DNA of 64,000 nucleotides from Rugalucina vietnamica (lineage: Eukaryota > Mollusca > Bivalvia > Lucinida > Lucinidae), in the NCBI GenBank assembly GCA_964017185.1, contig OZ024875.1:27227456-27291455 (forward strand). Direction: 5' to 3'. Positions 1-64,000 of the stretch are shown here, piece after piece. The position numbers were made by a program, and so were the translations under genes. Numbering within the stretch: position 1 is the stretch's first letter; each line of letters opens with the position of its first letter. Below the pieces are notes generated by a model. It was not told where the DNA came from. It was given only the letters and a program-made list of their open reading frames with translations, and made no database searches.

Positions 1-283
1 TATTTACCTCCCTTTCATGAGATTTTTGTAAAGAAAATCCCTTTTCAACAAGCAAATTCAGAGAATTTATGTCCCAGCTTGGTTTTAAGCATGAGCTGAT
101 GCATTTTGATCATCCAAAATGAATTTAGATGATAAATAAGGTTGTAATAAGAGGTTTATATAATGTTTTGTCAGAAACCTTTACATCTCTGTGAATAGAA
201 ATGAAGTCTTAATGTTCGGCAAAAATCTACCCATTTTCCGTCAAAATGGCTGAAAAAAGCAACAAGAACTCCGCGGAGGTCGA
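1..283. other. Intergenic, nothing recognised
   Basis: AT-rich sequence without a supported gene or repeat. It ends where the terminal motif of the neighbouring tandem-core element begins at 284. Confidence 0.4.
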
Positions 284-1000
284 TATCGCACCTGCATCGG
301 GCAAAGTCAATAGACCGTGAAATATAGTTCAAGGGCACCGGGTAAAGGTGCGTGCTTGAAGGGCATGTCAAGGACAATTACTATGCAAGGTTTCAGACTC
401 GCAGCTATCTCTGATGTCGAGAAAACCAAACTTCGACGTAAAAATTTTCAAAGTCAGTGGACCGTGAAATATAGGTCAAGGGCACCGGGTCAAGGTGCGT
501 GCTTGAAGGGTATGTCAAGGACAATTACTATGCAAGGTTTCAGACTCGCAGCTATCTCTGATGGCGAGAAAACCAAACTTCGACGTAAAAATTTTCAAAG
601 TCAGTGGACCGTGAAATATAGGTCAAGGGCACTGGGTTAAGGTGCGTGCTTGAAGGGTATGTCAAGGACAATTACTATGCAAGGTTTCAGACTCGCAGCT
701 ATCTCTGATGGCGAGAAAACCAAACTTCGACGTAAATGTTGACAAAACTTCGACGTAAAAATTTTCAAAGTCAGTGGACCGTGAAATATAGGTCAAGGGC
801 ACCGGGTTAAGGTGCGTGCTTGAAGGGTATGTCAGGGACAATTACTATGCAAGGTTTCAGACTCGCAGCTATCTCTGATGTCGAGAAAACTAAACTTCGA
901 CGTAAATGTTGACGGACGAACGAACGAACGGACGAACGAACGTACGGACGGACGGAAATTTGAACTCCTATATCGCACCCTGCTATAAGCAGGTGCGATA
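284..1000 (+). mobile_element. Tandem-core, Helentron-like non-autonomous element 1
   Basis: The motif TATCGCACCTGC opens the element at 284 and its reverse complement GCAGGTGCGATA closes it at 989-1000. Between them lie four copies of a core repeat starting near 313, 460, 607 and 777. Two intervals are exactly 147 bp and the third is 170 bp, which includes an extra 23 bp. After the core comes a short tandem run of ACGG/ACGA units (912-955), then a 3' terminal hairpin at 971-1000 (TATCGCACC stem, TATAA loop). This plan of short inverted ends, a ~150-bp tandem core, a microsatellite and a 3' hairpin matches what is known for bivalve pearl-type elements and other Helentron-associated non-autonomous elements. 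The open frame running through the core is a by-product of the repeat. The exact family name is inference. Confidence 0.7.
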
Positions 1001-2362
1001 AAAAAGGGTTAGACCTATGTTTCTAAATGATTTTTACAAAATCTGTTTTATTTTCTTGAAGTATAATCATACAGTCTAAAAGGTAAAAACCTAAACTATT
1101 GCATTATGAACGAAAATCTTGGATATTTGCTCAAATAGTTGAGTAATGTGTTTGTAAACTTTGCCAATCCTTTATCATCCTAAGTTTTTACAACCTAGCA
1201 GTGACATATTTCCAATAAATGCCATACATATACCATAGTTACCTATCCAGTCTTTAGGCCATACCTTTTTGTTTACTGGTTTACAAACCCGCCGACTGTG
1301 TTTTTTGCAAAATCCAAATAAAAATAAAACACCTGAACTGTCATTTTATTTTTTATTTTTCCGCCGTTGCAAACAATTTATCCGCGAACGAAATAAAATC
1401 GGACCCATTTTGGATCGAAATGTTCCGAAACTGTTTCCGTTCATTTCTGTCCATTTGGTTTCTATATTTTGACTGGTTTTCAATGGCAGAAAATATCTGC
1501 AATAGATTGATGTAAAATACTGTGAACCAGACTAGGCTATCTAGTCAACCAATCAAAAACGATGTTAGCTGGTACCCAGCTATCACAAAAGTGATATTGA
1601 AAGAGTAGGTACAAGTCCAAAAAGTCAAAAGCATTGCCAATTCAATTGCATAGATTTTCAGTTTTCTTTTTTTCTGGATGCAAAGAGACTTTTTTCTATT
1701 AATCATGGAAAGCCTTTCCAACAATGGTTGATATTCATGCAAACAAGCATCTATCTTGGACATGACAACCACTCTTCTTTCTTGATTTAGCTTAAAATCA
1801 ATGAATTGAATGACAAGTTTAAGCTTTTCACAAAAAGACAATGGAAACCGCGACCAAAGGACCCATCTGGCAATGCCAAACAGTTTCATAGGTCTCGCTG
1901 AGTGTTACCTTCCCCATTAACTGAGACTCTCTATAGTGACTCAAAGGTAGGAGAAATGAGAGGGAGAAAAAACAAAAAAGAACATTATTTTAACCCATTC
2001 AACTTTAACCATAACCGTCTATGATTTATTTAAGGGGAAAACACATGCATGTTCATTGCTAATGCAGGGTTTTCCCTGGCTCACAAAGATGTGCATTTTG
2101 ACCCCTTTTTGCCTCAGATGACCCCTAAAACTGTCCACAGAGGGGACTGTGATGTGCCCCAAAATTCACAAATGTCTCTGTATCCAGACAATTTCTTGAC
2201 AATGAACAAATGTCCCTAAGAAGCTGCCAGTTGCAGGACACTGGTCCCCTTATTAAAAACTTAAAGGGAAAACCCTGCTAATGATACATAACATTCATCC
2301 TTGATTGATCTTGTGCAATGATTTTGAACATGAAAACATAATTTACAATGTGCTTGTACATG

Positions 2363-2395
<33 letters not shown>

Positions 2396-3435
2396 AAAAA
2401 GATTGGTGAGAACCTTTTTATTTTTTTTTATTTTTCAACTCTGCAATTTTGGAAGTTTTATTTTTATTTCGACCCAAACCCCCCCCCCCCCCCCCCCCCC
2501 GACTCAATTTTTTTGAAAAATTTCTCGTAAACCAGTAAATTAAAAAATGATGGCCTTACTAGGTCCAAGCTGAGAATAACAGAATGTGTCCAAACCACAT
2601 GCACTTTCTAAGTGAAAAACGAAAAAATTCCAAAAAGTGATAAAAATTAAACTGATGATTATATCCAAACCACATGCATATCTTCCATCCAGAAAAGAAA
2701 TGTTATTTCTCTGACGGTGTCAGCCACCCTCTGTTTTGACCACGCCATTGAGTGTTAAGGTCATCCGAGATCATCCTGAATGTTGTTGTTGTCATGGGAT
2801 TTTCCGCTGCGCGCACCTCCCAAGTTATGGCTTTTCCAAAAATAGAAGGGAAAATACATGCAGATTATAAGATCGAAAAACAAGGTTTCTTTCACAAGAA
2901 ATGAAGTTCAGAGCTAATCAAAATTTCGTCGACAATAAGAACTCACTTTGACACCTCGGGCTCCAAAATTCGTTTCTGTTATTATAATAAAATGTTTATT
3001 TTTGACTTCATTGAAACACATGTTGACAGTCGAGCAAAACATGAAGAAAGCAGGTTAGACTCTGACCGACAACTTCTATAGCATGTACGCAAAGGGCCAT
3101 GACGCACAAATAATTAGCAGATTGCTAGGGGTGATTAATTGGCCACATGCTTTTAATCGACAACATAGCAACTCCATTGAAAATGGCCACTCTAGGCACC
3201 TTTTTCATAGAGTCAAACAAATGCAACAATTGCAACAGTCAGGAGATTTTATAGATTTTCAAGGTAAGACTACAAAAAGGATAATATATTTTTTGACAAA
3301 ACGGCTAAATAGCATGGCGATTTGCAACGGATGATTTATTATGCTTATTTTTCCAAACACTTGCAAGACCGATCCCCCCAATTGGTTTGTTTGCAAGACT
3401 ACCCTTGAGCCAGACCGCTCCATTATGAATCCATT
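1001..3435. other. Intergenic with homopolymer runs
   Basis: No gene is supported. A 28-A run lies at 2367-2394 and a C run at 2479-2500. A 114-codon minus-strand open frame (1545-1889) has no recognisable motif or splice context and is treated as unassigned. Confidence 0.35.
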
Positions 3436-3956
3436 TAGACGGAATATTTCCATCGGTATTTTGTTAGACCTCTCCATACCGATGGAAATGACTTCTATTG
3501 GGCCCTTAGTCGAAAATGAAAAATCATCGAAGACTCCAAACAATTATGTTATATCTTTTCTGACTCAGAGGACTTAATTTATATATATTCCAGATGTAAA
3601 ATGACGCAGATTCATAAAATACTTCGTGTTTTCTGTTGAAAATATCACATACGTCTATAAATAGATAAGGGGAGACTACTGTAGAATACAAGACAAAAAG
3701 TGGAAAATCGATTGCTTTTTGCAAATTTATTGAAATTCTGCAGGCTAAACAGATGTTTACTGAAAGATTTATGCATTTTCTAACAAAACATAACAAAAAT
3801 TCTAACAATTATCACCAAATAAAGCAGCTATAAGCTAGCTTCTTACGAAATCCATAATCTGTTCGACCATAGTTTAAAGGCAACCTATGCTAAGCTGTCA
3901 TGGGAGAGGAGCGAGGTCACGAAGTGTATCGGAGTGCAGGTTAGCCAGCTGATCTA
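3436..3956 (+). repeat. Dispersed repeat G, copy 1 (interrupted)
   Basis: The 3436-3477 part (TAGACGGAATATTTCCATCG onward) and the 3902-3956 part (GAGGAGCGAGGTCACGAAG to CAGCTGATCTAG) are continuous in the copy at 58599-58710. Here they are separated by about 420 bp, so something was inserted between them. A shorter copy lies at 56694-56774, and a degenerate antisense copy near 59095-59160. The start contains a short palindrome (GACGGAATA...TATTCCGTC in copy 3). Class unknown: SINE fragment or MITE. Confidence 0.55.
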
Positions 3957-4097
3957 GAATCCATTATGCGGCATGATATCATTCGAACTGACTCGAACAC
4001 ATCACCCTTCGTCCCTTGTATTTTTGGTGCTCAAAAACAGCAATAATAGTCTGCGATTGTGCCATATGTAATTTAACTCGGTTTGGGACTATTTGGA

Positions 4098-4125
4098 TAG
4101 TCTGACTGGTCAGCCGTCAAAATGA
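4098..4125 (+). repeat. Inverted repeat partner of 8560-8590
   Basis: AGTCTGACTGGTCAGCCGTC followed by AAAAT is repeated in inverse orientation at 8560-8590 with two mismatches. The pair encloses about 4.5 kb, including the elements at 4545-6077 and 6146-8545. It may mark the ends of a larger mobile element, or be two facing copies of a small repeat. Confidence 0.4.
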
Positions 4126-4544
4126 AGTATCATACCCTGGTAACCCAGTGGTTCATTTTGCCGTCTGACTCCAGCACATTATCAAAAAGCCAAGCTGTTA
4201 GCCACTTTTGGGTGAAAGCCACTATTTACAGAATAACAAGTTTTAATGCAAAACAAATGGTGTTAAACACTGTAAAACAAAATAATAAACAAACCTCCAT
4301 TTGAAAATTCATATAATAACGCTATCCAAGTTTTGTTTATTTTGATGATTTCTTAAAAGAATCCATTCATCATGACTGACCTGTTTTTCTTCAAAAAGTC
4401 ACCTTGAGAGGGGAGACAATTCTAATTGCGAGCTTCTGATTGGCTCTCAGAGAGTGCATGACCTCAACACCCAGCCATCAACCAATCAGATTAGGAATTC
4501 CCATAAAATCAATGTCTAACTAGAAATGCGTGTTTGTAAAACAC

Positions 4545-6077
4545 TATGCCCCCAACTGTATGCTTGTCCCTAAAATGGCAGTTTGTATGATTCATTCATT
4601 TCATTCGAATGCAGTCAAATTTAATTTCCTGAAGAAGCTGTTCGGTTGCGTCTGTTTTGACCTCGATCCAGAAACACAATGTAAGCTTTTTTTGCAGGCG
4701 AGTTAGAAATGAAGTAAAAAATTAAAAATGGAGTAATTTTGTCAAAATTTGACAGAGAGTCCTCAAATGTTAACCAGGTGATCTTCTTCTCAGCCCCAAC
4801 CAGCATAACAAATATGAAGGCTCTAGCTAGCTAGCTAGCTCAAATATATTTTGAGATATCTTGCACACAAGATTTTCAAAATTTGTTTTCAAAGGGACAT
4901 TATTCCAACAAGGGGCATAACACGTACATGAAAAAAATACAGGCCAACTATTTTTTCTATTAGGAATCTGTATATGTAATTTCAAAACCCTATCATTCAC
5001 CGTTCAAAAGTTTCAAATTTCACCGAAAAAGGAAAAAATCAATGAAAATTTCAAAATTCTGTGTTTTTGTAAAAATTTGATGGAAAATTCTCAAAAGTTA
5101 ATCAGGTCATCTACTTCTCAGCCCCAACAAGTGTACCAAATATGAAGGCTCTAGCTTCAATACTTTTTGAGATATCTTGCACACAAGATTTTCAAATTTT
5201 GTTTTCAAAGGGACATAACTCAAAAAAGGGGCATAACTTGGCCATACAAAAAAATACGGGTTAACTATTTTATCATGAGGAATGTGTATATGAAATTTCA
5301 AAACCCTAGCATTCACCGTTCAAAAGTTTCCAATTTCACCGAAAAGTGGAAAAATCAATCAAAATTTCAAAATTCCGTATTTTTGTAAAAATTTGACGGA
5401 AAGTTCTCAAAAGTTAATCAGGTCATCTACTACTCAGCCCCAACAAGTGTACCAAATATGAAGGCTCTAGCTTCAATACTTTTTGAGATATCTTGCACAC
5501 AAGATTTTCAAATTTTGTTTTCAAAGGGACATAACTCAAAAAAGGGGCATAACTTTGCCATACAAAAAAATACGGGTCAACTATTTTATCATGAGGAATG
5601 TGTATATGAAATTTCAAAACCCTAGCATTCACCGTTCAAAAGTTTCAAATTTCACCGAAAAGCGGAAAAATCAATCAAAATTTCAAAATTCCGTATTTTT
5701 GTAAAAATTTGACGGAAAGTTCTCAAAAGTTAATCAGGTCATCTACTCCTCAGCCCCAACAAGTGTACCAAATATGAAGGCTCTAGCTAAAATACTTTTT
5801 GAGATATCTTGCACACAAGATTTTCAAATTTTGTTTTCAAAGGGACATAACTCAGAAAAGGGGTGTAACTTGGACATGAAAAAAAAATACGGGTCAACTA
5901 TTTTTTCATGAGGAATGTGCATATGAAATTTCAAAACCCTAGCATTCACCATTCAAAAGTTAACACACACACAGACAGACAGACAGACAGACAGACACAC
6001 AGACAGACAAGCCGAAAGCAATATGCCCTTCCAACTTTTTCAAAGTTGGGGCCAACTTTTTCAAAGTTGGGGGCATA
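4545..6077 (+). mobile_element. Tandem-core, Helentron-like non-autonomous element 2
   Basis: TATGCCCCCAAC at 4545-4556 is answered by GTTGGGGGCATA at 6066-6077. The core is about four units of 316-317 bp. For example, the phrase ATGAGGAATGTGTATATG recurs near 5275, 5591 and 5908, with a diverged first unit near 4960. The core is followed by an (ACAG)n/(ACAC)n microsatellite (5964-6008) and two adjacent short hairpins, CCAACTTT-TTC-AAAGTTGG, just before the 3' end. The layout is the same as at 284-1000 although the sequence is unrelated, so this is a second family with the same plan. Paired 69-codon and 73-codon frames 316 bp apart are repeat artefacts. Confidence 0.7.
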
Positions 6078-6145
6078 AAAACAGCATGCAGAGATATTAA
6101 TAGAACTTGGGAAATTTTGATAGTGCTGGAGCCAGACGTCAAAAT

Positions 6146-8545
6146 GATATCCTTGAACCCCCATAAGTCGATACCATAAGAAGTTATTTCTTATAAAAAT
6201 GAAAACCAAATGATAAAAAAACCCAAACCACACTCACTAAAGTAGATCAACTCCTAGGCAATTATTGTTCACCAATAAACTTGAAATAATCCCTTAAGAT
6301 ACCTCAATGCCAGCTTTTTTCTGGATGACCCCAAATTCAAAATGGCGACTTGCTAGACCCCTAAAGTCGGTACCTCAGGAGGTCACCCATCCTATAGAAG
6401 CCAAGGAAAATATTTTTAGTTTAAAATGTTTAGGTGAAACTTAAGAAGCACCATATCACAATAAAACAAATAAAAACTGCTTCAAGAATGAATGAGGGCA
6501 ATTATTCATGCAAAAGTAGCATGCCTTTGTTAAATTTGCCTAAAATTGTGTCTGTTCCTCTTCTATGAGCACAGTTAAAAAGAATAGCTGCAAGTGGCGT
6601 AATATCAAGCTATAAACACTAAGTAACTTCTCTCAATTATCACAACAGTGCCATTTATTTGGTTGGATTTAGCATTCTATTTTGGGATGGATAGAAATGA
6701 GTGGAAATTGACTTTTCTAGATCCAAAATTCTCCCCCATACCAGGGAAGTGTAATATACAAGGAATAAGCTCAGAGCGACTTCAAAAGCCCCATCATTGT
6801 AACCGCCAGTTTATCACCTACTTGACATAAATTGATAAGTACTTGCGATAATTGCGCAATATTGCATTGTTTTCCGTCATCCAGTATCGAAAATCTCTTA
6901 TCTGGCCGAAACAGCAACCTGTCGCGCTTTTATTTGCATCATTTATATATTCATTTTAATAAATAAATATGAATTTACGATATATAAAACATGTTTGACT
7001 GGCAATAGCTCGCCCAGTATGGTTTCATTTGTATTGATCAAGGCAGATCCGAAAGCATTCCTTGAAGATTACCCATGAAAATACACGATTTTAGGTCATT
7101 CTTGCACTTAAAAAGGTACATGTTTAGAGTTTTTGTCAATGTCATATGAATGGAATGTGCATGCTAACTACAAGTATTCCGAGTCTGGGAGGCCTATTCA
7201 GGAACAGTATGGCTAGGAAAACTGGCCGTTATGACATGACTATAACCGTTGATGTGGCACGTTTAAACTGTAAAACAACATAAGTATATGAAAAGCAAAT
7301 ATCCTACGAAACAATTTAGATTAACATGTTAACAGAACATACCAAATACCTTATCGAAGACGCTTATTGACTGCAAACTTAGTTTTGTAGTGAAGATTTT
7401 CATGAGAAAAATGTATTAAGCACATGTCTCATAGTGGAGGTTTAAGACAAAAAGTTTATACTGCCCATGCAAACTATACTTTATGTTACATGTACATTTT
7501 AGCATTTTTCTCGCTTCAGAAGCAACCAAATGGGCTTGCTGTTATAAAAAAAAACCCCGATCGTTAAAGCGCCTTCACACCATGGCAAATGGTTTTATCG
7601 TTGATGAACTCTCAAATTGAATTAAAATTTTTAGCATGTGCGCATCTGTGCGCACTGAAGGCACTATCACTGTTGTTGACGTAACATATTCTTCTTAAAT
7701 ACAAGCCTACTTTCATATTCCGGACTTAACCGGAAAGCCTCTAAAACTTGATATTAAATTGAGTTAAATTTTCATTTGCGCACATGAACAAATACTTTGA
7801 AACGCTGTTGCGTCACTATCTGTCGGCCGATTTCGGCGATAAAAAGTCTGCGTGACGCAGATTTACACCCCGCTTTTCAATATGATCATGTGCATTCTTA
7901 ATAAATTGTCCACTTCAACAAAATTAAGAAAATTAACAAGTGCCTTACTCGTTAAATTAGTGGATACGCGATAAGATTCTATCTTTTGTCCAGGTAGCGC
8001 GGTTACGATGATGGGGTTCAAGGTTATCAAATTGATTAACACCTCTCTACGCAGTCCCCGTTGAGTTTCTACGTGGCCTAATTGGCGCTAATTGATCCAA
8101 TTAGTCTGTACTTATTCCTCCTCTCTTACACTTCCCTGCCCATACCAATAAGCAGCACAACACCGATAAACACATATTTTTCGTCAAATACCTAATTTGT
8201 TTCACATGTTATGCGAGACTGCCATGGCTGAAATGTAAACAACAGCAGACGTACAGAGATCAAAATCTTTGTGTTGTTTAGCTCTGAAAAATTAAATGCT
8301 TAGTCTGGGACAAAAAAGGTAATAGTACAAATACTGAAAATAGGCATGGGAATAAGTTTTTGATATGGAACTTACCTATGTGAGGCAGATTTTCTTTCAT
8401 TTAAAGTTGTGAGTGAAAATACTTTGACAGTAAAAAAATTCCCAAAGTCACATGACGAAAGGTGATGTTCCAACGTGACAAGGAACAAAACAAATATGGT
8501 ATCGACTTTAGGGGTGTATCGACTTTAAGGGGTTGAACGCTAAAT
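6146..8545. mobile_element. 2.4 kb terminal-repeat element with subterminal CCTAAAGTCG motifs
   Basis: The left end reads TTGAACCCCCATAAGTCGAT near 6150, with CCCCTAAAGTCGGTACC at 6355-6371. The right end (8500-8545), read inverted, gives TTCAACCCCTTAAAGTCGAT and again CCCCTAAAGTCGATACC. So both ends carry two copies of one ~17-bp motif facing inward. No transposase-length frame lies between. It is probably a non-autonomous or decayed DNA transposon. Boundaries are approximate. Confidence 0.5.
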
Positions 8546-8590
8546 CAGTTATCAAAAATTAATTTTGACGGCTGACCCGCCAGACTATGC

Positions 8591-9897
8591 TACTATTTGG
8601 ACAACTAGGCAAACTTAACAATTGTCTGAATTGATACGAAACCTGGAAAATGACTCTCAGCGCGTTTTTGAAAGTTTTGCTAGTTGGACAGCACTTTTTG
8701 CAGTTCTGCAGCCATGTTTTTGACATTTCCCGCCAAACAATGAAACAGGGAACCAATCTCCACAAAGTTTCCGGGACGGTTCGATCTATAATGTCATTCC
8801 GTTCCTAAACGCTTAGGTTGGGGTGAACTCACGATAACACTTTTGAGGTTATGGAAGGGGGCTGTTGGGCCTGTTAGTCACGAATCGTTAAAATATATTC
8901 ACTGTCATTAAAATTTTGGCTTATTCGATAAAAAAGATCCTTATTCATAAGCAAAGCCAGTGCTTTTTTTTTTTCCTTGCTCCAAGCCTCAGGCATGGAC
9001 CCATCAGCTCAGACCACCAGGGCTGGTTATACGATATTGAATTATTGTAGAAGGCAACTTTATATGTTTACTGAGACTGAGTACATCCTGGTGAAATATA
9101 AAAATGCTTTGTTATTCAGAAAACTAGTTGTTAATATTCTAGTTGTATGGATTTGTGTGTGTTTTTTTCCCAAGTGTCGAGCAAGCGAGTAATATATGAA
9201 TTTGCCAGACAGAAACGGTGAGGGGTCAGGAAGTATTCTCAATATCCTAGGCTAAGTCGGCCTACTGAATTCACTGTAGGCCTACATTTCCTAAAATACT
9301 GAACAAGCAAGGAAAAAATGTACCTTACCCTAAGAAAAGGTCAGTAAAACATTATCTATGCCTTTAGTTCTTGCATTGACAGTGCTTTTACACCTAAGCC
9401 CGTACGTCGTTTACATTTTTGTGATCTACATGTATTTTTGTGACTCTTTCGGTCACTGTAGTCTCCAGAGAAGTCACCACCATGGTGCTCTATACCTTCG
9501 GAAACTTCTATCGCATACACGTTTGTTTTGACATGTTCTTGAAAACTAGATATATGCGATTGAAAAATAATTTTGCAAATCATTAAATAGAAGAATGTTT
9601 TATGTAGTGCAAGTCCCGCCTTCTCAAGAGTCCAATGGTCTTGTGCGGTTTTGTGTGCGATCAATAGTCGGCCCATAACATTCAAGTTTATAGCCTTATG
9701 TTACAAATAAGCTTCATGCCCAAAGCTAAGTCGCTACAGGATTTTCAAGAATTGGTCAAATGTTCAAGACTTTCTGAAGAAACGATATGCAATACGAAAT
9801 TTCTGCACGTGAAATAAAATTTTACCCTTGTTACAGAGTGGATATCTCCATTACAAATGAGCACAGCTAGTGAATGCTACGCTCTCTAGCTCTCTAG
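8591..9897. other. Intergenic, nothing recognised
   Basis: No supported gene or repeat family. Several 60-109 codon frames are present but lack motifs or splice context. Confidence 0.35.
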
Positions 9898-9923
9898 CTC
9901 TCTCTCTCTCTCTCTCTCTCTCT
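9898..9923 (+). repeat. (CT)n microsatellite
   Basis: Perfect CT dinucleotide run that lies just upstream of the promoter-like segment at 9930-10049. Confidence 0.9.
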
Positions 9924-9929
9924 CCACCG

Positions 9930-10049
9930 TGTCCAATCGGAACGCCGGAAGAACGGATCGAAACGCCGGATCTGCGTAGTTTTCAACTCCGGATTGCGGT
10001 AGTTTTCGTTGATTCGCCGCCATTTTTTGGAGGGGACTATTTGGAACAG
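9930..10049 (+). promoter_or_regulatory. Candidate promoter and non-coding first exon of the Stum-like gene
   Basis: This GC-richer patch contains GCCGCCATTTTTTGG, which fits the core of a YY1-type promoter element common near metazoan start sites. It ends with GGAACAG followed by GTAACA, a usable splice donor at 10050. The first coding exon of the Stum-like gene at 14752 is preceded by a plausible acceptor (CTAAC...CTACTACCAG ending at 14748), so an untranslated exon must lie upstream. This is the best candidate seen, but the link is inference. Confidence 0.25.
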
Positions 10050-10933
10050 GTAACAAAAACGTTTATTATAAATATTAAAAGTAAGCACTAGGTTATTCGG
10101 ATCTACATTACATGCCTCTAACCGCCGATTGTTATGCTGAGGCATAAGCTCCGCTAGGATCTGCAAATATCCGAGGAGACTTTTGTTTCGCATGTTCGGC
10201 CATACGCTAAAATAGTTTTCGCCCCAAAAATTTCGTACTGTTGTCATTTTCTTCAAAGTCTTGACAAATGCATTTGTACATGAGACTATATACTTTAGCT
10301 CACAAGCTACACTTCTGAATTTTCTTCAACTAGAAGCATGAAATTGATTGTTTACACAGATTAGTGATAAGATCACTGTGGCCTGTTAATGGCCTCATAA
10401 AACTGCCCATTGCTCCAAGAGGATTCTTAGCAGGTGGCGATTTCTACTGTCTGAAAAATTTATTGCCGGTCAAACAAAATGGTACTTGATGTCATACTTT
10501 TTCTAATGGTTAATACCAGCCTGCACATATGTTAGCAATGAAATGTGTTTACATATATACATATGTTTACATAAGAAGCCGATTGCTCGTGGATTTTTGC
10601 CCTTAGAAACAAAGGTTTCAATAACATACTACAAAATTAAAGTAACGCCGGACGAAACTTTGTGAAGCGAATAAGTGTGGGGTGTATAGCGCAGTAAACT
10701 ACCCAGCATGCTTTTCCACAGACTAGGTTTACTGTGACTTGGTACGACTGCACCTTACACAAGAGATGGGGAAAGAAATGTTCATTGTTCTAAACTGGAG
10801 GCTTGGGTCTTGCAATAATAAAACAGTACATTTTCAGTAGAATAAACATGACAAAACACCAACTCACTTCACTTGGTTGTGTAGAACAATGTCACAAAGG
10901 AAATGAGTTGATTCGATTAAAAGCTCCTTGTGA
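10050..10933. other. Non-coding stretch, nothing recognised
   Basis: If the candidate first exon is right, this is the start of a 5' UTR intron. No repeat family was recognised apart from short AT-rich runs. Confidence 0.3.
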
Positions 10934-12109
10934 ATGATGCCACCGGAGAAATCTAGAAAATCTAGATTAACACTGAAGACAAAAACCCGAGGTTTTGGTG
11001 GTGTTGGTGCGGGGGGGGGGGGGGGACATCTCCAAGCTCCCCATCCTGGTCATAAGACGACATGAACAAAGACAGAGGCTACACCGAGCGTAGTCCTGAA
11101 AGAACCCTACACGGCACATTGATACATGACTTTGGAAAAACGAAAACATGTATATAGAAGCATTAAGATTCTCTTTGAACATAAGATATTCCTAATACTC
11201 CTAATACGTCACACATACTCCACAGCAGCGAAACGTACGTAGCACATACGTAGCACATACGCCATTGATACGCGTGATACGCCACACATACGTAGCAAAT
11301 ACGAAAGGTACGCTGTACATACGTCACGGTTACGTGGCATGTTAACCGCGACGTACGTGTGGCGTATGAGGAGTATGAGCTACGTAACTACGGCGTACCT
11401 GCTACGTTGCTTTCGTATGTACCACGTATGTGTGACGTATGTACGGCGTATCGGGCCTGCCACGTACTTGCTACGAATTTTTAAGTGCACACACGAAAAA
11501 CGAAGCACCTCGGCGTATGAGGAGTATGAGCTACGTATCGAGGAGTATGAGCTACGTATGCTCACGTATGTACGACGTACGCGTGACGTACCTTTCGTAT
11601 CTTGATACGCCGTAGATACGTGAGTCGATACGCGATAGTGTGACAGCGGTTTTAACATGCCACGTAACCGTGACGTATGTACGGCGTACCTTTCGTATCT
11701 GCTACGTGGTCATAACTTTCGTAATTTTCAAGCTACAGGCTTTCAAAATATAGGCAAACTGAATGCTATTTCATACGTGATCCTTGCATGAACAAAGTGA
11801 ACACAACCGTTTGTTCTCATATGTATTAAATAGCAATTGGTACAGAACAGATACGCCGCAGATAAGAATGGAACGTAGTACATACGCCGTAGATACGTCA
11901 CGCGTACACTTCATACGCCATACATAAGTCACACGTACGTAGCACATCCCGGGTAGCACATACGCCTTGATACGCCGTATATACGAAAGTGAAATTCCAT
12001 ACGAATACAGATACGTCACGGATACGCCACGGGAACGTAGCAGGAACGTCACAAGTACGTGGGACATACGTCGCTCGAGCAAAATACGGCTCAGACTTCG
12101 GCGTATCGA
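10934..12109. mobile_element. X-type ACGT-array element, copy 1 (two halves tail to tail)
   Basis: 10934-11651 matches 21994-22790 in the same orientation, beginning GATGCCACCGGAGAAATC and ending GTGTGACAGCGGT. From 11652 to 12109 the sequence matches the left half of the copy at 16715, but inverted, and this continues at 14162-14222. Much of it is a chain of units near 11 bp, of form GTATGTNNNAC (for example GTATGTACCAC, GTATGTGTGAC, GTATGTACGGC). A G run lies at 11011-11026. The open frames seen in both strands here are produced by the repeat. Compared with copy 2, the halves are rearranged, either by inversion or because two elements abut. Confidence 0.6.
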
Positions 12110-14161
12110 AATTTTCGTAGACTAGTAAATTTTACCCGTCTCGACGTAGCAGTAAGATGATTGCGGCGATGAAGACAAATAAGATACCCACATACACACA
12201 CACTCACACAATCTCAAATAAGACATACACAGAGGAAAAGAGAAAAAAAAATGACAAATTTGACCTTTGACCTCGATGACCTTGACCTTTCAAAAAATGA
12301 AACCCTCAAGCTAATATCCGGGGCCGCCCTCCACCTTCCCTCCAAGTTTGGTGAAGATCGGCCCAAGGACCTGGGAGGAACAAACAAAAAAACAACATAA
12401 ATTTGACTTTTGACCCAACTGGACCCATAAATCTTAATCAGGGATCAACCCGTGTACACTCACCAACTTTCATGCAAATCAGACCAAGGACTGTCGTGTT
12501 ACAGAAATTTGACCTTTGACCTCGATGACCTTGACCTTTAAAAAATGAACCCCTCGGCTAAAATCCAGGGCCTCCCTCAACCTTCCCACCAAGTTTGGTG
12601 AAGATTGGCCCAAGGACCTGGGAGAAACAAACAGAAAAAAAACAACATAAATTTGACCTTTGACCTCGATGACCTTTGTCCCAATTGGACCCATAAATCT
12701 TAATCAGGGATCAACCTGTATACACTCACCAAGTTTTATGTAAATCAGACCAAGGACTGCTGAGATATATAAATTTGACATTTGACCTCTATGACCTTGA
12801 CCTTTAATAAATGAATCCCTCGAGCTAATATCCGGAAATTCGGTGAAGATCGGCCCAAGGACCTGGGAGAAGTAGGGGAACAAACAGAAAAAGAAACATG
12901 ACCAACAGAAAAAAACCATAAATTTGACCTTTGACCTCGATGACCTTTGACCCAATTGGACCCATAAATCTTAATCAGGGATCAACCTGTATACACTCAG
13001 CAAGTTTCATGCAAATCGGACCAAGGACTGCTGAGATACAGAAATTTGACCTTTGACCTCGATGACCTTGTCCTTTTAAATAATTAACCCATCGAGCTAA
13101 TATCCGGGGCCGCCCTGTATACACTCACCAAGTTTCATGCAAATCGGCTTATGGACTGCCGAGATACAGAAATTTGACCTTTGACCTCGATGATATTGAC
13201 CTTTGGAAAAATGAACCCCTCCAGCTAATATCTTGGGCCGCCCTCAACCTTACCACCAAGTTTGGTGAAGATTGGCCCAAGGACCTGGGAGGAACAAACA
13301 GAAAAAACCCATAAATTTGACCTTTGACCTCGATGACCTTTGACCCAATTGGACCCATAAATCTTAATCAGGGATCAACCTGTACACACTCACCAAGTTT
13401 TATGTAAATCGGACCAAGGACTGCTGAGATATAGAAATTTGATCTTTGACCTCGATGACCTTGACCTTAAATAAATGAATCCCTCGAGCTAATATCCGGA
13501 AGTTCGTTGAAGATCGGCCCAAGGACCTGGGAGAAGTAGGGGAACAAACAGAAAAAAAACATGACCAACAGAAAAAACCCGATAAATTTGATCTTTGACC
13601 TCGATGACCTTTGACGCAATTGGACCCATAAATCTTAATCAGGGATCAACCTGTATACACTCAGCAATTTTCATGCAAATCGGACCAAGGACTGCTGAGA
13701 TACAGAAATTTGACCTTTGACCTCGATGACCTTGACCTTTTTAATAATTAACCCATCGAGCTAATATCCGGGGCCGCCCTGTATACACTTACCAAGTTTC
13801 ATGCAAATCGGACCAAGGACTGCCGAGATACAGAAATTTGACCTTTGACCTCGATGACCTTGACCTTTGGAAAAATTAACCCCTCGAGCTAATATCTGGG
13901 GCCGCCCTCAACCTTCCCACCAAGTTTGGTGAAGATCAGCCCAAGGACCTGGGAGGAGTAGGGGAACAAACAGAGAAAAAAAAACAAATTTGACCTTTGA
14001 CCTTGATGACCTTGACCTTTCAAATAATGAACCCCTCAAGGTCATATCCGGGGCCGCCCTCCACCTTCCCTCCAAGTTTGGTGAAGATCGGCCCAAGGAC
14101 CTGGGAGGAGTAGGGGAACAAACAAACAAACAAACAGACAAACGTTGCTCAAATTATAGTA
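12110..14161 (+). repeat. Tandem array rich in DR1 nuclear-receptor motifs, inserted in X copy 1
   Basis: Tandem subunits of about 128, 250 and 265-271 bp build a higher-order unit of 664 bp (12787-13450 repeated at 13451-14114). Each subunit contains TTTGACCTTTGACCTCGATG. Ten perfect TGACCTTTGACCT motifs occur, near 12261, 12510, 12654, 12924, 13046, 13174, 13318, 13711, 13839 and 13991, with mutated ones in between. A further AATTTGACC-to-AATTGGACC block alternates with them. The array is followed by an (AACA)n/(CAGA) microsatellite (14116-14141). The flanking X element is split at 12109/14162, which shows that this block was inserted. The layout resembles the tandem-core elements at 284 and 4545, but no terminal inverted repeat was identified. 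Confidence 0.7.
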
Positions 14162-14222
14162 TGATACGTGAGCGATACGCCGCTCATACGTGAATGTACA
14201 CGTGACAGCGCTTTTAATATGG
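14162..14222 (-). mobile_element. Terminal end of X copy 1
   Basis: Reverse complement of the X terminus at 16722-16770 (GCTGTCAC..., CACGTATNAGCGGCGTATCG). It is separated from the rest of copy 1 by the 2 kb tandem array. Confidence 0.6.
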
Positions 14223-14747
14223 GGGTAACCCGATGGGTAATTTTTCAGTATTCGTGCAGCTGAGTGCAGACGAGTCACTTTTCTCTCTAGCTATAAGTGA
14301 TTTTTTCCGAAGTTTCACATGACTTATTGAACTGCCCTCGTTACCTGAATGACATAGATCGTTGTGTTTATGCTTGGGGTTATTTTTTTCTCGATTTGCT
14401 CGACCGTGTGTAGACATTTCAGTCAATAAGTATATAATAAGTATATCATACTTATATGTTAACACAGATTATTTATCCAATACGTACATTATTCATAGGC
14501 AAGTTCTTCGAAAAGGAAAAGCCATGATATTAAACTGAGCGCAAACTGTATCTCTGAATAGAACAAATGTTCGGATACAAATTCTACCGTTGTCAACGAC
14601 TGAGACTGAGTGGAAATACTAATATCAAATTCGCTTGTGAATGTGAACGAGTAATGAACATACGCGATCATGTAGGTTTCAAATTCGACAAAACATTGGC
14701 AAACTTCTAGAAATTTTGAAAAGACTGTTTCCACTAACCTACTACCA
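14223..14747. other. Gap before the Stum-like coding exon
   Basis: No repeat or gene recognised. It ends in a likely splice acceptor with branch-point-like CTAAC and CTACTACCAG at 14748. Confidence 0.35.
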
Positions 14748-14751
14748 GATT

Positions 14752-14912
14752 ATGGGTAAGGGAGAGGGGCACGGCGATGGAGCGGGGACAGCCCGAGGGA
14801 AGACAGAGAGGGTCGCCGTGCCAGCAATGCCGATGTGGCTGGCAATTACATGCTGCGTTCTCAACTTTCTTATTCCTGGATTTGGTATGTACAATAATAT
14901 TATTGTCTGTCC

Positions 14913-14947
<35 letters not shown>

Positions 14948-17900
14948 CGTCCGTCCGTCCGAGCGTCCGTCCGTCCGTCTGTCTGTCTGTCTGGCTCTAT
15001 ATACTTGCATGTCTGTATCTCTTCATCTACAATGGGTGTGAGGACTAATAGTAATGTCTAATTAGGTGTTAAAATTACAATAATTATATTTACACAACAT
15101 AAAGCATGTAACATTTATAATTCAAAGTGTATGTTTGATGTTCGGCACCTTAGCAATATCAAGTACGTATGGCGTTTAAGTCGCCCACATTGCGAATCCA
15201 GGGCTTCTACAGTCTTTCGGCATGCTTACCTAATTACAAGTAGCTGTTGAGTGGGACGCAACTACGTTTGAAACTGAAATTAATGTGCACTACCATACTA
15301 CCACCACTAGTCTATCATGAAGAGATTTTCAGTAACAGTGTTTTAAGCAGCAGTCACACATTAGCGTATAAGTGAAACGCGCGCCGGGCGTTTTGAAAAA
15401 ATTGCAAAATTCCACATACGCCAGACGCACGTCAGAGACACGTTCAAAGCGCGTTACGAGCACGTTGGGTACGCTTGGTGTACGTCCGGAGCGCGTCACA
15501 GTACGTCACTAAAAATCGTCGCGCGTTTCGTGCGCGTTTGGAATAAAAAAAATTGAACATGCTCAAACATTTTCTAGAAGCTCGGCGTGTCCCGGGCGTG
15601 TGACTTATACGTTTCGAATAAGTTCCACACGCGCTACAAGCGCGTTGAATATAGGGATCAACCATGGTTTTCAGTGTTCAAACATTCGATGGATCACGAG
15701 GAAGGGGTTTGAACACAAGGCCGCAGGCCGCGTGTTCAAACCCCTTCCGAGTGATCCAGCGAATGTTTGAACACTGAAACAAACCATGGTTGATCGCTAT
15801 TCTTGCATTTTCACTCTAATCCACTTAAAAACTCTTGAAAATAGCATTAACAACGTAAAAACTCACCGAAAACCGCGGAGCTTCTTCAACGTCGGCCATT
15901 TTGTTTAGAACGAAACACATGACGTCACGTCGCATTGACCAATGACGTCGGCCAAAACCCATGTTCAAACGGCACGTGAATTTCATGATTTGAACATGGG
16001 TTTAGCTGTTTGAATACGGCTTTCGACCAATCGAAAACTGCTTCAAACAGCTATGCGCATAGATTTCTATGCAAGAATCCGTTTTCGATTGGTCGAAAGC
16101 CGTGTTCAAACAGCAAAACCCATGTTCAAATCATGAAATTCACGTGCCGTTTGAACATGGGTTTTGGCCGACGTCATTGGTCAATGCGACGTGACGTCAT
16201 TTGTTTCGTTCTAAACAAAATGGCCGACGTTGAAGAAGCTCCGCGGGTTTCGGTGAGTTTTTACGTTGTTAATGTTATTTTCAAGAGATTTTAAGTGGAT
16301 TAGAGAGAAAATGCAAGAATAGCGATCAACCCTGCGGCCTTGTGTTCAAACGCCTTCCTCGTGATCCATCGAATGTTTGAACACTGAAAACCATGGTTGA
16401 TCCCTATATTCAAACAGCTATGCGCATAGATTTCTATGCAAGAATGACGCTTCGAACGTGTTTGGCACACGTTTTAGGCACGTCATTGTACGCTACATGC
16501 GCGTTTCGATTTTATGAGATATTGCTTCAGTAGCGTGCCCCAAGCGTGTGTGAAACGCGCGTTGAACGTTTGCTGCGCGTCTGTAGCGCGTGCTTAGCGT
16601 GTCTGGGACGTAACACAAAGGTACTCTAAAACTATGAGATTATTTATACGTCCGGCACACGCCTCAGTCACGCGCTAATGTGTGACTGCTAAAGCGAGTT
16701 AAAGGTACAAACTAATAGCTCTGTCACACATTCACGTATCAGCGGCGTATCGCTCACGTATCTATGTCGATACGCCGAGGTCTGAGCCGTATTTAGCTCG
16801 AGCGACGTATGTACCACGTACGTGTGACGTTCCTGCTACGTTCCCGTGGCGTATCTGTGACGTATTTGCATTCCTATGGAATTTCACTTTCGTATGTGTG
16901 GCGTATCAAGGCGTATGTGCTACGTACGTGTGACAATATTAAGCCTATTAATTTATTCATATAAAATTCTTTATTACACAATCAGTCATCAAATACATTT
17001 TATTTTCATATTAGAGCGATATTCTTCGCCCACGGCATTAATACCTGGGCCCAGAATTACAATGCTTCCTTAACTCTTAAGGTCTACCTTAACTTAAGAT
17101 TTTCCTTAAAATCGACAAAAGTGCATTACAATCGATTTTCTTACTTTAAGGTAGACCTTAACTTGAGGAAAAACTTAAATATTTAAGGTTACTCGATAGC
17201 TACCTTAACTTAAGATTTTACTTAGACTAGATAAATAATGCTCGGTTAATGCATTATTCAAGGGAGTTTTAATAATATGTTTATGCACACTGTGTAACCT
17301 TGCAATGCTACGTTACGTATATCACATTTTTCGCCATAATATTTTTCACGTAACGGAGATGGTTGTGTAGAGCGTGTGCAGGAGTGGGAGACTTTTTCAG
17401 TTCCTAATCTTGTTTTAGTTTAACTTCATTTTTGGTTAAACGAAACAACTCGAGACTTGTCTGTCCACATGTGCATGTGGAATTATTATAAATTGAAAAA
17501 TTAAGATGTTGCATGCCCGATGTGGCTTAATAACTACTCAGTCAACAATTTTAAGTCATGTCGAGACATTGCTTCCATGAAAATTTACAAGTAATGTGTT
17601 GGGTAAGTTAGTCGTTTCTTTGATGCTTTACGTCATAATCAACAGATATAGGCATGTCGATACGTTGCTTCAGTTTTATATCAATATTTGGATGTCATGA
17701 CACACCCAGGATTACCTGTTACAGCGAACTCGGAGGTTCGGGGAACTCGGAGGTAAACAATGGAAGACGCCTTAGACTAGGGTCAGTATAATATCATTTT
17801 TAATATCACATAACGGTAAAATCAGAACTTATTGGTGTTTTGGGCTTAGAGGTGTTATAATAAGCAAACAATTTATGAACAGTGTAGCCGTCTTTGTCCT

Positions 17901-20391
17901 CACATTAACATGCTAAAGTATTTCGAACTCAGAATTATGCTCACGCAGCAAGAAAATTTGTATTATCAGGTAAATAGTGGACGACCAATAACATTTTTCA
18001 ACACACTGGCAGCTACATTTCAAAATTTAGGCTTTCTCCTCGAGATTTTAAGCACCCTTACGCATGATTACAAAAGGATAAACTCCCCAGGCTTAAAAAC
18101 ATTAAGATGGTGTCACATCTTTTGATACGGGAATTCTCGGAGTAATTTTGAAATATAATATTGGGAACTCGGAGGGACGGTTTTGGAGATTCGGAGGTAT
18201 TTCAACATTTAAAGAGCCGTTTTTCCTCTCTTTTTTATATTGATAATGCTTATCTGAGAGTATATTTGTTTGAATCACTTCCATTTGCCTACGAATTAAG
18301 GAAAGGTAAGCACAGAACGTTTATTCTGATTGTTGTGACACGGTAAGTATGCGCACATGCGTATTGGGGAGTAGGTGTTTGATGTATACCAGGAAAGGAG
18401 ATGACCAACAAGCAAGCTACCATCTATGCAATCTAAACCCCTTACATCCCATCTTGTGTGCATTATTTATTTTTATTCACATTATCGACTGTGAGTACTC
18501 GGTAGAATCTTTCAATGATGCACATAAAAAACAAAGTCATTTTACAGCTTATAAAACGGCTGCCATGATGCTAAATTTTCTTGGCCAACTTTCGATTGGG
18601 AGAAATACGGAGAGGGGAGGATATTTTTTGTCAGTGCCCTCGTCTGCGTTTGAACTCGATCGACCTGAAAAATCTTGTGCACACGTTTTTACTTGAACAT
18701 ACAGAATACAGGTTTTCTTTCAAGAGCTGATGATACTTTATGTACATTTCATAGTTTTAGTTTAAGTTATGGTAACTGAGTGGCCGCCTATTGGGCAATA
18801 GCTGCTCACTCGGCTTACGATATGTTCTCTCAGTATAAGTACCTAATTGTAAATTTGTTTTTTTTTCCTGCCTCCGTTTCGTTGGGGTCGGAATTTCTTT
18901 CTGATTGCGCCTTTTCCTGACCATTGCCAACTTGTACCTTTTTATATCAAGATCTCCCTTTTTGACACTTTGAATTATGAGATTATAACAGATTTTGGCA
19001 AAATGTTTCAGACGAGTTAAGCTCATCGTGGGACGGTTTTCTGATGCGGTCGCTCAATTCTTCTTATTATTGTCTGATGTCCCTTTCACCTTGTTTCAGA
19101 CATATCGAGACGACTCCATCAATAGGTTGGGCGAACACGGGAGAACCCCAGAATAAATTTCTGACACACGCGCAAGCAGAACTTGGCTTGCTGAGAGTGG
19201 ATTGAACACATGCGGTTAGTGATTGAATGATTAAGAGTCGCTTAAATGAAATAGACAACATAATAATCATGCCAAATAATTATACTGTTAAATATGTTAA
19301 TAATAAGTTCGTGCCATACATTTAGGTTAGAGTAACATACATGTAGGTTAGAGTGACATATTAATGTATATTTGGTACTTTACATATTAACTGGACTGTA
19401 TGCCATAAAATTAAAGCCTAGTTTGCCCCAGAAGCAAAATCATGAGTCATTTTCAATGAACTGACCCTCCGATTTCCCTGTATCCTAAATTTGACATTAC
19501 TCCGAGTTATCCAGATCATACCTCCGATAATTACCGTACCCAAAATTGTGATACCTCCTACATTTACCTGGGTAAAAACACTGGATATTTTGCATATATG
19601 AGGCTAAAATTTTGCATGATGCTCATTAAGACACTGTATTTTAAGAAACCAGCCGCTGTTTAATGCGAAAATATCGTAAATACTCAAAATTAAGTGGTCC
19701 GAATCGAAAGTGCTTTACAGTCATGCAATTTCCAGTTTACATTATTTATTTTTGATTGAAAATTGACGTGTCAGCTTAAACTGATGGTGCATGCAGGGGC
19801 TTCGTCTTCTAAACTTTGTATGTGCGATATGTTAAATTTTCTAAAATGAACGCAAGAGTTCAAAATAAAATAGGATAAATACTGCCCCTAGTCGGATTTG
19901 CCTTCCATTGTTTACCTCCGAGTTCCCCGAACCTCCGAGTTCCCTGTAACAGGTAATCCTGGGTGTGACAGGCGAGATGTGCTTTAAGATATAACCACCC
20001 AAGTATTTTACAACAAAAGGTTATATGTATGGCGCATGTTTGACCATTTTTTCTGGACAGGCCCAGAGCTGGTCGATCAGTCAATTATAGATTTTAACTG
20101 CATGTACGAACAGACCATCTATTTCTCACGGCCCCAATGGGTAATGAAATTGTCGGGTTTGGGAACCAAAACAGTGAGAAAAGGTTAGTAATACATGGGG
20201 CTCTCGCCATGGAATTCGGCAATCCATGCATTCGCGCTCCCCGGGAGCGCGTTCTGAAGATCATCTTTGTAAAATAAAAATTTGTGAAAAAAAAAAAAAT
20301 ATCGTATCTTTTTGTCCTGCCTGCGCACATGCACATGTGAGTGATGGTGGGTGAATGTTTAAAAGAAAGAAAGAAAGAAAGAAAGAAAGAA

Positions 20392-20439
<48 letters not shown>

Positions 20440-20833
20440 ACAATTCTCGTACACTCACACATCGGACATTTTGCCTTGTCTTGCTTTCTTTGTCGACTTA
20501 TAAGGGGTCTCTGATCAGGGTTTAATTTTTATGAACTGATGATTGCGAAATATTACCCATACTACCACCCTTTGAATGTTTTCACTGCTTTCCAAAGGAA
20601 GTAAGTAAGTAAGTATTATATACATACAGTCGTCATTATATACTATTATGATAATGCTTCCTTGGATTATTTCCATCACCACGTTTGTCTTCGACATGAG
20701 TCTTTACACGCGTGTAATACTATGATGTGTAACAATGATGAATTGCAAGAAAAATAACTTTTGATAAAAAGATAACAAAGCAAAACATGAATAACGTTCA
20801 TTGGATTCTAAAATAACAGAAATAATAAAAAAG

Positions 20834-20873
<40 letters not shown>

Positions 20874-22033
20874 AAGAAAAAAAAAGAAAAAAGAAAAACA
20901 AAGAAAAAGTAAAGAACAAAAAAATGCCTTCATTAGGTATCGAACTCAGAGCCAAAGTTTCAAGTTGCAAGTGGTGAAACGGACGTCTTAACCACTGCAC
21001 CACAGAGTCTAATACGGGTGTAACGATAAACCAATGGTTATAATTAAAATATTGCAACTATGCATTATGCCGCTTACGCGATATAAAACTTATTAGTTTT
21101 CGTGTTGTTCCGGTAAGGTTTTCGACTGTTTCCGAAGCAGACACGTAAGGTTTTACGAAAACTTCACCTTAGTAAAGGTCTGTCATAAAGTGTATTACAA
21201 ATGCGCTTTTTAAGGAAAATCCTAGCTAAGGTAAAAACTTAACTTAAACCGCTAAGGAGACCTTAACTTAAGGAATGATTGTAATTCTGGGCCCTGGAAA
21301 TTAAGTCGGGTCTTATCGGTGCATTTTACGGATACTCACGGAAATTCCAGATAGAAAATAATATTTATTGTTTTTTGGTCCTTGCTCAAACAGACCAATT
21401 TATCGTTGAGCTACAAAAATAAAAAATACACCAGATTAAAATATAATATTTCTACTACATTAGACCGTTTGTGACGCCTAACATTTATGTAAAATTATAG
21501 CTTAAAATTGTTGCTGAAGTCATGTACCTAGGCGTATTTAACCGCGTTTTACGGAAATTTTGCTATATATTTAATTAAATTGCGTACAACAAGACGGCCG
21601 TCCCCAAACAGACCATTTTATAATAGCGCTACGTCAAAAATTTAAAAACTATGGTAAAGATAAAGAATTATACTTTCTAACGCCGTTCGTGATATAAAAA
21701 TATCATAAGAAATAAGAAAGTTACAAAGTGTTAAATATTTTTTCCCCATATGTTTTATACAATTTATTGGCCAATACCTGTAGAAGTGCTAGTACGAGTA
21801 AAGTACCCCATGCGTATGTATGGCATACGAAGTGTACGCGTGACGTATCTACGGCGTATGTACTACGTTCCATTCTTATCTGCGGCGTATCTGTTCTGTA
21901 CCAATTGCTTTTTAATACCTTTGAGAATAAACGGTTGTGTTCACTTTGTTCATGCAATTCGCACATTATAGTTATCAATTATCAGAGGTCGAAGATGCCA
22001 CCGGAGAAATCTAGGTTATCTAGATTAACGCCG

Positions 22034-22067
<34 letters not shown>

Positions 22068-24748
22068 AAGGTGGTAAGGGGGACATCTCCAAGCTCCCCA
22101 TCCTGGTCGTGAGACGACATGAACAAAGACAGAGGCTATACCAAGCGTAGCCCTGAAAGAACCCTGCACGGCTCCTCGAGCCGTGAGAAACATTTGATCC
22201 ATGACTTTGGAAAAATGAAAACATCCACATAGAAGCTTTAAGATTCTCTTGGAACGCCACAAAATATTCCTAATACTCCTAATACGTCACACATACTCCA
22301 CAGCAGCGAAACGTACGTAGCTCATACGTAGCACATGCGCCATTGATACGCGATTTACGCCACACGTACGTCGCTGATACGCCGTAGATACGAAAAGAGA
22401 GTCGAGGATACGCCACACATACGTAGCAGATACTTAAGGTACTCTGTACATACGTCACAGTTACGTGGCATGTTAACCGCGACGTACGTGTGGCGTATGA
22501 GGAGTATGAGCTACGTATCTACGGCGTACCTGCCACGTTGCTTTCGTATGTACCACGTATGTGTGACGTATGTACGGCGTATCGGACCTGCCACGTACGT
22601 GCTACGAATTTTCAAGTGCACACATAAAAAACGTAGCACCTCGGCGTATGAGGAGTATGAGCTACGTATCGAGGAGTATGGGCTACGTATACTTACGTAT
22701 GTACGACGTTTGCGTGACGTACCTTTCGTATCTTGAAACGCCGTAGATACGTGAGTCGATACGCGATTGTGTGACAGCGGTGTAATTTTATATGTCCAAA
22801 ATCTTCAGCGTGTTGAAATTTTTCATACGCCCGGCGCGCGTTTGGTTATACGCTAATGTGTGACTGCTGTTTTAATATTATGTTGATGTTAAATGAGCCG
22901 CCGTATGGGAAAACAAACAATCTGCATAGGCGAAAACAAATTCGCAGATCAGTTATCTGCGAAGCTGATCAGCCCCTTTGTTTTCGTTACACGGATAGTT
23001 CAATTCCCCTACTTTCTAAATCCAAAATTTCCAGCCATTAACCATCTGTGACTGTACAGCCCGGTTTGTGTCGGACCTGGTCGGAACCCAAATTGTTGGT
23101 TTTCTCATACACAGGCTCAAATATTTGTTGCTTTGATCATCTGTGTTTCAGGTACGATCGTTGCTGGGTTCAGTACGTTCTGCTGTGCCCGGAATGAGGA
23201 CATGACGGCCGCTAAGCGAGTCGGGAGTTGCTGTATCAGTTTCTCCATTGGGCTGCTACAACTTATCACCGTTGCTATCCTGTTGCTAGGGTGGATATGG
23301 AGTTGTGTATGGGGCGTGTTCTTCATAGGAATGTCAAGTAAGTAATTTGCATAGAAAATGCGGCAATCGGAAACGCTAATAATCGCTGAATGCAGATTAA
23401 AAAGTTCGAAATAGAAGTCTCAAATTGCCTCCATTGGCGATTGTGTTGATATGCGTTCTGAACAGCAGTATTCGCAGTATTTTTTCTTTCCTCCCAAAGA
23501 TGATGTACATGTGTAGGTAAAACGCATCATTCAGCCACTTCAGACAGAACTGTCCAAGTGTCATATATCGTACAATGGTCTCTGCATGTCATATAATTAT
23601 CCTGATCGCATTATTTACAATAGAAACTGGCACCAAGAGAGCTGTCTTATTGATAAGACCTGTCACGAAAAAAATGTTCTCCAAGCCTAACAAACCCGCC
23701 TATTTTTAGAGACCCCCACCCCTTCAGGTCTTAGAGTTATTACAAAGGAACAACAAAGACACTGCCACGAGTGCAGTGCAGGCAGATCGTCGACTCTGTC
23801 GTTCGTATAAGCCTAAAGCTATTCGCGTGGGTCCAAACAGCGAAATGCAAGCTGTCGCATAAGTCTTACTGCTAATGGGGACCGTAGAACAGTTTCCATG
23901 GAAATTAAGGATAATAATGTGTTGATTTAAAGACACTAAATCACGAGAAATTATTGAACAGACGACAGCATCGCGGCGAATCACAATCGGATCCATCTCG
24001 ACCAAGTTAAGGCAGGCGCGATGGTTGGTGAAATCTGAGAATCAACTTGTTTGCGCACCTTTATGGATGCTATATTTTCAGCGGAATATTACCATGACAA
24101 CCCTCCTGACAACACACGTGGTGCCATAGTAACACAACCAACAGCTCAGAGTACCGTTATAGTCCAGCCAACAGTGCCCGGGGGTAGTGTATACCCCCGT
24201 CAACCTCAACAGGCACCGCCCTGGCCCCAGCCCGCACCACAGCCTGTACCGCAGTGGAACCCTCAAGCTCAGTCACAGGGTTACCAAGGTAAGGTTTAAC
24301 ACTAAAACTCTTTTAATTTCATTTATATTCCACATTACAAGTTTTACATGGTTGAAAATCTTTATGGTATTATGCCAGAGGTAGTGGTTAGTGCGCCGGA
24401 CTCCAGATCGAAAGACCGGGGGCTCGAACGCTACTGGCACCAAATTATGCCATTGACCAAGGCACATTAACTGCCCATAGTAACGCTACCGATTGATTCC
24501 AGGGAAGCGCTCAATCAATTGACTGAAATGTGTTGACTGCAAAATAAAACCATAAAATAAACAAAACAAGAAATTAACCACTGGAGGAGTCAAGTCACTA
24601 AATAAGAACTGATCGTCCACTCATTTTTATAGGATACGGACCACCTCCAAACAGCGGACAGCCACCATACCAACCTTATGGTGAACCCCCGCCGGCGTAC
24701 GAGGAACACCAGACAACGCCGTCAGCACCCCCGGCAGAGAAGATGTGA
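14752..24748 (+). CDS. Stum/SPEC3-family membrane protein (4 coding exons)
   Basis: Coding exons 14752-14884, 23152-23337, 24082-24288 and 24633-24748 join in phase, with donors GTATGT, GTAAGT and GTAAGG and AG acceptors, to give 213 aa ending at TGA 24746. Residues 29-50 form a hydrophobic segment ending in the signature NFLIPGFGTIVAGFSTFCC. Residues 71-106 form the second, with LLLGWIWSCVWGVFFIGMS. Both are hallmarks of the SPEC3/Stum domain, so the family call is firm. The N terminus (1-28) is Gly- and charge-rich. The tail (108-213) is Pro/Gln-rich and carries PPAY (195-198), a possible WW-domain ligand. In Drosophila, Stum takes part in mechanosensory transduction in proprioceptive neurons; SPEC3 is a sea urchin ciliated-cell protein. 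A role here in sensory or ciliated cells is inference. The start ATG was chosen because it follows an acceptor-like site, and an upstream in-frame TTG is not needed. The 8.3 kb first intron is filled almost entirely by nested mobile elements. Confidence 0.88.
14905..14995 (+). repeat. (GTCT)n/(GTCC)n microsatellite
   Basis: Tetranucleotide run starting about 20 bp after the Stum-like exon 1 donor, so inside intron 1. Frames that read through it as Cys/Leu/Ser- or Pro/Ser-rich peptides are artefacts. Confidence 0.9.
14996..15348. other. Intron sequence, nothing recognised
   Basis: Part of intron 1 of the Stum-like gene between the microsatellite and the A-type element. No repeat identified. 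Confidence 0.35.
15655..16451. mobile_element. Long palindromic element with promoter-plus-first-exon segment in both arms
   Basis: The ends are GAATATAGGGATCAACC and its inverse. The arms (~15655-16045 and ~16050-16437) are near-perfect inverse copies. A nested hairpin sits at 15655-15805 in the left arm, and only half of it at the right end. Each arm contains, reading outward from the centre: CACGTG, GGCCGACGTCATTGG (inverted CCAAT), TGACGTCA (CRE; 16192 on +, 15920 on the left arm), ACAAAATGG and an 11-codon frame. That frame reads MADVEEAPRVS at 16220-16252 and MADVEEAPRFS at 15899-15867, and is followed in both cases by GTGAGT. The only coding difference is one codon. The tail motif CAAACAGCTATGCGCATAG recurs at the centre and the right end. 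The element interrupts the A element, as the copy at 61555 shows. The exon capture reading is inference. Confidence 0.6.
17520..20150 (+). repeat. SINE-like repeat S8, copy split by element W
   Basis: 17615-17702 and 19966-20150 together match the ~270-bp repeats at 34830-35100 and (inverted) 48650-48905. Shared phrases include GATGCTTTACGTC, CATGTCGANACNTTGC, GGATGTCATGACA and ATAACCACCCAA. The break falls inside the GTCATGACA phrase, exactly where W is flanked by TGACA. Confidence 0.6.
17703..19965. mobile_element. Element W: 2263-bp terminal inverted repeat element with TGACA duplication
   Basis: CACCCAGGATTACCTGTTAC at the left is answered by GTAACAGGTAATCCTGGGTG at the right. The near-perfect inverted repeat runs about 65 bp and imperfect similarity continues to about 95 bp. 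TGACA flanks both ends (17698-17702 and 19966-19970) and occurs once at the intact homologous site (34830 copy), so it is a 5-bp target duplication. The motif ACTCGGAGGT or TTCGGAGG recurs at both ends (17730-17755, 19905-19945) and internally (18167-18200, 19470-19530). No frame exceeds 115 codons and none resembles a transposase, so it is non-autonomous or decayed. A truncated tail of the tRNA-Leu-type SINE lies at 19080-19200. Superfamily unresolved: 5-bp duplication and CAC start recall Transib-like elements, but the termini do not match a known consensus. Confidence 0.65.
20358..20440 (+). repeat. (GAAA)n microsatellite
   Basis: Long AAAG run; the Phe/Leu/Ser-rich minus-strand frames across it are artefacts. 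Confidence 0.9.
20833..21012 (-). repeat. tRNA-derived SINE with T-rich tail
   Basis: On the minus strand, GTGGTGCAGTGGTTAAGACG fits a pol III A box and GAGTTCGATACC a B box, about 45 bp apart. The 3' side on that strand runs into a long A/T homopolymer (20833-20880 on +). The acceptor stem does not close, so it is not a working tRNA gene. Confidence 0.55.
22896..23119 (+). mobile_element. Hairpin MITE family M, copy 1, next to Stum exon 2
   Basis: Ends TGAGCCGCCGTATGGGAAAAC and GTTTTCTCATACACAGGCTCA. It holds a central hairpin built from GCGAAAACAAA...GCAGATCAG and its inverse, and the family phrase GTTTGTGTCGGACCTGGTCG. It stops 32 bp before the acceptor of Stum-like exon 2 (23151/23152), so the branch-point region of that intron is bordered by, or derived from, mobile DNA. 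Confidence 0.75.
24373..24545 (+). repeat. tRNA-derived SINE in Stum intron 3
   Basis: GGTAGTGGTTAGTGCGCC (A-box-like) and GGGGCTCGAACGC (B-box-like) about 35 bp apart, followed by a body and an A-rich end (AAAATAAAACCATAAAATAA). Confidence 0.55.
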
Positions 24749-25544
24749 TATCATTGAATCACCATGCTTCATCTTCACTACCGCAACATCCTCACTGTTC
24801 GTTCTGCTTTTACACATATAACGTTACTATGAGAACCAAGTTTAAACGATGAGCACACCATTCGTTCAATTTGACTCCTTGTTTAGGAGGTCTTGTTTCA
24901 TGCTAAGGTAACGCTGGGAATGAACGATGTACTCGTGTCACATAAGACCACGGAGTCAGGCTGAACATTCATCATTGTTCTCGAAATATTTCCGGGAAAT
25001 GGAACCCTTTTTGAGAATATAATGTGTATTCAATTCAGTTTCTATGTAAATTTTGTCTACGATTTAAAACAAATGTGTTTCAAAATGTTTTACAAATACA
25101 GTGTCTCTCAGACGTTTTGGCACAGAAGCCCTAACAGTATCACAGACGAACCCATTGTCATTTTATAATATTAGTCGGTCAAATCTTTAGAATGGCGATT
25201 CCGATCATCATTGATGAGGTCAAAAATGGCATCGGTCTATGAAAACAATATTATTGAAGTTTACTTGGAATTTCTTGCCACGCGTTGTCCTAGTCGCACA
25301 GCTGACATTTTGTGGGACCATGTACTTACTTAACAGTGTTGAACCGTGTTCTTTCAGTAATGTTTTCACTATTTGTGATTGCTTCCATTTGGAGTTCCGA
25401 CAAGGCCTCATATAAACCAAGACTGTACTGCCACAGAAGATGGCTTATTAAACTTATCAGCGACCTTTAATTTGACCAGACAGGGTTTCCTATAATGTGG
25501 CTCGTTTTGCAGTTATTGTCTGTTAAATTGTTTGTTATTGGCTT
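24749..25544 (+). other. Stum-like 3' UTR and flank
   Basis: No gene recognised. No AATAAA lies close downstream of the stop; an ATTAAA at 25447-25452 is a possible poly(A) signal. The exact transcript end is unknown. Confidence 0.35.
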
Positions 25545-25700
25545 AACGTCCAAGTCAGCATATTTTCAGTCATGTTGGGTGTTAACCAGTACTCAGTGTC
25601 TTGAAGGGTATTACACGGCGGAGGTAAGTATCGAACAAAAGAAGGATCTCTTGATCGGCACTCTACTACTAGGCAGCCGCGCTCTACATTTTGCATTTAT
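25545..25700 (-). repeat. tRNA-derived SINE relative, copy 1
   Basis: The minus strand has a diverged A-box region (GGCTGCCTAGTAGTAGAGTG) and TTGTTCGATACTTACC as B box, followed by a GCCGTGTANTNNCCTT body. The same layout recurs at 34330-34505. Confidence 0.45.
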
Positions 25701-25813
25701 TGCTGTTTTGTTCTTAACTTATGCTTTATACAAATTTATTATACATCATTTTACCTTATTTTCGTTGATGACTATGTATGAAGCGCAGTTTGAATTCATG
25801 GTAGCTGTCATTT

Positions 25814-26050
25814 TGAGCCGCGTCATGAGAAAACCGGATTCTTGCTTATGCGAAATCAAAGGCGCAGATCAGCTTCGCAATAACTGCGAAGCTGATCAGC
25901 GCCTTTGTTTTCGCTCCACGGATAATACGACCCTTCCTCTTCCTAAATCCGAAATTTCAAGCTTTTAGCCTCTCTCAGAGACTGTTTAGACCGGTTTGTG
26001 TCGGACCTGGTCGGAAACCACGAATACCGGTTTTCTGGCGTCGCGGCTCA
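25814..26050 (+). mobile_element. Hairpin MITE family M, copy 2
   Basis: TGAGCCGCGTCATGAGAAAAC at the left and GTTTTCTGGCGTCGCGGCTCA at the right. The central hairpin is GGCGCAGATCAGCTTCGC against GCGAAGCTGATCAGCGCC. The 157-codon frame across 25495-25968 runs through this repeat and is not a gene. Confidence 0.85.
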
Positions 26051-26124
26051 TTTGAACCCCGATGTGAAAGCCAACTACATGTTAGTAGTTTTCATGTAAG
26101 ATCATTATTATTTTTTATTATTCA

Positions 26125-26340
26125 GTTTTACGTCCCTTTCAAGATTATTTCAGCTCATATGAGACGGGCCAATCAGTAGATGGGCGAAAACGGGAGAACC
26201 CCGAGAAAAACCACCTGGCACACCCACAAGCAGAACTTGGCTTGTCTCACATGTGGCCACGGCGGGGCTCGAACCCACACCAGACACAGCGGTGAGATGA
26301 TCGAGTGCTCTTAACCGCTCGGCCACGGGGGCCGCTCGTA
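26125..26340 (-). repeat. tRNA-Leu/Ser-type SINE
   Basis: The minus strand begins GTGGCCGAGCGGTTAAGAGC (A box) with GGGTTCGAGCCCC (B box), a head very close to a type II tRNA. A conserved body (AAGCCAAGTTCTGCTTGTGG) and a tail GGGACGTAAAACTGAATAAT follow. A truncated relative of the body lies at 19080-19200. This is a SINE, not a tRNA gene, because the acceptor side continues into the body. Confidence 0.7.
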
Positions 26341-26762
26341 AGATCATTATGTAGCAACACAAATCAAAATACTATGTAAATTAAATACTACAATCTACAT
26401 AAATAAAATTTTATTCTCAAATATTCATGATTATGTTTTTATGTTATAAATAAGTATCAAATAGCATATCAAAGCCATCAAAATCATGTGTACACGTACA
26501 CTGTATGTTAAACTGTGACATATTGGTCAGCCAATGTCTTCCGTGAGCTATCTTGATCGATTTAAGTCCTAAGTTTTCTTGGGCAAATCATGAACGAAAT
26601 ATACATATGATTTAGAAGGTTTTATCATGCTGCGGTTTGAGGCAAATGAGAATGCGAATAGCTCTGAAACCTGTGAAACTCAATAGCTCTGAAACTCGTA
26701 GAAATTTACTTTAATTTAGACAAAATCGTATTCAGTCAGGAATCCGCTTTGTTGTGATTAAA

Positions 26763-26994
26763 TAAGCCACCTCATGGGAAAATCTGCACAGGCGAAAACA
26801 AAGACGCAGATCAGCTTCGCGGTAATTACCGCGAAGCTGATCAGCGCCTTTGTTTTCGCTACTCGGATAGTACAATTCCTCTTCTACCTAAATCCGAAAT
26901 TTCAAGCTTCTAACTCTTTTCTGTGCTTGTACAGGCCTGTTTGTGTCGGACCTGTTCGGAAATCACATTGTTGGTTTTCCCACAATGCGGCTCA
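26763..26994 (+). mobile_element. Hairpin MITE family M, copy 3
   Basis: The same ends (left one eroded) and the same central hairpin, here with a GGTAATTACC loop region, and the GTGTCGGACCTGTTCGG phrase. Confidence 0.8.
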
Positions 26995-27607
26995 AATATT
27001 GGATTGACCCGCAAGATTTGTCTGTTTCCTATGTTCCTATTAAACAAAACTCATTTTCTTGGAAACGAAATAGTCACTTTTAAACTTGTCAAAAGAAGTT
27101 AAGCAACAACTGTTTCATATAAAAAATGTGTGAATCCATTATTATACGCATTCTCATGTGCCTGGGTAAACGGGATAAATCACGCCAGTTCACTGTTTTT
27201 CAAGTCAGTTTGTAATTCATGTTATGATTATTGATTCAATGTCTTTTAAACTGGTCTAAGAAAATGGTAGTTAGTCGTCTTCTCACCAGAAACACCAAAT
27301 ATCATGAACTTAAAGATGACAATCATGAATGCACATAACATCTTTCCTGGATAAGATTCAATTTCAGTTTGAAGACCGCAAGTTTTTAATTTAATAGACC
27401 ATGCGCTTGTTTTTAAGAATAGCAAACTACCCGGTTAACGCGCGCATGTGTTTCAGTATACCTCATTTTACCTTGATTAAAACCAAGACTGTATTGACAT
27501 GTTGTTGGAATTTTCGAATTGCTGGTTATAAGCCTAAAAGCTTGGTCGTCAACCTATGGTAGAGGTACTCATTCAAAGCACCTCTTCGGCGATTCTATTG
27601 AGTGCCA
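26995..27607. other. Intergenic, nothing recognised
   Basis: No supported gene or repeat between the hairpin MITE and the PIF-like MITE. Confidence 0.35.
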
Positions 27608-27817
27608 AGGTCCAGTTGTTCAAAACTTCGTTAGCTTAACGCCATCGTTAAGCCCTCGACCCGTTAAGTAAATGCCGACTACATAAGCAAATACACTGTT
27701 ATTTTTTGTTGATAGGCTAAAATTTATCTACAAAAATAAGGTGTATTTGTAATATTCATGTTTGAAATTTTAAAGAATCGTTAACTAACGATGTCGTTAA
27801 TTTTGAACAACTGGGCC
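27608..27817. mobile_element. PIF/Harbinger-like MITE
   Basis: CCAGTTGTTCAAAACTTCG at the left and the inverse TTTTGAACAACTGGGCCC at the right, with TAACGNNNTCGTTA blocks inside each end. About 210 bp. It lies just downstream of the KLHL10-like stop codon (27964 on the minus strand). Confidence 0.65.
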
Positions 27818-27963
27818 CAGATGGTAGCTTTTGAAAGCATCCATGTGTGTCCATTTTTGTCATCTTTGGCTGTTGACAAAGTCTCGTTCTCCACATTGTG
27901 CATTTTCATAGACCAGTTCAAGTAATTACCAAGAACGGTAATTAATGTTATCACTGTTTACAT

Positions 27964-30900
27964 TTATCTGGCCTCCCCAAGCTGGTTGGTATTTCTGCGC
28001 CAGGTCAGTAGCCACTTGGTATTCTCGGCATTCAATGCTGCATTTGGTGAGCCACGCGGCGACTTCCGAGTGTTGTCGCCATCTTGATCTTCACGTGCTC
28101 TATTGCCATGGTAAGTGAAGTCACGTGCGTTGTTGATATTGGTAACCGTGCACGCGCTTACTGCACTCCTCCCCAGAACCATTTCGCCTGTGTTCCGCCA
28201 AGTCTTCTGAGCAGGAATGTAACATTCTGTGTGAGCCGACGTTTTGTCACCTGAAAAAACGATTTTGGTTAAACAAAGTACGCATTCTTGACCGAAAGCA
28301 AGTAAGACACGAAGACACGAACGGCCATATTTTAACAAGCCTCACAATTGTGTTTTATTTATTAACCGGGCGTTCTAATGCGAAACTTCTGTTGCTTGCT
28401 AGAAACGAATGTTTTACATGTAGCTATGGCTTAACAAACACAATTTAAACGTGACCTTGGGTTCAGAAAGGGTAAATGTGTCACGGCCTTCGAATAAATA
28501 GCGGCTACCGATTCAGTTCCTGTTTCCGTGCATGAACACTAATACTGCATCGGATTTGTGGGTTTCCCACAATGATACAGTAGAGGATATTTGCTTTTTC
28601 GAGGTGAATACCAATTAGGGGCCTATATTTCATCGAGTGAGTTGAAAACGTCAGAATTTTCACGAGTTCGCATATTTGGTATTCACCGAAAAAAAAATGC
28701 AAATTTTCTTTTTATTTTATACAATACACGGGCATTTTCCAAATCACAAGGCAGGTGGTGAAAATGCAAAAAAAAAAACAAAAAAAAAAAAAAAAAAAAA
28801 AAAAAAAACATTTTTGAAAACCACATTGTTCCTTACGTTCTAACTAAGAAAATGAATACCCACACTTTATGTTTTCGTTCATAAATAACGGAGTTATAGG
28901 CGTTTGAATCTGAAGTGAGATACATTTAATGACGAAATGGAAACGTCAGACGTAATCCAAAATCTACAGTGACGATATATAGAGATTATTATATGACAAT
29001 TTTCATATCGTACCTCGTATCAACCCGAGAATCCCGTATCAAGGCCCTCGGGCTGATGCGAGAGTCGAGGGCCGATACGGGATTCGAGGGTTGATACGTG
29101 GGTACGATAAGAAAATTGTCATATCGTAATCTTTTTATTATATATTCTAGGACCTATCGAGGGTCCTTGGTATTTCGTAGTAAATATATGATAAAGGCTG
29201 TTATCATATATTTCCTGTAAAATACGTTCTTTTTACATATGCGATACAGGCGCAAGTCCTATGCACGTATCGGGACACCATATCTCGAAAGCTGTATCAG
29301 TTCAAAATTTGTCAAAATCCATATCTCCCTAGGGGGATATGGACTCATATCACACCCCCATATCACACCCCAGAATTTTTTTTCATTCTCTCTTTTTTCC
29401 ACTTGAAATTATGTTGGGAAAGCTGTATCAGTTCAAAATTTGTCAAAATCCATATCTCCCTAGGGAGATATGGACTCATATCACACCCCCATATCACACC
29501 CCAGAATTTTTTTTTTTTCATTCTTTCTTTTTTCCACTTGAAATTATGTTGGGAAACATTTTGTGCATTGAACTGTATCAAACACTTTTTTTTTCAATAA
29601 AAATATATGATAAAGAGATCATGATATGGCAATTTTCATATCATACCCCGTATCAACCCTCGACTTCCGTATCAGCCCTCGACTCCCATATCAGCCCTCG
29701 GGCCTTCGGCCCTCAGGCTGATATGGGAGTCTCGGGCTGATACGGAAGTCGAGGGTTGATACGGGGTATGATATGAAAATTGTCATATAATAATAAGAGA
29801 TTATCATATGGCAATTTTCATATTATACCCCGTATCAACCTGAGACTTCCGTATCAGCCCGAGACTCCCATATCAGCCCTCGGGCCTTTTCGGCCCGAGG
29901 GCTGATATGGGAGTCTCGGGCTGATACGGAAGTCTCAGGTTGATACGGGGTATGATATGAAAATTGCCATATCATGATCTCTTTATCATATATTTTTATT
30001 GAAAAAAAAAACTGTTTGATACAGTTCAATGCACAAAATGTTTCCCAACATAATTTCAAGTGGAAAAAAGAAAGAATGAAAAAAAAAAAAATCTGGTCAC
30101 AAATTTTATTTAATAACATTTAACCATTAATACAGAAAATTCAAATACAAAAATTTGATTTATAAATTGAGAACAATTTACAACGTACTATTGAATAGAA
30201 CAGAGCGCTCCGAATGTGGGGGTCACGTGAGATGTGATATGGGGTTTGGGGTGTGATATGGGGGTGTGATATGAGTCCATATCTCCCTAGGGAGATATGG
30301 ATTTTGACAAATTTTGAACTGATACAGCTTTCGAGATTTGGGGTGTGATATGGGGGTGTGATATGAGTCCATATCTCCCTAGGGAGATATGGATTTTGAC
30401 AAATTTTGAACTGATACAGCTTTCGAGATATGGTGTCCCGATACGTGCATAGGACTTGCGCCTGTATCGCATATGTAAAAAGAACGTATTTTACAGTAAA
30501 TATATGATAATCTCTTAATATCAGTCACTAGTGACTGTTCAATTTGATATCAGTGAAGTTTCATATAAATGAAAATACCAATTTTATCAAGTTTTGATAT
30601 AACGGTACATTGGTTTTCACTGTAAAGTATAAAATAAATAAAAGTACGTGAATGGTTGAAAGAAGTTCAAGAGTCTGACAGTTCATTCGGTTGTTCTGGT
30701 TGTTCTATAAATGGAATTACCAAAGCCATATTCGCGTGGCCTTGTGGTTTAGTACTTGTCGCTGAAGCGAGAGGTTCGTTACCTGTCCCGCACCCGGGAA
30801 GCTCCGTCCCGACATGGCGGAAAAACTGTTTTCTGCAATACTGGGGCGTTAAGGTCAGGGTATTGTAAAAAAACGGCACGATGGATTTTTTGCATATCGA

Positions 30901-33862
30901 TGTGTTATGCTCCCCCATCGGAATATGCAAAAATATTCCTTGACTACCGGATTAGTTTTTGAGCTACAGGCAACCCAAAAACACCATTTTTGCCATTGAA
31001 CTCAATGGGGAACATGGAAATAGATGTCGGATTTCGCATATAAACATTTTTCTCCAAAATTCCACGATGAAATTAAAAAAAAAAAAACAAAAAAAAACAA
31101 ACAAACAAACAAACAAACAAACTGATATTATCTGCGTGAACACTTTGGAACAGGTCGCTTGAAAAAAAGTCCTTGACAACCGTGCTCGTTTTCGTGCTAT
31201 TTGAGGTTTTGCTATGTATGGTAGTGCGTTTTTGGTATTTTCCGCGCCGTAACGTAACGTCGTGGCGCGAACACGCGTTGCATCTCAATGTCGCAGGAAT
31301 TACAATAAATGCCTATTATGGCAAAAATTCTCATTTTCTGTGTTTTGGTGAAAATTTTCCGCAGTCTTTAATGGAGAAAAATGTAAAAATCGTACTAAAT
31401 GACGTAAAAGCTACAGCTTTCGGCGCGACATAAAAGCATCGCTTCTCGTTCCGCTGCCGTCGCAAAGCAACGTCGCACGTTACGCTGCATAACGACGTTT
31501 TACAACACCCTGACCTTAAGCTACACGTCAACTCATATCTACGCAACTTACCATCATATCCGCCCATGACGTAGATGATGCCGTCCATACAGACACAGGA
31601 GAAGTTGCTCCTTCCCAGGCTCATACTGGGACCCGGATACCACTGGCGACGGGCGGTGTCGTAGTGCTCAACTAGAAAATATGAAAAACTATTTCACGTA
31701 CCATTATTGGTCGACCATTTTAAAAATCTTTGAAGTACATGCATAGTTAGAAATCGTGTTTTTCTAGAGAAATCCTTATTTGTTATGTCACATTTCATGT
31801 AATTGACATCTTTCTGCAAGCCGCCAGTTTAATAGCTCAAATGGACTAAAAGCAACTTAATTAGTCTGCCTATTACCTAACCGGAGAGGGGTTGCAGGTT
31901 CGATTCTGGGCTTCTCCAGTCTGTCGGATGAGACTATAAACCGAGGTACCGTCTCAATATGATCTTAGCTGTTGGTGGGACGTTAAACCCCAAATCAACC
32001 AAGCTAACCAAAGCCATACATGTTAGTACAGAGGTATTTTTCGCCTTAGGCCATCACAGTTTCTGCCCACATAGATCTAAAGAAATATATCGTTCGGTCA
32101 AAAGACTGTGCAATTTCTAATTTCCTGCAAACCTGAGTCAAGCCTTGCGGCGCCATCGTATCCTCCGATAGCATAGATCTTGTCATCGCAGACCGCCATG
32201 CTGACCCCACTCCTGCTGGTTGTCATAGGCTGTAGGAGCGTCCACTGGTCAACTACCGGGTCATACCTCTCCGCCGAGAACAGGCACGCGTGTCCGTCAA
32301 ACCCACCAGCAACGTACAGTTTACCTATAATAATTTGAAATAAAATAACGTTAAAACGCTGAAAGAAAGAAAGAAAGAAAGACAGAAACAAACAAATAAT
32401 GTGCATTTATTTCTATTTGTTTTTTATTTTATTCAAAGTGTTCTAAATTTAAATTCGGTTACACTGTAGTTTCTGCCTCCAGATGATCTTCGATGTTAAT
32501 GGGACGTAAACGCTAACGTCTATAGTCTAATCGAGATAACAGATAATTCCTGGTCAAAAACGAGTATTTACCCTGACAATTGACTGCCCCGGCATCGCTT
32601 CTGTTCTGACACATAGGTTTGACAAGCGTCCACTGGTTGGTACTTTGGTTGTATCTCTCCACTGAATTATGCCTCTGTCTACCGTCATAGCCCCCGCAAG
32701 CGTAAATGGTACCGTCAATCTCTGCTGCGCTAACGTAACACCGTGGCATATACATTGGAGATCTTTCTTCCCACTTTCTTGATGAAACGTCAAAACATAG
32801 CACGCTGTTCAAGTAGTGTGAGCCATTGAAACCACCAAGAACGTAGATTTTATCCTCAGTCGTTACACTGCCATGGTATGCACGGGGTGTGGGGAGCTGG
32901 CAATCTTTAATTGCAAACCATTGGTCTATATTTCTGTCATAAGCTTCTATAGTGTCTGTCACGCCGTCCTTTCCCCACCCACCAATGATGAAAATAACCG
33001 TTCCAGGAATACGTGGATTTGCGTACTTTTCTACCTCTCGCGCGTTCAGTTGCGCAATGATGTCTTTCGGCGAATTTCTGTTCTTCACCAACTTCGAGAA
33101 TCTCCTTATATGTGGCCAGGTGCGAGTCTGTTTCATGTCTTTCCTGCTCATCAAGGTCTTCACAAAACTTTCCTCGCTCAAAAATGGAAGTCTGGTTGCT
33201 CCCAAGAGCGACTGTAGATGCTGCTTGCGATCCGGTGGAAAGAATTCAACCCATCTTATAACTGCGTCCAAAACTTCGTCTTCCTTTGCAACGTCCAAAC
33301 GGTCATTCGAAATGATATCCAGCAATTCATCGTGCTGAAGCTGAACAAATTCTTGGCTACGTTGTGTAATCTGCTTGAAGTTAGAGAGTACATACATCCA
33401 ACATCTGTCCGTAAGCTGTTTGCAGTTGTAGTACTTGGCAAATCTGAGAAGACCGACACAATTTTCAGGTGAAAGCTGGTGAGATAGAAAATTTATACAT
33501 TCTTCAAGCAAAGACAAAATGCTGAACCTGTCGGCCGCTTCAAATAATTCTTCAACATTATGAGAATCAAGACTGACCTGTTTTGTGTATGCATACTGGA
33601 TGATCACTTCCATCACATTTGCGGAAACGCCATGAATTTTCACGTCACTCAGTTCCGTCTCCCTCAATCCGTTTGTGAACAAAGCCCTGAAGAATTCGCT
33701 ACAACTCGCGAGCACAGCTCGGTGTACGGGCAGTTTCTTGTTTTCTCCGGGAATACAAATGTATGCGTCACAGAAAGTGCCATTTTCACGCATCAACGCC
33801 AAATGCCGTCGAAATTCGTCATCGTCAGCAACAAATAAACCGCATTTGGGCTTTTCTTCCAT
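27964..33862 (-). CDS. KLHL10-like: KLHL10-like BTB-BACK-Kelch protein (4 exons)
   Basis: Exons (5' to 3' on minus): 33862-32572, 32324-32133, 31671-31552 and 28250-27964. All junctions are phase 1 with GT/AG sites, giving 629 aa. Residues ~20-130 are a BTB domain with the conserved Asp32 and His47 and SEFFRALFTNG. Residues ~135-240 are a BACK domain (NCVGLLRFAKYY). Residues ~285-600 hold six Kelch blades, marked by FIIGGW, YVLGGF, YACGGY, YVAGGF, YAIGGY and YVMGGY. Phrases such as IGGWGKDG, PRAYHG, RCYVS and GRSAVSACTV point to the KLHL10 subgroup. KLHL10 proteins are substrate adaptors of cullin-3 ubiquitin ligases that act in spermatid differentiation; a male germline role here is inference. 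A 94-residue last exon adds a charged tail after the final blade. Exon 1 carries BTB, BACK and three blades unspliced. The 3.3 kb last intron holds a foldback and a TTAA element. Subgroup assignment could be off to a close KLHL paralogue. Confidence 0.9.
28768..28808 (+). repeat. Poly(A) run
   Basis: Near-uninterrupted A tract in the last KLHL10-like intron. Confidence 0.85.
28985..29135. repeat. Palindromic hairpin repeat, relative of the 29201-30510 cores
   Basis: TTATATGACAATTTTCATATCG...CGTATCAACC faces its inverse GGTTGATACG...GAAAATTGTCATATCG around a GAGGGCC-rich centre. The same hairpin, more diverged, forms two adjacent cores in the foldback to the right. Confidence 0.7.
29201..30510. 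mobile_element. 1.3 kb foldback element
   Basis: The outer ends TTATCATATATTTCCTGTAA and TTTACAGTAAATATATGATAA are inverse. The left arm 29218-29600 is inverse to 30000-30490, including CATATGCGATACAGGCGC and the CATATCTCCCTAGGG block. The CCTAGG block is duplicated on both sides. Two ~175-bp hairpins sit side by side in the middle, centred near 29700 and 29889, each GTATCAACC...GGTTGATACG. No coding frame of interest. It lies in the last intron of the KLHL10-like gene. Confidence 0.65.
30725..30848 (+). repeat. tRNA-like SINE fragment
   Basis: GTGGCCTTGTGGTTTAGTAC (A-box-like) and AGAGGTTCGTTACC (B-box-like) about 30 bp apart. The repeat abuts the TTAA of the next element. Confidence 0.45.
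30853..31515. mobile_element. TTAA-flanked terminal inverted repeat element (663 bp)
   Basis: GGTCAGGGTATTGTAAAA at the left and the inverse TTTTACAACACCCTGACC at the right. TTAA sits directly outside both ends (30849-30852 and 31516-31519). TTAA duplication is typical of piggyBac and Kolobok superfamilies. The size and lack of a transposase frame make it non-autonomous. An A-rich and (AAAC)n run lies at 31075-31121. It is inserted in the last KLHL10-like intron, 33 bp from the end of exon 3. Confidence 0.75.
31865..32010 (+). repeat. tRNA-derived SINE with GGGACGTTAAAC tail
   Basis: B-box-like GCAGGTTCGATTCTGGG, then CGGATGAGACTATAAACCG and the tail GGTGGGACGTTAAACCCC followed by AAATCAACC. 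It lies in the second KLHL10-like intron. Eroded relatives of the tail occur at 59490-59545 and 32480-32510. Confidence 0.6.
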
Positions 33863-34074
33863 TTTCTTCTTGTGTCGTCTATACTTTTGGTGGTGTTGTC
33901 TATGATTTGTTTTGTTGTTGTTGTTGTTGTCTATCTATCTATCTATCTCTGTATACTGCCGTTGCTTCTTTGCTTGTGAACGTAACTCGTTTTACGTTGC
34001 GTACCGAGAAAGGAAGTCAGGAAAAACAACCATTTGACGCATGACGTCAATTTGATCTAATTTTTGGCGGCGTC
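33863..34074 (-). promoter_or_regulatory. KLHL10-like 5' region with CRE and E2F-like motif
   Basis: Upstream of the KLHL10-like ATG are (GTT)n and (ATCT)n runs (33910-33947). A perfect cAMP response element TGACGTCA lies at 34042-34049, about 180 bp from the ATG, with TTTTTGGCGGCG next to it (34061). CREM-type CRE control is known for many spermatid genes, which would suit a KLHL10-like gene. Promoter function is inference; the motifs are visible. Confidence 0.35.
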
Positions 34075-34329
34075 ATGTTCGAAACTTCGACGCAACATTT
34101 CGGCTGCCGTGAAAAACTTGGTAGATTCTATCATGGGGCTCGCAACAATTTTCAATCAACGTGTTTGTCCATTTTCTGGCCACAACACAAGTGAGAAAAA
34201 GGACCTCATTCGCTGACCTGATGATTGGGGAGTTCAGTTCGTATAGGCTAACATTCAACTTAATCATATTTTCTGTCATATTTTCATGTATGGTAGGCTA
34301 AAAACACCACTCACAGAGGCCAGGTCTCA

Positions 34330-34505
34330 ACGTTTGGTTTGGTTATGAATAGACATCTCAGTCACAATTTTTCAGTCATGTCGAGACGGAGCTACCGCTT
34401 CCTGGATATTCCCAAGTACTGTGGAAAGCTCAAGGACACTACACGGCTGGGGTAGATATCGAACTACCCAAGGAGTCCAGCCACTACGCCACCGCGCTTC
34501 CCTCA
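34330..34505 (-). repeat. tRNA-derived SINE relative, copy 2
   Basis: The minus strand has GCGGTGGCGTAGTGGCTGG (A-box-like) and GGTAGTTCGATATCTACC (B-box-like), then GCCGTGTAGTGTCCTTGAGC. The same body is found at 25545-25700. Confidence 0.5.
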
Positions 34506-34829
34506 AACTTTGGCAAACTTTGTTCCATGCTGAAGGATCGAACATGCGACTTACTGCTTTATAAAGGATCGATGAAATAATCTAGGGGTTTCTATCAATA
34601 CGTCTATACTATTCTAAAAAGTTCATGTACCAGAACTGTCTTGAAATACCATGACAACTGCTGCAGCTTCCAGCATTTTTTTTTTATGTTTTATCAGTTG
34701 GTATCAGTATATCAGTAATCCTTTATCCATCGAACACGCATATAAAGTTGTCATTTGAATATGAATGGGTTAGTTTCTCATTCTCGTGGTGAGGGAATTC
34801 AAATTGACACCATATGTTAGGCATGTTTG

Positions 34830-35100
34830 TTTGATTTGATGCTTTACGTCCCAGTCAACAGCAATAGTCACGTCGGGGCGTTGCCTCCATTTTATGGGAC
34901 TTTTACCCAACATTATGATGTCATGACACTCAAAATGTGCTTCATAAATATAACCACCCAACTAAGCCAATAAGACTTATGGTTTGACTAAACCACATTT
35001 CCTGGGCAGGCTCAGACATGAGCGGTTAACCAGTAGATTAGAAGCGTTGCCTGGAGGCACAAGCAGCCCATCTATTTCTCCTAGGCCCCCACCCAGATGT
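34830..35100 (+). repeat. SINE-like repeat S8, uninterrupted copy
   Basis: GATGCTTTACGTCCCAGTCA to CATCTATTTCTCCTAGGCCC. The same sequence, with the phrases GATGTCATGACA and ATAACCACCCAACT, is found split at 17615-20150 and inverted at 48650-48905. This copy shows the empty site for element W. Confidence 0.65.
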
Positions 35101-35153
35101 CAAGCATGTAAAACATAAATCAATGCATTAGCAGAAAATAGTTTTCATTCAAT

Positions 35154-35159
35154 TTTATT
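35154..35159 (-). terminator. Candidate poly(A) signal of the Notch-ligand-like gene
   Basis: AATAAA on the minus strand, about 355 bp after the TGA at 35513. It is the first canonical signal seen downstream. The 3' UTR would be 35512 to roughly 35135. Confidence 0.45.
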
Positions 35160-35512
35160 GCATTGTCAAATATTTCATACCTTAAAATATATACATTGAT
35201 AAAGATAACAATAACAAATAACAGATCACATGGTTGTCAGCTTAATATTTGATGGATTGCATTATGTTTCATTATTGCAAGTTACGTTTCAAAAGCCAGT
35301 ATTATAGAAACTGACAGAATCATTACACTGGTGAAATTCCAAATTCATAATCTTGCCGAGGGACTGGGAAGGCAGTTCCTAACACAAGAGAAATGAAATG
35401 AAATGGAAACTCAACGTTGATGACGGATGGAGTTCATATATGAGCCAAACTTAACAGGGTTGTGTTTATTGTAGTGACTGCCATAGAGACAGTCGATTTT
35501 CAAAAAGGTCTA

Positions 35513-35962
35513 TCAGCTATAATTGGTCTGGTCCGATGAGAATGTAGGGTTGATAAATCCTTGCTCCTCTTTCTGTTTCAATTTTCTGGAATAAGAGAAC
35601 AACAATAAATGAATGAAAAAGTTAGTCTTATAATTGTTCTTATAATTATTCAGCAATAGCCACGCCCCTTACTGAGTCCGTTAGCTTAGCATAACTTTAA
35701 TATTTACAATTGGCTCTGTGATTTTAAACCTTAAAAACCTATGGTTTTTGTCAATTTTGTTATTTATGAGCACTGGTTAATACGACATGTTTGCAAAAAT
35801 ATAATCATTTATAACATGGTGAATGAAAGCAGTGGTACCGTTTCTAAAACACTGGGTCCCTACTTACTTGTCTCTGAAGCAGCCTATCACAACGACTACC
35901 GTAATGATAACAGCAGCTCCGAGACAACCTGCCAGTACCGGCCAGTGGTCATGCATCCAACT
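35513..35962 (-). CDS. Last two exons: membrane helix and short cytoplasmic tail
   Basis: Exon 35962-35868 encodes SWMHDHWPVLAG and then a Val/Ile-rich helix (AAVIITVVVVIGCF), stopped by RDK. Exon 35585-35513 encodes KKLKQKEEQGFINPTFSSD and ends at TGA. The inside has only 28 residues, positively charged next to the membrane. No PDZ-type C terminus or Lys-rich long tail like that of Delta/Jagged is seen. QTNYS ends the protein. Confidence 0.85.
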
Positions 35963-38900
35963 CTGAAAAAATAAAATAGCTTTTATTTAACACATATATA
36001 CCTGTAATGGCCCAGGATGAATACGTTATAAGAAGTTGGATATATTCATATAATAATTCGTGTAACAGCAGCCCAACCAGTAATCATAGACTCAACACTT
36101 ATGGGATAAAATTGTCACCAAAATTATAGAACGACCCGTGGTGCTTTTTAATGCCCAATAATGGAAAACAAGAAAAAGTATATAACATGTAGTTTACATG
36201 TTATACAAGGCGTTGCTAAAAGTTAACCGTTAAGGAAAAGGGCAAGCTTTGCACTGGGGCTGCAATATCAGGCGTCTTGTGGCCATCCATTAGGTAGGGT
36301 ACAGAAGTTATTTACTAAACTGATAGGTCTCTTGTGTGTAGCATCAACAGATTGCCCATTTTCTGCAAGTTTTGACCGTCAAATGGCATTCGACCCTCTT
36401 CGTACACAATACAAGAGCTATTCTGCCAGCAAACAACGACCACTGCTTATGGATGGCATTGTGTATAGGGTGAATGTCAAAATTTAGATTTACAAACTAG
36501 AATTGGTGATATAAAATTTATAAAGTTCGGGTGAATTTCAAAACAAGTTTTTTTTTCATTCTTGTATGTACCGAACCATTGATCCGTAGCGTTGAAAAGT
36601 CGACAGAGGAGCACCTGGTCCATTCGCGACTGCACACATTACATTACCTGTGAACCTGTCGGTTTTGGAGTATCCTCGGTTTGAGATTTCCAAATTCCAG
36701 TGAAAGGGACTGGAAACAACGTCTCCATCTTTGACGGTGGTACGTTGTGGAAAGCTGTTAATAACAGGCTCTCTGTCAATGATGTATTCCCGCACGTACT
36801 GACAAATTCTACTACACTGCCACTGAAATCATAGATGGTGCATGCCAATGAAAGCATATAAACAGATACATGTACGTTCATGAGCCCGCAAAAATGGCAA
36901 ACTTAAAATCAAGAAGTTTCTCATTCACTTAATTCTGGTTCTGTTAATAAGGCTATTCAAAAGAGTGCTTATTAACGTGTTTAAGTATGATTTTCTGTTA
37001 CCGTTTTAAAAGGAACATTTTAGCCTTCACATTGTGCCATGAGTTACAAAGAGCAACACCGATGCAAACAAATCCTCCGAAGAATTTTAAGATTTCAAAC
37101 TTTTACCAAACAATCAGATACATCAGTAGTAATAAGCGGTACCCTGGCGCATTTCTATTGATCTCGACACCGAAGTGCCGGGCAACTATCGTTTTATACT
37201 TACACAACAGATCTTATAAAAAGTTTCACTTCTTGGCCTCCACAGGTATGCTGTATAAATTTATAGATGGAGGATATAACTTGTTCTTTCACAAGTGAGG
37301 TAATATTGTGGACAAACTGCATCTCAAAGACGGTACCTGAAAATTATTATCATTTGATAAGTGATCATGTATGCCTGTGTATGCTTAGGCTTACATACAG
37401 AATATGTCTAAACTTGGTCATCCGTCCAATAAAAATGTAGCAAAAGTCCAGTTTTAAAAAGGGACGATCAAATCTTAAATTTTATATATAAAACATGACA
37501 TGCCTTTATGAACAATTTTTTTTTCAAAGATTACCTGCCAGTGAAGATGGAATTGGTATTTCGCATTTCTGACCCTGCCAGCCTGTCTGACATGCGCATT
37601 TATAGCTTCCTGGTAGATTTGAACAAATTCCGCCATTTTCACAGCGAGTATTAATACATTCATTGACGTCATTAGCACATGTGGCGCCAGACCAACCCTG
37701 CATACAACTGCACTCAAAAGATCCATTTTTATTTGAACATGCAGCAAAATTTTTGCAGGGATGATACGCGTCACACTCATTTACGTCAAATTGGCACTGG
37801 TCTCCCGTCCAGGCATTAGTACATACGCATTCTGTTGTGTTTCCCGTCACGTGACAAGTACCGCCATTAAAACATTTGCGAAAAGCACACTGGTTGATGT
37901 AAACGTCACATTCTGATCCTGTAAAACCACTATAACAATTACAAGTAAAACTGCCTTGCGTGTTTGAACATACCCCATTACCATGGCAACGCCGAGAGGT
38001 ACATTCGTCCACGTCCTCTAAGCAATTAACTCCTCCCCAACCCTCTTTGCATGTGCAATTGTAACCACCGCGAAAATTGGTACAATTGAATGCGTTTACA
38101 CTGCAGTAGTTCAGGTTGCATTCGTTCTTATCCTCCTGACAGTTACTACCCACCCAACCGTCCTGACATGCGCACAAATAGCCATTTTTATCATTCTGAC
38201 ATGTACCATTATTATAACATGTGACGTTGACACAGTGTTGAATTGTCGTCTGGCAGAGCTCGCCTGTATAACCACTGTTACAATAGCACTGAAAGCTACC
38301 AGGGGAGTTGATACACGCACCGTTGTCGCCGCAAATATAAGGTTGGGTTACACACTCATCAACATCATCTCCACAGTCGTGACCGGTCCAGCCCTTCTGG
38401 CAGGAACAGTTGTAGGACCCAGGCGAGTTTGTGCAAGAGGCATTGTTATGACAGAAAGAGTTTCTCTTACACTCATTAACATCCTCGTCACAGAGTTTTC
38501 CCTGCCAGTGTTCATCACAGTCGCAGTAAAAATCAAAATCGTCCATGAGTTGTTCGCATGTCGAGTTATGAGCACATATGACCCTGGCACAAAGGTCAAG
38601 ATTTTCACATTGAGGCCCGCTCCAGCTTCCCTGACAGAAACAATGAGGAGTTCCCGTAGTATTCGTAACACAAATACCATCATTTTTGCAATAGTCTGTA
38701 CATGGATCCGTCTTATTTTGACAAAGTTTTCCACCAAATCCTGTCTGGCACGTGCAAATAAAGCTTCCTGGAGTATTTGTGCACGTGCCTGAATTTATGC
38801 AAGGTTTCTGCTGGCATTCGTCCACATCTTGATCACAACCTTGGCCGAAAAATCCGTCAAAGCAGAGGCATTTGCCCATAAAACAGTGCCCATTAACACA

Positions 38901-41900
38901 TGTGCTATTGTCACAGATGAACTTTTGGTTACAATTTTTACCCGTCCATCCGCTGGCACATGCGCATCTATAACCACCATCTTGGCTTAACAAACAATCC
39001 CCATAGATGCATGGAGAAGGGTAACAAACTGGACTTCTGTCGGTGCATATCAATCCGTCCCACGCTGGTGGACAATGGCAAATGAATGATCCAAATTTAT
39101 TTGTACAAGTCCCATTATTTTGGCAAACATTTTGCTGGCACTCATTGACGTCATCGGAGCACGTGGGTCCTTGAAGACCAGGCGGGCACGTGCAGTTAAC
39201 TGAGCCAAAAACAGCGGTACAACGACCGTCACCACAAGGGTTTGGGTGACATAGATCTACCTTTTTAGCACAATCTGGACCATACCATCCTGTAAGAAAA
39301 AGACAAATGTTTTCTTCAGACTCATTCTTTTGACAGAAATTGATACAGAGTGTGATTGTTTTGTGGCCACACGATAAATTGACAATCATTTGCGAATGAT
39401 TACAATGCTCGTAGGTCGTAACGTTATGGCGCACGTGATTTGTAGGGAAACTTAAAAAAACTTAAAAGCATAAAGAACTTAAAAAATACGAACTGGAAAA
39501 CTTGAATACGCTAAAACAATACGGAAATCAAAGAACATGCACAACATTGAAGCAATGTTTCATTTCAAAACGTACTTCAACAGAAATGTAATTCACATTT
39601 AGGTCTATGTGGTACAGGATCTGATAGCAAGTAAGGATTAATACTAACTCGTCTATTTTGATAGAACTTACCAAGCGAGCATGTGTCATTTCCGCTCACA
39701 GGTAAACAACTGGGCCCAGCATGACCGGGAGCACACCAAGCCAGAATACGCAATTTTAATCTGAATAAATAGGAAACCAAACAAAATTCAAGTACTGTTG
39801 TGATAACAAAAATAACTTAACACCCAAATGGAAATAATCTTGTGCTTCGATATCTGGCCTTCTGATCGTTTAAGATCAAAGTTGAAACTGACACCAAGTG
39901 GTGGTATAAACAACTTATATATGTTGAAAAATAAAATCAGAGTACACACACGATTCAACATGTTTTACTAAAACCAAACAAACAAACCAACCAAACTTAC
40001 GTTACAATATTTGTCAACATCACCTCCGTTTCCTGTGTGTCTGTTACATTATCACCGATGCTCAGATTGAAAGTCCCATTTACATGGTCAATTACGTCAA
40101 ACGTAAGCCCACCCTGATCACTGTCCATAATGGTAACGTCGATACCTGTGGTGTTCTGAAAATTTATATAAGAAAGACGGTTGGAATCTTAGGCCAGTTT
40201 GCATGTAATAGCAGCCAGTGTCGCTACTATACATTATTCAAGGCTGTGGTGTCAGTCAGATAGATCTCTAAATAGCTGCTACCGTGAATAAGATTCCTGA
40301 AATCTCGATATTATTGTGAATATAAGGTCATATCATTTAAGCAGCGGAAACAATTTTAGATATTTGTCAGTATGGCTGAAGATGCCAAGAAAAGCAAACC
40401 ACATTCCTGATGCTGTAGCTAGTTCACATTTCTACCAACAAAAACTGCACTGAATATGATATCGCATTTCGAAAATATAAATGCAACTAATAAATGGACG
40501 TATTTTGTAAAAACAAATTGGCCTGTTTACACCCCTTGACCAAACTATATGCATATATCTTGCATGATATGGCTCTTATGGTCATGTCAAGTTTTTCATA
40601 CCTCTGTCAACCTCATGGCCCCTATCATAGGATGAGAAATAAATGTCGACCCGTTAGTACGATCCAGCAATGTAGGCCCACAGAGCTCCAGTGATAATGT
40701 GTTGGTAAATGTCAGTGACGAGACATAGGCTCCAATACACTCTCCGTTTACAACTCTGTAGGAAATAGTGGTATAATGTTTTATGGGACTTTGACCATTT
40801 TCTCTTTAGAACGGCGTCTGGTGGATAGCGTTCATGTTATGATATTCTTATTATATCACCCAAATGAAGTATACGCGTTTGTACTACCAACAGGGGCATT
40901 GCGATTTCATAATATCCTACGAAAAAATAAATCACAAAAAAGTAATTATGGTTCACACTAAGAGAATGAGAACTTACTTGCCGATGCAAATCGAGAAATA
41001 GACGTCGCAGGTGTCAGGTGCCTGCCCACAGTTGTTCATCTTTTCAGTGTCACAGCACCGACGCCCACCAAGGCGATTGGCTGTCCCCAGTGGGTGGTCA
41101 AAACTCTTGATTTCTATCCCGATGTAGACATTTGGAACAATATGCTTGAATAGTAAAATCGTGTGCAAGTTTTGAAACTTGGGGGATATATCAGAATATT
41201 GTTTACTCATCACTGCTTATTACGGTACAGTTGTTGTCAAATAGCATTACTAATATACTTCATGGATGCTTATTTTTTGAATGCATAAAATCATGATGTT
41301 GAATTTCAAGCAAATACAAAGTGCCAGAAATTCTGAGGCCTTTGCTTTGCTGATAGACCGTTATATTCAAAATATCACACACAAATAGTAATTTATTCTT
41401 ACGGTTAACAGTACTTCCATGTGGGTTACGATATGCTATAAACTCCAGCTAGAGCTGAAAGTATAAGAAGTCGTGGTATGCACTATGGCGACCGTAAGGC
41501 CCCCATAGTGCCCCTATTACTACTATTTCTATATTATCTGTAAACGACAGTCTCACCTCGCCATAGTTTTTAGGAGCAATAACTGGTCCCCTAACAAGAC
41601 CCGCGGGAAAGTAAGCAGTGAGCGCCTGGTCCGTCTTCAGTTGCAACAGGGACTCGAACTCTATGGGGCTGATCTGACGATTGTTACAGAACGCAGTGAA
41701 TGACAAGGTGTTGCTGGAAACAAAAATATGTATTAGTCTTAAAAGGATAGTTTGACCATCACTTTATACCGGAGACCCTAATAAAAGCTTTTCTGGTACA
41801 TATGATCTATGTTAGCTCTTTACAAAGTTGTGTTACATGAGGCAACTGATAAACGGTGTTCAAATCTAAAACACATGACCAATATATTTACGAAGAGCGT

Positions 41901-43055
41901 TCAAAAAGTTCGCGGAAAAGTGCCACCATATTCTTATTTTGTAAATCAGCTGAATTAAACTAGTATAGTTATACAGACAAACATTATTTGTACGTATACA
42001 GCAAATTTTGCTGCTCTGGCATGAAAACAATGTTAACAGTGGTTGCTATGGAAACCGTACATCACGATTACCGGCCCACTTTTGTTCATTTTTGCAAAAA
42101 GTCGATGTTTAATGATGACGTTGCATTTGATAGTTTAACGTGCTTTTTTCACCAAACTTTGTATGAGCAAAGTTCAATATGTTTGCGGTGAGCACATGGC
42201 TTCATATAAGTGTGTGACGTCATTTGGGCATACAGCGGCCATATTGTTTAGTGGGTATGTCTAAAATGCGAAGGGAACAACGGTATTCGATGAATTGTGT
42301 TTGGAACGGACTTAAAAAGAAAGAAACACTGCTAACAGCAGAAAGCGCATATGGCAACAAAGAAATTAAGTAAACGGCAATCAACAAGTAGAATGCATGA
42401 TTTCTACACGGCCAGAAAAGCGTCCATGTCGACTTGCGCAGCGTAACGTCAAATAACGTCATACTGTCGAAAATGATCGGCGTGATAGAAAAGAGTAGAA
42501 TTCGTAAAATACACAACATATCGAATTGTAGTTTCGGTACAATTCATCGCATTATACACACAGAACTGACGCTTAGACACCCGTATGCCAGGTAGATTCC
42601 AAAAATGCTTAAGAGCTAGCCAACAGCGGCATGAATGCGTATAGCATGACGTTGTTATGACGTTGGGACGGTTTTACTGATGCTACCTTAGAAACGCACG
42701 TGATTTAACGCCTAATTTTCATCCAATTTTATTCAAATTTTGTGCATATGTTAACTTAGTCTATATGTTAATTTAAAACATGCACATAGAACGTAAATTT
42801 CCAAAGACAATTACAAATCTTGCAGCACTTTTCCTCGAACTTTTTGAATCCCCCTCGTACAATTGATTAGCCCATCATTTTGGTACAAACCTCGCCACAT
42901 CTACTAGTGGATAGTCAACCTCGGACTGTCCAGGGCAGACTTCGTTAGCCATAAAACTGTTGACTTCTCTGCTCAACTGAGGCTGCTGATCCTCAGTTAT
43001 ATTGGTCTTGAACTCCAACAACACTTCATCTGGAAAATGAAATATTTCAAGTTTT

Positions 43056-43109
<54 letters not shown>

Positions 43110-44224
43110 TATCATCATCATCATCATCACCCTGTTTACGTGGCTGAATACAAAATGTATTTAGATCTTATTTACGATTTGCATTTTATTGTCAAACGTT
43201 TTAGATGCGTGCCTTGAATTAATCAGATGGTAGGACTGTAGCAGCCATGGGTGGGCTGCACAAAAACTTTAATCAAGGGGCATCATATACCTGAATCCTG
43301 ACATTCCAGCTTCCCTGTTTGTCTGTCGCAGATAGCAATCTGTTGTATTCCCTTGCAATAGTTGGCACATTGGGGACCGTAGTAATTCTTGGCACACCAG
43401 ACTTTCACTGACAGACTCAACCTGGAATAATAATTATTATCTCAGATGTATAAAGTACACTGAAGAGCTTTAAAACGCCAAAGTTGAAATTCAAAGGTTT
43501 TGCATAGTTATCGTGATTCGATTTCAATGAAATTTTACACTAATAAACATTGATATCTTCGCAAATTTTGTTGTAAATTCCATATCAAAATAATAAGAAA
43601 TGTGAGAGTTACGGTCCTTGAAATAGCAATATCAGTGTTGCAATTGAGCATAACTAAACTCTGTTTAAACTTTATTCTACATTCTCACTGTGTTTTCCCC
43701 TCCCAGTAATAATCGTGGACCTGGGCCAGTAGTTCCTGGCTGTCCGGATTGATATTCAGTCTGTCAATCAAAGTATCGATGTGATCATGTGACTCGTTGG
43801 TGCCCGGCTTTGTATCGTCATCCCGGATGAAGACAAATATCGTCATACCCTAGGTTTAACAAGACAAGGAACCAATGATCAATTTGACATTGTACTTGAC
43901 ACCCTCATAGTACACCATACGAAATGGATATTGTGCGCTTTTTTAATAAATCTAACAGAAATCAAAGATTATGTAACTTGCGTAATTATATTTTCAATTT
44001 CTTACATGGTAAACATTTACAAAAATGAAAAGGAAAAGGAAAATGTACAGAAAGCGCCAACACAATTAGACTGATTAGGAAGTACATATACGCTGGTTGT
44101 AAAACATTAATCCGGATCAGATGAAATAAACCATGAAACCAGAAGGACGGAATTTGATTCTAATTAACCACAGTCTGGCCATCCTGTATACGGCACCAAT
44201 AAAAGTGTTGTAACATAGATCTAC

Positions 44225-44265
<41 letters not shown>

Positions 44266-44506
44266 AGAACTGACACCATTTCAGCTTAGCTTGCTACAAT
44301 ATGTCCCCGCACTGGCCACCAAACGAAAAATGAACGTGGTCCGACTTAGTTGAAACTTACGCCATCCCAATAGTCTGAGGTTCCCCTTAATTCTGGAACA
44401 TTGGTAATATTATTCGTGTTATTATAAATTCCAGATTCCATCAAAACGCCCCTACATCCCCACTGATTTTTCTCGCTGAAAAAAAGAAGGACTGTACATT
44501 TTCCTC

Positions 44507-44551
<45 letters not shown>

Positions 44552-46281
44552 TCAGATAAATAACGAATAACTTCGCATCCAATAAGGTTTCCCTCGAAAC
44601 TTTACAGAAAATGAAACGATTTTCATAGATCAAGGAGGCATTACATTACGCTTCCGATTTCGTCTGCATCAACAAATAGCTAAAATCGAACAACTGCCAG
44701 TTGGTCCTAGTTGTAACGAACATGCTTTTAAAAGTTTCGCGATACTTTGTTGATAATAATGGTCGATGAGAAAGACCATCATTATTTCTTGAATAGGTTC
44801 GTGTGTGTTGGTGAGTTCTTTGATGGCTGACTAGGCCAAGTCTAGCTCTAAACTGTCGGTTGAAAGTAGAGCAAGTCAATGTCATGGAATCAGCTGGTGG
44901 CCCATTGGTATTGGCTTTGCGTTCTATGCGTTTTCTTTCAGCAATAATAATACGCTAGTTAAAGTACCGAGTAGAAAAAATAAGTAATATAAATCGAGTC
45001 GAAGACGAGCTGTTTTTACTTATTTTTTCTACGAGGTCTTTAAGTTAGAGTTAAAGTACCGAGTAGAAAAAATAAGTAAAATAAAGCGAGTCGAAGACGA
45101 GCTGTTTTTACTTATTTTTTCTACGAGGTCTTTAACTAACTTGTAGTATGACACAACACAAATTGGCAGATCCGTACTGTAACTTCCAATATCAGGAAGT
45201 TATTGTACGGCTTTCATCCCGCCTCTTTGCATTGTAATAATATGTGGGCCCGCCTCTTTTCATATTGACTTGTATTGGATTTAATGTTATAAAAACTTCA
45301 AAGGAAAAACAGAAAGTCATACTACAACTTGTAGTATGACACAACACAAATTGGCAGATCCGTACTGTAACTTCCAATATCAGGAAGTTATTGTACGGCT
45401 TTCATCCCGCCTCTTTGCTTTGTAATAATATGTGGGCCCGCCTCTTTTCATATTGACTTGTATTGGATTTAATGTTATAAAAACTTCAAAGGAAAAACAG
45501 AAAGTCATACTACAAATTATTATTTCACAATATCATCTTCTCTCAGAAATCTTGCTCGATCAAGCTCGATCTTAGACGGATCAAAAGTCAGACGTAGCAG
45601 CACTTGAAATGTACATCTGCTTGCAGCATATTTTGCGCGCATTCTAGTAGGCTCATCCGATCTTTGATGCGTCCAAGGTTAAGTCCGAGCAGTTTGTTTT
45701 ACCTCCCTACACAGACGTGAAAGTACGTGTCGCACGTGTCACCAGTCTGACAAGTGGCTCTCTGAGGACCGTCACAACATTTTCTGGCAGGGCTCGTCTC
45801 AACATACGCAGTTCCGTTTGGGTTGGAGAAAGAATGAATAGTCACGCCAACATTCACTTTTGCATAGGTGACCTTAGGGTGAATAAAGAAGTGAATTAAG
45901 TATTTATTTCACAATAAATTAAAAAGGTTGAAAATGGACATTGGATCTAGGGGTCAATAGTAATAAGTTCTGTACTTGTATTAATGATCAAAAATCTTGA
46001 AATCAAAATAATCTGGTTGAAATGGAATAAGAATATGACAGAAACACTTTTTACAACAGATTCACCGCACTTTGACGGTCTAGAACACAGGAAAGACGAG
46101 AAATGGTGGTTTGTGTTTATTTAAGGCTATAGTTGTCTTTCATAAGTCGAGGCTGGGTCACCTTAAAATAAATTTTGAGTCTTATTTTTTCGCGTATGAA
46201 CTTAAGGAAAATTTAGCTCACCGAAATGTATCCAACGTAGAAAACAGACAAAATAATGAGTAGGAACGCGTTTCCATTCAT
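35513..46281 (-). CDS. Notch-ligand-like type I membrane protein with two MNNL/DSL-like modules and 15 EGF repeats (16 exons)
   Basis: Exons on minus, 5' to 3': 46281-46222, 45872-45703, 44475-44361, 43849-43689, 43421-43291, 43029-42891, 41713-41557, 41144-40978, 40755-40602, 40155-40001, 39760-39672, 39289-37535, 37336-37204, 36822-36648, 35962-35868, 35585-35513. All junction phases agree and no stop interrupts, giving 1242 aa. Order: signal peptide (1-20), MNNL-like (21-168), DSL-like (169-212), unnamed domain X1 (213-311), second MNNL-like (312-469), reduced DSL-like (470-506), EGF 1-15 (507-~1075), X2 (1085-1187), membrane helix (~1195-1215), 28-residue tail. MNNL and DSL are the receptor-binding parts of Delta and Jagged/Serrate, so a cell-surface ligand or decoy role is likely. 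The tandem duplication of the N-terminal module and the short tail are unlike standard Notch ligands. Introns hold a mariner relic, MITEs and simple repeats. Confidence 0.85.
36648..37336 (-). CDS. Exons for domain X2 (juxtamembrane)
   Basis: Exons 37336-37204 and 36822-36648. The start, GTVFEMQFVHNITSLVKEQV, and CGGQEVKLFIRSVV correspond to EVLLEFKTNITEDQ and CPGQSEVDYPLVDVA of X1 (43029-41557), including paired Cys, NIT glycosylation site and a later CGN/CNN Cys. Its place between the EGF array and the membrane matches the extra juxtamembrane domain of Jagged/Serrate. Homology to that domain is only suggested. Confidence 0.75.
37535..39289 (-). CDS. Large exon with 15 EGF repeats
   Basis: One 1755-bp exon carries the last Cys of the second DSL-like region (GWYGPDC) and 15 consecutive EGF repeats. 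Most begin DxNEC or DxDEC, the calcium-binding signature (for example DDVNEC, DQDVDEC, LEDVDEC), and have the hydroxylation-type C-x-[DN]-x4-[FY]-x-C pattern (GSFICHC, GSFTCNC). Repeats 3, 4, 6, 7 and 13 lack the calcium motif. Fifteen repeats in one unspliced exon is unusual, as EGF arrays are mostly split by introns. The opposite-strand frames here are shadows. Confidence 0.9.
39672..41144 (-). CDS. Second MNNL-like module and reduced DSL-like region (4 exons)
   Basis: Exons 41144-40978, 40755-40602, 40155-40001 and 39760-39672. The first encodes IEIKSFDHPLGT, then CCDTEKMNNC and CDVYFSICIGK, matching the MNNL pattern (F-N-P-x-G, CC, CDxYFxxC). The last encodes ILAWCAPGHAGPSC then NDTCSLG, and continues as WYGPDC in the EGF exon. 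The middle Cys pair and the DxxGH part of a full DSL domain are missing. Confidence 0.75.
41557..43029 (-). CDS. Exons for domain X1
   Basis: Exons 43029-42891 and 41713-41557 encode residues ~213-311 (EVLLEFKTNITEDQ ... FTAFCNNRQIS ... VIAPKNYGE). The domain follows the first DSL-like region directly, where a Notch ligand would have EGF repeats, and is homologous to X2 before the membrane. The intron between these exons contains a mariner relic. Confidence 0.75.
41891..42857 (+). mobile_element. Decayed mariner element in intron
   Basis: Ends CGAAGAGCGTTCAAAAAGTTC and the inverse GAACTTTTTGAATCCCCCTCG, both flanked by TA. On the plus strand a stretch near 42312-42365 reads KKETLLTAESAYGNKEIK, followed by a degenerate W-H-x-F-x-x-R-x-S-x-x-D region. 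This is the N-terminal helix-turn-helix part of mariner transposases. The rest has stops and frameshifts and is far shorter than an intact ~1.3 kb mariner. It lies antisense in the X1 intron of the Notch-ligand-like gene. Confidence 0.75.
43057..43128 (+). repeat. (ATC)n microsatellite
   Basis: Near-perfect CAT trinucleotide run in the intron between the DSL-like exon and the first X1 exon. Confidence 0.92.
43291..46281 (-). CDS. Signal peptide, first MNNL-like domain and DSL-like domain (5 exons)
   Basis: 46281-46222 encodes MNGNAFLLIILSVFYVGYIS, a clear signal peptide. 45872-45703 encodes VGVTIHSFSNPNGT, CCDGPQ and CDTYFHVCVG, a good MNNL match. 44475-44361 and 43849-43689 add YWDGMTIFVFIRDDD, the strand that ends the C2-like MNNL fold. 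43421-43291 encodes VWCAKNYYGPQC, ANYC, IAIC and LEC, five of the six DSL cysteines with the YYG signature. The GWxGxxC end and the DxxGH turn are missing. Confidence 0.82.
44227..44262 (+). repeat. Poly(T) run
   Basis: T homopolymer in intron; a second one lies at 44509-44550, just after the acceptor side of exon 3. The Lys-run minus-strand frame across it is an artefact. Confidence 0.85.
44957..45137 (+). repeat. Tandem pair of 92-bp hairpin units
   Basis: GTTAAAGTACCGAGTAGAAA starts at 44958 and again at 45050. Each unit is itself a hairpin: GTAGAAAAAATAAGTA faces TACTTATTTTTTCTAC. Confidence 0.75.
45141..45515 (+). mobile_element. Two identical-sized MITEs back to back
   Basis: Copies 45141-45327 and 45329-45515, each 187 bp, each TTGTAGTATGAC at the left and GTCATACTACAA at the right, separated by one base. 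They differ at very few positions, so the duplication is recent. They lie in the intron before MNNL exon 3 of the Notch-ligand-like gene. Confidence 0.8.
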
Positions 46282-46736
46282 GTTTTATGTGTTTTAGTCC
46301 AGAGGCATGGAAACTTGAATAACCATGTGATGTAAAGTCGACATGCATACCATCCGTATTGTTCTTTATCTATTACCATAAATCTTTCAAACACGGACCG
46401 ATGTACAGAATCTTCTGGTTGAATATGACTTGTCGCAACACCTCGATTTGGGGTTCTTACTGCCTGATTTACTTTCTGAAATACATCTGGCTTTAAATCT
46501 GTAAGAAGAACTTTAAGTGACGATTTAACGAAGTTTCAGATGGTAAATCAAGACCATATCAGAATGTTTAGGTTAGATATTTTAATTATCAAAATGAGAT
46601 AACTGATGTTGATTACTATTTAAGTTTAACAACTGACATAATCATATTTATAATTAAACACGGGTCAGATACAATGCCTATGATAACTTCAACACGATAT
46701 GCATGTTTAAAATTAGTGAAAATCTGACTGGAATAA
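46282..46736. promoter_or_regulatory. Upstream flank of the Notch-ligand-like gene
   Basis: AT-rich, no gene. The promoter should lie here, unless an untranslated first exon is further right, but no strong core element was recognised. Confidence 0.3.
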
Positions 46737-48577
46737 GGGAGCGACCATTTGATTTTTATGGGGGGGGGGGCGGAAGATTTTTTGAAAAAAAAATCCAGGA
46801 CAATGATGTTAACAAAAAAAATATCCAGGATGATCGAACAAACAAAAAAAATATCCAGGACAATGTTTAAGGAAATTGAGTGTTTTAATGGCAAATAAGC
46901 AGAAACTTGTGAACAAGGATTTTAAATGTCAATTATGTTTATAGTTTTCATCAAAATAATTGATCTGATAATTGTTTTTAAAATGTTTATTTTCACTCAG
47001 ATAATGGTCATTTTATATCAAATGACTGAGATTCAGGAAGATGTTTCAGTACTGTTGCTCAACTGTGGGAACACATTAATATAATTTTAGAAGGGTGGTT
47101 TTACTGTAGATACTTTCAACATAAATATAAATCTACATTTTAAGTATTTTTTCCTTTTGAACTAGAATTGCTGATATGCATATTTTCATATTAACCATGG
47201 TGAAAGGTACAACAAAATGAATACAATACAAATATGTATACTAACCCAAAGAGCCAACGCAACAGTGGAGTGTTTTCTCAATTACACTCGTCCTGTTCAC
47301 AACTTTGGCGAGATACTTCTTGAAATAAAATGCTGGGGTATCCAAGCATAGCACGGAACTTCAATTTTTACCACAAGTCGCTAATTGTCACGAATGAATC
47401 GATTTTACAGAGGCAATGTGTCTGTTGAAAAACGAAATGTATGGGACTTTGTCGGTATTCGGCATGTGACATGTATTCGTACACTAGAAAAAGAAGTTTC
47501 GTTAACTTCAAGCATTTGAAGTTTATGGGACATCCAAACGCATGTGTTATTCGTTGCATGTTTGGTTAAAATTCTGAGGATCTCTGAGCAGTAACCAGGA
47601 AATGATATGCAATCAATTGATGGTAAGCGAAAATTGAATTTTTGCAAAATTTTCTGGATAGGATTTAACCCAAACCGGTACGATTATCGGAGCTGAGCTT
47701 AGTAACATTTATAGGCAACACAAATGGACAGGTTCGGACTTTAAAATGAATGGAAATCATTGTTTTAGCGATTTTCTTCGATTTTGAATTTGTATTGAAT
47801 GAATAGGCGTTCATGAGCGAAACACAAAAATGCAAAGTTTTTTCAGTTCAGAGTAATCCTGTAAGAAATTGGGGCGTTATCTTTCCATGCAACAACGTTT
47901 TCCAGAATGGACGAACGTTACAGAATTGTGAAATGCAAAGCCGTGGTCATCAAAATGCCAAGAATACCCTGAAAATGGGAAAATAGCGTTTTGACCAATC
48001 AGAACACAGCTCAGTGATTCCTAATCTGTAGAATGAAAATAATGGTTTTAAAATGTTTGTTGGCCATTTTTGACTAACTGCTATCAGTTTGGTTTGCCTG
48101 CAAAACTTATTTCTATAAAATTCAGCCACATTTCTAGTTGCGTTAGGAGTTTGGGTTAGTATATAATTAATATGTATAAATAATTAATGTATTGTCAATA
48201 GAGTGAAAACAAAGGTGCTGATCAGCTGTAAAGTCACTGCACAGCTGATCAGTGTCTTTGATTTCGCATATAGAAACAGAAATTTAATATTATATAGATG
48301 CCTCTTTATAAATACTAACTAGGGCATTTTAGCCCAACTGAGCTGATATAGTATGTCATTGCTCTGGTATTCATTTGTCACCTATTTTTAAAGGGTTTCT
48401 CCTCCTTTACCAATTTAAGCTAACATTTTATATATAACTTTTGAAAAGTATATGAAAAAAAAATCCAGGATCCTCCTTTACAAAAAATAAAAATCCAGGA
48501 TAAAGGATGGTCGAAAAAAATACCCAGGCTGAAATAAATCTTCCAGCCCTCCCCATAAAAATCAAATGGTCGCTCCC
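46737..48577. mobile_element. PIF/Harbinger-like element, 1841 bp, TAA duplication
   Basis: GGGAGCGACCATTTGATTTT at the left and the inverse AAAATCAAATGGTCGCTCCC at the right, with TAA directly outside both ends (46734-46736, 48578-48580). A GGG start with a 3-bp TWA duplication fits PIF/Harbinger. Copies of AAAATCCAGGA are clustered near both ends (46785-46865, 48460-48525) in the same orientation. A lone family-M hairpin (48201-48265) is inserted near the right end. There is no transposase frame. Confidence 0.7.
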
Positions 48578-48649
48578 TAAACCAAGTTATCTTTATATAT
48601 TTATATCGTTTACATAAGGGTGGCCATTTTGGAATATGAGGCCCCGCCA

Positions 48650-48905
48650 GGCAAAGCTTCTAAGCTATTGACTGTCCATCTCATTACTCGTGTTAATCTG
48701 AGCCTGCCCAGGAAAAGTGGTTCAAGTCATACTATCCATACATATAAGCCTTTAATATTGGGCAGGCTGTAGTTGGGTGGTTATATTATTTGAAGCACTG
48801 TTTGGATGCCATGGCGTCCTAATTAGGGATACAAGTCCCAAAAAATGGATGCAATGTCTTCATATGACCATATCTGTAGAGTGGGAGGTAAAGCAGGAAA
48901 TCAAC
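48650..48905 (-). repeat. SINE-like repeat S8, inverted copy
   Basis: Reverse complement of the 34830-35100 repeat (GAGCCTGCCCAGGAAAAGTG, GTTGGGTGGTTATATT, GGGACTTGTATCCC-like). More diverged than the other copies. Confidence 0.5.
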
Positions 48906-49156
48906 AAAGACCCAGATCCGGTTCGCCTTTTATCTATCTACTGCCAGATGTCTGTAAATAGCAATGTCGATATATGCTTTTGACAGACGTCTGGCAATAA
49001 CAAATTTACTGTCTTTTGGCTGCATTAGTTTTATGTGTGAATAAAACATTTGGTCACATAGACTTGAATTGAAGTTTGAACAAATGCATTCGGAAATCAA
49101 ATTCAAGCAATTGTGTGCGAGTTACGTGCTTTACTGACATGTTGAATCTATTACAG

Positions 49157-49375
49157 CTTCTGCATGAGAAAACCAACAATTTGGGTTCCGACCAGGTCCG
49201 ACACAAACCGGGCTGTACAGTCACAGAAGGTGGTTAGGGGATTTAGAAAGTAGTGGAATTGTACTATCCGTGTGGCGAAAACAAAGGCGCTGATCAGCTT
49301 CGCAGTTACTGCGAAGCTGATCTGCGCCTTTGTTTTCGCCTAAGCATTTTGTTGGTTTTCTTATGCGGCGGCTCA
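49157..49375 (-). mobile_element. Hairpin MITE family M, copy 4
   Basis: Inverted orientation: the GTGTCGGACC phrase is on the minus strand, with the central hairpin GGCGCTGATCAGCTTCGC against GCGAAGCTGATCTGCGCC. Confidence 0.8.
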
Positions 49376-49464
49376 TTTTCTAAATCTGCACAATTAGATC
49401 TACAAACATCCGGGTCCATATGCCACAATATGCCCACTTAAGCCACACGGTAATGCTTATCATT

Positions 49465-49682
49465 TGAGCCTTCGCTTGAGAAAACCAACAATTTGCATAT
49501 GCGAAAACAAAGACGCAGATCAGCTGCTCAGCGCCTTTGTTTTCGCCACTCGGATAGCACAATTCCTCCTATACTTTTATCCAAATCTTCAAGCTTCTGG
49601 CTTTATTCTGTGACTGTACAGCCTGGTTTGTGTCGAACCTGGTCATAAACCCAAATTGTTGGTTTCCTCACGCACAGACTCA
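49465..49682 (+). mobile_element. Hairpin MITE family M, copy 5
   Basis: Same family, 90 bp from copy 4 and in opposite orientation. The hairpin is shortened to CAGATCAGCTGCTCAGCGCC, so its loop has been lost. Confidence 0.8.
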
Positions 49683-49924
49683 TTTATCATATAAGCTCAT
49701 CTTTTGAGTCTGACGGCTCAGGTGAAATAATACACCTCCTTGGTGCGAATGCTGATCTGCTAACGTGTCGTCATCTTGGCGCATTTCAGCTACTGCCACG
49801 GGCTACATACAACGGCTTGCTAAGAATGCTTCAGGTAGAGGGAAGCTTAACCATTCATCTAGTATGTCAATTAAAGAAACCTATAGTAAACTATACGCAA
49901 ATAATAAAAAAAGACCGATTTGGA

Positions 49925-52390
49925 GAAGAGGGGTGTGACTAACGACTTTAGGACCACCAGGACCTAAAGTCGTCAGTGACCAGGTCCTAAAGTCGTCAGC
50001 AGTATTAGGTGGTACTAGAGTGTCTTATCGCTATCAATAAATACCGCTTGTGGTCATAAAAGCATGCGTGATTGTGCAAATTAACTTTATGAATCGCTTA
50101 TTTGATCTGAAGGGGCCAACAAAGCTGATCGGCCGTGGTTCTTGTCGAACGTCTTACCATTGATTAGTAATATTGCGCGACGGCGTAATTGTGTGGTGTA
50201 ATTGGGTGGTCTGGATGTGGTGTTGGTAGTCACAGGTATATTGAGCTGGTCCTAGGGTTGTCATTGATAGTCTTAGACTCGTCATTTATGTGACAAAGTA
50301 CCTCGGTGCGGAGGTGTTTTTGAGCTATAAGTGGTACCTGTGAAGTGTTTAAAACCATCAACAATAGTGATAGTTTGGTAGTTTCCATAGTTCTCGTGCA
50401 CTTAGAAATGATGTGTTGATATTATTTAAAGATCCCAAACAGCAGCAGTCTGAGTGGTTTGCGGGCGGTCCTATTGGCGGACTGAAGTTCTGCTAAAGGT
50501 GCAGATAGTTATGTCTGAATACCAAATGAAAGCATGAGTGATGACGAATGTGTCTTAAGACTATTGACTGTCTGAGTGGTGAAATTAGTGGAACACTGGG
50601 CATACGAAATGCATGCGTGGCAATGAATGTGGTTATGAGAATGTACTGATTAGTGAAAGTTTGGTAGTCTTATCAGTGGCACGTAGAAGCGATTGGTGGG
50701 TTGTCTTGATGGTCCTAAAAATATACTGACCGACAAAAGAAACCCGACACTTTTTCATGTTGTATAAAAAGTTTATCCATTGTGAGGGGTGAATTATTTT
50801 TCGTATGTATTGTCTAATGATTCCGAATTCGTTTTTGGCGACAATCATTTGATAAAAACTGTGAACTTGTAAACTTTACTTTAAGCATTATTTGCTCGTG
50901 CAATGTAATGGTTGAATGGTTACATGTGAAAGTCTATACATGTTAAGTCTAATGTTAGTCGGACATTTCGCCATGATTATTTCTTCGGAATTCTTTCTGC
51001 CACAATTTTTTATCGATCAAAGAAGTCCGGCCGTTTGAACATTTTCAGCCGGTCTTGCAGCCTAATGTTATTCGACGTGTTTTTCAACCAGTACGGTCTC
51101 GTTACGACGCCGTAATTGTTGATTTAGGTGTCCAGATACACTTTGAAGAATTTTACCACTTCCACTTTGGACGATTCGTTCGTATCACGTGTTTATCCAT
51201 TCGGGGCGGATTTCTTATTTTCACGTGTTTTTCCATGTAACATGCCTTTTTTGAAGTCATTAGAAGAAATTCAGCATGCGGTCGCAACGACCAATGCATA
51301 ACAATTGTTTTATTTCCGCTTAAATTTACTGCGTAATGGTTACGACTTAGATTTGTGATTTTTGAAATGACCCCCTTGCTTTAATCTTTGTGCATTACAG
51401 AAAGGGAATTAATTGAAAACGCGGATTCTTGCAACCAAATGGTGTGAAAATGATTTGCCTTCCATGCTGTATAAATCTGTATTTTATTGCACATCTGGTT
51501 TTGCGATTATGAATCCAAATGTAAGTGTTGGGTTTCTTTTGTCGCTCAGTATATATTGACCGTTTTAGAGTCACCGAAAATTGTGTTTTTGTTGAAGACT
51601 ATTACATGGGCTGTCGGTGGTAGTGGACCTTGGGATGTATCTAAGTTCATTAAGACTGTTCTGTAACCACCTTTAAAACTCATGCGGTTGATATGTGTGG
51701 TTTGGTGATCCAAGTGGTGTCATCTACGTACGAACGAATTGCCAATAGTGGTCGTATCTTATTACTTAACAGTAAACAGTGTTCTGAGCCCATTGGTGTA
51801 ATGTGGGGTTTTATGGGGGTGTCGGTCGACGACGCTAAGGTGTATTGAACGTCTTAGTTTGCTTTATCAATGGTCCAGACGAGTCTTAGCATGGAGGAAG
51901 ACAAATATGAAGGAGGGGAATAGAAGAAAGAGAATTGAAAACGGAATCAAAGTAACCACTTTTTCACGAGGACCTAAGGTCGTCAGGCATGACCTAAAGT
52001 CGTCGTCTCACTTTTCAACCAATTATTTCCGTGTTTACATGCTTTATCGGTGAAAGATAAGCATTTATTGGTAGAACGGTATCTTTTGGGCATGTCTAAA
52101 TGTACAAGTCATTAAGAGGCAGGTGTATCTCAAGGGAATTTCTTTTCGCCGGATCGATATGAAAAACACAACAGCTCTCGACAGACTTTCAATTTTGTGC
52201 AAAATTAGGCACCCCTGTTTCAACGTCTGCTACTGGGAAACCGGTCATGTATAGGTTGTAAATTAATAATTATAAAGTAGAGAAGATATTTTCCTTTAAT
52301 TCCATGCCCCTTCTTAAAATTTTCGATGACGAAGACGGAAATGGTGGGGGTCAAATGAAAAGTGACGACCTTAGGACCATGACGACTATA
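49925..52390. mobile_element. 2-2.4 kb terminal-repeat element with ACCTAAAGTCGTC motifs
   Basis: The left end (49931-50000) has GTGTGACTAACGACTTTAGG and then GGACCTAAAGTCGTCAG twice. The right side has GGACCTAAGGTCGTCAG, GACCTAAAGTCGTC and GTCTCAC at 51968-52012, and one more GACGACCTTAGGACC at 52362. The true right end is either near 52012 or 52390. The interior carries weaker repeats (GGTCCTA, GTCATT). A Tc1/mariner-like element sits inside. No transposase frame. The CCTAAAGTCG core is shared with the element at 6146-8545. Confidence 0.5.
50726..51549. mobile_element. Tc1/mariner-like non-autonomous element
   Basis: CTGACCGACAAAAGAAACCC at the left and the inverse GGGTTTCTTTTGTCGCTCAG at the right, each flanked by TA. 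824 bp, no transposase frame. It splits the surrounding terminal-repeat element. Confidence 0.7.
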
Positions 52391-52548
52391 GGGCATCGTA
52401 CGTTACTAGTGTGCTGTTGTTTCTAAAAACAAATTCAAAACTGACTCATTTCTTACATTTATTGAAAAATAAACTATTCAAAGCAAAAAATCGCCATAAT
52501 TATAATACTTGCAAACAAAAGAAAATGAGTGAAAAAAGATATCACAAA

Positions 52549-52788
52549 AAGCCGCATCATGAGAAAACCAACCGTGATTTTACATCTGCGAAAACAAAGG
52601 CGCAGATCATGTTTTGCAGTAACTGCGAAGCAGATCAGCGCCTTTGATTTCGCTACAGTGATAGTACAATTCCTCTTCTTCCTAAATCTAAAATGTCCAC
52701 ACTCTAGCCATCTTCTGTGTTTGTACAGCTCAGTTTGTATCGGACCTGTTCGAAAACCACAGTGTTGGTTTTCTCATGATGCGGCTCA
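52549..52788 (+). mobile_element. Hairpin MITE family M, copy 6
   Basis: GCCGCATCATGAGAAAACC at the left and GGTTTTCTCATGATGCGGC at the right, an almost perfect terminal inverted repeat. The central hairpin is partly eroded. Confidence 0.82.
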
Positions 52789-52921
52789 AATGAAAGTCAA
52801 CGTTGATATAAATGTCTATGTAAAGTGTTGTAAACTGCGTTGAAAAGTGACTGGAATATAATCGTGTCTTCTAGTAGTAATCTACCATTGTGCCATCATA
52901 ATTTGCTGGAACTCTGAAAAA

Positions 52922-53155
52922 GAAATCAATCAATCAATCAATCAGACAACCAGCCAATCAATAAGACAATCAATTGATCAATCAATCAACCAACCAACAA
53001 ACCGGCCAATAAATCAGTTAATCAACTGACCAATCAATTAATTAATCGATCGAACGATCAATCAATCAATCAACTGACCAATCAATTAATCAACCAATCA
53101 ATCAATTGAACAATCAATCAATCAAACAAACCATCAACCAATCGATCACTCAAAT
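52922..53155 (+). repeat. Degenerate (AATC)n microsatellite
   Basis: About 230 bp of CAATCAAT/CAACCAAC tetranucleotide variants. Confidence 0.9.
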
Positions 53156-53589
53156 AATTCAAGTGATCACATCAAGCATGAAATAATGTTTTACTTATAT
53201 GTACATTTAGATCAAAAAGAAAGTTTGAATTATTAATTCAAACGTGGTGACAAAAGTATAAATACCGTATTTGTGGGAAATTAAATATTTAGAACGTACG
53301 TGAGCATAAGACAGTAATGCGCATGTTCTTATTTTTTACACGTAGATTTCGATTCTACCCAGTGATTTCACAATGACGAAATGCCTGGGTAATTGACACT
53401 GTTTTCAGGTTTAAACAAAACCAAAAAATGTATAAATTCAACATCATCGAACAATCCTTATTTTTCAGTTTTGCAAGTCATTGTAAATCAATAACGATGT
53501 CGCGTGATAATGAAATTCTACATCATGATAAACAATTACTAAATTCCCAGAATATCACATGTGCCATATTGGTAGCTTCACATGTTCCC

Positions 53590-53860
53590 ATCAGGAAAAC
53601 ATTTCCGTGCAACGAATACCCCCTTAAACCCCACGTTTATACAGAAAAAACTGGGATATGTGGGGGTTTACCTAATTTTCTTATTATTGATCCAAAACAT
53701 ATATTGTGGGTACTCGTTACAGCCGAGGCGGTTCTAACGTGTACCCACAGTGTATGTTTTGAGCGAAAATAATAAAACACTCAAAATTCTCTTAATGAAA
53801 TTTTAAATTTTTGCGGCTTAAAAAAATCTCTGTGTGTTGCACGGGCAAGTTTTCGTAATT
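53590..53860 (+). mobile_element. Hairpin MITE family C, copy 1
   Basis: Ends AGGAAAACATTTCCGTGCAA and the inverse TTGCACGGGCAAGTTTTCGT. The centre has GTGGGTACTCGTTACAGCC facing GGTTCTAACGTGTACCCAC. Family C is found five times between 53.5 and 62.6 kb and nowhere else in the window. Confidence 0.7.
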
Positions 53861-54127
53861 GCGTGGCAAGCCTTCCAGAGACCCAGTGCACATTTCTTTC
53901 GCCACTAACTGACAAATGTTCTTAAACCGTCAGAGGTAGAGGACAAAAATGCTACATATATACATACATGTACATGTATTTTTAAAATGGCTAATCTTCC
54001 TGGAAAAAAAATGTGCCGAATGTGGTGATCGATGGTCCACTTCAATACGAACCGAACACAAGGTTACCGATCGAGTTACCGTGCCCGGTTTGCCCGGTCA
54101 TATTGTCATAACCTGTCAACAGGTCCC

Positions 54128-54129
<2 letters not shown>

Positions 54130-54178
<49 letters not shown>
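54130..54178 (+). repeat. Poly(A) run
   Basis: Uninterrupted A tract; the Lys-run frames here are artefacts. Confidence 0.9.
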
Positions 54179-54180
<2 letters not shown>

Positions 54181-54312
54181 CTCACGATACAACATTTGTT
54201 ACAACATCAACTTAACACGGATTACCATAATCCCTGGTAAGTTATGGTAATCCGTGGTAAGTTGTTCCCAGAAAGGTATTTAAATTTAGGGCCTATTGTC
54301 GCTTCTTTAGTT

Positions 54313-54575
54313 CATCATAAATACATGTCCGTGAAATGCATACCCCCATGAACCCCACTTGTGTATAGCAAAACTGGGGTATGCAGGGGTATACCTATTT
54401 TTTTTTATTTTCGCTCCAAAACATAGATTGTGGGTACTCGTTAGAACTGCCTCGCCGGCCACAATCTTCATTTTGAGCAAACATTAGAAAAAACATCACA
54501 ATTTTTCAGCTGAAAAGTTTTCAATTTTTAAAGCTGAAATATCTCTGTTTATTGCATGGGCGAGTTTTCGTAAAG
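54313..54575 (+). mobile_element. Hairpin MITE family C, copy 2
   Basis: Same ends (ACATGTCCGTGAAATGCATA, ATTGCATGGGCGAGTTTTCG), but half of the central hairpin is deleted (CTGCCTCGCCGGCCAC). Confidence 0.65.
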
Positions 54576-54964
54576 TTATCTGCGTTGGTTGTTCCCAATC
54601 GAGTTGGATGTCTCTGAATAAACGGTGTGAAAATACTTACACTGAATGAATGAATGTGAAAGTTGTGCCAATCATTTTTTTCGCGGACACTGACATCTCT
54701 GGTGAGCTGGAACATCTTTCAAAACCCTCTCTATGTGTTGGCCACACCCTGCAACACATGTGAAACTAAAAGTTCAGATATAAATAAACTCAAACATATA
54801 TCAGCCGGCCACGTCAGCTGCACTCCGTTACACTTCGAGGCCTCGTTCTTCTCCCGTGACAGTGTGGAGAGGTATCACGGAACACCGACAGGAACATCCT
54901 TCTTATTTCAAACATATAGCTTGGTATATAAGAAATCATAAAGATGCTTATTAACCTATTTCGT

Positions 54965-55170
54965 TAGGGCGGGTGGTAAAAGTCCGCTTCGGGAGCGGTA
55001 AATGCAGAGAAATGGTTCCCGTGGTGCTCAGTATTACAAGAGTGCTTGCTTGGGGCGTCAATTCTGGTCTTCTGAGAGCCAGAAGTAACAGGATCGATTC
55101 CCCGAGTCGGATACACACTATGTCCGGCATACCATGTACTCTTTTGATGTTGTTTACTGTTGAAAAGGGC
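54965..55170 (+). repeat. Possible tRNA-like SINE fragment
   Basis: GGGGCGTCAATTCTGGTC and CAGGATCGATTCCCCGAG (B-box-like). Weak A box and no second copy in the window. Confidence 0.3.
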
Positions 55171-57042
55171 AGTTAACATGCGTTGAAAAATTCGGATACA
55201 CAATATCTTGTCCAAACCCCGGCCGTATACCATGTATACAGAGGAATTAATATAAGCAAGAAAGTTCAACAACACAAAAGAATCACCACGAGTGCCTTAC
55301 ATGTACAATCGCATCAAAAACCGGTGATAACAAGTTTGATGACTTAGTCTGCTAACCTGTGACTTTGTATGCTTAATCTACAAACTTGCGATTTAATTAA
55401 GCGTTGGTATGTAGCGTTTGTCAAGTACCGAGACTAACCGTGACTGACAAGACACAACGGCTGTTGTTCCTGTTGAAATACCCGATGGCAGTCAAAATCA
55501 ATGTCCCAATATAAAGTCCAGTGCCAAACGTAGATCTAGGTTTAATGCATTATGTATTATGTAAGGACTAGTGCTTGACACAAATCAAAATAACAAAATC
55601 ATGGCAGATTCATAAAGAAAATACGAAACTGTTAAAATAATATTTTCACAACTGTCAAACATTTTCAACTCGGGAAAAGTTTGCCCAACAGTCTTATTTT
55701 CGACAAAAATAAAGAGTCTTCTTGAAAATAATTTTAAGTGTCTACGAAGTGTGACGATTCATGTACAATTCCACAACACTTTCCCGGTGGAGGTTCAGCT
55801 TTCACTAAAGGGTTTCAGATTCAGACCAGTGATGGGAAACCACAAAAAAGTGCTGCATAGCCATAATCTGCCGCTTGCTGCCTACAAAACATACATGTAT
55901 CAAACCGTATCTCTACATGAACTACAACTACACCTGGTTACAGCAAGTAGAATAAATGTTGTAAAAGAATCATCAAATATTCCATAGCCTAGTTGTACTT
56001 TAAGTTAATTTTCAAGATAATTTAATGTATCACATTGGTATTATTGATACAAACGGAAACAAACCAGGAAGTACACGTAGGAATAAGCTTTTAAAAACTG
56101 CCACTCTTAAATAAGGTGCAAGTAGTGTTTCTTTGAGGCCTAAATTCAGTAAATTGCTGATAGGAACCTATGATCAGAAAGTAGCAAGATTAAGTTAGTC
56201 ATGAAATCTACAGATAATAGTATTGGCGAACCCTTAATCACCGCACATGATCACGCATGAGTAAAACAAAAATATCTTCTTACCCCTCCACGTCCATTTT
56301 CGACAGCTACCACATTCCACTTTGAAGCACATAGTTCTCTTTCTGTCTGAGTTTCTGTCTCTGGTTATTCAAATGTTCGCCTTGTTCTCACTGTGACACT
56401 GCACGTTTTCAGACCCACTGAATAGAAATCAAAGCAACAATCTATTTATATATTTGCCACGGCCTATAATCACAGAAGGTTCATTTTACTTTCATGCCGA
56501 GACTTGCAACCTTGTACATCAGATAGGATATTTGTGTAAAAGAGCTTTAATAAAACGTCAACCACAACTAAAGCACCGCAAGTGACAAACAGGTCACTTG
56601 TGAAACAGCTCATAATTAGTCCGATAACGGCATGAAGAAAAATGTAGGAAAACAAAATGTGCTCAGGTAGAAAAATAATAAAACGTAATAATCTAGACGG
56701 AATATTTCCATCGGTGTTCACGGTTAGACCACGGTCACGAAGTGTATCAGAGTGCAGGTTAGCCAGCTGATCTACTGTCTATCCAACATCTTCCATTCCA
56801 TCTCACTTTTCTGAAAGACCTCAAGAAATTACCATTTTGCATTCTAAAAGGCTTAAAAAATCCCACAATCATAGTGAAAATTGATTAACAAATAAACTTT
56901 TATGCCAGAAAACAATTTTGAATAGGAAATTTTCCATTGTAAATTTGGCAGCAAGGAAAAGTAACGATTTATTTTTCATTTAAAATGGACCAAACCAAAA
57001 CAAAATTGTATTGTATGGATAGCTGAGCGCCAAACTCTTAAA
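55171..57042. other. Intergenic, only repeat G copy 2 recognised
   Basis: Apart from repeat G at 56694-56774 (internally deleted) nothing is recognised. Small frames lack motifs. Confidence 0.35.
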
Positions 57043-57226
57043 ATCTCAAAACATAGATTGTGGGTACACGTTAGAACCGCCTCGCCGAGGCGGTTCTATC
57101 GAGTACCAACAATCTATGTTTTGGAGCAAAAATAAGAAAAATAGGTATACCCCTGCATACCCCAGTTTTTCTACATAAAAATGGGGTTTAAGGGGGTATA
57201 CGTTGCACGGACATGTTTTCCTGATG
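57043..57226 (-). mobile_element. Hairpin MITE family C, copy 3 (truncated)
   Basis: Holds the best central hairpin, GTTAGAACCGCCTCG facing CGAGGCGGTTCTA, and one terminus (GTTGCACGGACATGTTTTCC). The other end is missing. Confidence 0.65.
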
Positions 57227-58211
57227 TTTCCACAGGTTTGCTTAATTTTCAATTTTAATGTGTTTGGATTACCTCCCTTGCACATGCAAAATGCTTAATT
57301 AAAAATATTTTGGGGCATTATTATTTTATTAATGAACCAAAATGTTTGCGGCACTGTTTATGACTTATGGATTGAAAAACGATGACATGGTCATATTTTT
57401 CTTGTGGTGTTTCAGAAAAGTGAGATTTTGAAAAATGCTGTTTCTGGAAGATGGTGTACAGACAGTAGTAATAGTCATCATGTTCAGGACCATGTAAAAA
57501 CATTACACTTATCTCACAGGTCAGGCCCTTTTGACGCATTAAATGCAAAAGGAACAATCACGAAAAATCACACGTACACTGGCATATATAGATAATTTGA
57601 CACCCTCGCTTAAAATGTAAATTCAACGTACCTGTTTCACTGCAGTGTGTTTTAATTATTTGATTTCGATCTTATGAGACAGATCAAAGAAAAGTACGCC
57701 ATGTGTGATTAGTTATTCAACTGACTTTAAAGAATTTTAATTATTCTAATTGATAACGTTAGCCTTAGCGTGATTGCATGTCACAGTGTTCTTAGATACA
57801 GGCAGCACCGGGAGGCAGCATTAAATTAAATCCCAGCGCAAACGCCAGGTAGGAAATAAATAGACCGTCAATATTAGAAGTAATTAATGTTTACATCATT
57901 ACTAAATTATAAGAAAAAAAATCATCAGCTTTTTCCCAGTTATGTGGCTATCCAGCCAGCTTTATTCAAAGAAACCAAGAAAGAATGAGCAGATAAACAA
58001 AACACACACGTGCGGAAATATCACAGCAGAATGACCCTGGAACGGAGTAAAGAATGCACTGAAGCACCACCTGTCACAACTATTGACAGCCTTACCCAGT
58101 GTGTCTAGGTCAGGGGAAACAATCAATACATCTCAATAATTTCCCACGCACAGGAATTGTGTACGGTCGGTGAGATTTTTTCAGAGCAGCAGATTGTGGC
58201 ATACTATTATG
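57227..58211. other. Intergenic, nothing recognised
   Basis: No supported gene or repeat family. Confidence 0.35.
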
Positions 58212-58448
58212 TGAGCCGCATCATGAGAAAACCGGATTTTTGCCTAGGCGAAAACAAAAGCGCAGATCAGCTTCGCGGTAACCGCGAAGCTGATCAGCGC
58301 CTTTGTTTTCGCTACTCGGATAGTACAATTCCTCTTCTACTTAAATCCGAAATTTCAAGCTTCTAGCTCTTTTCTGAGCTTGTACAGGCCGGTTTGTGTC
58401 GGACCTGGTCGGAAACCCCGAAGACCGGTTTTCTCGCGTCGAGGCTCA
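58212..58448 (+). mobile_element. Hairpin MITE family M, copy 7
   Basis: TGAGCCGCATCATGAGAAAAC at the left and GTTTTCTCGCGTCGAGGCTCA at the right, with an intact hairpin (GCAGATCAGCTTCGC with a GGTAACC loop). One of the best preserved copies. Confidence 0.85.
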
Positions 58449-58598
58449 TGTAGTAGATTTTTAGCACAACCGGGAGCACACCATTGTGTACATGTGTCAC
58501 CATGGTCACATACTAATTATGAAGAAAGTCGAGCTCTAGACGTTGGTGGGTTCGAACGTCATTTCGTTTGAGGAGATTATCTCTCTCCCGTGTAAGAG

Positions 58599-58710
58599 TA
58601 GACGGAATATTTCCATCGGTATTCCGTCAGACCTCTCCATTGTTGAGTTTGTCACGAGAGAGGAGCGAGGTCAGGAAGTGTATCGGAGTGCAGGTTAGCC
58701 AGCTGATCTA
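58599..58710 (+). repeat. Dispersed repeat G, copy 3 (most complete)
   Basis: Runs from TAGACGGAATATTTCCATCG through GAGAGGAGCGAGGTCAGG to CAGCTGATCTAG without a break. It serves as the reference for the interrupted copy at 3436-3956. Confidence 0.6.
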
Positions 58711-59565
58711 GTGTAAGAGTATCTTGCTTAAAGTACGTACACCCTCACAGGCTGTGAAAAATTTACCCTATATTATTAATGTCATATGCTGTGACTGTAT
58801 TGCAAAATGATTGTTTACATTTGTGTAAAACCGTGTAGGTATAATGTAAAATAGGTGAAGTTTGATATTTTACTAAAGAAAGGGAAATATTCAAGTTTTC
58901 ACTATAAGGATCACTAAGTAAGTATAAAATAACGAAGCCTGGTAACCAGGTAACGTTCCTTCGGATGAAGTATGTGTGAGAGTGGCGACTCAACTTTCTA
59001 ATGACGCTTTCTACCATCTTGCTCGAGAAACTACTCTGGTGGTATAATCTGCGGGCCCCCGCCCATTGTTAGAAATAGATGGTCAAAGCCTGAAATAGCC
59101 CAGCTAGCCCGGCCAGCTAGCTAACCTCGCTCCCCTTCCGTGACAGGTGTGGATAGGGTTCATTACTACATGTAATCCGCCAGGAAAAGTGGCCATGACA
59201 TCCAGAATGTTGAGTAGAAATCTGAATCTGAATAGTTTACTGGTGACACGCCAAATGACATTATTTCACCAGGGGGTTCGGATGGGGGAGAAATTAGTCC
59301 CTTGAACGCACAAGTCCCTTGAACGCACAAGTCCTGGTCTAAATGTGGCAATGTCCCGATATGAACATAGCTGTTGACTGTCAGGACTGCCAAACGTTAA
59401 GCAACAAAGTAATAGTGAAGGGGAAGAGAGGGGGCTGTTTTTTTTTACGTTTGTGGTATGCCTTTTAAAACCACCAGCCTTATAATCAGGCTTCTCGGTC
59501 AGTCTTTCAGATGACCTCAGTAATAGCTGTTGGTAGATCGTTAACCCCCCGGATCAGCCAACATT

Positions 59566-59857
59566 TTTCATCAGAAAAAACACGTCCGTGAAATGAATAC
59601 CCTCTTAATAGTCTATAAACACCACTGTTATATAATAAGACTGGTGTATGCAGGGGTGTATACCTATTTTTCTTATTATTGGTCCAAAACATACAATATG
59701 GGAACTCCATGTACTCGTTAGAACCGCCTCACCGAGGCGGTTCTAACGTGTACCCACGATTATGTTTTGAGCAAAAATATTAAAATTATCAAAATTCTTT
59801 TGGTGAAATTTTCAGCTGAAAACATCTCTGTATATTGCATGGGCTTGTTTGCGTAAT
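59566..59857 (+). mobile_element. Hairpin MITE family C, copy 4
   Basis: Both ends present. The central GTTAGAACCGCCTCACC faces GAGGCGGTTCTAACGTG. It lies ~170 bp upstream of the first recognised raftlin-like exon. A SINE-tail relic precedes it (59490-59545). Confidence 0.7.
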
Positions 59858-60021
59858 GTTTTTTTTTTTTTTCACAAATAAACTACCAGTCGAAGCCGTA
59901 TTTTTTAACCCACATTGGTCTCAATTTCGAACTGAGCAGTTCTATGAGCACATCTATGCTTTTTTTATGAAATGTCATTTCTTTACTATTATAAGTTCTA
60001 TCATGCGTGCATATTTTTCAG

Positions 60022-60049
60022 GGATCTGTAGCACCGTCCTGATACAGGA
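60022..60049 (+). other. 5' UTR start of the raftlin-like coding exon
   Basis: ATATTTTTCAG at 60011-60021 is a good splice acceptor, so the exon with the ATG probably begins at 60022 and an untranslated exon lies upstream. It was not identified. Confidence 0.45.
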
Positions 60050-63000
60050 ATGGGAAGCTCCGGCAGCAAGAAATCGAAACCCGCAAGAGGTGGACATGCC
60101 CAGGGCGCAGTGGCTGCATACCCTCCGCAACCTCCGTATGCTGGAACGCCCGTTGAATATCAGTTTGTTGAGATCAGGGCCACCCTTGACATGCAATCTC
60201 ACCTGAGTTTTGTGCGACCCAATGTGTCACTACAGTCCACGCAGGTCGAAGAGCAATACCACAGACTAACCGCACTCTATGACCAAGGTTATAAAATGTT
60301 GTTATTCGTGTCGCTACCTGGTGGCCAAACATCTGGAGGTCTCGCGCAACTAGGCCATGCACAGATACACGCCAAGTTCCAGGGAATATTTCGCAAATTG
60401 TTCCATGAGGAGAGCGGACAAAGATGGCAATTACAGGTTACGAAATCCATCCTTATAAACCAGATGTTTTACCGGTGGGGCGGGCCACTAATGCTGGGTG
60501 GTTCGCAGTCCGGGAGTATGTCGGACAGCCAACATATTTTCCAAACTATTAATCAGATATCACAAAACTGTGGGCGGTTGGTCAGTGTTGAAATGGTTGG
60601 CCTGGCTGGTCAGGAGCTAGAAATGCAACAGAGTCTTGCGTACCGGCAACAATACTTCACCTATATGAGGACAGGACAGATGCCTGTTATTCGTACGTTA
60701 ATTTTGAAACTTCGATCATTTTATTTAGCATGCAGTGGTTATTTACCTTCATTACATTTGCAATTCAATGGCATTCTATATAATGAACATCCTTTGATAA
60801 CCTTTTCAAACATATAAAATCACCGAAGCTTAATTCTTTTTCTTCAGTTCTGTTTTATTTGAAAACAGTTTAAAAGCTAGTACTGACTCTCGTATAAAAA
60901 GTTAAAAACTTCATAACAGAAAAAGGCTTTTTATACTAGTAACTGACGAAAGTTACAACCAACTTCTTAAAATGCGCATGTATACAAGCAGGCAGATAAG
61001 AGTTTTCGATTGCCAATCGTTTGATGTGGAATGACTGCATTTCTTTTTAAACAGAAATATTAACCTATTCCAGAGGTTGGTGTTGATGTGTTCTATGAAA
61101 TCCCACTACACCCCTCCCCTAAAAAATACATGTACCAGATAATCAACTGCCCTGTTGATTCCCACTTTGAATTTTCGTTTCCCCATGGTAGATGGAATTC
61201 CGTTTGTGACTGGCAGGGAATCATGGGACAGTACCTGGGTAGGTGTTAGTTTCGTATGAGCTTTGGATAAATATTTGCAATGTTGTCGTATAAACTTGGT
61301 ATTTGGGGACTCATTGCGTGTGTTGGGGTTTCTACCAATGGTACCATTGGTTGGTAACATTTGTACCATGGTACCAATGGCATTACCATTTTTACCAGTT
61401 TGCACCAATTTCTTTACCAATAGTACCAGTGGTAATTGAATTGGTACAAATGGGAAAAAAATGTTACCAACCAATGGTACCATTGGAGAACCCCGAACAC
61501 ACACTATTACCCGTACACGAAACTTTGGCAAAGTACTGTATTCGTTCCTAAAACAGCAGTCACACAGTAGCGTATAACCCAAACGCGCGCCGGGCGTATG
61601 AAAAATCTCAAAACGCTGAAGATTTTGGACGTATAAACTTTAACTCGCTTTTGCAGTCACACATTAGCGCGTGACTGAGGCGTGTGCCGGACGTATAAAA
61701 AATTTCAAAGTTTTGGAGTACGTTTGTCGTACGTCCCAGACACGCTAGGCATGCGCTACAGACACGCTGTATGCGTTTCATGCGCGCTCCAAGCACGCTT
61801 GGAACACGTTACAGGCGCGTTCCACACTCGCCCAAACCAGCATCTGGTTAAAATCGAAACGCGCACGTAGCGTATACGACGTGCTTGAAACGTGTGCTCG
61901 GCGTGTGCTGGGCGTGTTCGAAACGTATTCAACGCGCCTGTAACGCGCGTGGAACGTACATGTAGCGTGTAGGTCACACGCCCGACACACGCCCAACTTT
62001 TAGAAAATTTTTAAGCATGCTTAAAATTTTATTTAGCCCAAACGCGCACGAAACGCGCGCGGACATTTAGCGACGCGCGCCGGACGTACACCAAGCGTAA
62101 CCAGCGCGCGCTTAACGCGCCTTGGACGTGTCTCCGACGTGCGTCTGGCGTATGTGGAAATTTGTATTTTTTCATCACGCCCGGCGCGCGTTTCACTTAT
62201 ACGCTAATGTGTGACTGCTGTTTTAGTTCTAATCAGCACACCTAGTAAGCGCACATCCGAGATCTTCGTTGGATGCTTAGTGTCAAATGGGAATGCAAAC
62301 AACTAAATCCAATATAATTTTATTAATGAAAATGACTTGTCATTACGAAAACACGCCCATGCAATATATATTTTTAAAGTTGTAAAAAATGAAAATTCTC
62401 AGTAGAAAATGTTTGATGTTTTTCTTATTTTTGTTCAAAACATAGATTGAGGGTACACGTTAGAACCGACTCGGCGAGGCGGTTCTAACGAGTACCCACA
62501 ATCTATGTTTTGGAGCATATCGAAATATCGACTGGGACAGAGACTGGCTTTGTTAAAAGTGTAGCTTAATGTTTTATTGTCCAGGTTCTGGTTGGAAACT
62601 GGTAGAAATCTTTGAAGACAACTCCGCTATGCAGATGATGAAAATGGGCGGGCTTTCTGCAAACACCGCGCTTACCAAGAATTGCCTCTGGATCTTTGAG
62701 AAACCTGAATCTCGCGCTAACGACAATACGCCCCGCTTTGAGGGCACCATGGTAGAACACTGGTTTAAAACATCCGTCGACGTTAAAGCGATGGGGTTTG
62801 GTGGCGCTGAAACCCGTGTGGACACAAACTGGGAGGGACTGATTACACATATGGGCCAGTATGGCTGGCAGGTTGTGAGGATCGTACAAACCCCGGATAC
62901 TCGAATAGAAGGGATGTTCCAGCCGACCATCTGGACCAAAAATTGGATTTTCTTTCAAAGACTGATAGCAGGGTCATACGGACAGAATGAACCACCTCCC

Positions 63001-63078
63001 CCATTCCCGCCCACTTCTAGCGGCAATCCTGCTGCCCCACCCGGGTACTCCGAGCTTTACCCGTCGGAAAAACATTAA
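60050..63078 (+). CDS. RFTN-like: Raftlin-family protein (2 coding exons)
   Basis: Exons 60050-60692 and 62585-63078 join through donor GTACGT and acceptor GTCCAG in phase 1, giving 378 aa. The N terminus MGSSGSKKSKP has Gly2, Ser6 and a basic cluster, a Src-type myristoylation signal. Raftlin proteins of vertebrates have MGC, with a palmitoylated Cys, instead. Residues ~36-80 (VEYQFVEI, LYDQGYKMLLFVSLP) match the first raftlin block (YEYRFLDF, LYQQGF). In exon 2, TMVEHWFKTSVDV, VDTNWEGLITHMGQYGWQVV and a TP turn match VVEQWTVLEGVEV and LNSLAAYGWQL of raftlin. The C terminus is Pro-rich (PPPPFPP, PPGYSELYP). Raftlins sit on the inner face of lipid-raft membranes and take part in receptor signalling and uptake. 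It is shorter than human raftlin-1, lacking the long middle and tail. Confidence 0.82.
61317..61503. mobile_element. Inverted-repeat element with CCAATGGTACCATTGG termini
   Basis: GTTGGGGTTTCTACCAATGG at the left faces CCATTGGAGAACCCCGAAC at the right. Each arm contains the 16-bp perfect palindrome CCAATGGTACCATTGG followed by TTGGTAACAT or its inverse. The middle holds more GGTACC/TACCA blocks. About 190 bp, in the raftlin-like intron. Confidence 0.65.
61555..62225. mobile_element. A-type ACGT-array element, uninterrupted copy
   Basis: Ends CTAAAACAGCAGTCACACA and the inverse TGTGTGACTGCTGTTTTAG, with TTC outside both as a possible 3-bp duplication. The body is a chain of ~10-11-bp units with ACGC/ACGT cores. 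A second, internal terminus-like motif (GCAGTCACACATTAGCGCG) lies at 61654. It corresponds piece by piece to the fragments 15349-15654, 16452-16710 and 22795-22872 (in inverse orientation), so it shows the state before the insertions there. Confidence 0.7.
62341..62520 (-). mobile_element. Hairpin MITE family C, copy 5 (truncated)
   Basis: Central hairpin CGTTAGAACCGACTCGG facing CGAGGCGGTTCTAACG, plus one end (ACGAAAACACGCCCATGCAA). It ends 65 bp before the acceptor of raftlin-like exon 2. Confidence 0.65.
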
Positions 63079-64000
63079 GATGGGATAATTCCGATTATCG
63101 GAAAAGATGGCGTGACGTCATCAGCCAGCATCCGGGTCACTCTCACGGGTACAAATCGGTAATGGCGGCTTTATTAAAAAGCAATATATGTGTATGGTTT
63201 ATTTGCACAAACTGAATGACCCAAAACGCCCAAATCTTTAAAAGTTTTGTTGTGTAATGAGGAAAGATTGTTTCCAGAATGCATATATTTTGAATTGGGA
63301 AGGAAAATATCTTGAATAGCGCAGTATTTCCGTGTTTATTTATTGTTAAATATTTTGATTTTTCGGCAAGAGCGGGCGGATTTGATCTCGAGTTATTTAA
63401 TATGCGCAAAATTTCAGGCACTTCAGTCTCAAATTACATTGAATTTTTATGACAATTTTACGCGTAGTATTTCTGCTGTCGTTTTGTAGCATCTGTTTTT
63501 GGAGGAGACATATTTAGGATTTTAAGTAACATACCGCACATGCTTGAATCTTTAAAACTCAAACAACTTCAACGGCACGGCTTTTGTACATTTCTATCTA
63601 TTATTCTATCAAATTATCATAATTACAAAATAAAATTGTGCAATATAAGCTGCCGTTAGATAAAAACAAATATAGAAAAATGTGAACTGAAAATAATAAG
63701 TGAATAAATTGGACAAAGTTAGCCAATTACATGTAACTCTTTCTCAGAAGCTCTTTCAGTTTTCCAAGTTTAAAACAAACCTTGCCAAAATAATTTTTCA
63801 GACAGATGATAGATAATTCTTTTTCAATGGTTCTAATATTAAGTTAAATTCATTTTAGTTAATTCAGCTTTGATTTCAACGTTTATTAACACTTTAAGAC
63901 ACATTTTCCCGCACAAATATGTGTATTAAGTCTGTGTATTTATTGACTCTGGACCCGTGAGTTCACAGGTAATGTTATCGATGACGTCATCGCCATCTTT
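63079..64000 (+). other. Raftlin-like 3' UTR and flank
   Basis: AT-rich. AATAAA at 63629-63634 is a candidate poly(A) signal, 550 bp after the stop. No other gene recognised to the end of the window. Confidence 0.4.

Follow-up and report, generated by a model that had tools for sequence, protein, structure and literature searches.

A nested pair of probable non-autonomous Crypton units bearing an exon-like block in the genome of the bivalve Rugalucina vietnamica

Organization of the locus

The term window designates here the whole stretch of 64,000 nucleotides that was analysed. Comparison of the window with itself displays two inverted arms, at 15785-16044 and 16075-16334, that are 96% complementary. 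The palindrome reported at 15655..16451 in the preliminary description is thereby confirmed, with its true limits corrected to those of a composite insertion at 15650-16444. Alignment with copies taken from elsewhere in the genome indicates that this palindrome is made of two nested units of 428 bp at a single site, one whole and the other damaged and inverted. The whole unit lies on the minus strand at 15650..16077, its 5' end at 16077 and its 3' end at 15650 being defined by the alignment of 29 copies and by empty sites. The second unit occupies 16078..16408 on the plus strand and, according to the alignment, is deprived of its first ~36 bp and of half of its 3' hairpin. A 5' end of 36 bp, standing by itself at 16409..16444 (minus strand) and recognized from an exact 37-bp repeat and from the flanks, constitutes the outer end of the composite insertion. 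The whole composite occupies one host site flanked by TTCGAAGCGTCA on one side and TTCAACG on the other. The simplest history would be the insertion of one unit into another between GC and TTCAAAC, followed by a flip of the part enclosed by the inverted arms; a like insertion, at the same GC and TTCAAAC boundary within another unit, is found at locus L002. The pair lies within another, CG-rich palindromic repeat, whose arms at 15349-15391 and 16648-16690 are 79% complementary and which measures ~545 bp once the insertion is subtracted.

The motifs previously noticed in both arms, all facing outward, can be read in the sequence as described. They comprise an E box CACGTG (15973-15978 in one arm, 16141-16146 in the other), a CCAAT box inverted relative to the exon (15939-15943, and 16176-16180 where it reads ATTGG), a CRE TGACGTCA (15920-15927 and 16192-16199), an ATG located in both arms within the initiation context ACAAAATGG, a frame of 11 codons and a GTGAGT donor. 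The putative first coding exon encodes MADVEEAPRFS at 15867-15899 on the minus strand, with its donor at 15861-15866, and its second copy encodes MADVEEAPRVS at 16220-16252 on the plus strand, with its donor at 16253-16258; both exons are predicted from the sequence.

Anatomy of the 428-bp unit

The architecture of the unit is best followed on the whole copy, in which all features are on the minus strand. The unit begins with TTCTTGCAT and folds into a 5' terminal hairpin at unit positions 6-21 (window 16057..16072). Hairpins II and III follow at unit 25-123 (15955..16053); hairpin III includes the E box and can be aligned with the autonomous Crypton described below. Next comes an exon-like block of 146 bp (unit 124-269, 15809..15954) carrying the CCAAT box, CRE, ATG, 11 codons, GTGAGT and an intron-like stretch; this block displays no alignment to the autonomous loci L089 and L091 above that of shuffled sequences. 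It is followed by an internal ATGCAAGAA at 15800..15808, which repeats the 5' terminal TTCTTGCAT in inverted orientation and shows 1 substitution in 382 cells of the copy alignment. A 3' hairpin of ~150 bp (15650..15799), 95% shared with the recombinase-coding element, terminates the unit with CCCTATA. No inverted-repeat relation exists between the terminal TTCTTGC and CCCTATA. The E box had been counted with the promoter-like block and is indeed present in each arm, but its location in hairpin III, outside the exon block, and its presence in the autonomous copy L091 identify it as Crypton sequence.

Eight TTTGAA/TTCAAA words are found per unit, all of them inside hairpins, where 0.33 would be expected; these words are probably the half-sites of the recombinase. 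The search for compensatory changes in the hairpins returned three pairs with 1, 1 and 3 cells, and slid controls gave equally many. At unit 270-290 (window 15788-15808), the sequence ATGCAAGAATAGCGATCAACC comes close to the inverse of the end junction GGTTGATCCCTATATTCTTGCAT. Inverted end-like sites thus border the 3' hairpin, and the recombinase might be able to invert it.

Copies across the genome

The genome (1.09 Gb, 47 contigs), in which BTB-Kelch and EGF genes suggest an animal, was searched with short segments of the unit. The 27-bp start of the exon was found at 1,340 places (661 and 679) with up to 3 mismatches, while the reversed control returned 0, which argues that the exon sequence is no chance match and bears out the earlier proposal of a mobile, multi-copy element. 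The 30-bp 3' end of the unit was found at 1,581 places (787 and 794), again with a control of 0. When loci were fetched by exact exon match, 26/30 contained at least one full unit and the remaining 4/30 deleted or worn units. Among 52 consecutive exact matches to the 3' end on contig C1, 43 were full units and 9 were not. The head-to-tail junction of CCCTATA with TTCTTGC was observed in 7/72 end pairs.

With 40 of 1,973 candidates scored, most strong matches were single stretches of 424 bp or tandems, and full inverted doubles were present in at least 6 places, the window included. These doubles vary in geometry: L002 and the window display self-insertion, and L004 and L005 display head-to-head copies whose 5' ends face each other across a gap of a few bp.

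Autonomous recombinase-coding partner

Two of the nine non-standard 3'-end copies (L062 and L086) proved to belong to another, longer element, of which they represent the 3' end. These two loci are 97.6% alike and have only the 3' module in common with the unit. Upstream of L062 lies an element of 5.93 kb, corresponding to L089 3977-9905, both ends of which resemble those of the unit. L089 matches the unit at the 5' end (81% over 48 columns), in hairpin III (97.6% over 42 bp) and in the 3' module (95% over 159 bp); for L091, identity is 86% along 37 bp and 93% along 55 columns. A Helitron had been adopted as the first assignment of the unit, and was dropped after L062 and L086 had led to the recombinase-coding L089.

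The L089 recombinase matches PF00589 above cut-off (E=1.1e-7), its QRICH1 and DUF3504 matches being weak and below cut-off. PF00589 is also above cut-off in the relatives L090 (60%) and L094 (46%), whereas DUF3504 reaches it in L094 alone. The R, HxxR and HY motifs, whose meaning is given in PMC3212892, can be read in the recombinase frames. With 150 of 210 candidates scored, at least 10 recombinase copies of at least 95% identity over nearly the whole query were found, L089 included, in addition to a broken copy on contig C11; three of these copies keep open frames of 460-466 residues. The same scoring returned at least 5 further relatives at 60% and at least 2 at 45-46%. The three copies of this recombinase on C1 with 96-100% identity are all followed, ~2 kb downstream and on the same strand, by the 30-mer of the unit's 3' end. 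A sequence search of the PDB with the recombinase yielded weak, unrelated matches alone (best E 0.61). The autonomous Crypton is headed by an ORF of 89 residues (MDATLMFWPKIGDRV...) at L089 4138-4404 on the plus strand, for which Pfam displayed no match up to E 0.05. Locus L092, 1.4 kb placed by guess, had no match to the unit or to L089 and was set aside. Recombinase matches are numerous genome-wide, including sets of near-equal score that cover part of the query at ~30-46% identity, and the genome seems, from these matches, to be rich in tyrosine-recombinase elements.

Insertion sites and target

Empty sites were sought by comparing the joined flanks of 58 insertions with the other DNA fetched, and 11 cases were displayed. 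Insertion is exact, without duplication or loss, in 10 of these 11, where the paralogues abut at TTCTTGCATAG...GATCCCTATA; the L009 empty site (80% match) has a one-base gap at the joint, and the match of the L022 empty site spans 41 bp only. The terminal inverted repeats and target duplication of DDE-type elements are therefore absent, as 10/11 displayed sites abut exactly and the ends are not inverted repeats.

The target is an inverted repeat, TTGAA-6 bp-TTCAA, as defined by 41 distinct sites with long flanks. Their consensus reads T, T, R, A and A from -11 to -7, T and A at -2 and -1, and T, T, C, A and A from +1 to +5, with A-8 in 38/41 sites, T-11 in 29/41, A-1 in 38/41 and T+2 in 37/41. 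Controls consisted of 200 draws of window sites matched in the four central letters. The arm score averages 6.6 at insertion sites and 3.9 in the controls (highest of the 200 draws 4.4), the comparison being partly circular as the 41 sites scored are also those that yielded the consensus. The plainest single figure is that of A-8, present in 38/41 insertion sites and in at most 21 in the 200 matched control draws. The insertion site of L089 itself, between TTGAACATGAA and TTAAAA, fits this target. Tyrosine recombinase sites are made of two inverted arms of 11-13 bp separated by a spacer of 6-8 bp (PMC3212892); the two-armed target with short spacer fits a site of the recombinase type, with arms shorter here than the quoted 11-13 bp. 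An inverted-repeat target and the absence of duplication are as expected of a tyrosine recombinase. The 41 aligned insertion sites yield a target rule, inverted arms with a 6-bp spacer, for an animal-type Crypton; section 8 of PMC3212892 reports no terminal repeats for animal Cryptons and gives no such rule.

Class assignment

Since a long relative possessing both ends of the unit encodes a tyrosine recombinase, the unit is classified as a non-autonomous Crypton, and the palindrome is in all probability a nested pair of such 428-bp units. As the likeness between the 5' end of the unit and that of the autonomous element reaches only 81-86%, the direct parent of the unit may belong to another Crypton subfamily. 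A non-autonomous Helitron2/Helentron (HINE), a rolling-circle type in which asymmetric terminal inverted repeats are combined with a 5' hairpin and a 3' palindrome, would explain the presence of TTCTTGCAT at the 5' end and of ATGCAAGAA just ahead of the 3' hairpin, and the lack of target duplication, the tandems and the insertion between A and T or into T-rich targets are also like those of published Helitron2/HINE. Such an assignment is nevertheless very improbable in view of the tyrosine recombinase encoded by the long element with matching ends and of a target that is an inverted repeat extending to -11. Still harder to credit is the form first given to the proposal, in which the palindrome itself is mobile and its outward promoters and exons are selected. 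The full inverted doubles mentioned above are what it would predict, but full units, mostly single, are the rule at the loci fetched by exon and among the 3'-end matches, the geometry of the doubles differs between L002 and the window on the one hand and L004 and L005 on the other, and coding constraint is not apparent in the 43 copies considered next.

Divergence of the exon-like block

Divergence was measured on 43 full units, picked through an exact match at the 3' end. The number of substitutions per site is 0.011 in hairpin III and, when the last 30 bp, which served as selection pattern, are omitted, 0.019 in the 3' hairpin; the exon stands at 0.041, the intron side at 0.049 and the promoter at 0.057. 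The 58 changes found in the exon are distributed into 46 non-synonymous, 1 stop and 11 synonymous; the 47 non-synonymous or stop changes compare with ~39 expected when weighted by the possible changes per class. As 47/58 exon changes alter the peptide, there is no sign of coding constraint, the hairpins being conserved meanwhile. The claim that the frame is kept by selection finds no support in these values, the exon diverging by 4.1% versus 4.9% on the intron side and 5.7% in the promoter. At non-CpG sites, the exon is less variable (18/976, 1.8%) than the intron (101/2118, 4.8%) and the promoter (77/1808, 4.3%), which leaves some room for constraint.

The outcome that had been named as contrary to a functional exon, random substitutions and frameshifts in the 11 codons of other copies, was found in part: substitutions hit all codon positions and 2/43 copies are frame-shifted, yet the ATG, open frame and GT donor are kept in 36/43, a proportion expected of young neutral copies. 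The CRE is intact in 35/43.

Origin of the exon-like block

The autonomous element aligns with unit positions 270-428 and with part of 1 to ~120. The best score of the intervening block (unit 124-269) against that element was reached by 92/500 shuffles for the 5' region and by 61/200 for the whole. As it is not alignable to the autonomous Crypton, the block looks foreign, either filler from elsewhere or part of an unseen Crypton subfamily. These alignments bring some support to the earlier suggestion of a captured host exon, which is not matched by a donor: the 46 exact-match exon places read, of 1,340, all lie in copies of the unit, some of them truncated, and thus none provides the exon outside the element, the check that had been proposed. 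The 40 donor-gene candidates scored, of 1,705, are all about equal, so that a donor is not separable from the copies.

Of the origins considered, the most likely, although with a probability somewhat below one half, is a passenger block of 146 bp captured from the 5' end of a host gene. Alternatively, the block may be the Crypton's own promoter and first recombinase exon, from a subfamily in which the autonomous copies have disappeared or escaped notice, the unit being an internal deletion derivative. The ATG of the autonomous element has nearly the same position (158-162 versus 179 in the unit) and lies in the similar context AAACATGG, and the 81-86% likeness of the 5' ends implies that a sister subfamily probably existed. 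This origin is unlikely all the same, considering that the first frame of the autonomous element is the unrelated 89-residue ORF, that the exon block is unmatched in L090 and L094 (7.5 kb read of each) and that, among the matches listed, no recombinase at 60-95% occurs apart from the broken C11 copy. About equally unlikely is a non-exonic filler, never transcribed as such, in which the ATG, short frame and GTGAGT would be together by coincidence. The frame has just 11 codons, the copies show no coding constraint and changes are frequent in the donor hexamer (26 in 257 cells), all of which a filler would explain; the natural order of CRE, CCAAT box, good start context and strong donor within 135 bp argues against it, as does the retention of ATG, frame and GT, and of the CRE, in most of the 43 copies.

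Proposed mechanism and comparison with known systems

Taken as a whole, the reading retained here is tentative: a Crypton would have captured a host promoter, start codon, first coding exon and donor, ~1,300 portable putative first exons would be scattered across the genome, and the recombinase would read TTGAA-N6-TTCAA together with the hairpin half-sites. A recombinase supplied by autonomous copies would act in trans on the unit ends by binding the repeated TTTGAAC half-sites of the hairpins. A circular form would then recombine at its end junction with the TTGAA-N6-TTCAA target, and circles integrating at other units would generate tandems and nested pairs like that of the window. By analogy with HelibatN3, a unit lying in or ahead of a gene, in the sense direction, could provide a promoter, a start codon and a donor, and the 11-residue N-terminus of the unit could be spliced onto that gene. 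Should the block function as a captured first exon, tyrosine-recombinase transposons would join the Helitrons, for which gene capture and exon trapping are documented, and the genome would offer ~1,300 chances to re-promote or N-terminally extend genes. The target rule makes the action of the recombinase directly testable.

Known non-autonomous animal Cryptons include CryptonA-1N1_OL and -1N2_OL of medaka and CryptonI-1N1_RPro (Kojima and Jurka 2011, PMC3212892). According to section 8 of that article, short Crypton derivatives outnumber their parents in medaka and Rhodnius and are devoid of terminal repeats. Like them, the unit is short, carries the ends of a tyrosine-recombinase element, has far more copies than the autonomous form and lacks the usual terminal direct or inverted repeats. 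It differs from these elements, as they are described there, by hairpin-lined ends with recombinase-like half-sites, by a defined inverted-repeat target and by a central block, promoter-like with ATG and donor, that is absent from its partner. In the titles and abstract openings covered by the literature search, most subscription journals being outside its scope, no Crypton with a captured promoter or exon was found.

The nearest parallel to an exon-bearing unit is HelibatN3 of bats, which captured the NUBPL promoter (Grabundzija et al. 2016, PMC4778049). Both exist in many copies bearing a promoter, a start codon, a few N-terminal codons and a splice donor, the promoter and exon being putative in the unit. 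HelibatN3 traps downstream exons, which the unit does only potentially; the former is a Helitron with a known donor gene and demonstrated transcripts, whereas the latter is a Crypton known from genomic sequence. The asymmetric terminal inverted repeats and 3' hairpin typical of Helitron2/HINE, including the oyster Cg_HINE (PMC3627910, PMC4067079, PMC7492417), are present in the unit as TTCTTGCAT and ATGCAAGAA and the ~150-bp hairpin. Terminal hairpins, absence of target duplication and tandem copies are likewise common to both. Helitron2/HINE have a Rep/helicase partner and a TT or T-rich target, whereas the unit has a recombinase partner and an inverted-repeat target, and its 3' repeat lies ~150 bp from the end instead of ~20-60 bp.

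Other features of the window

Scans of the window for Rfam families (gathering threshold) and for tRNAs returned no match. Three tandem arrays are present elsewhere in the window, at 4733-5961 (units of ~316 bp), 12404-14124 (~271, ~128 and ~152 bp) and 45138-45515 (~188 bp).
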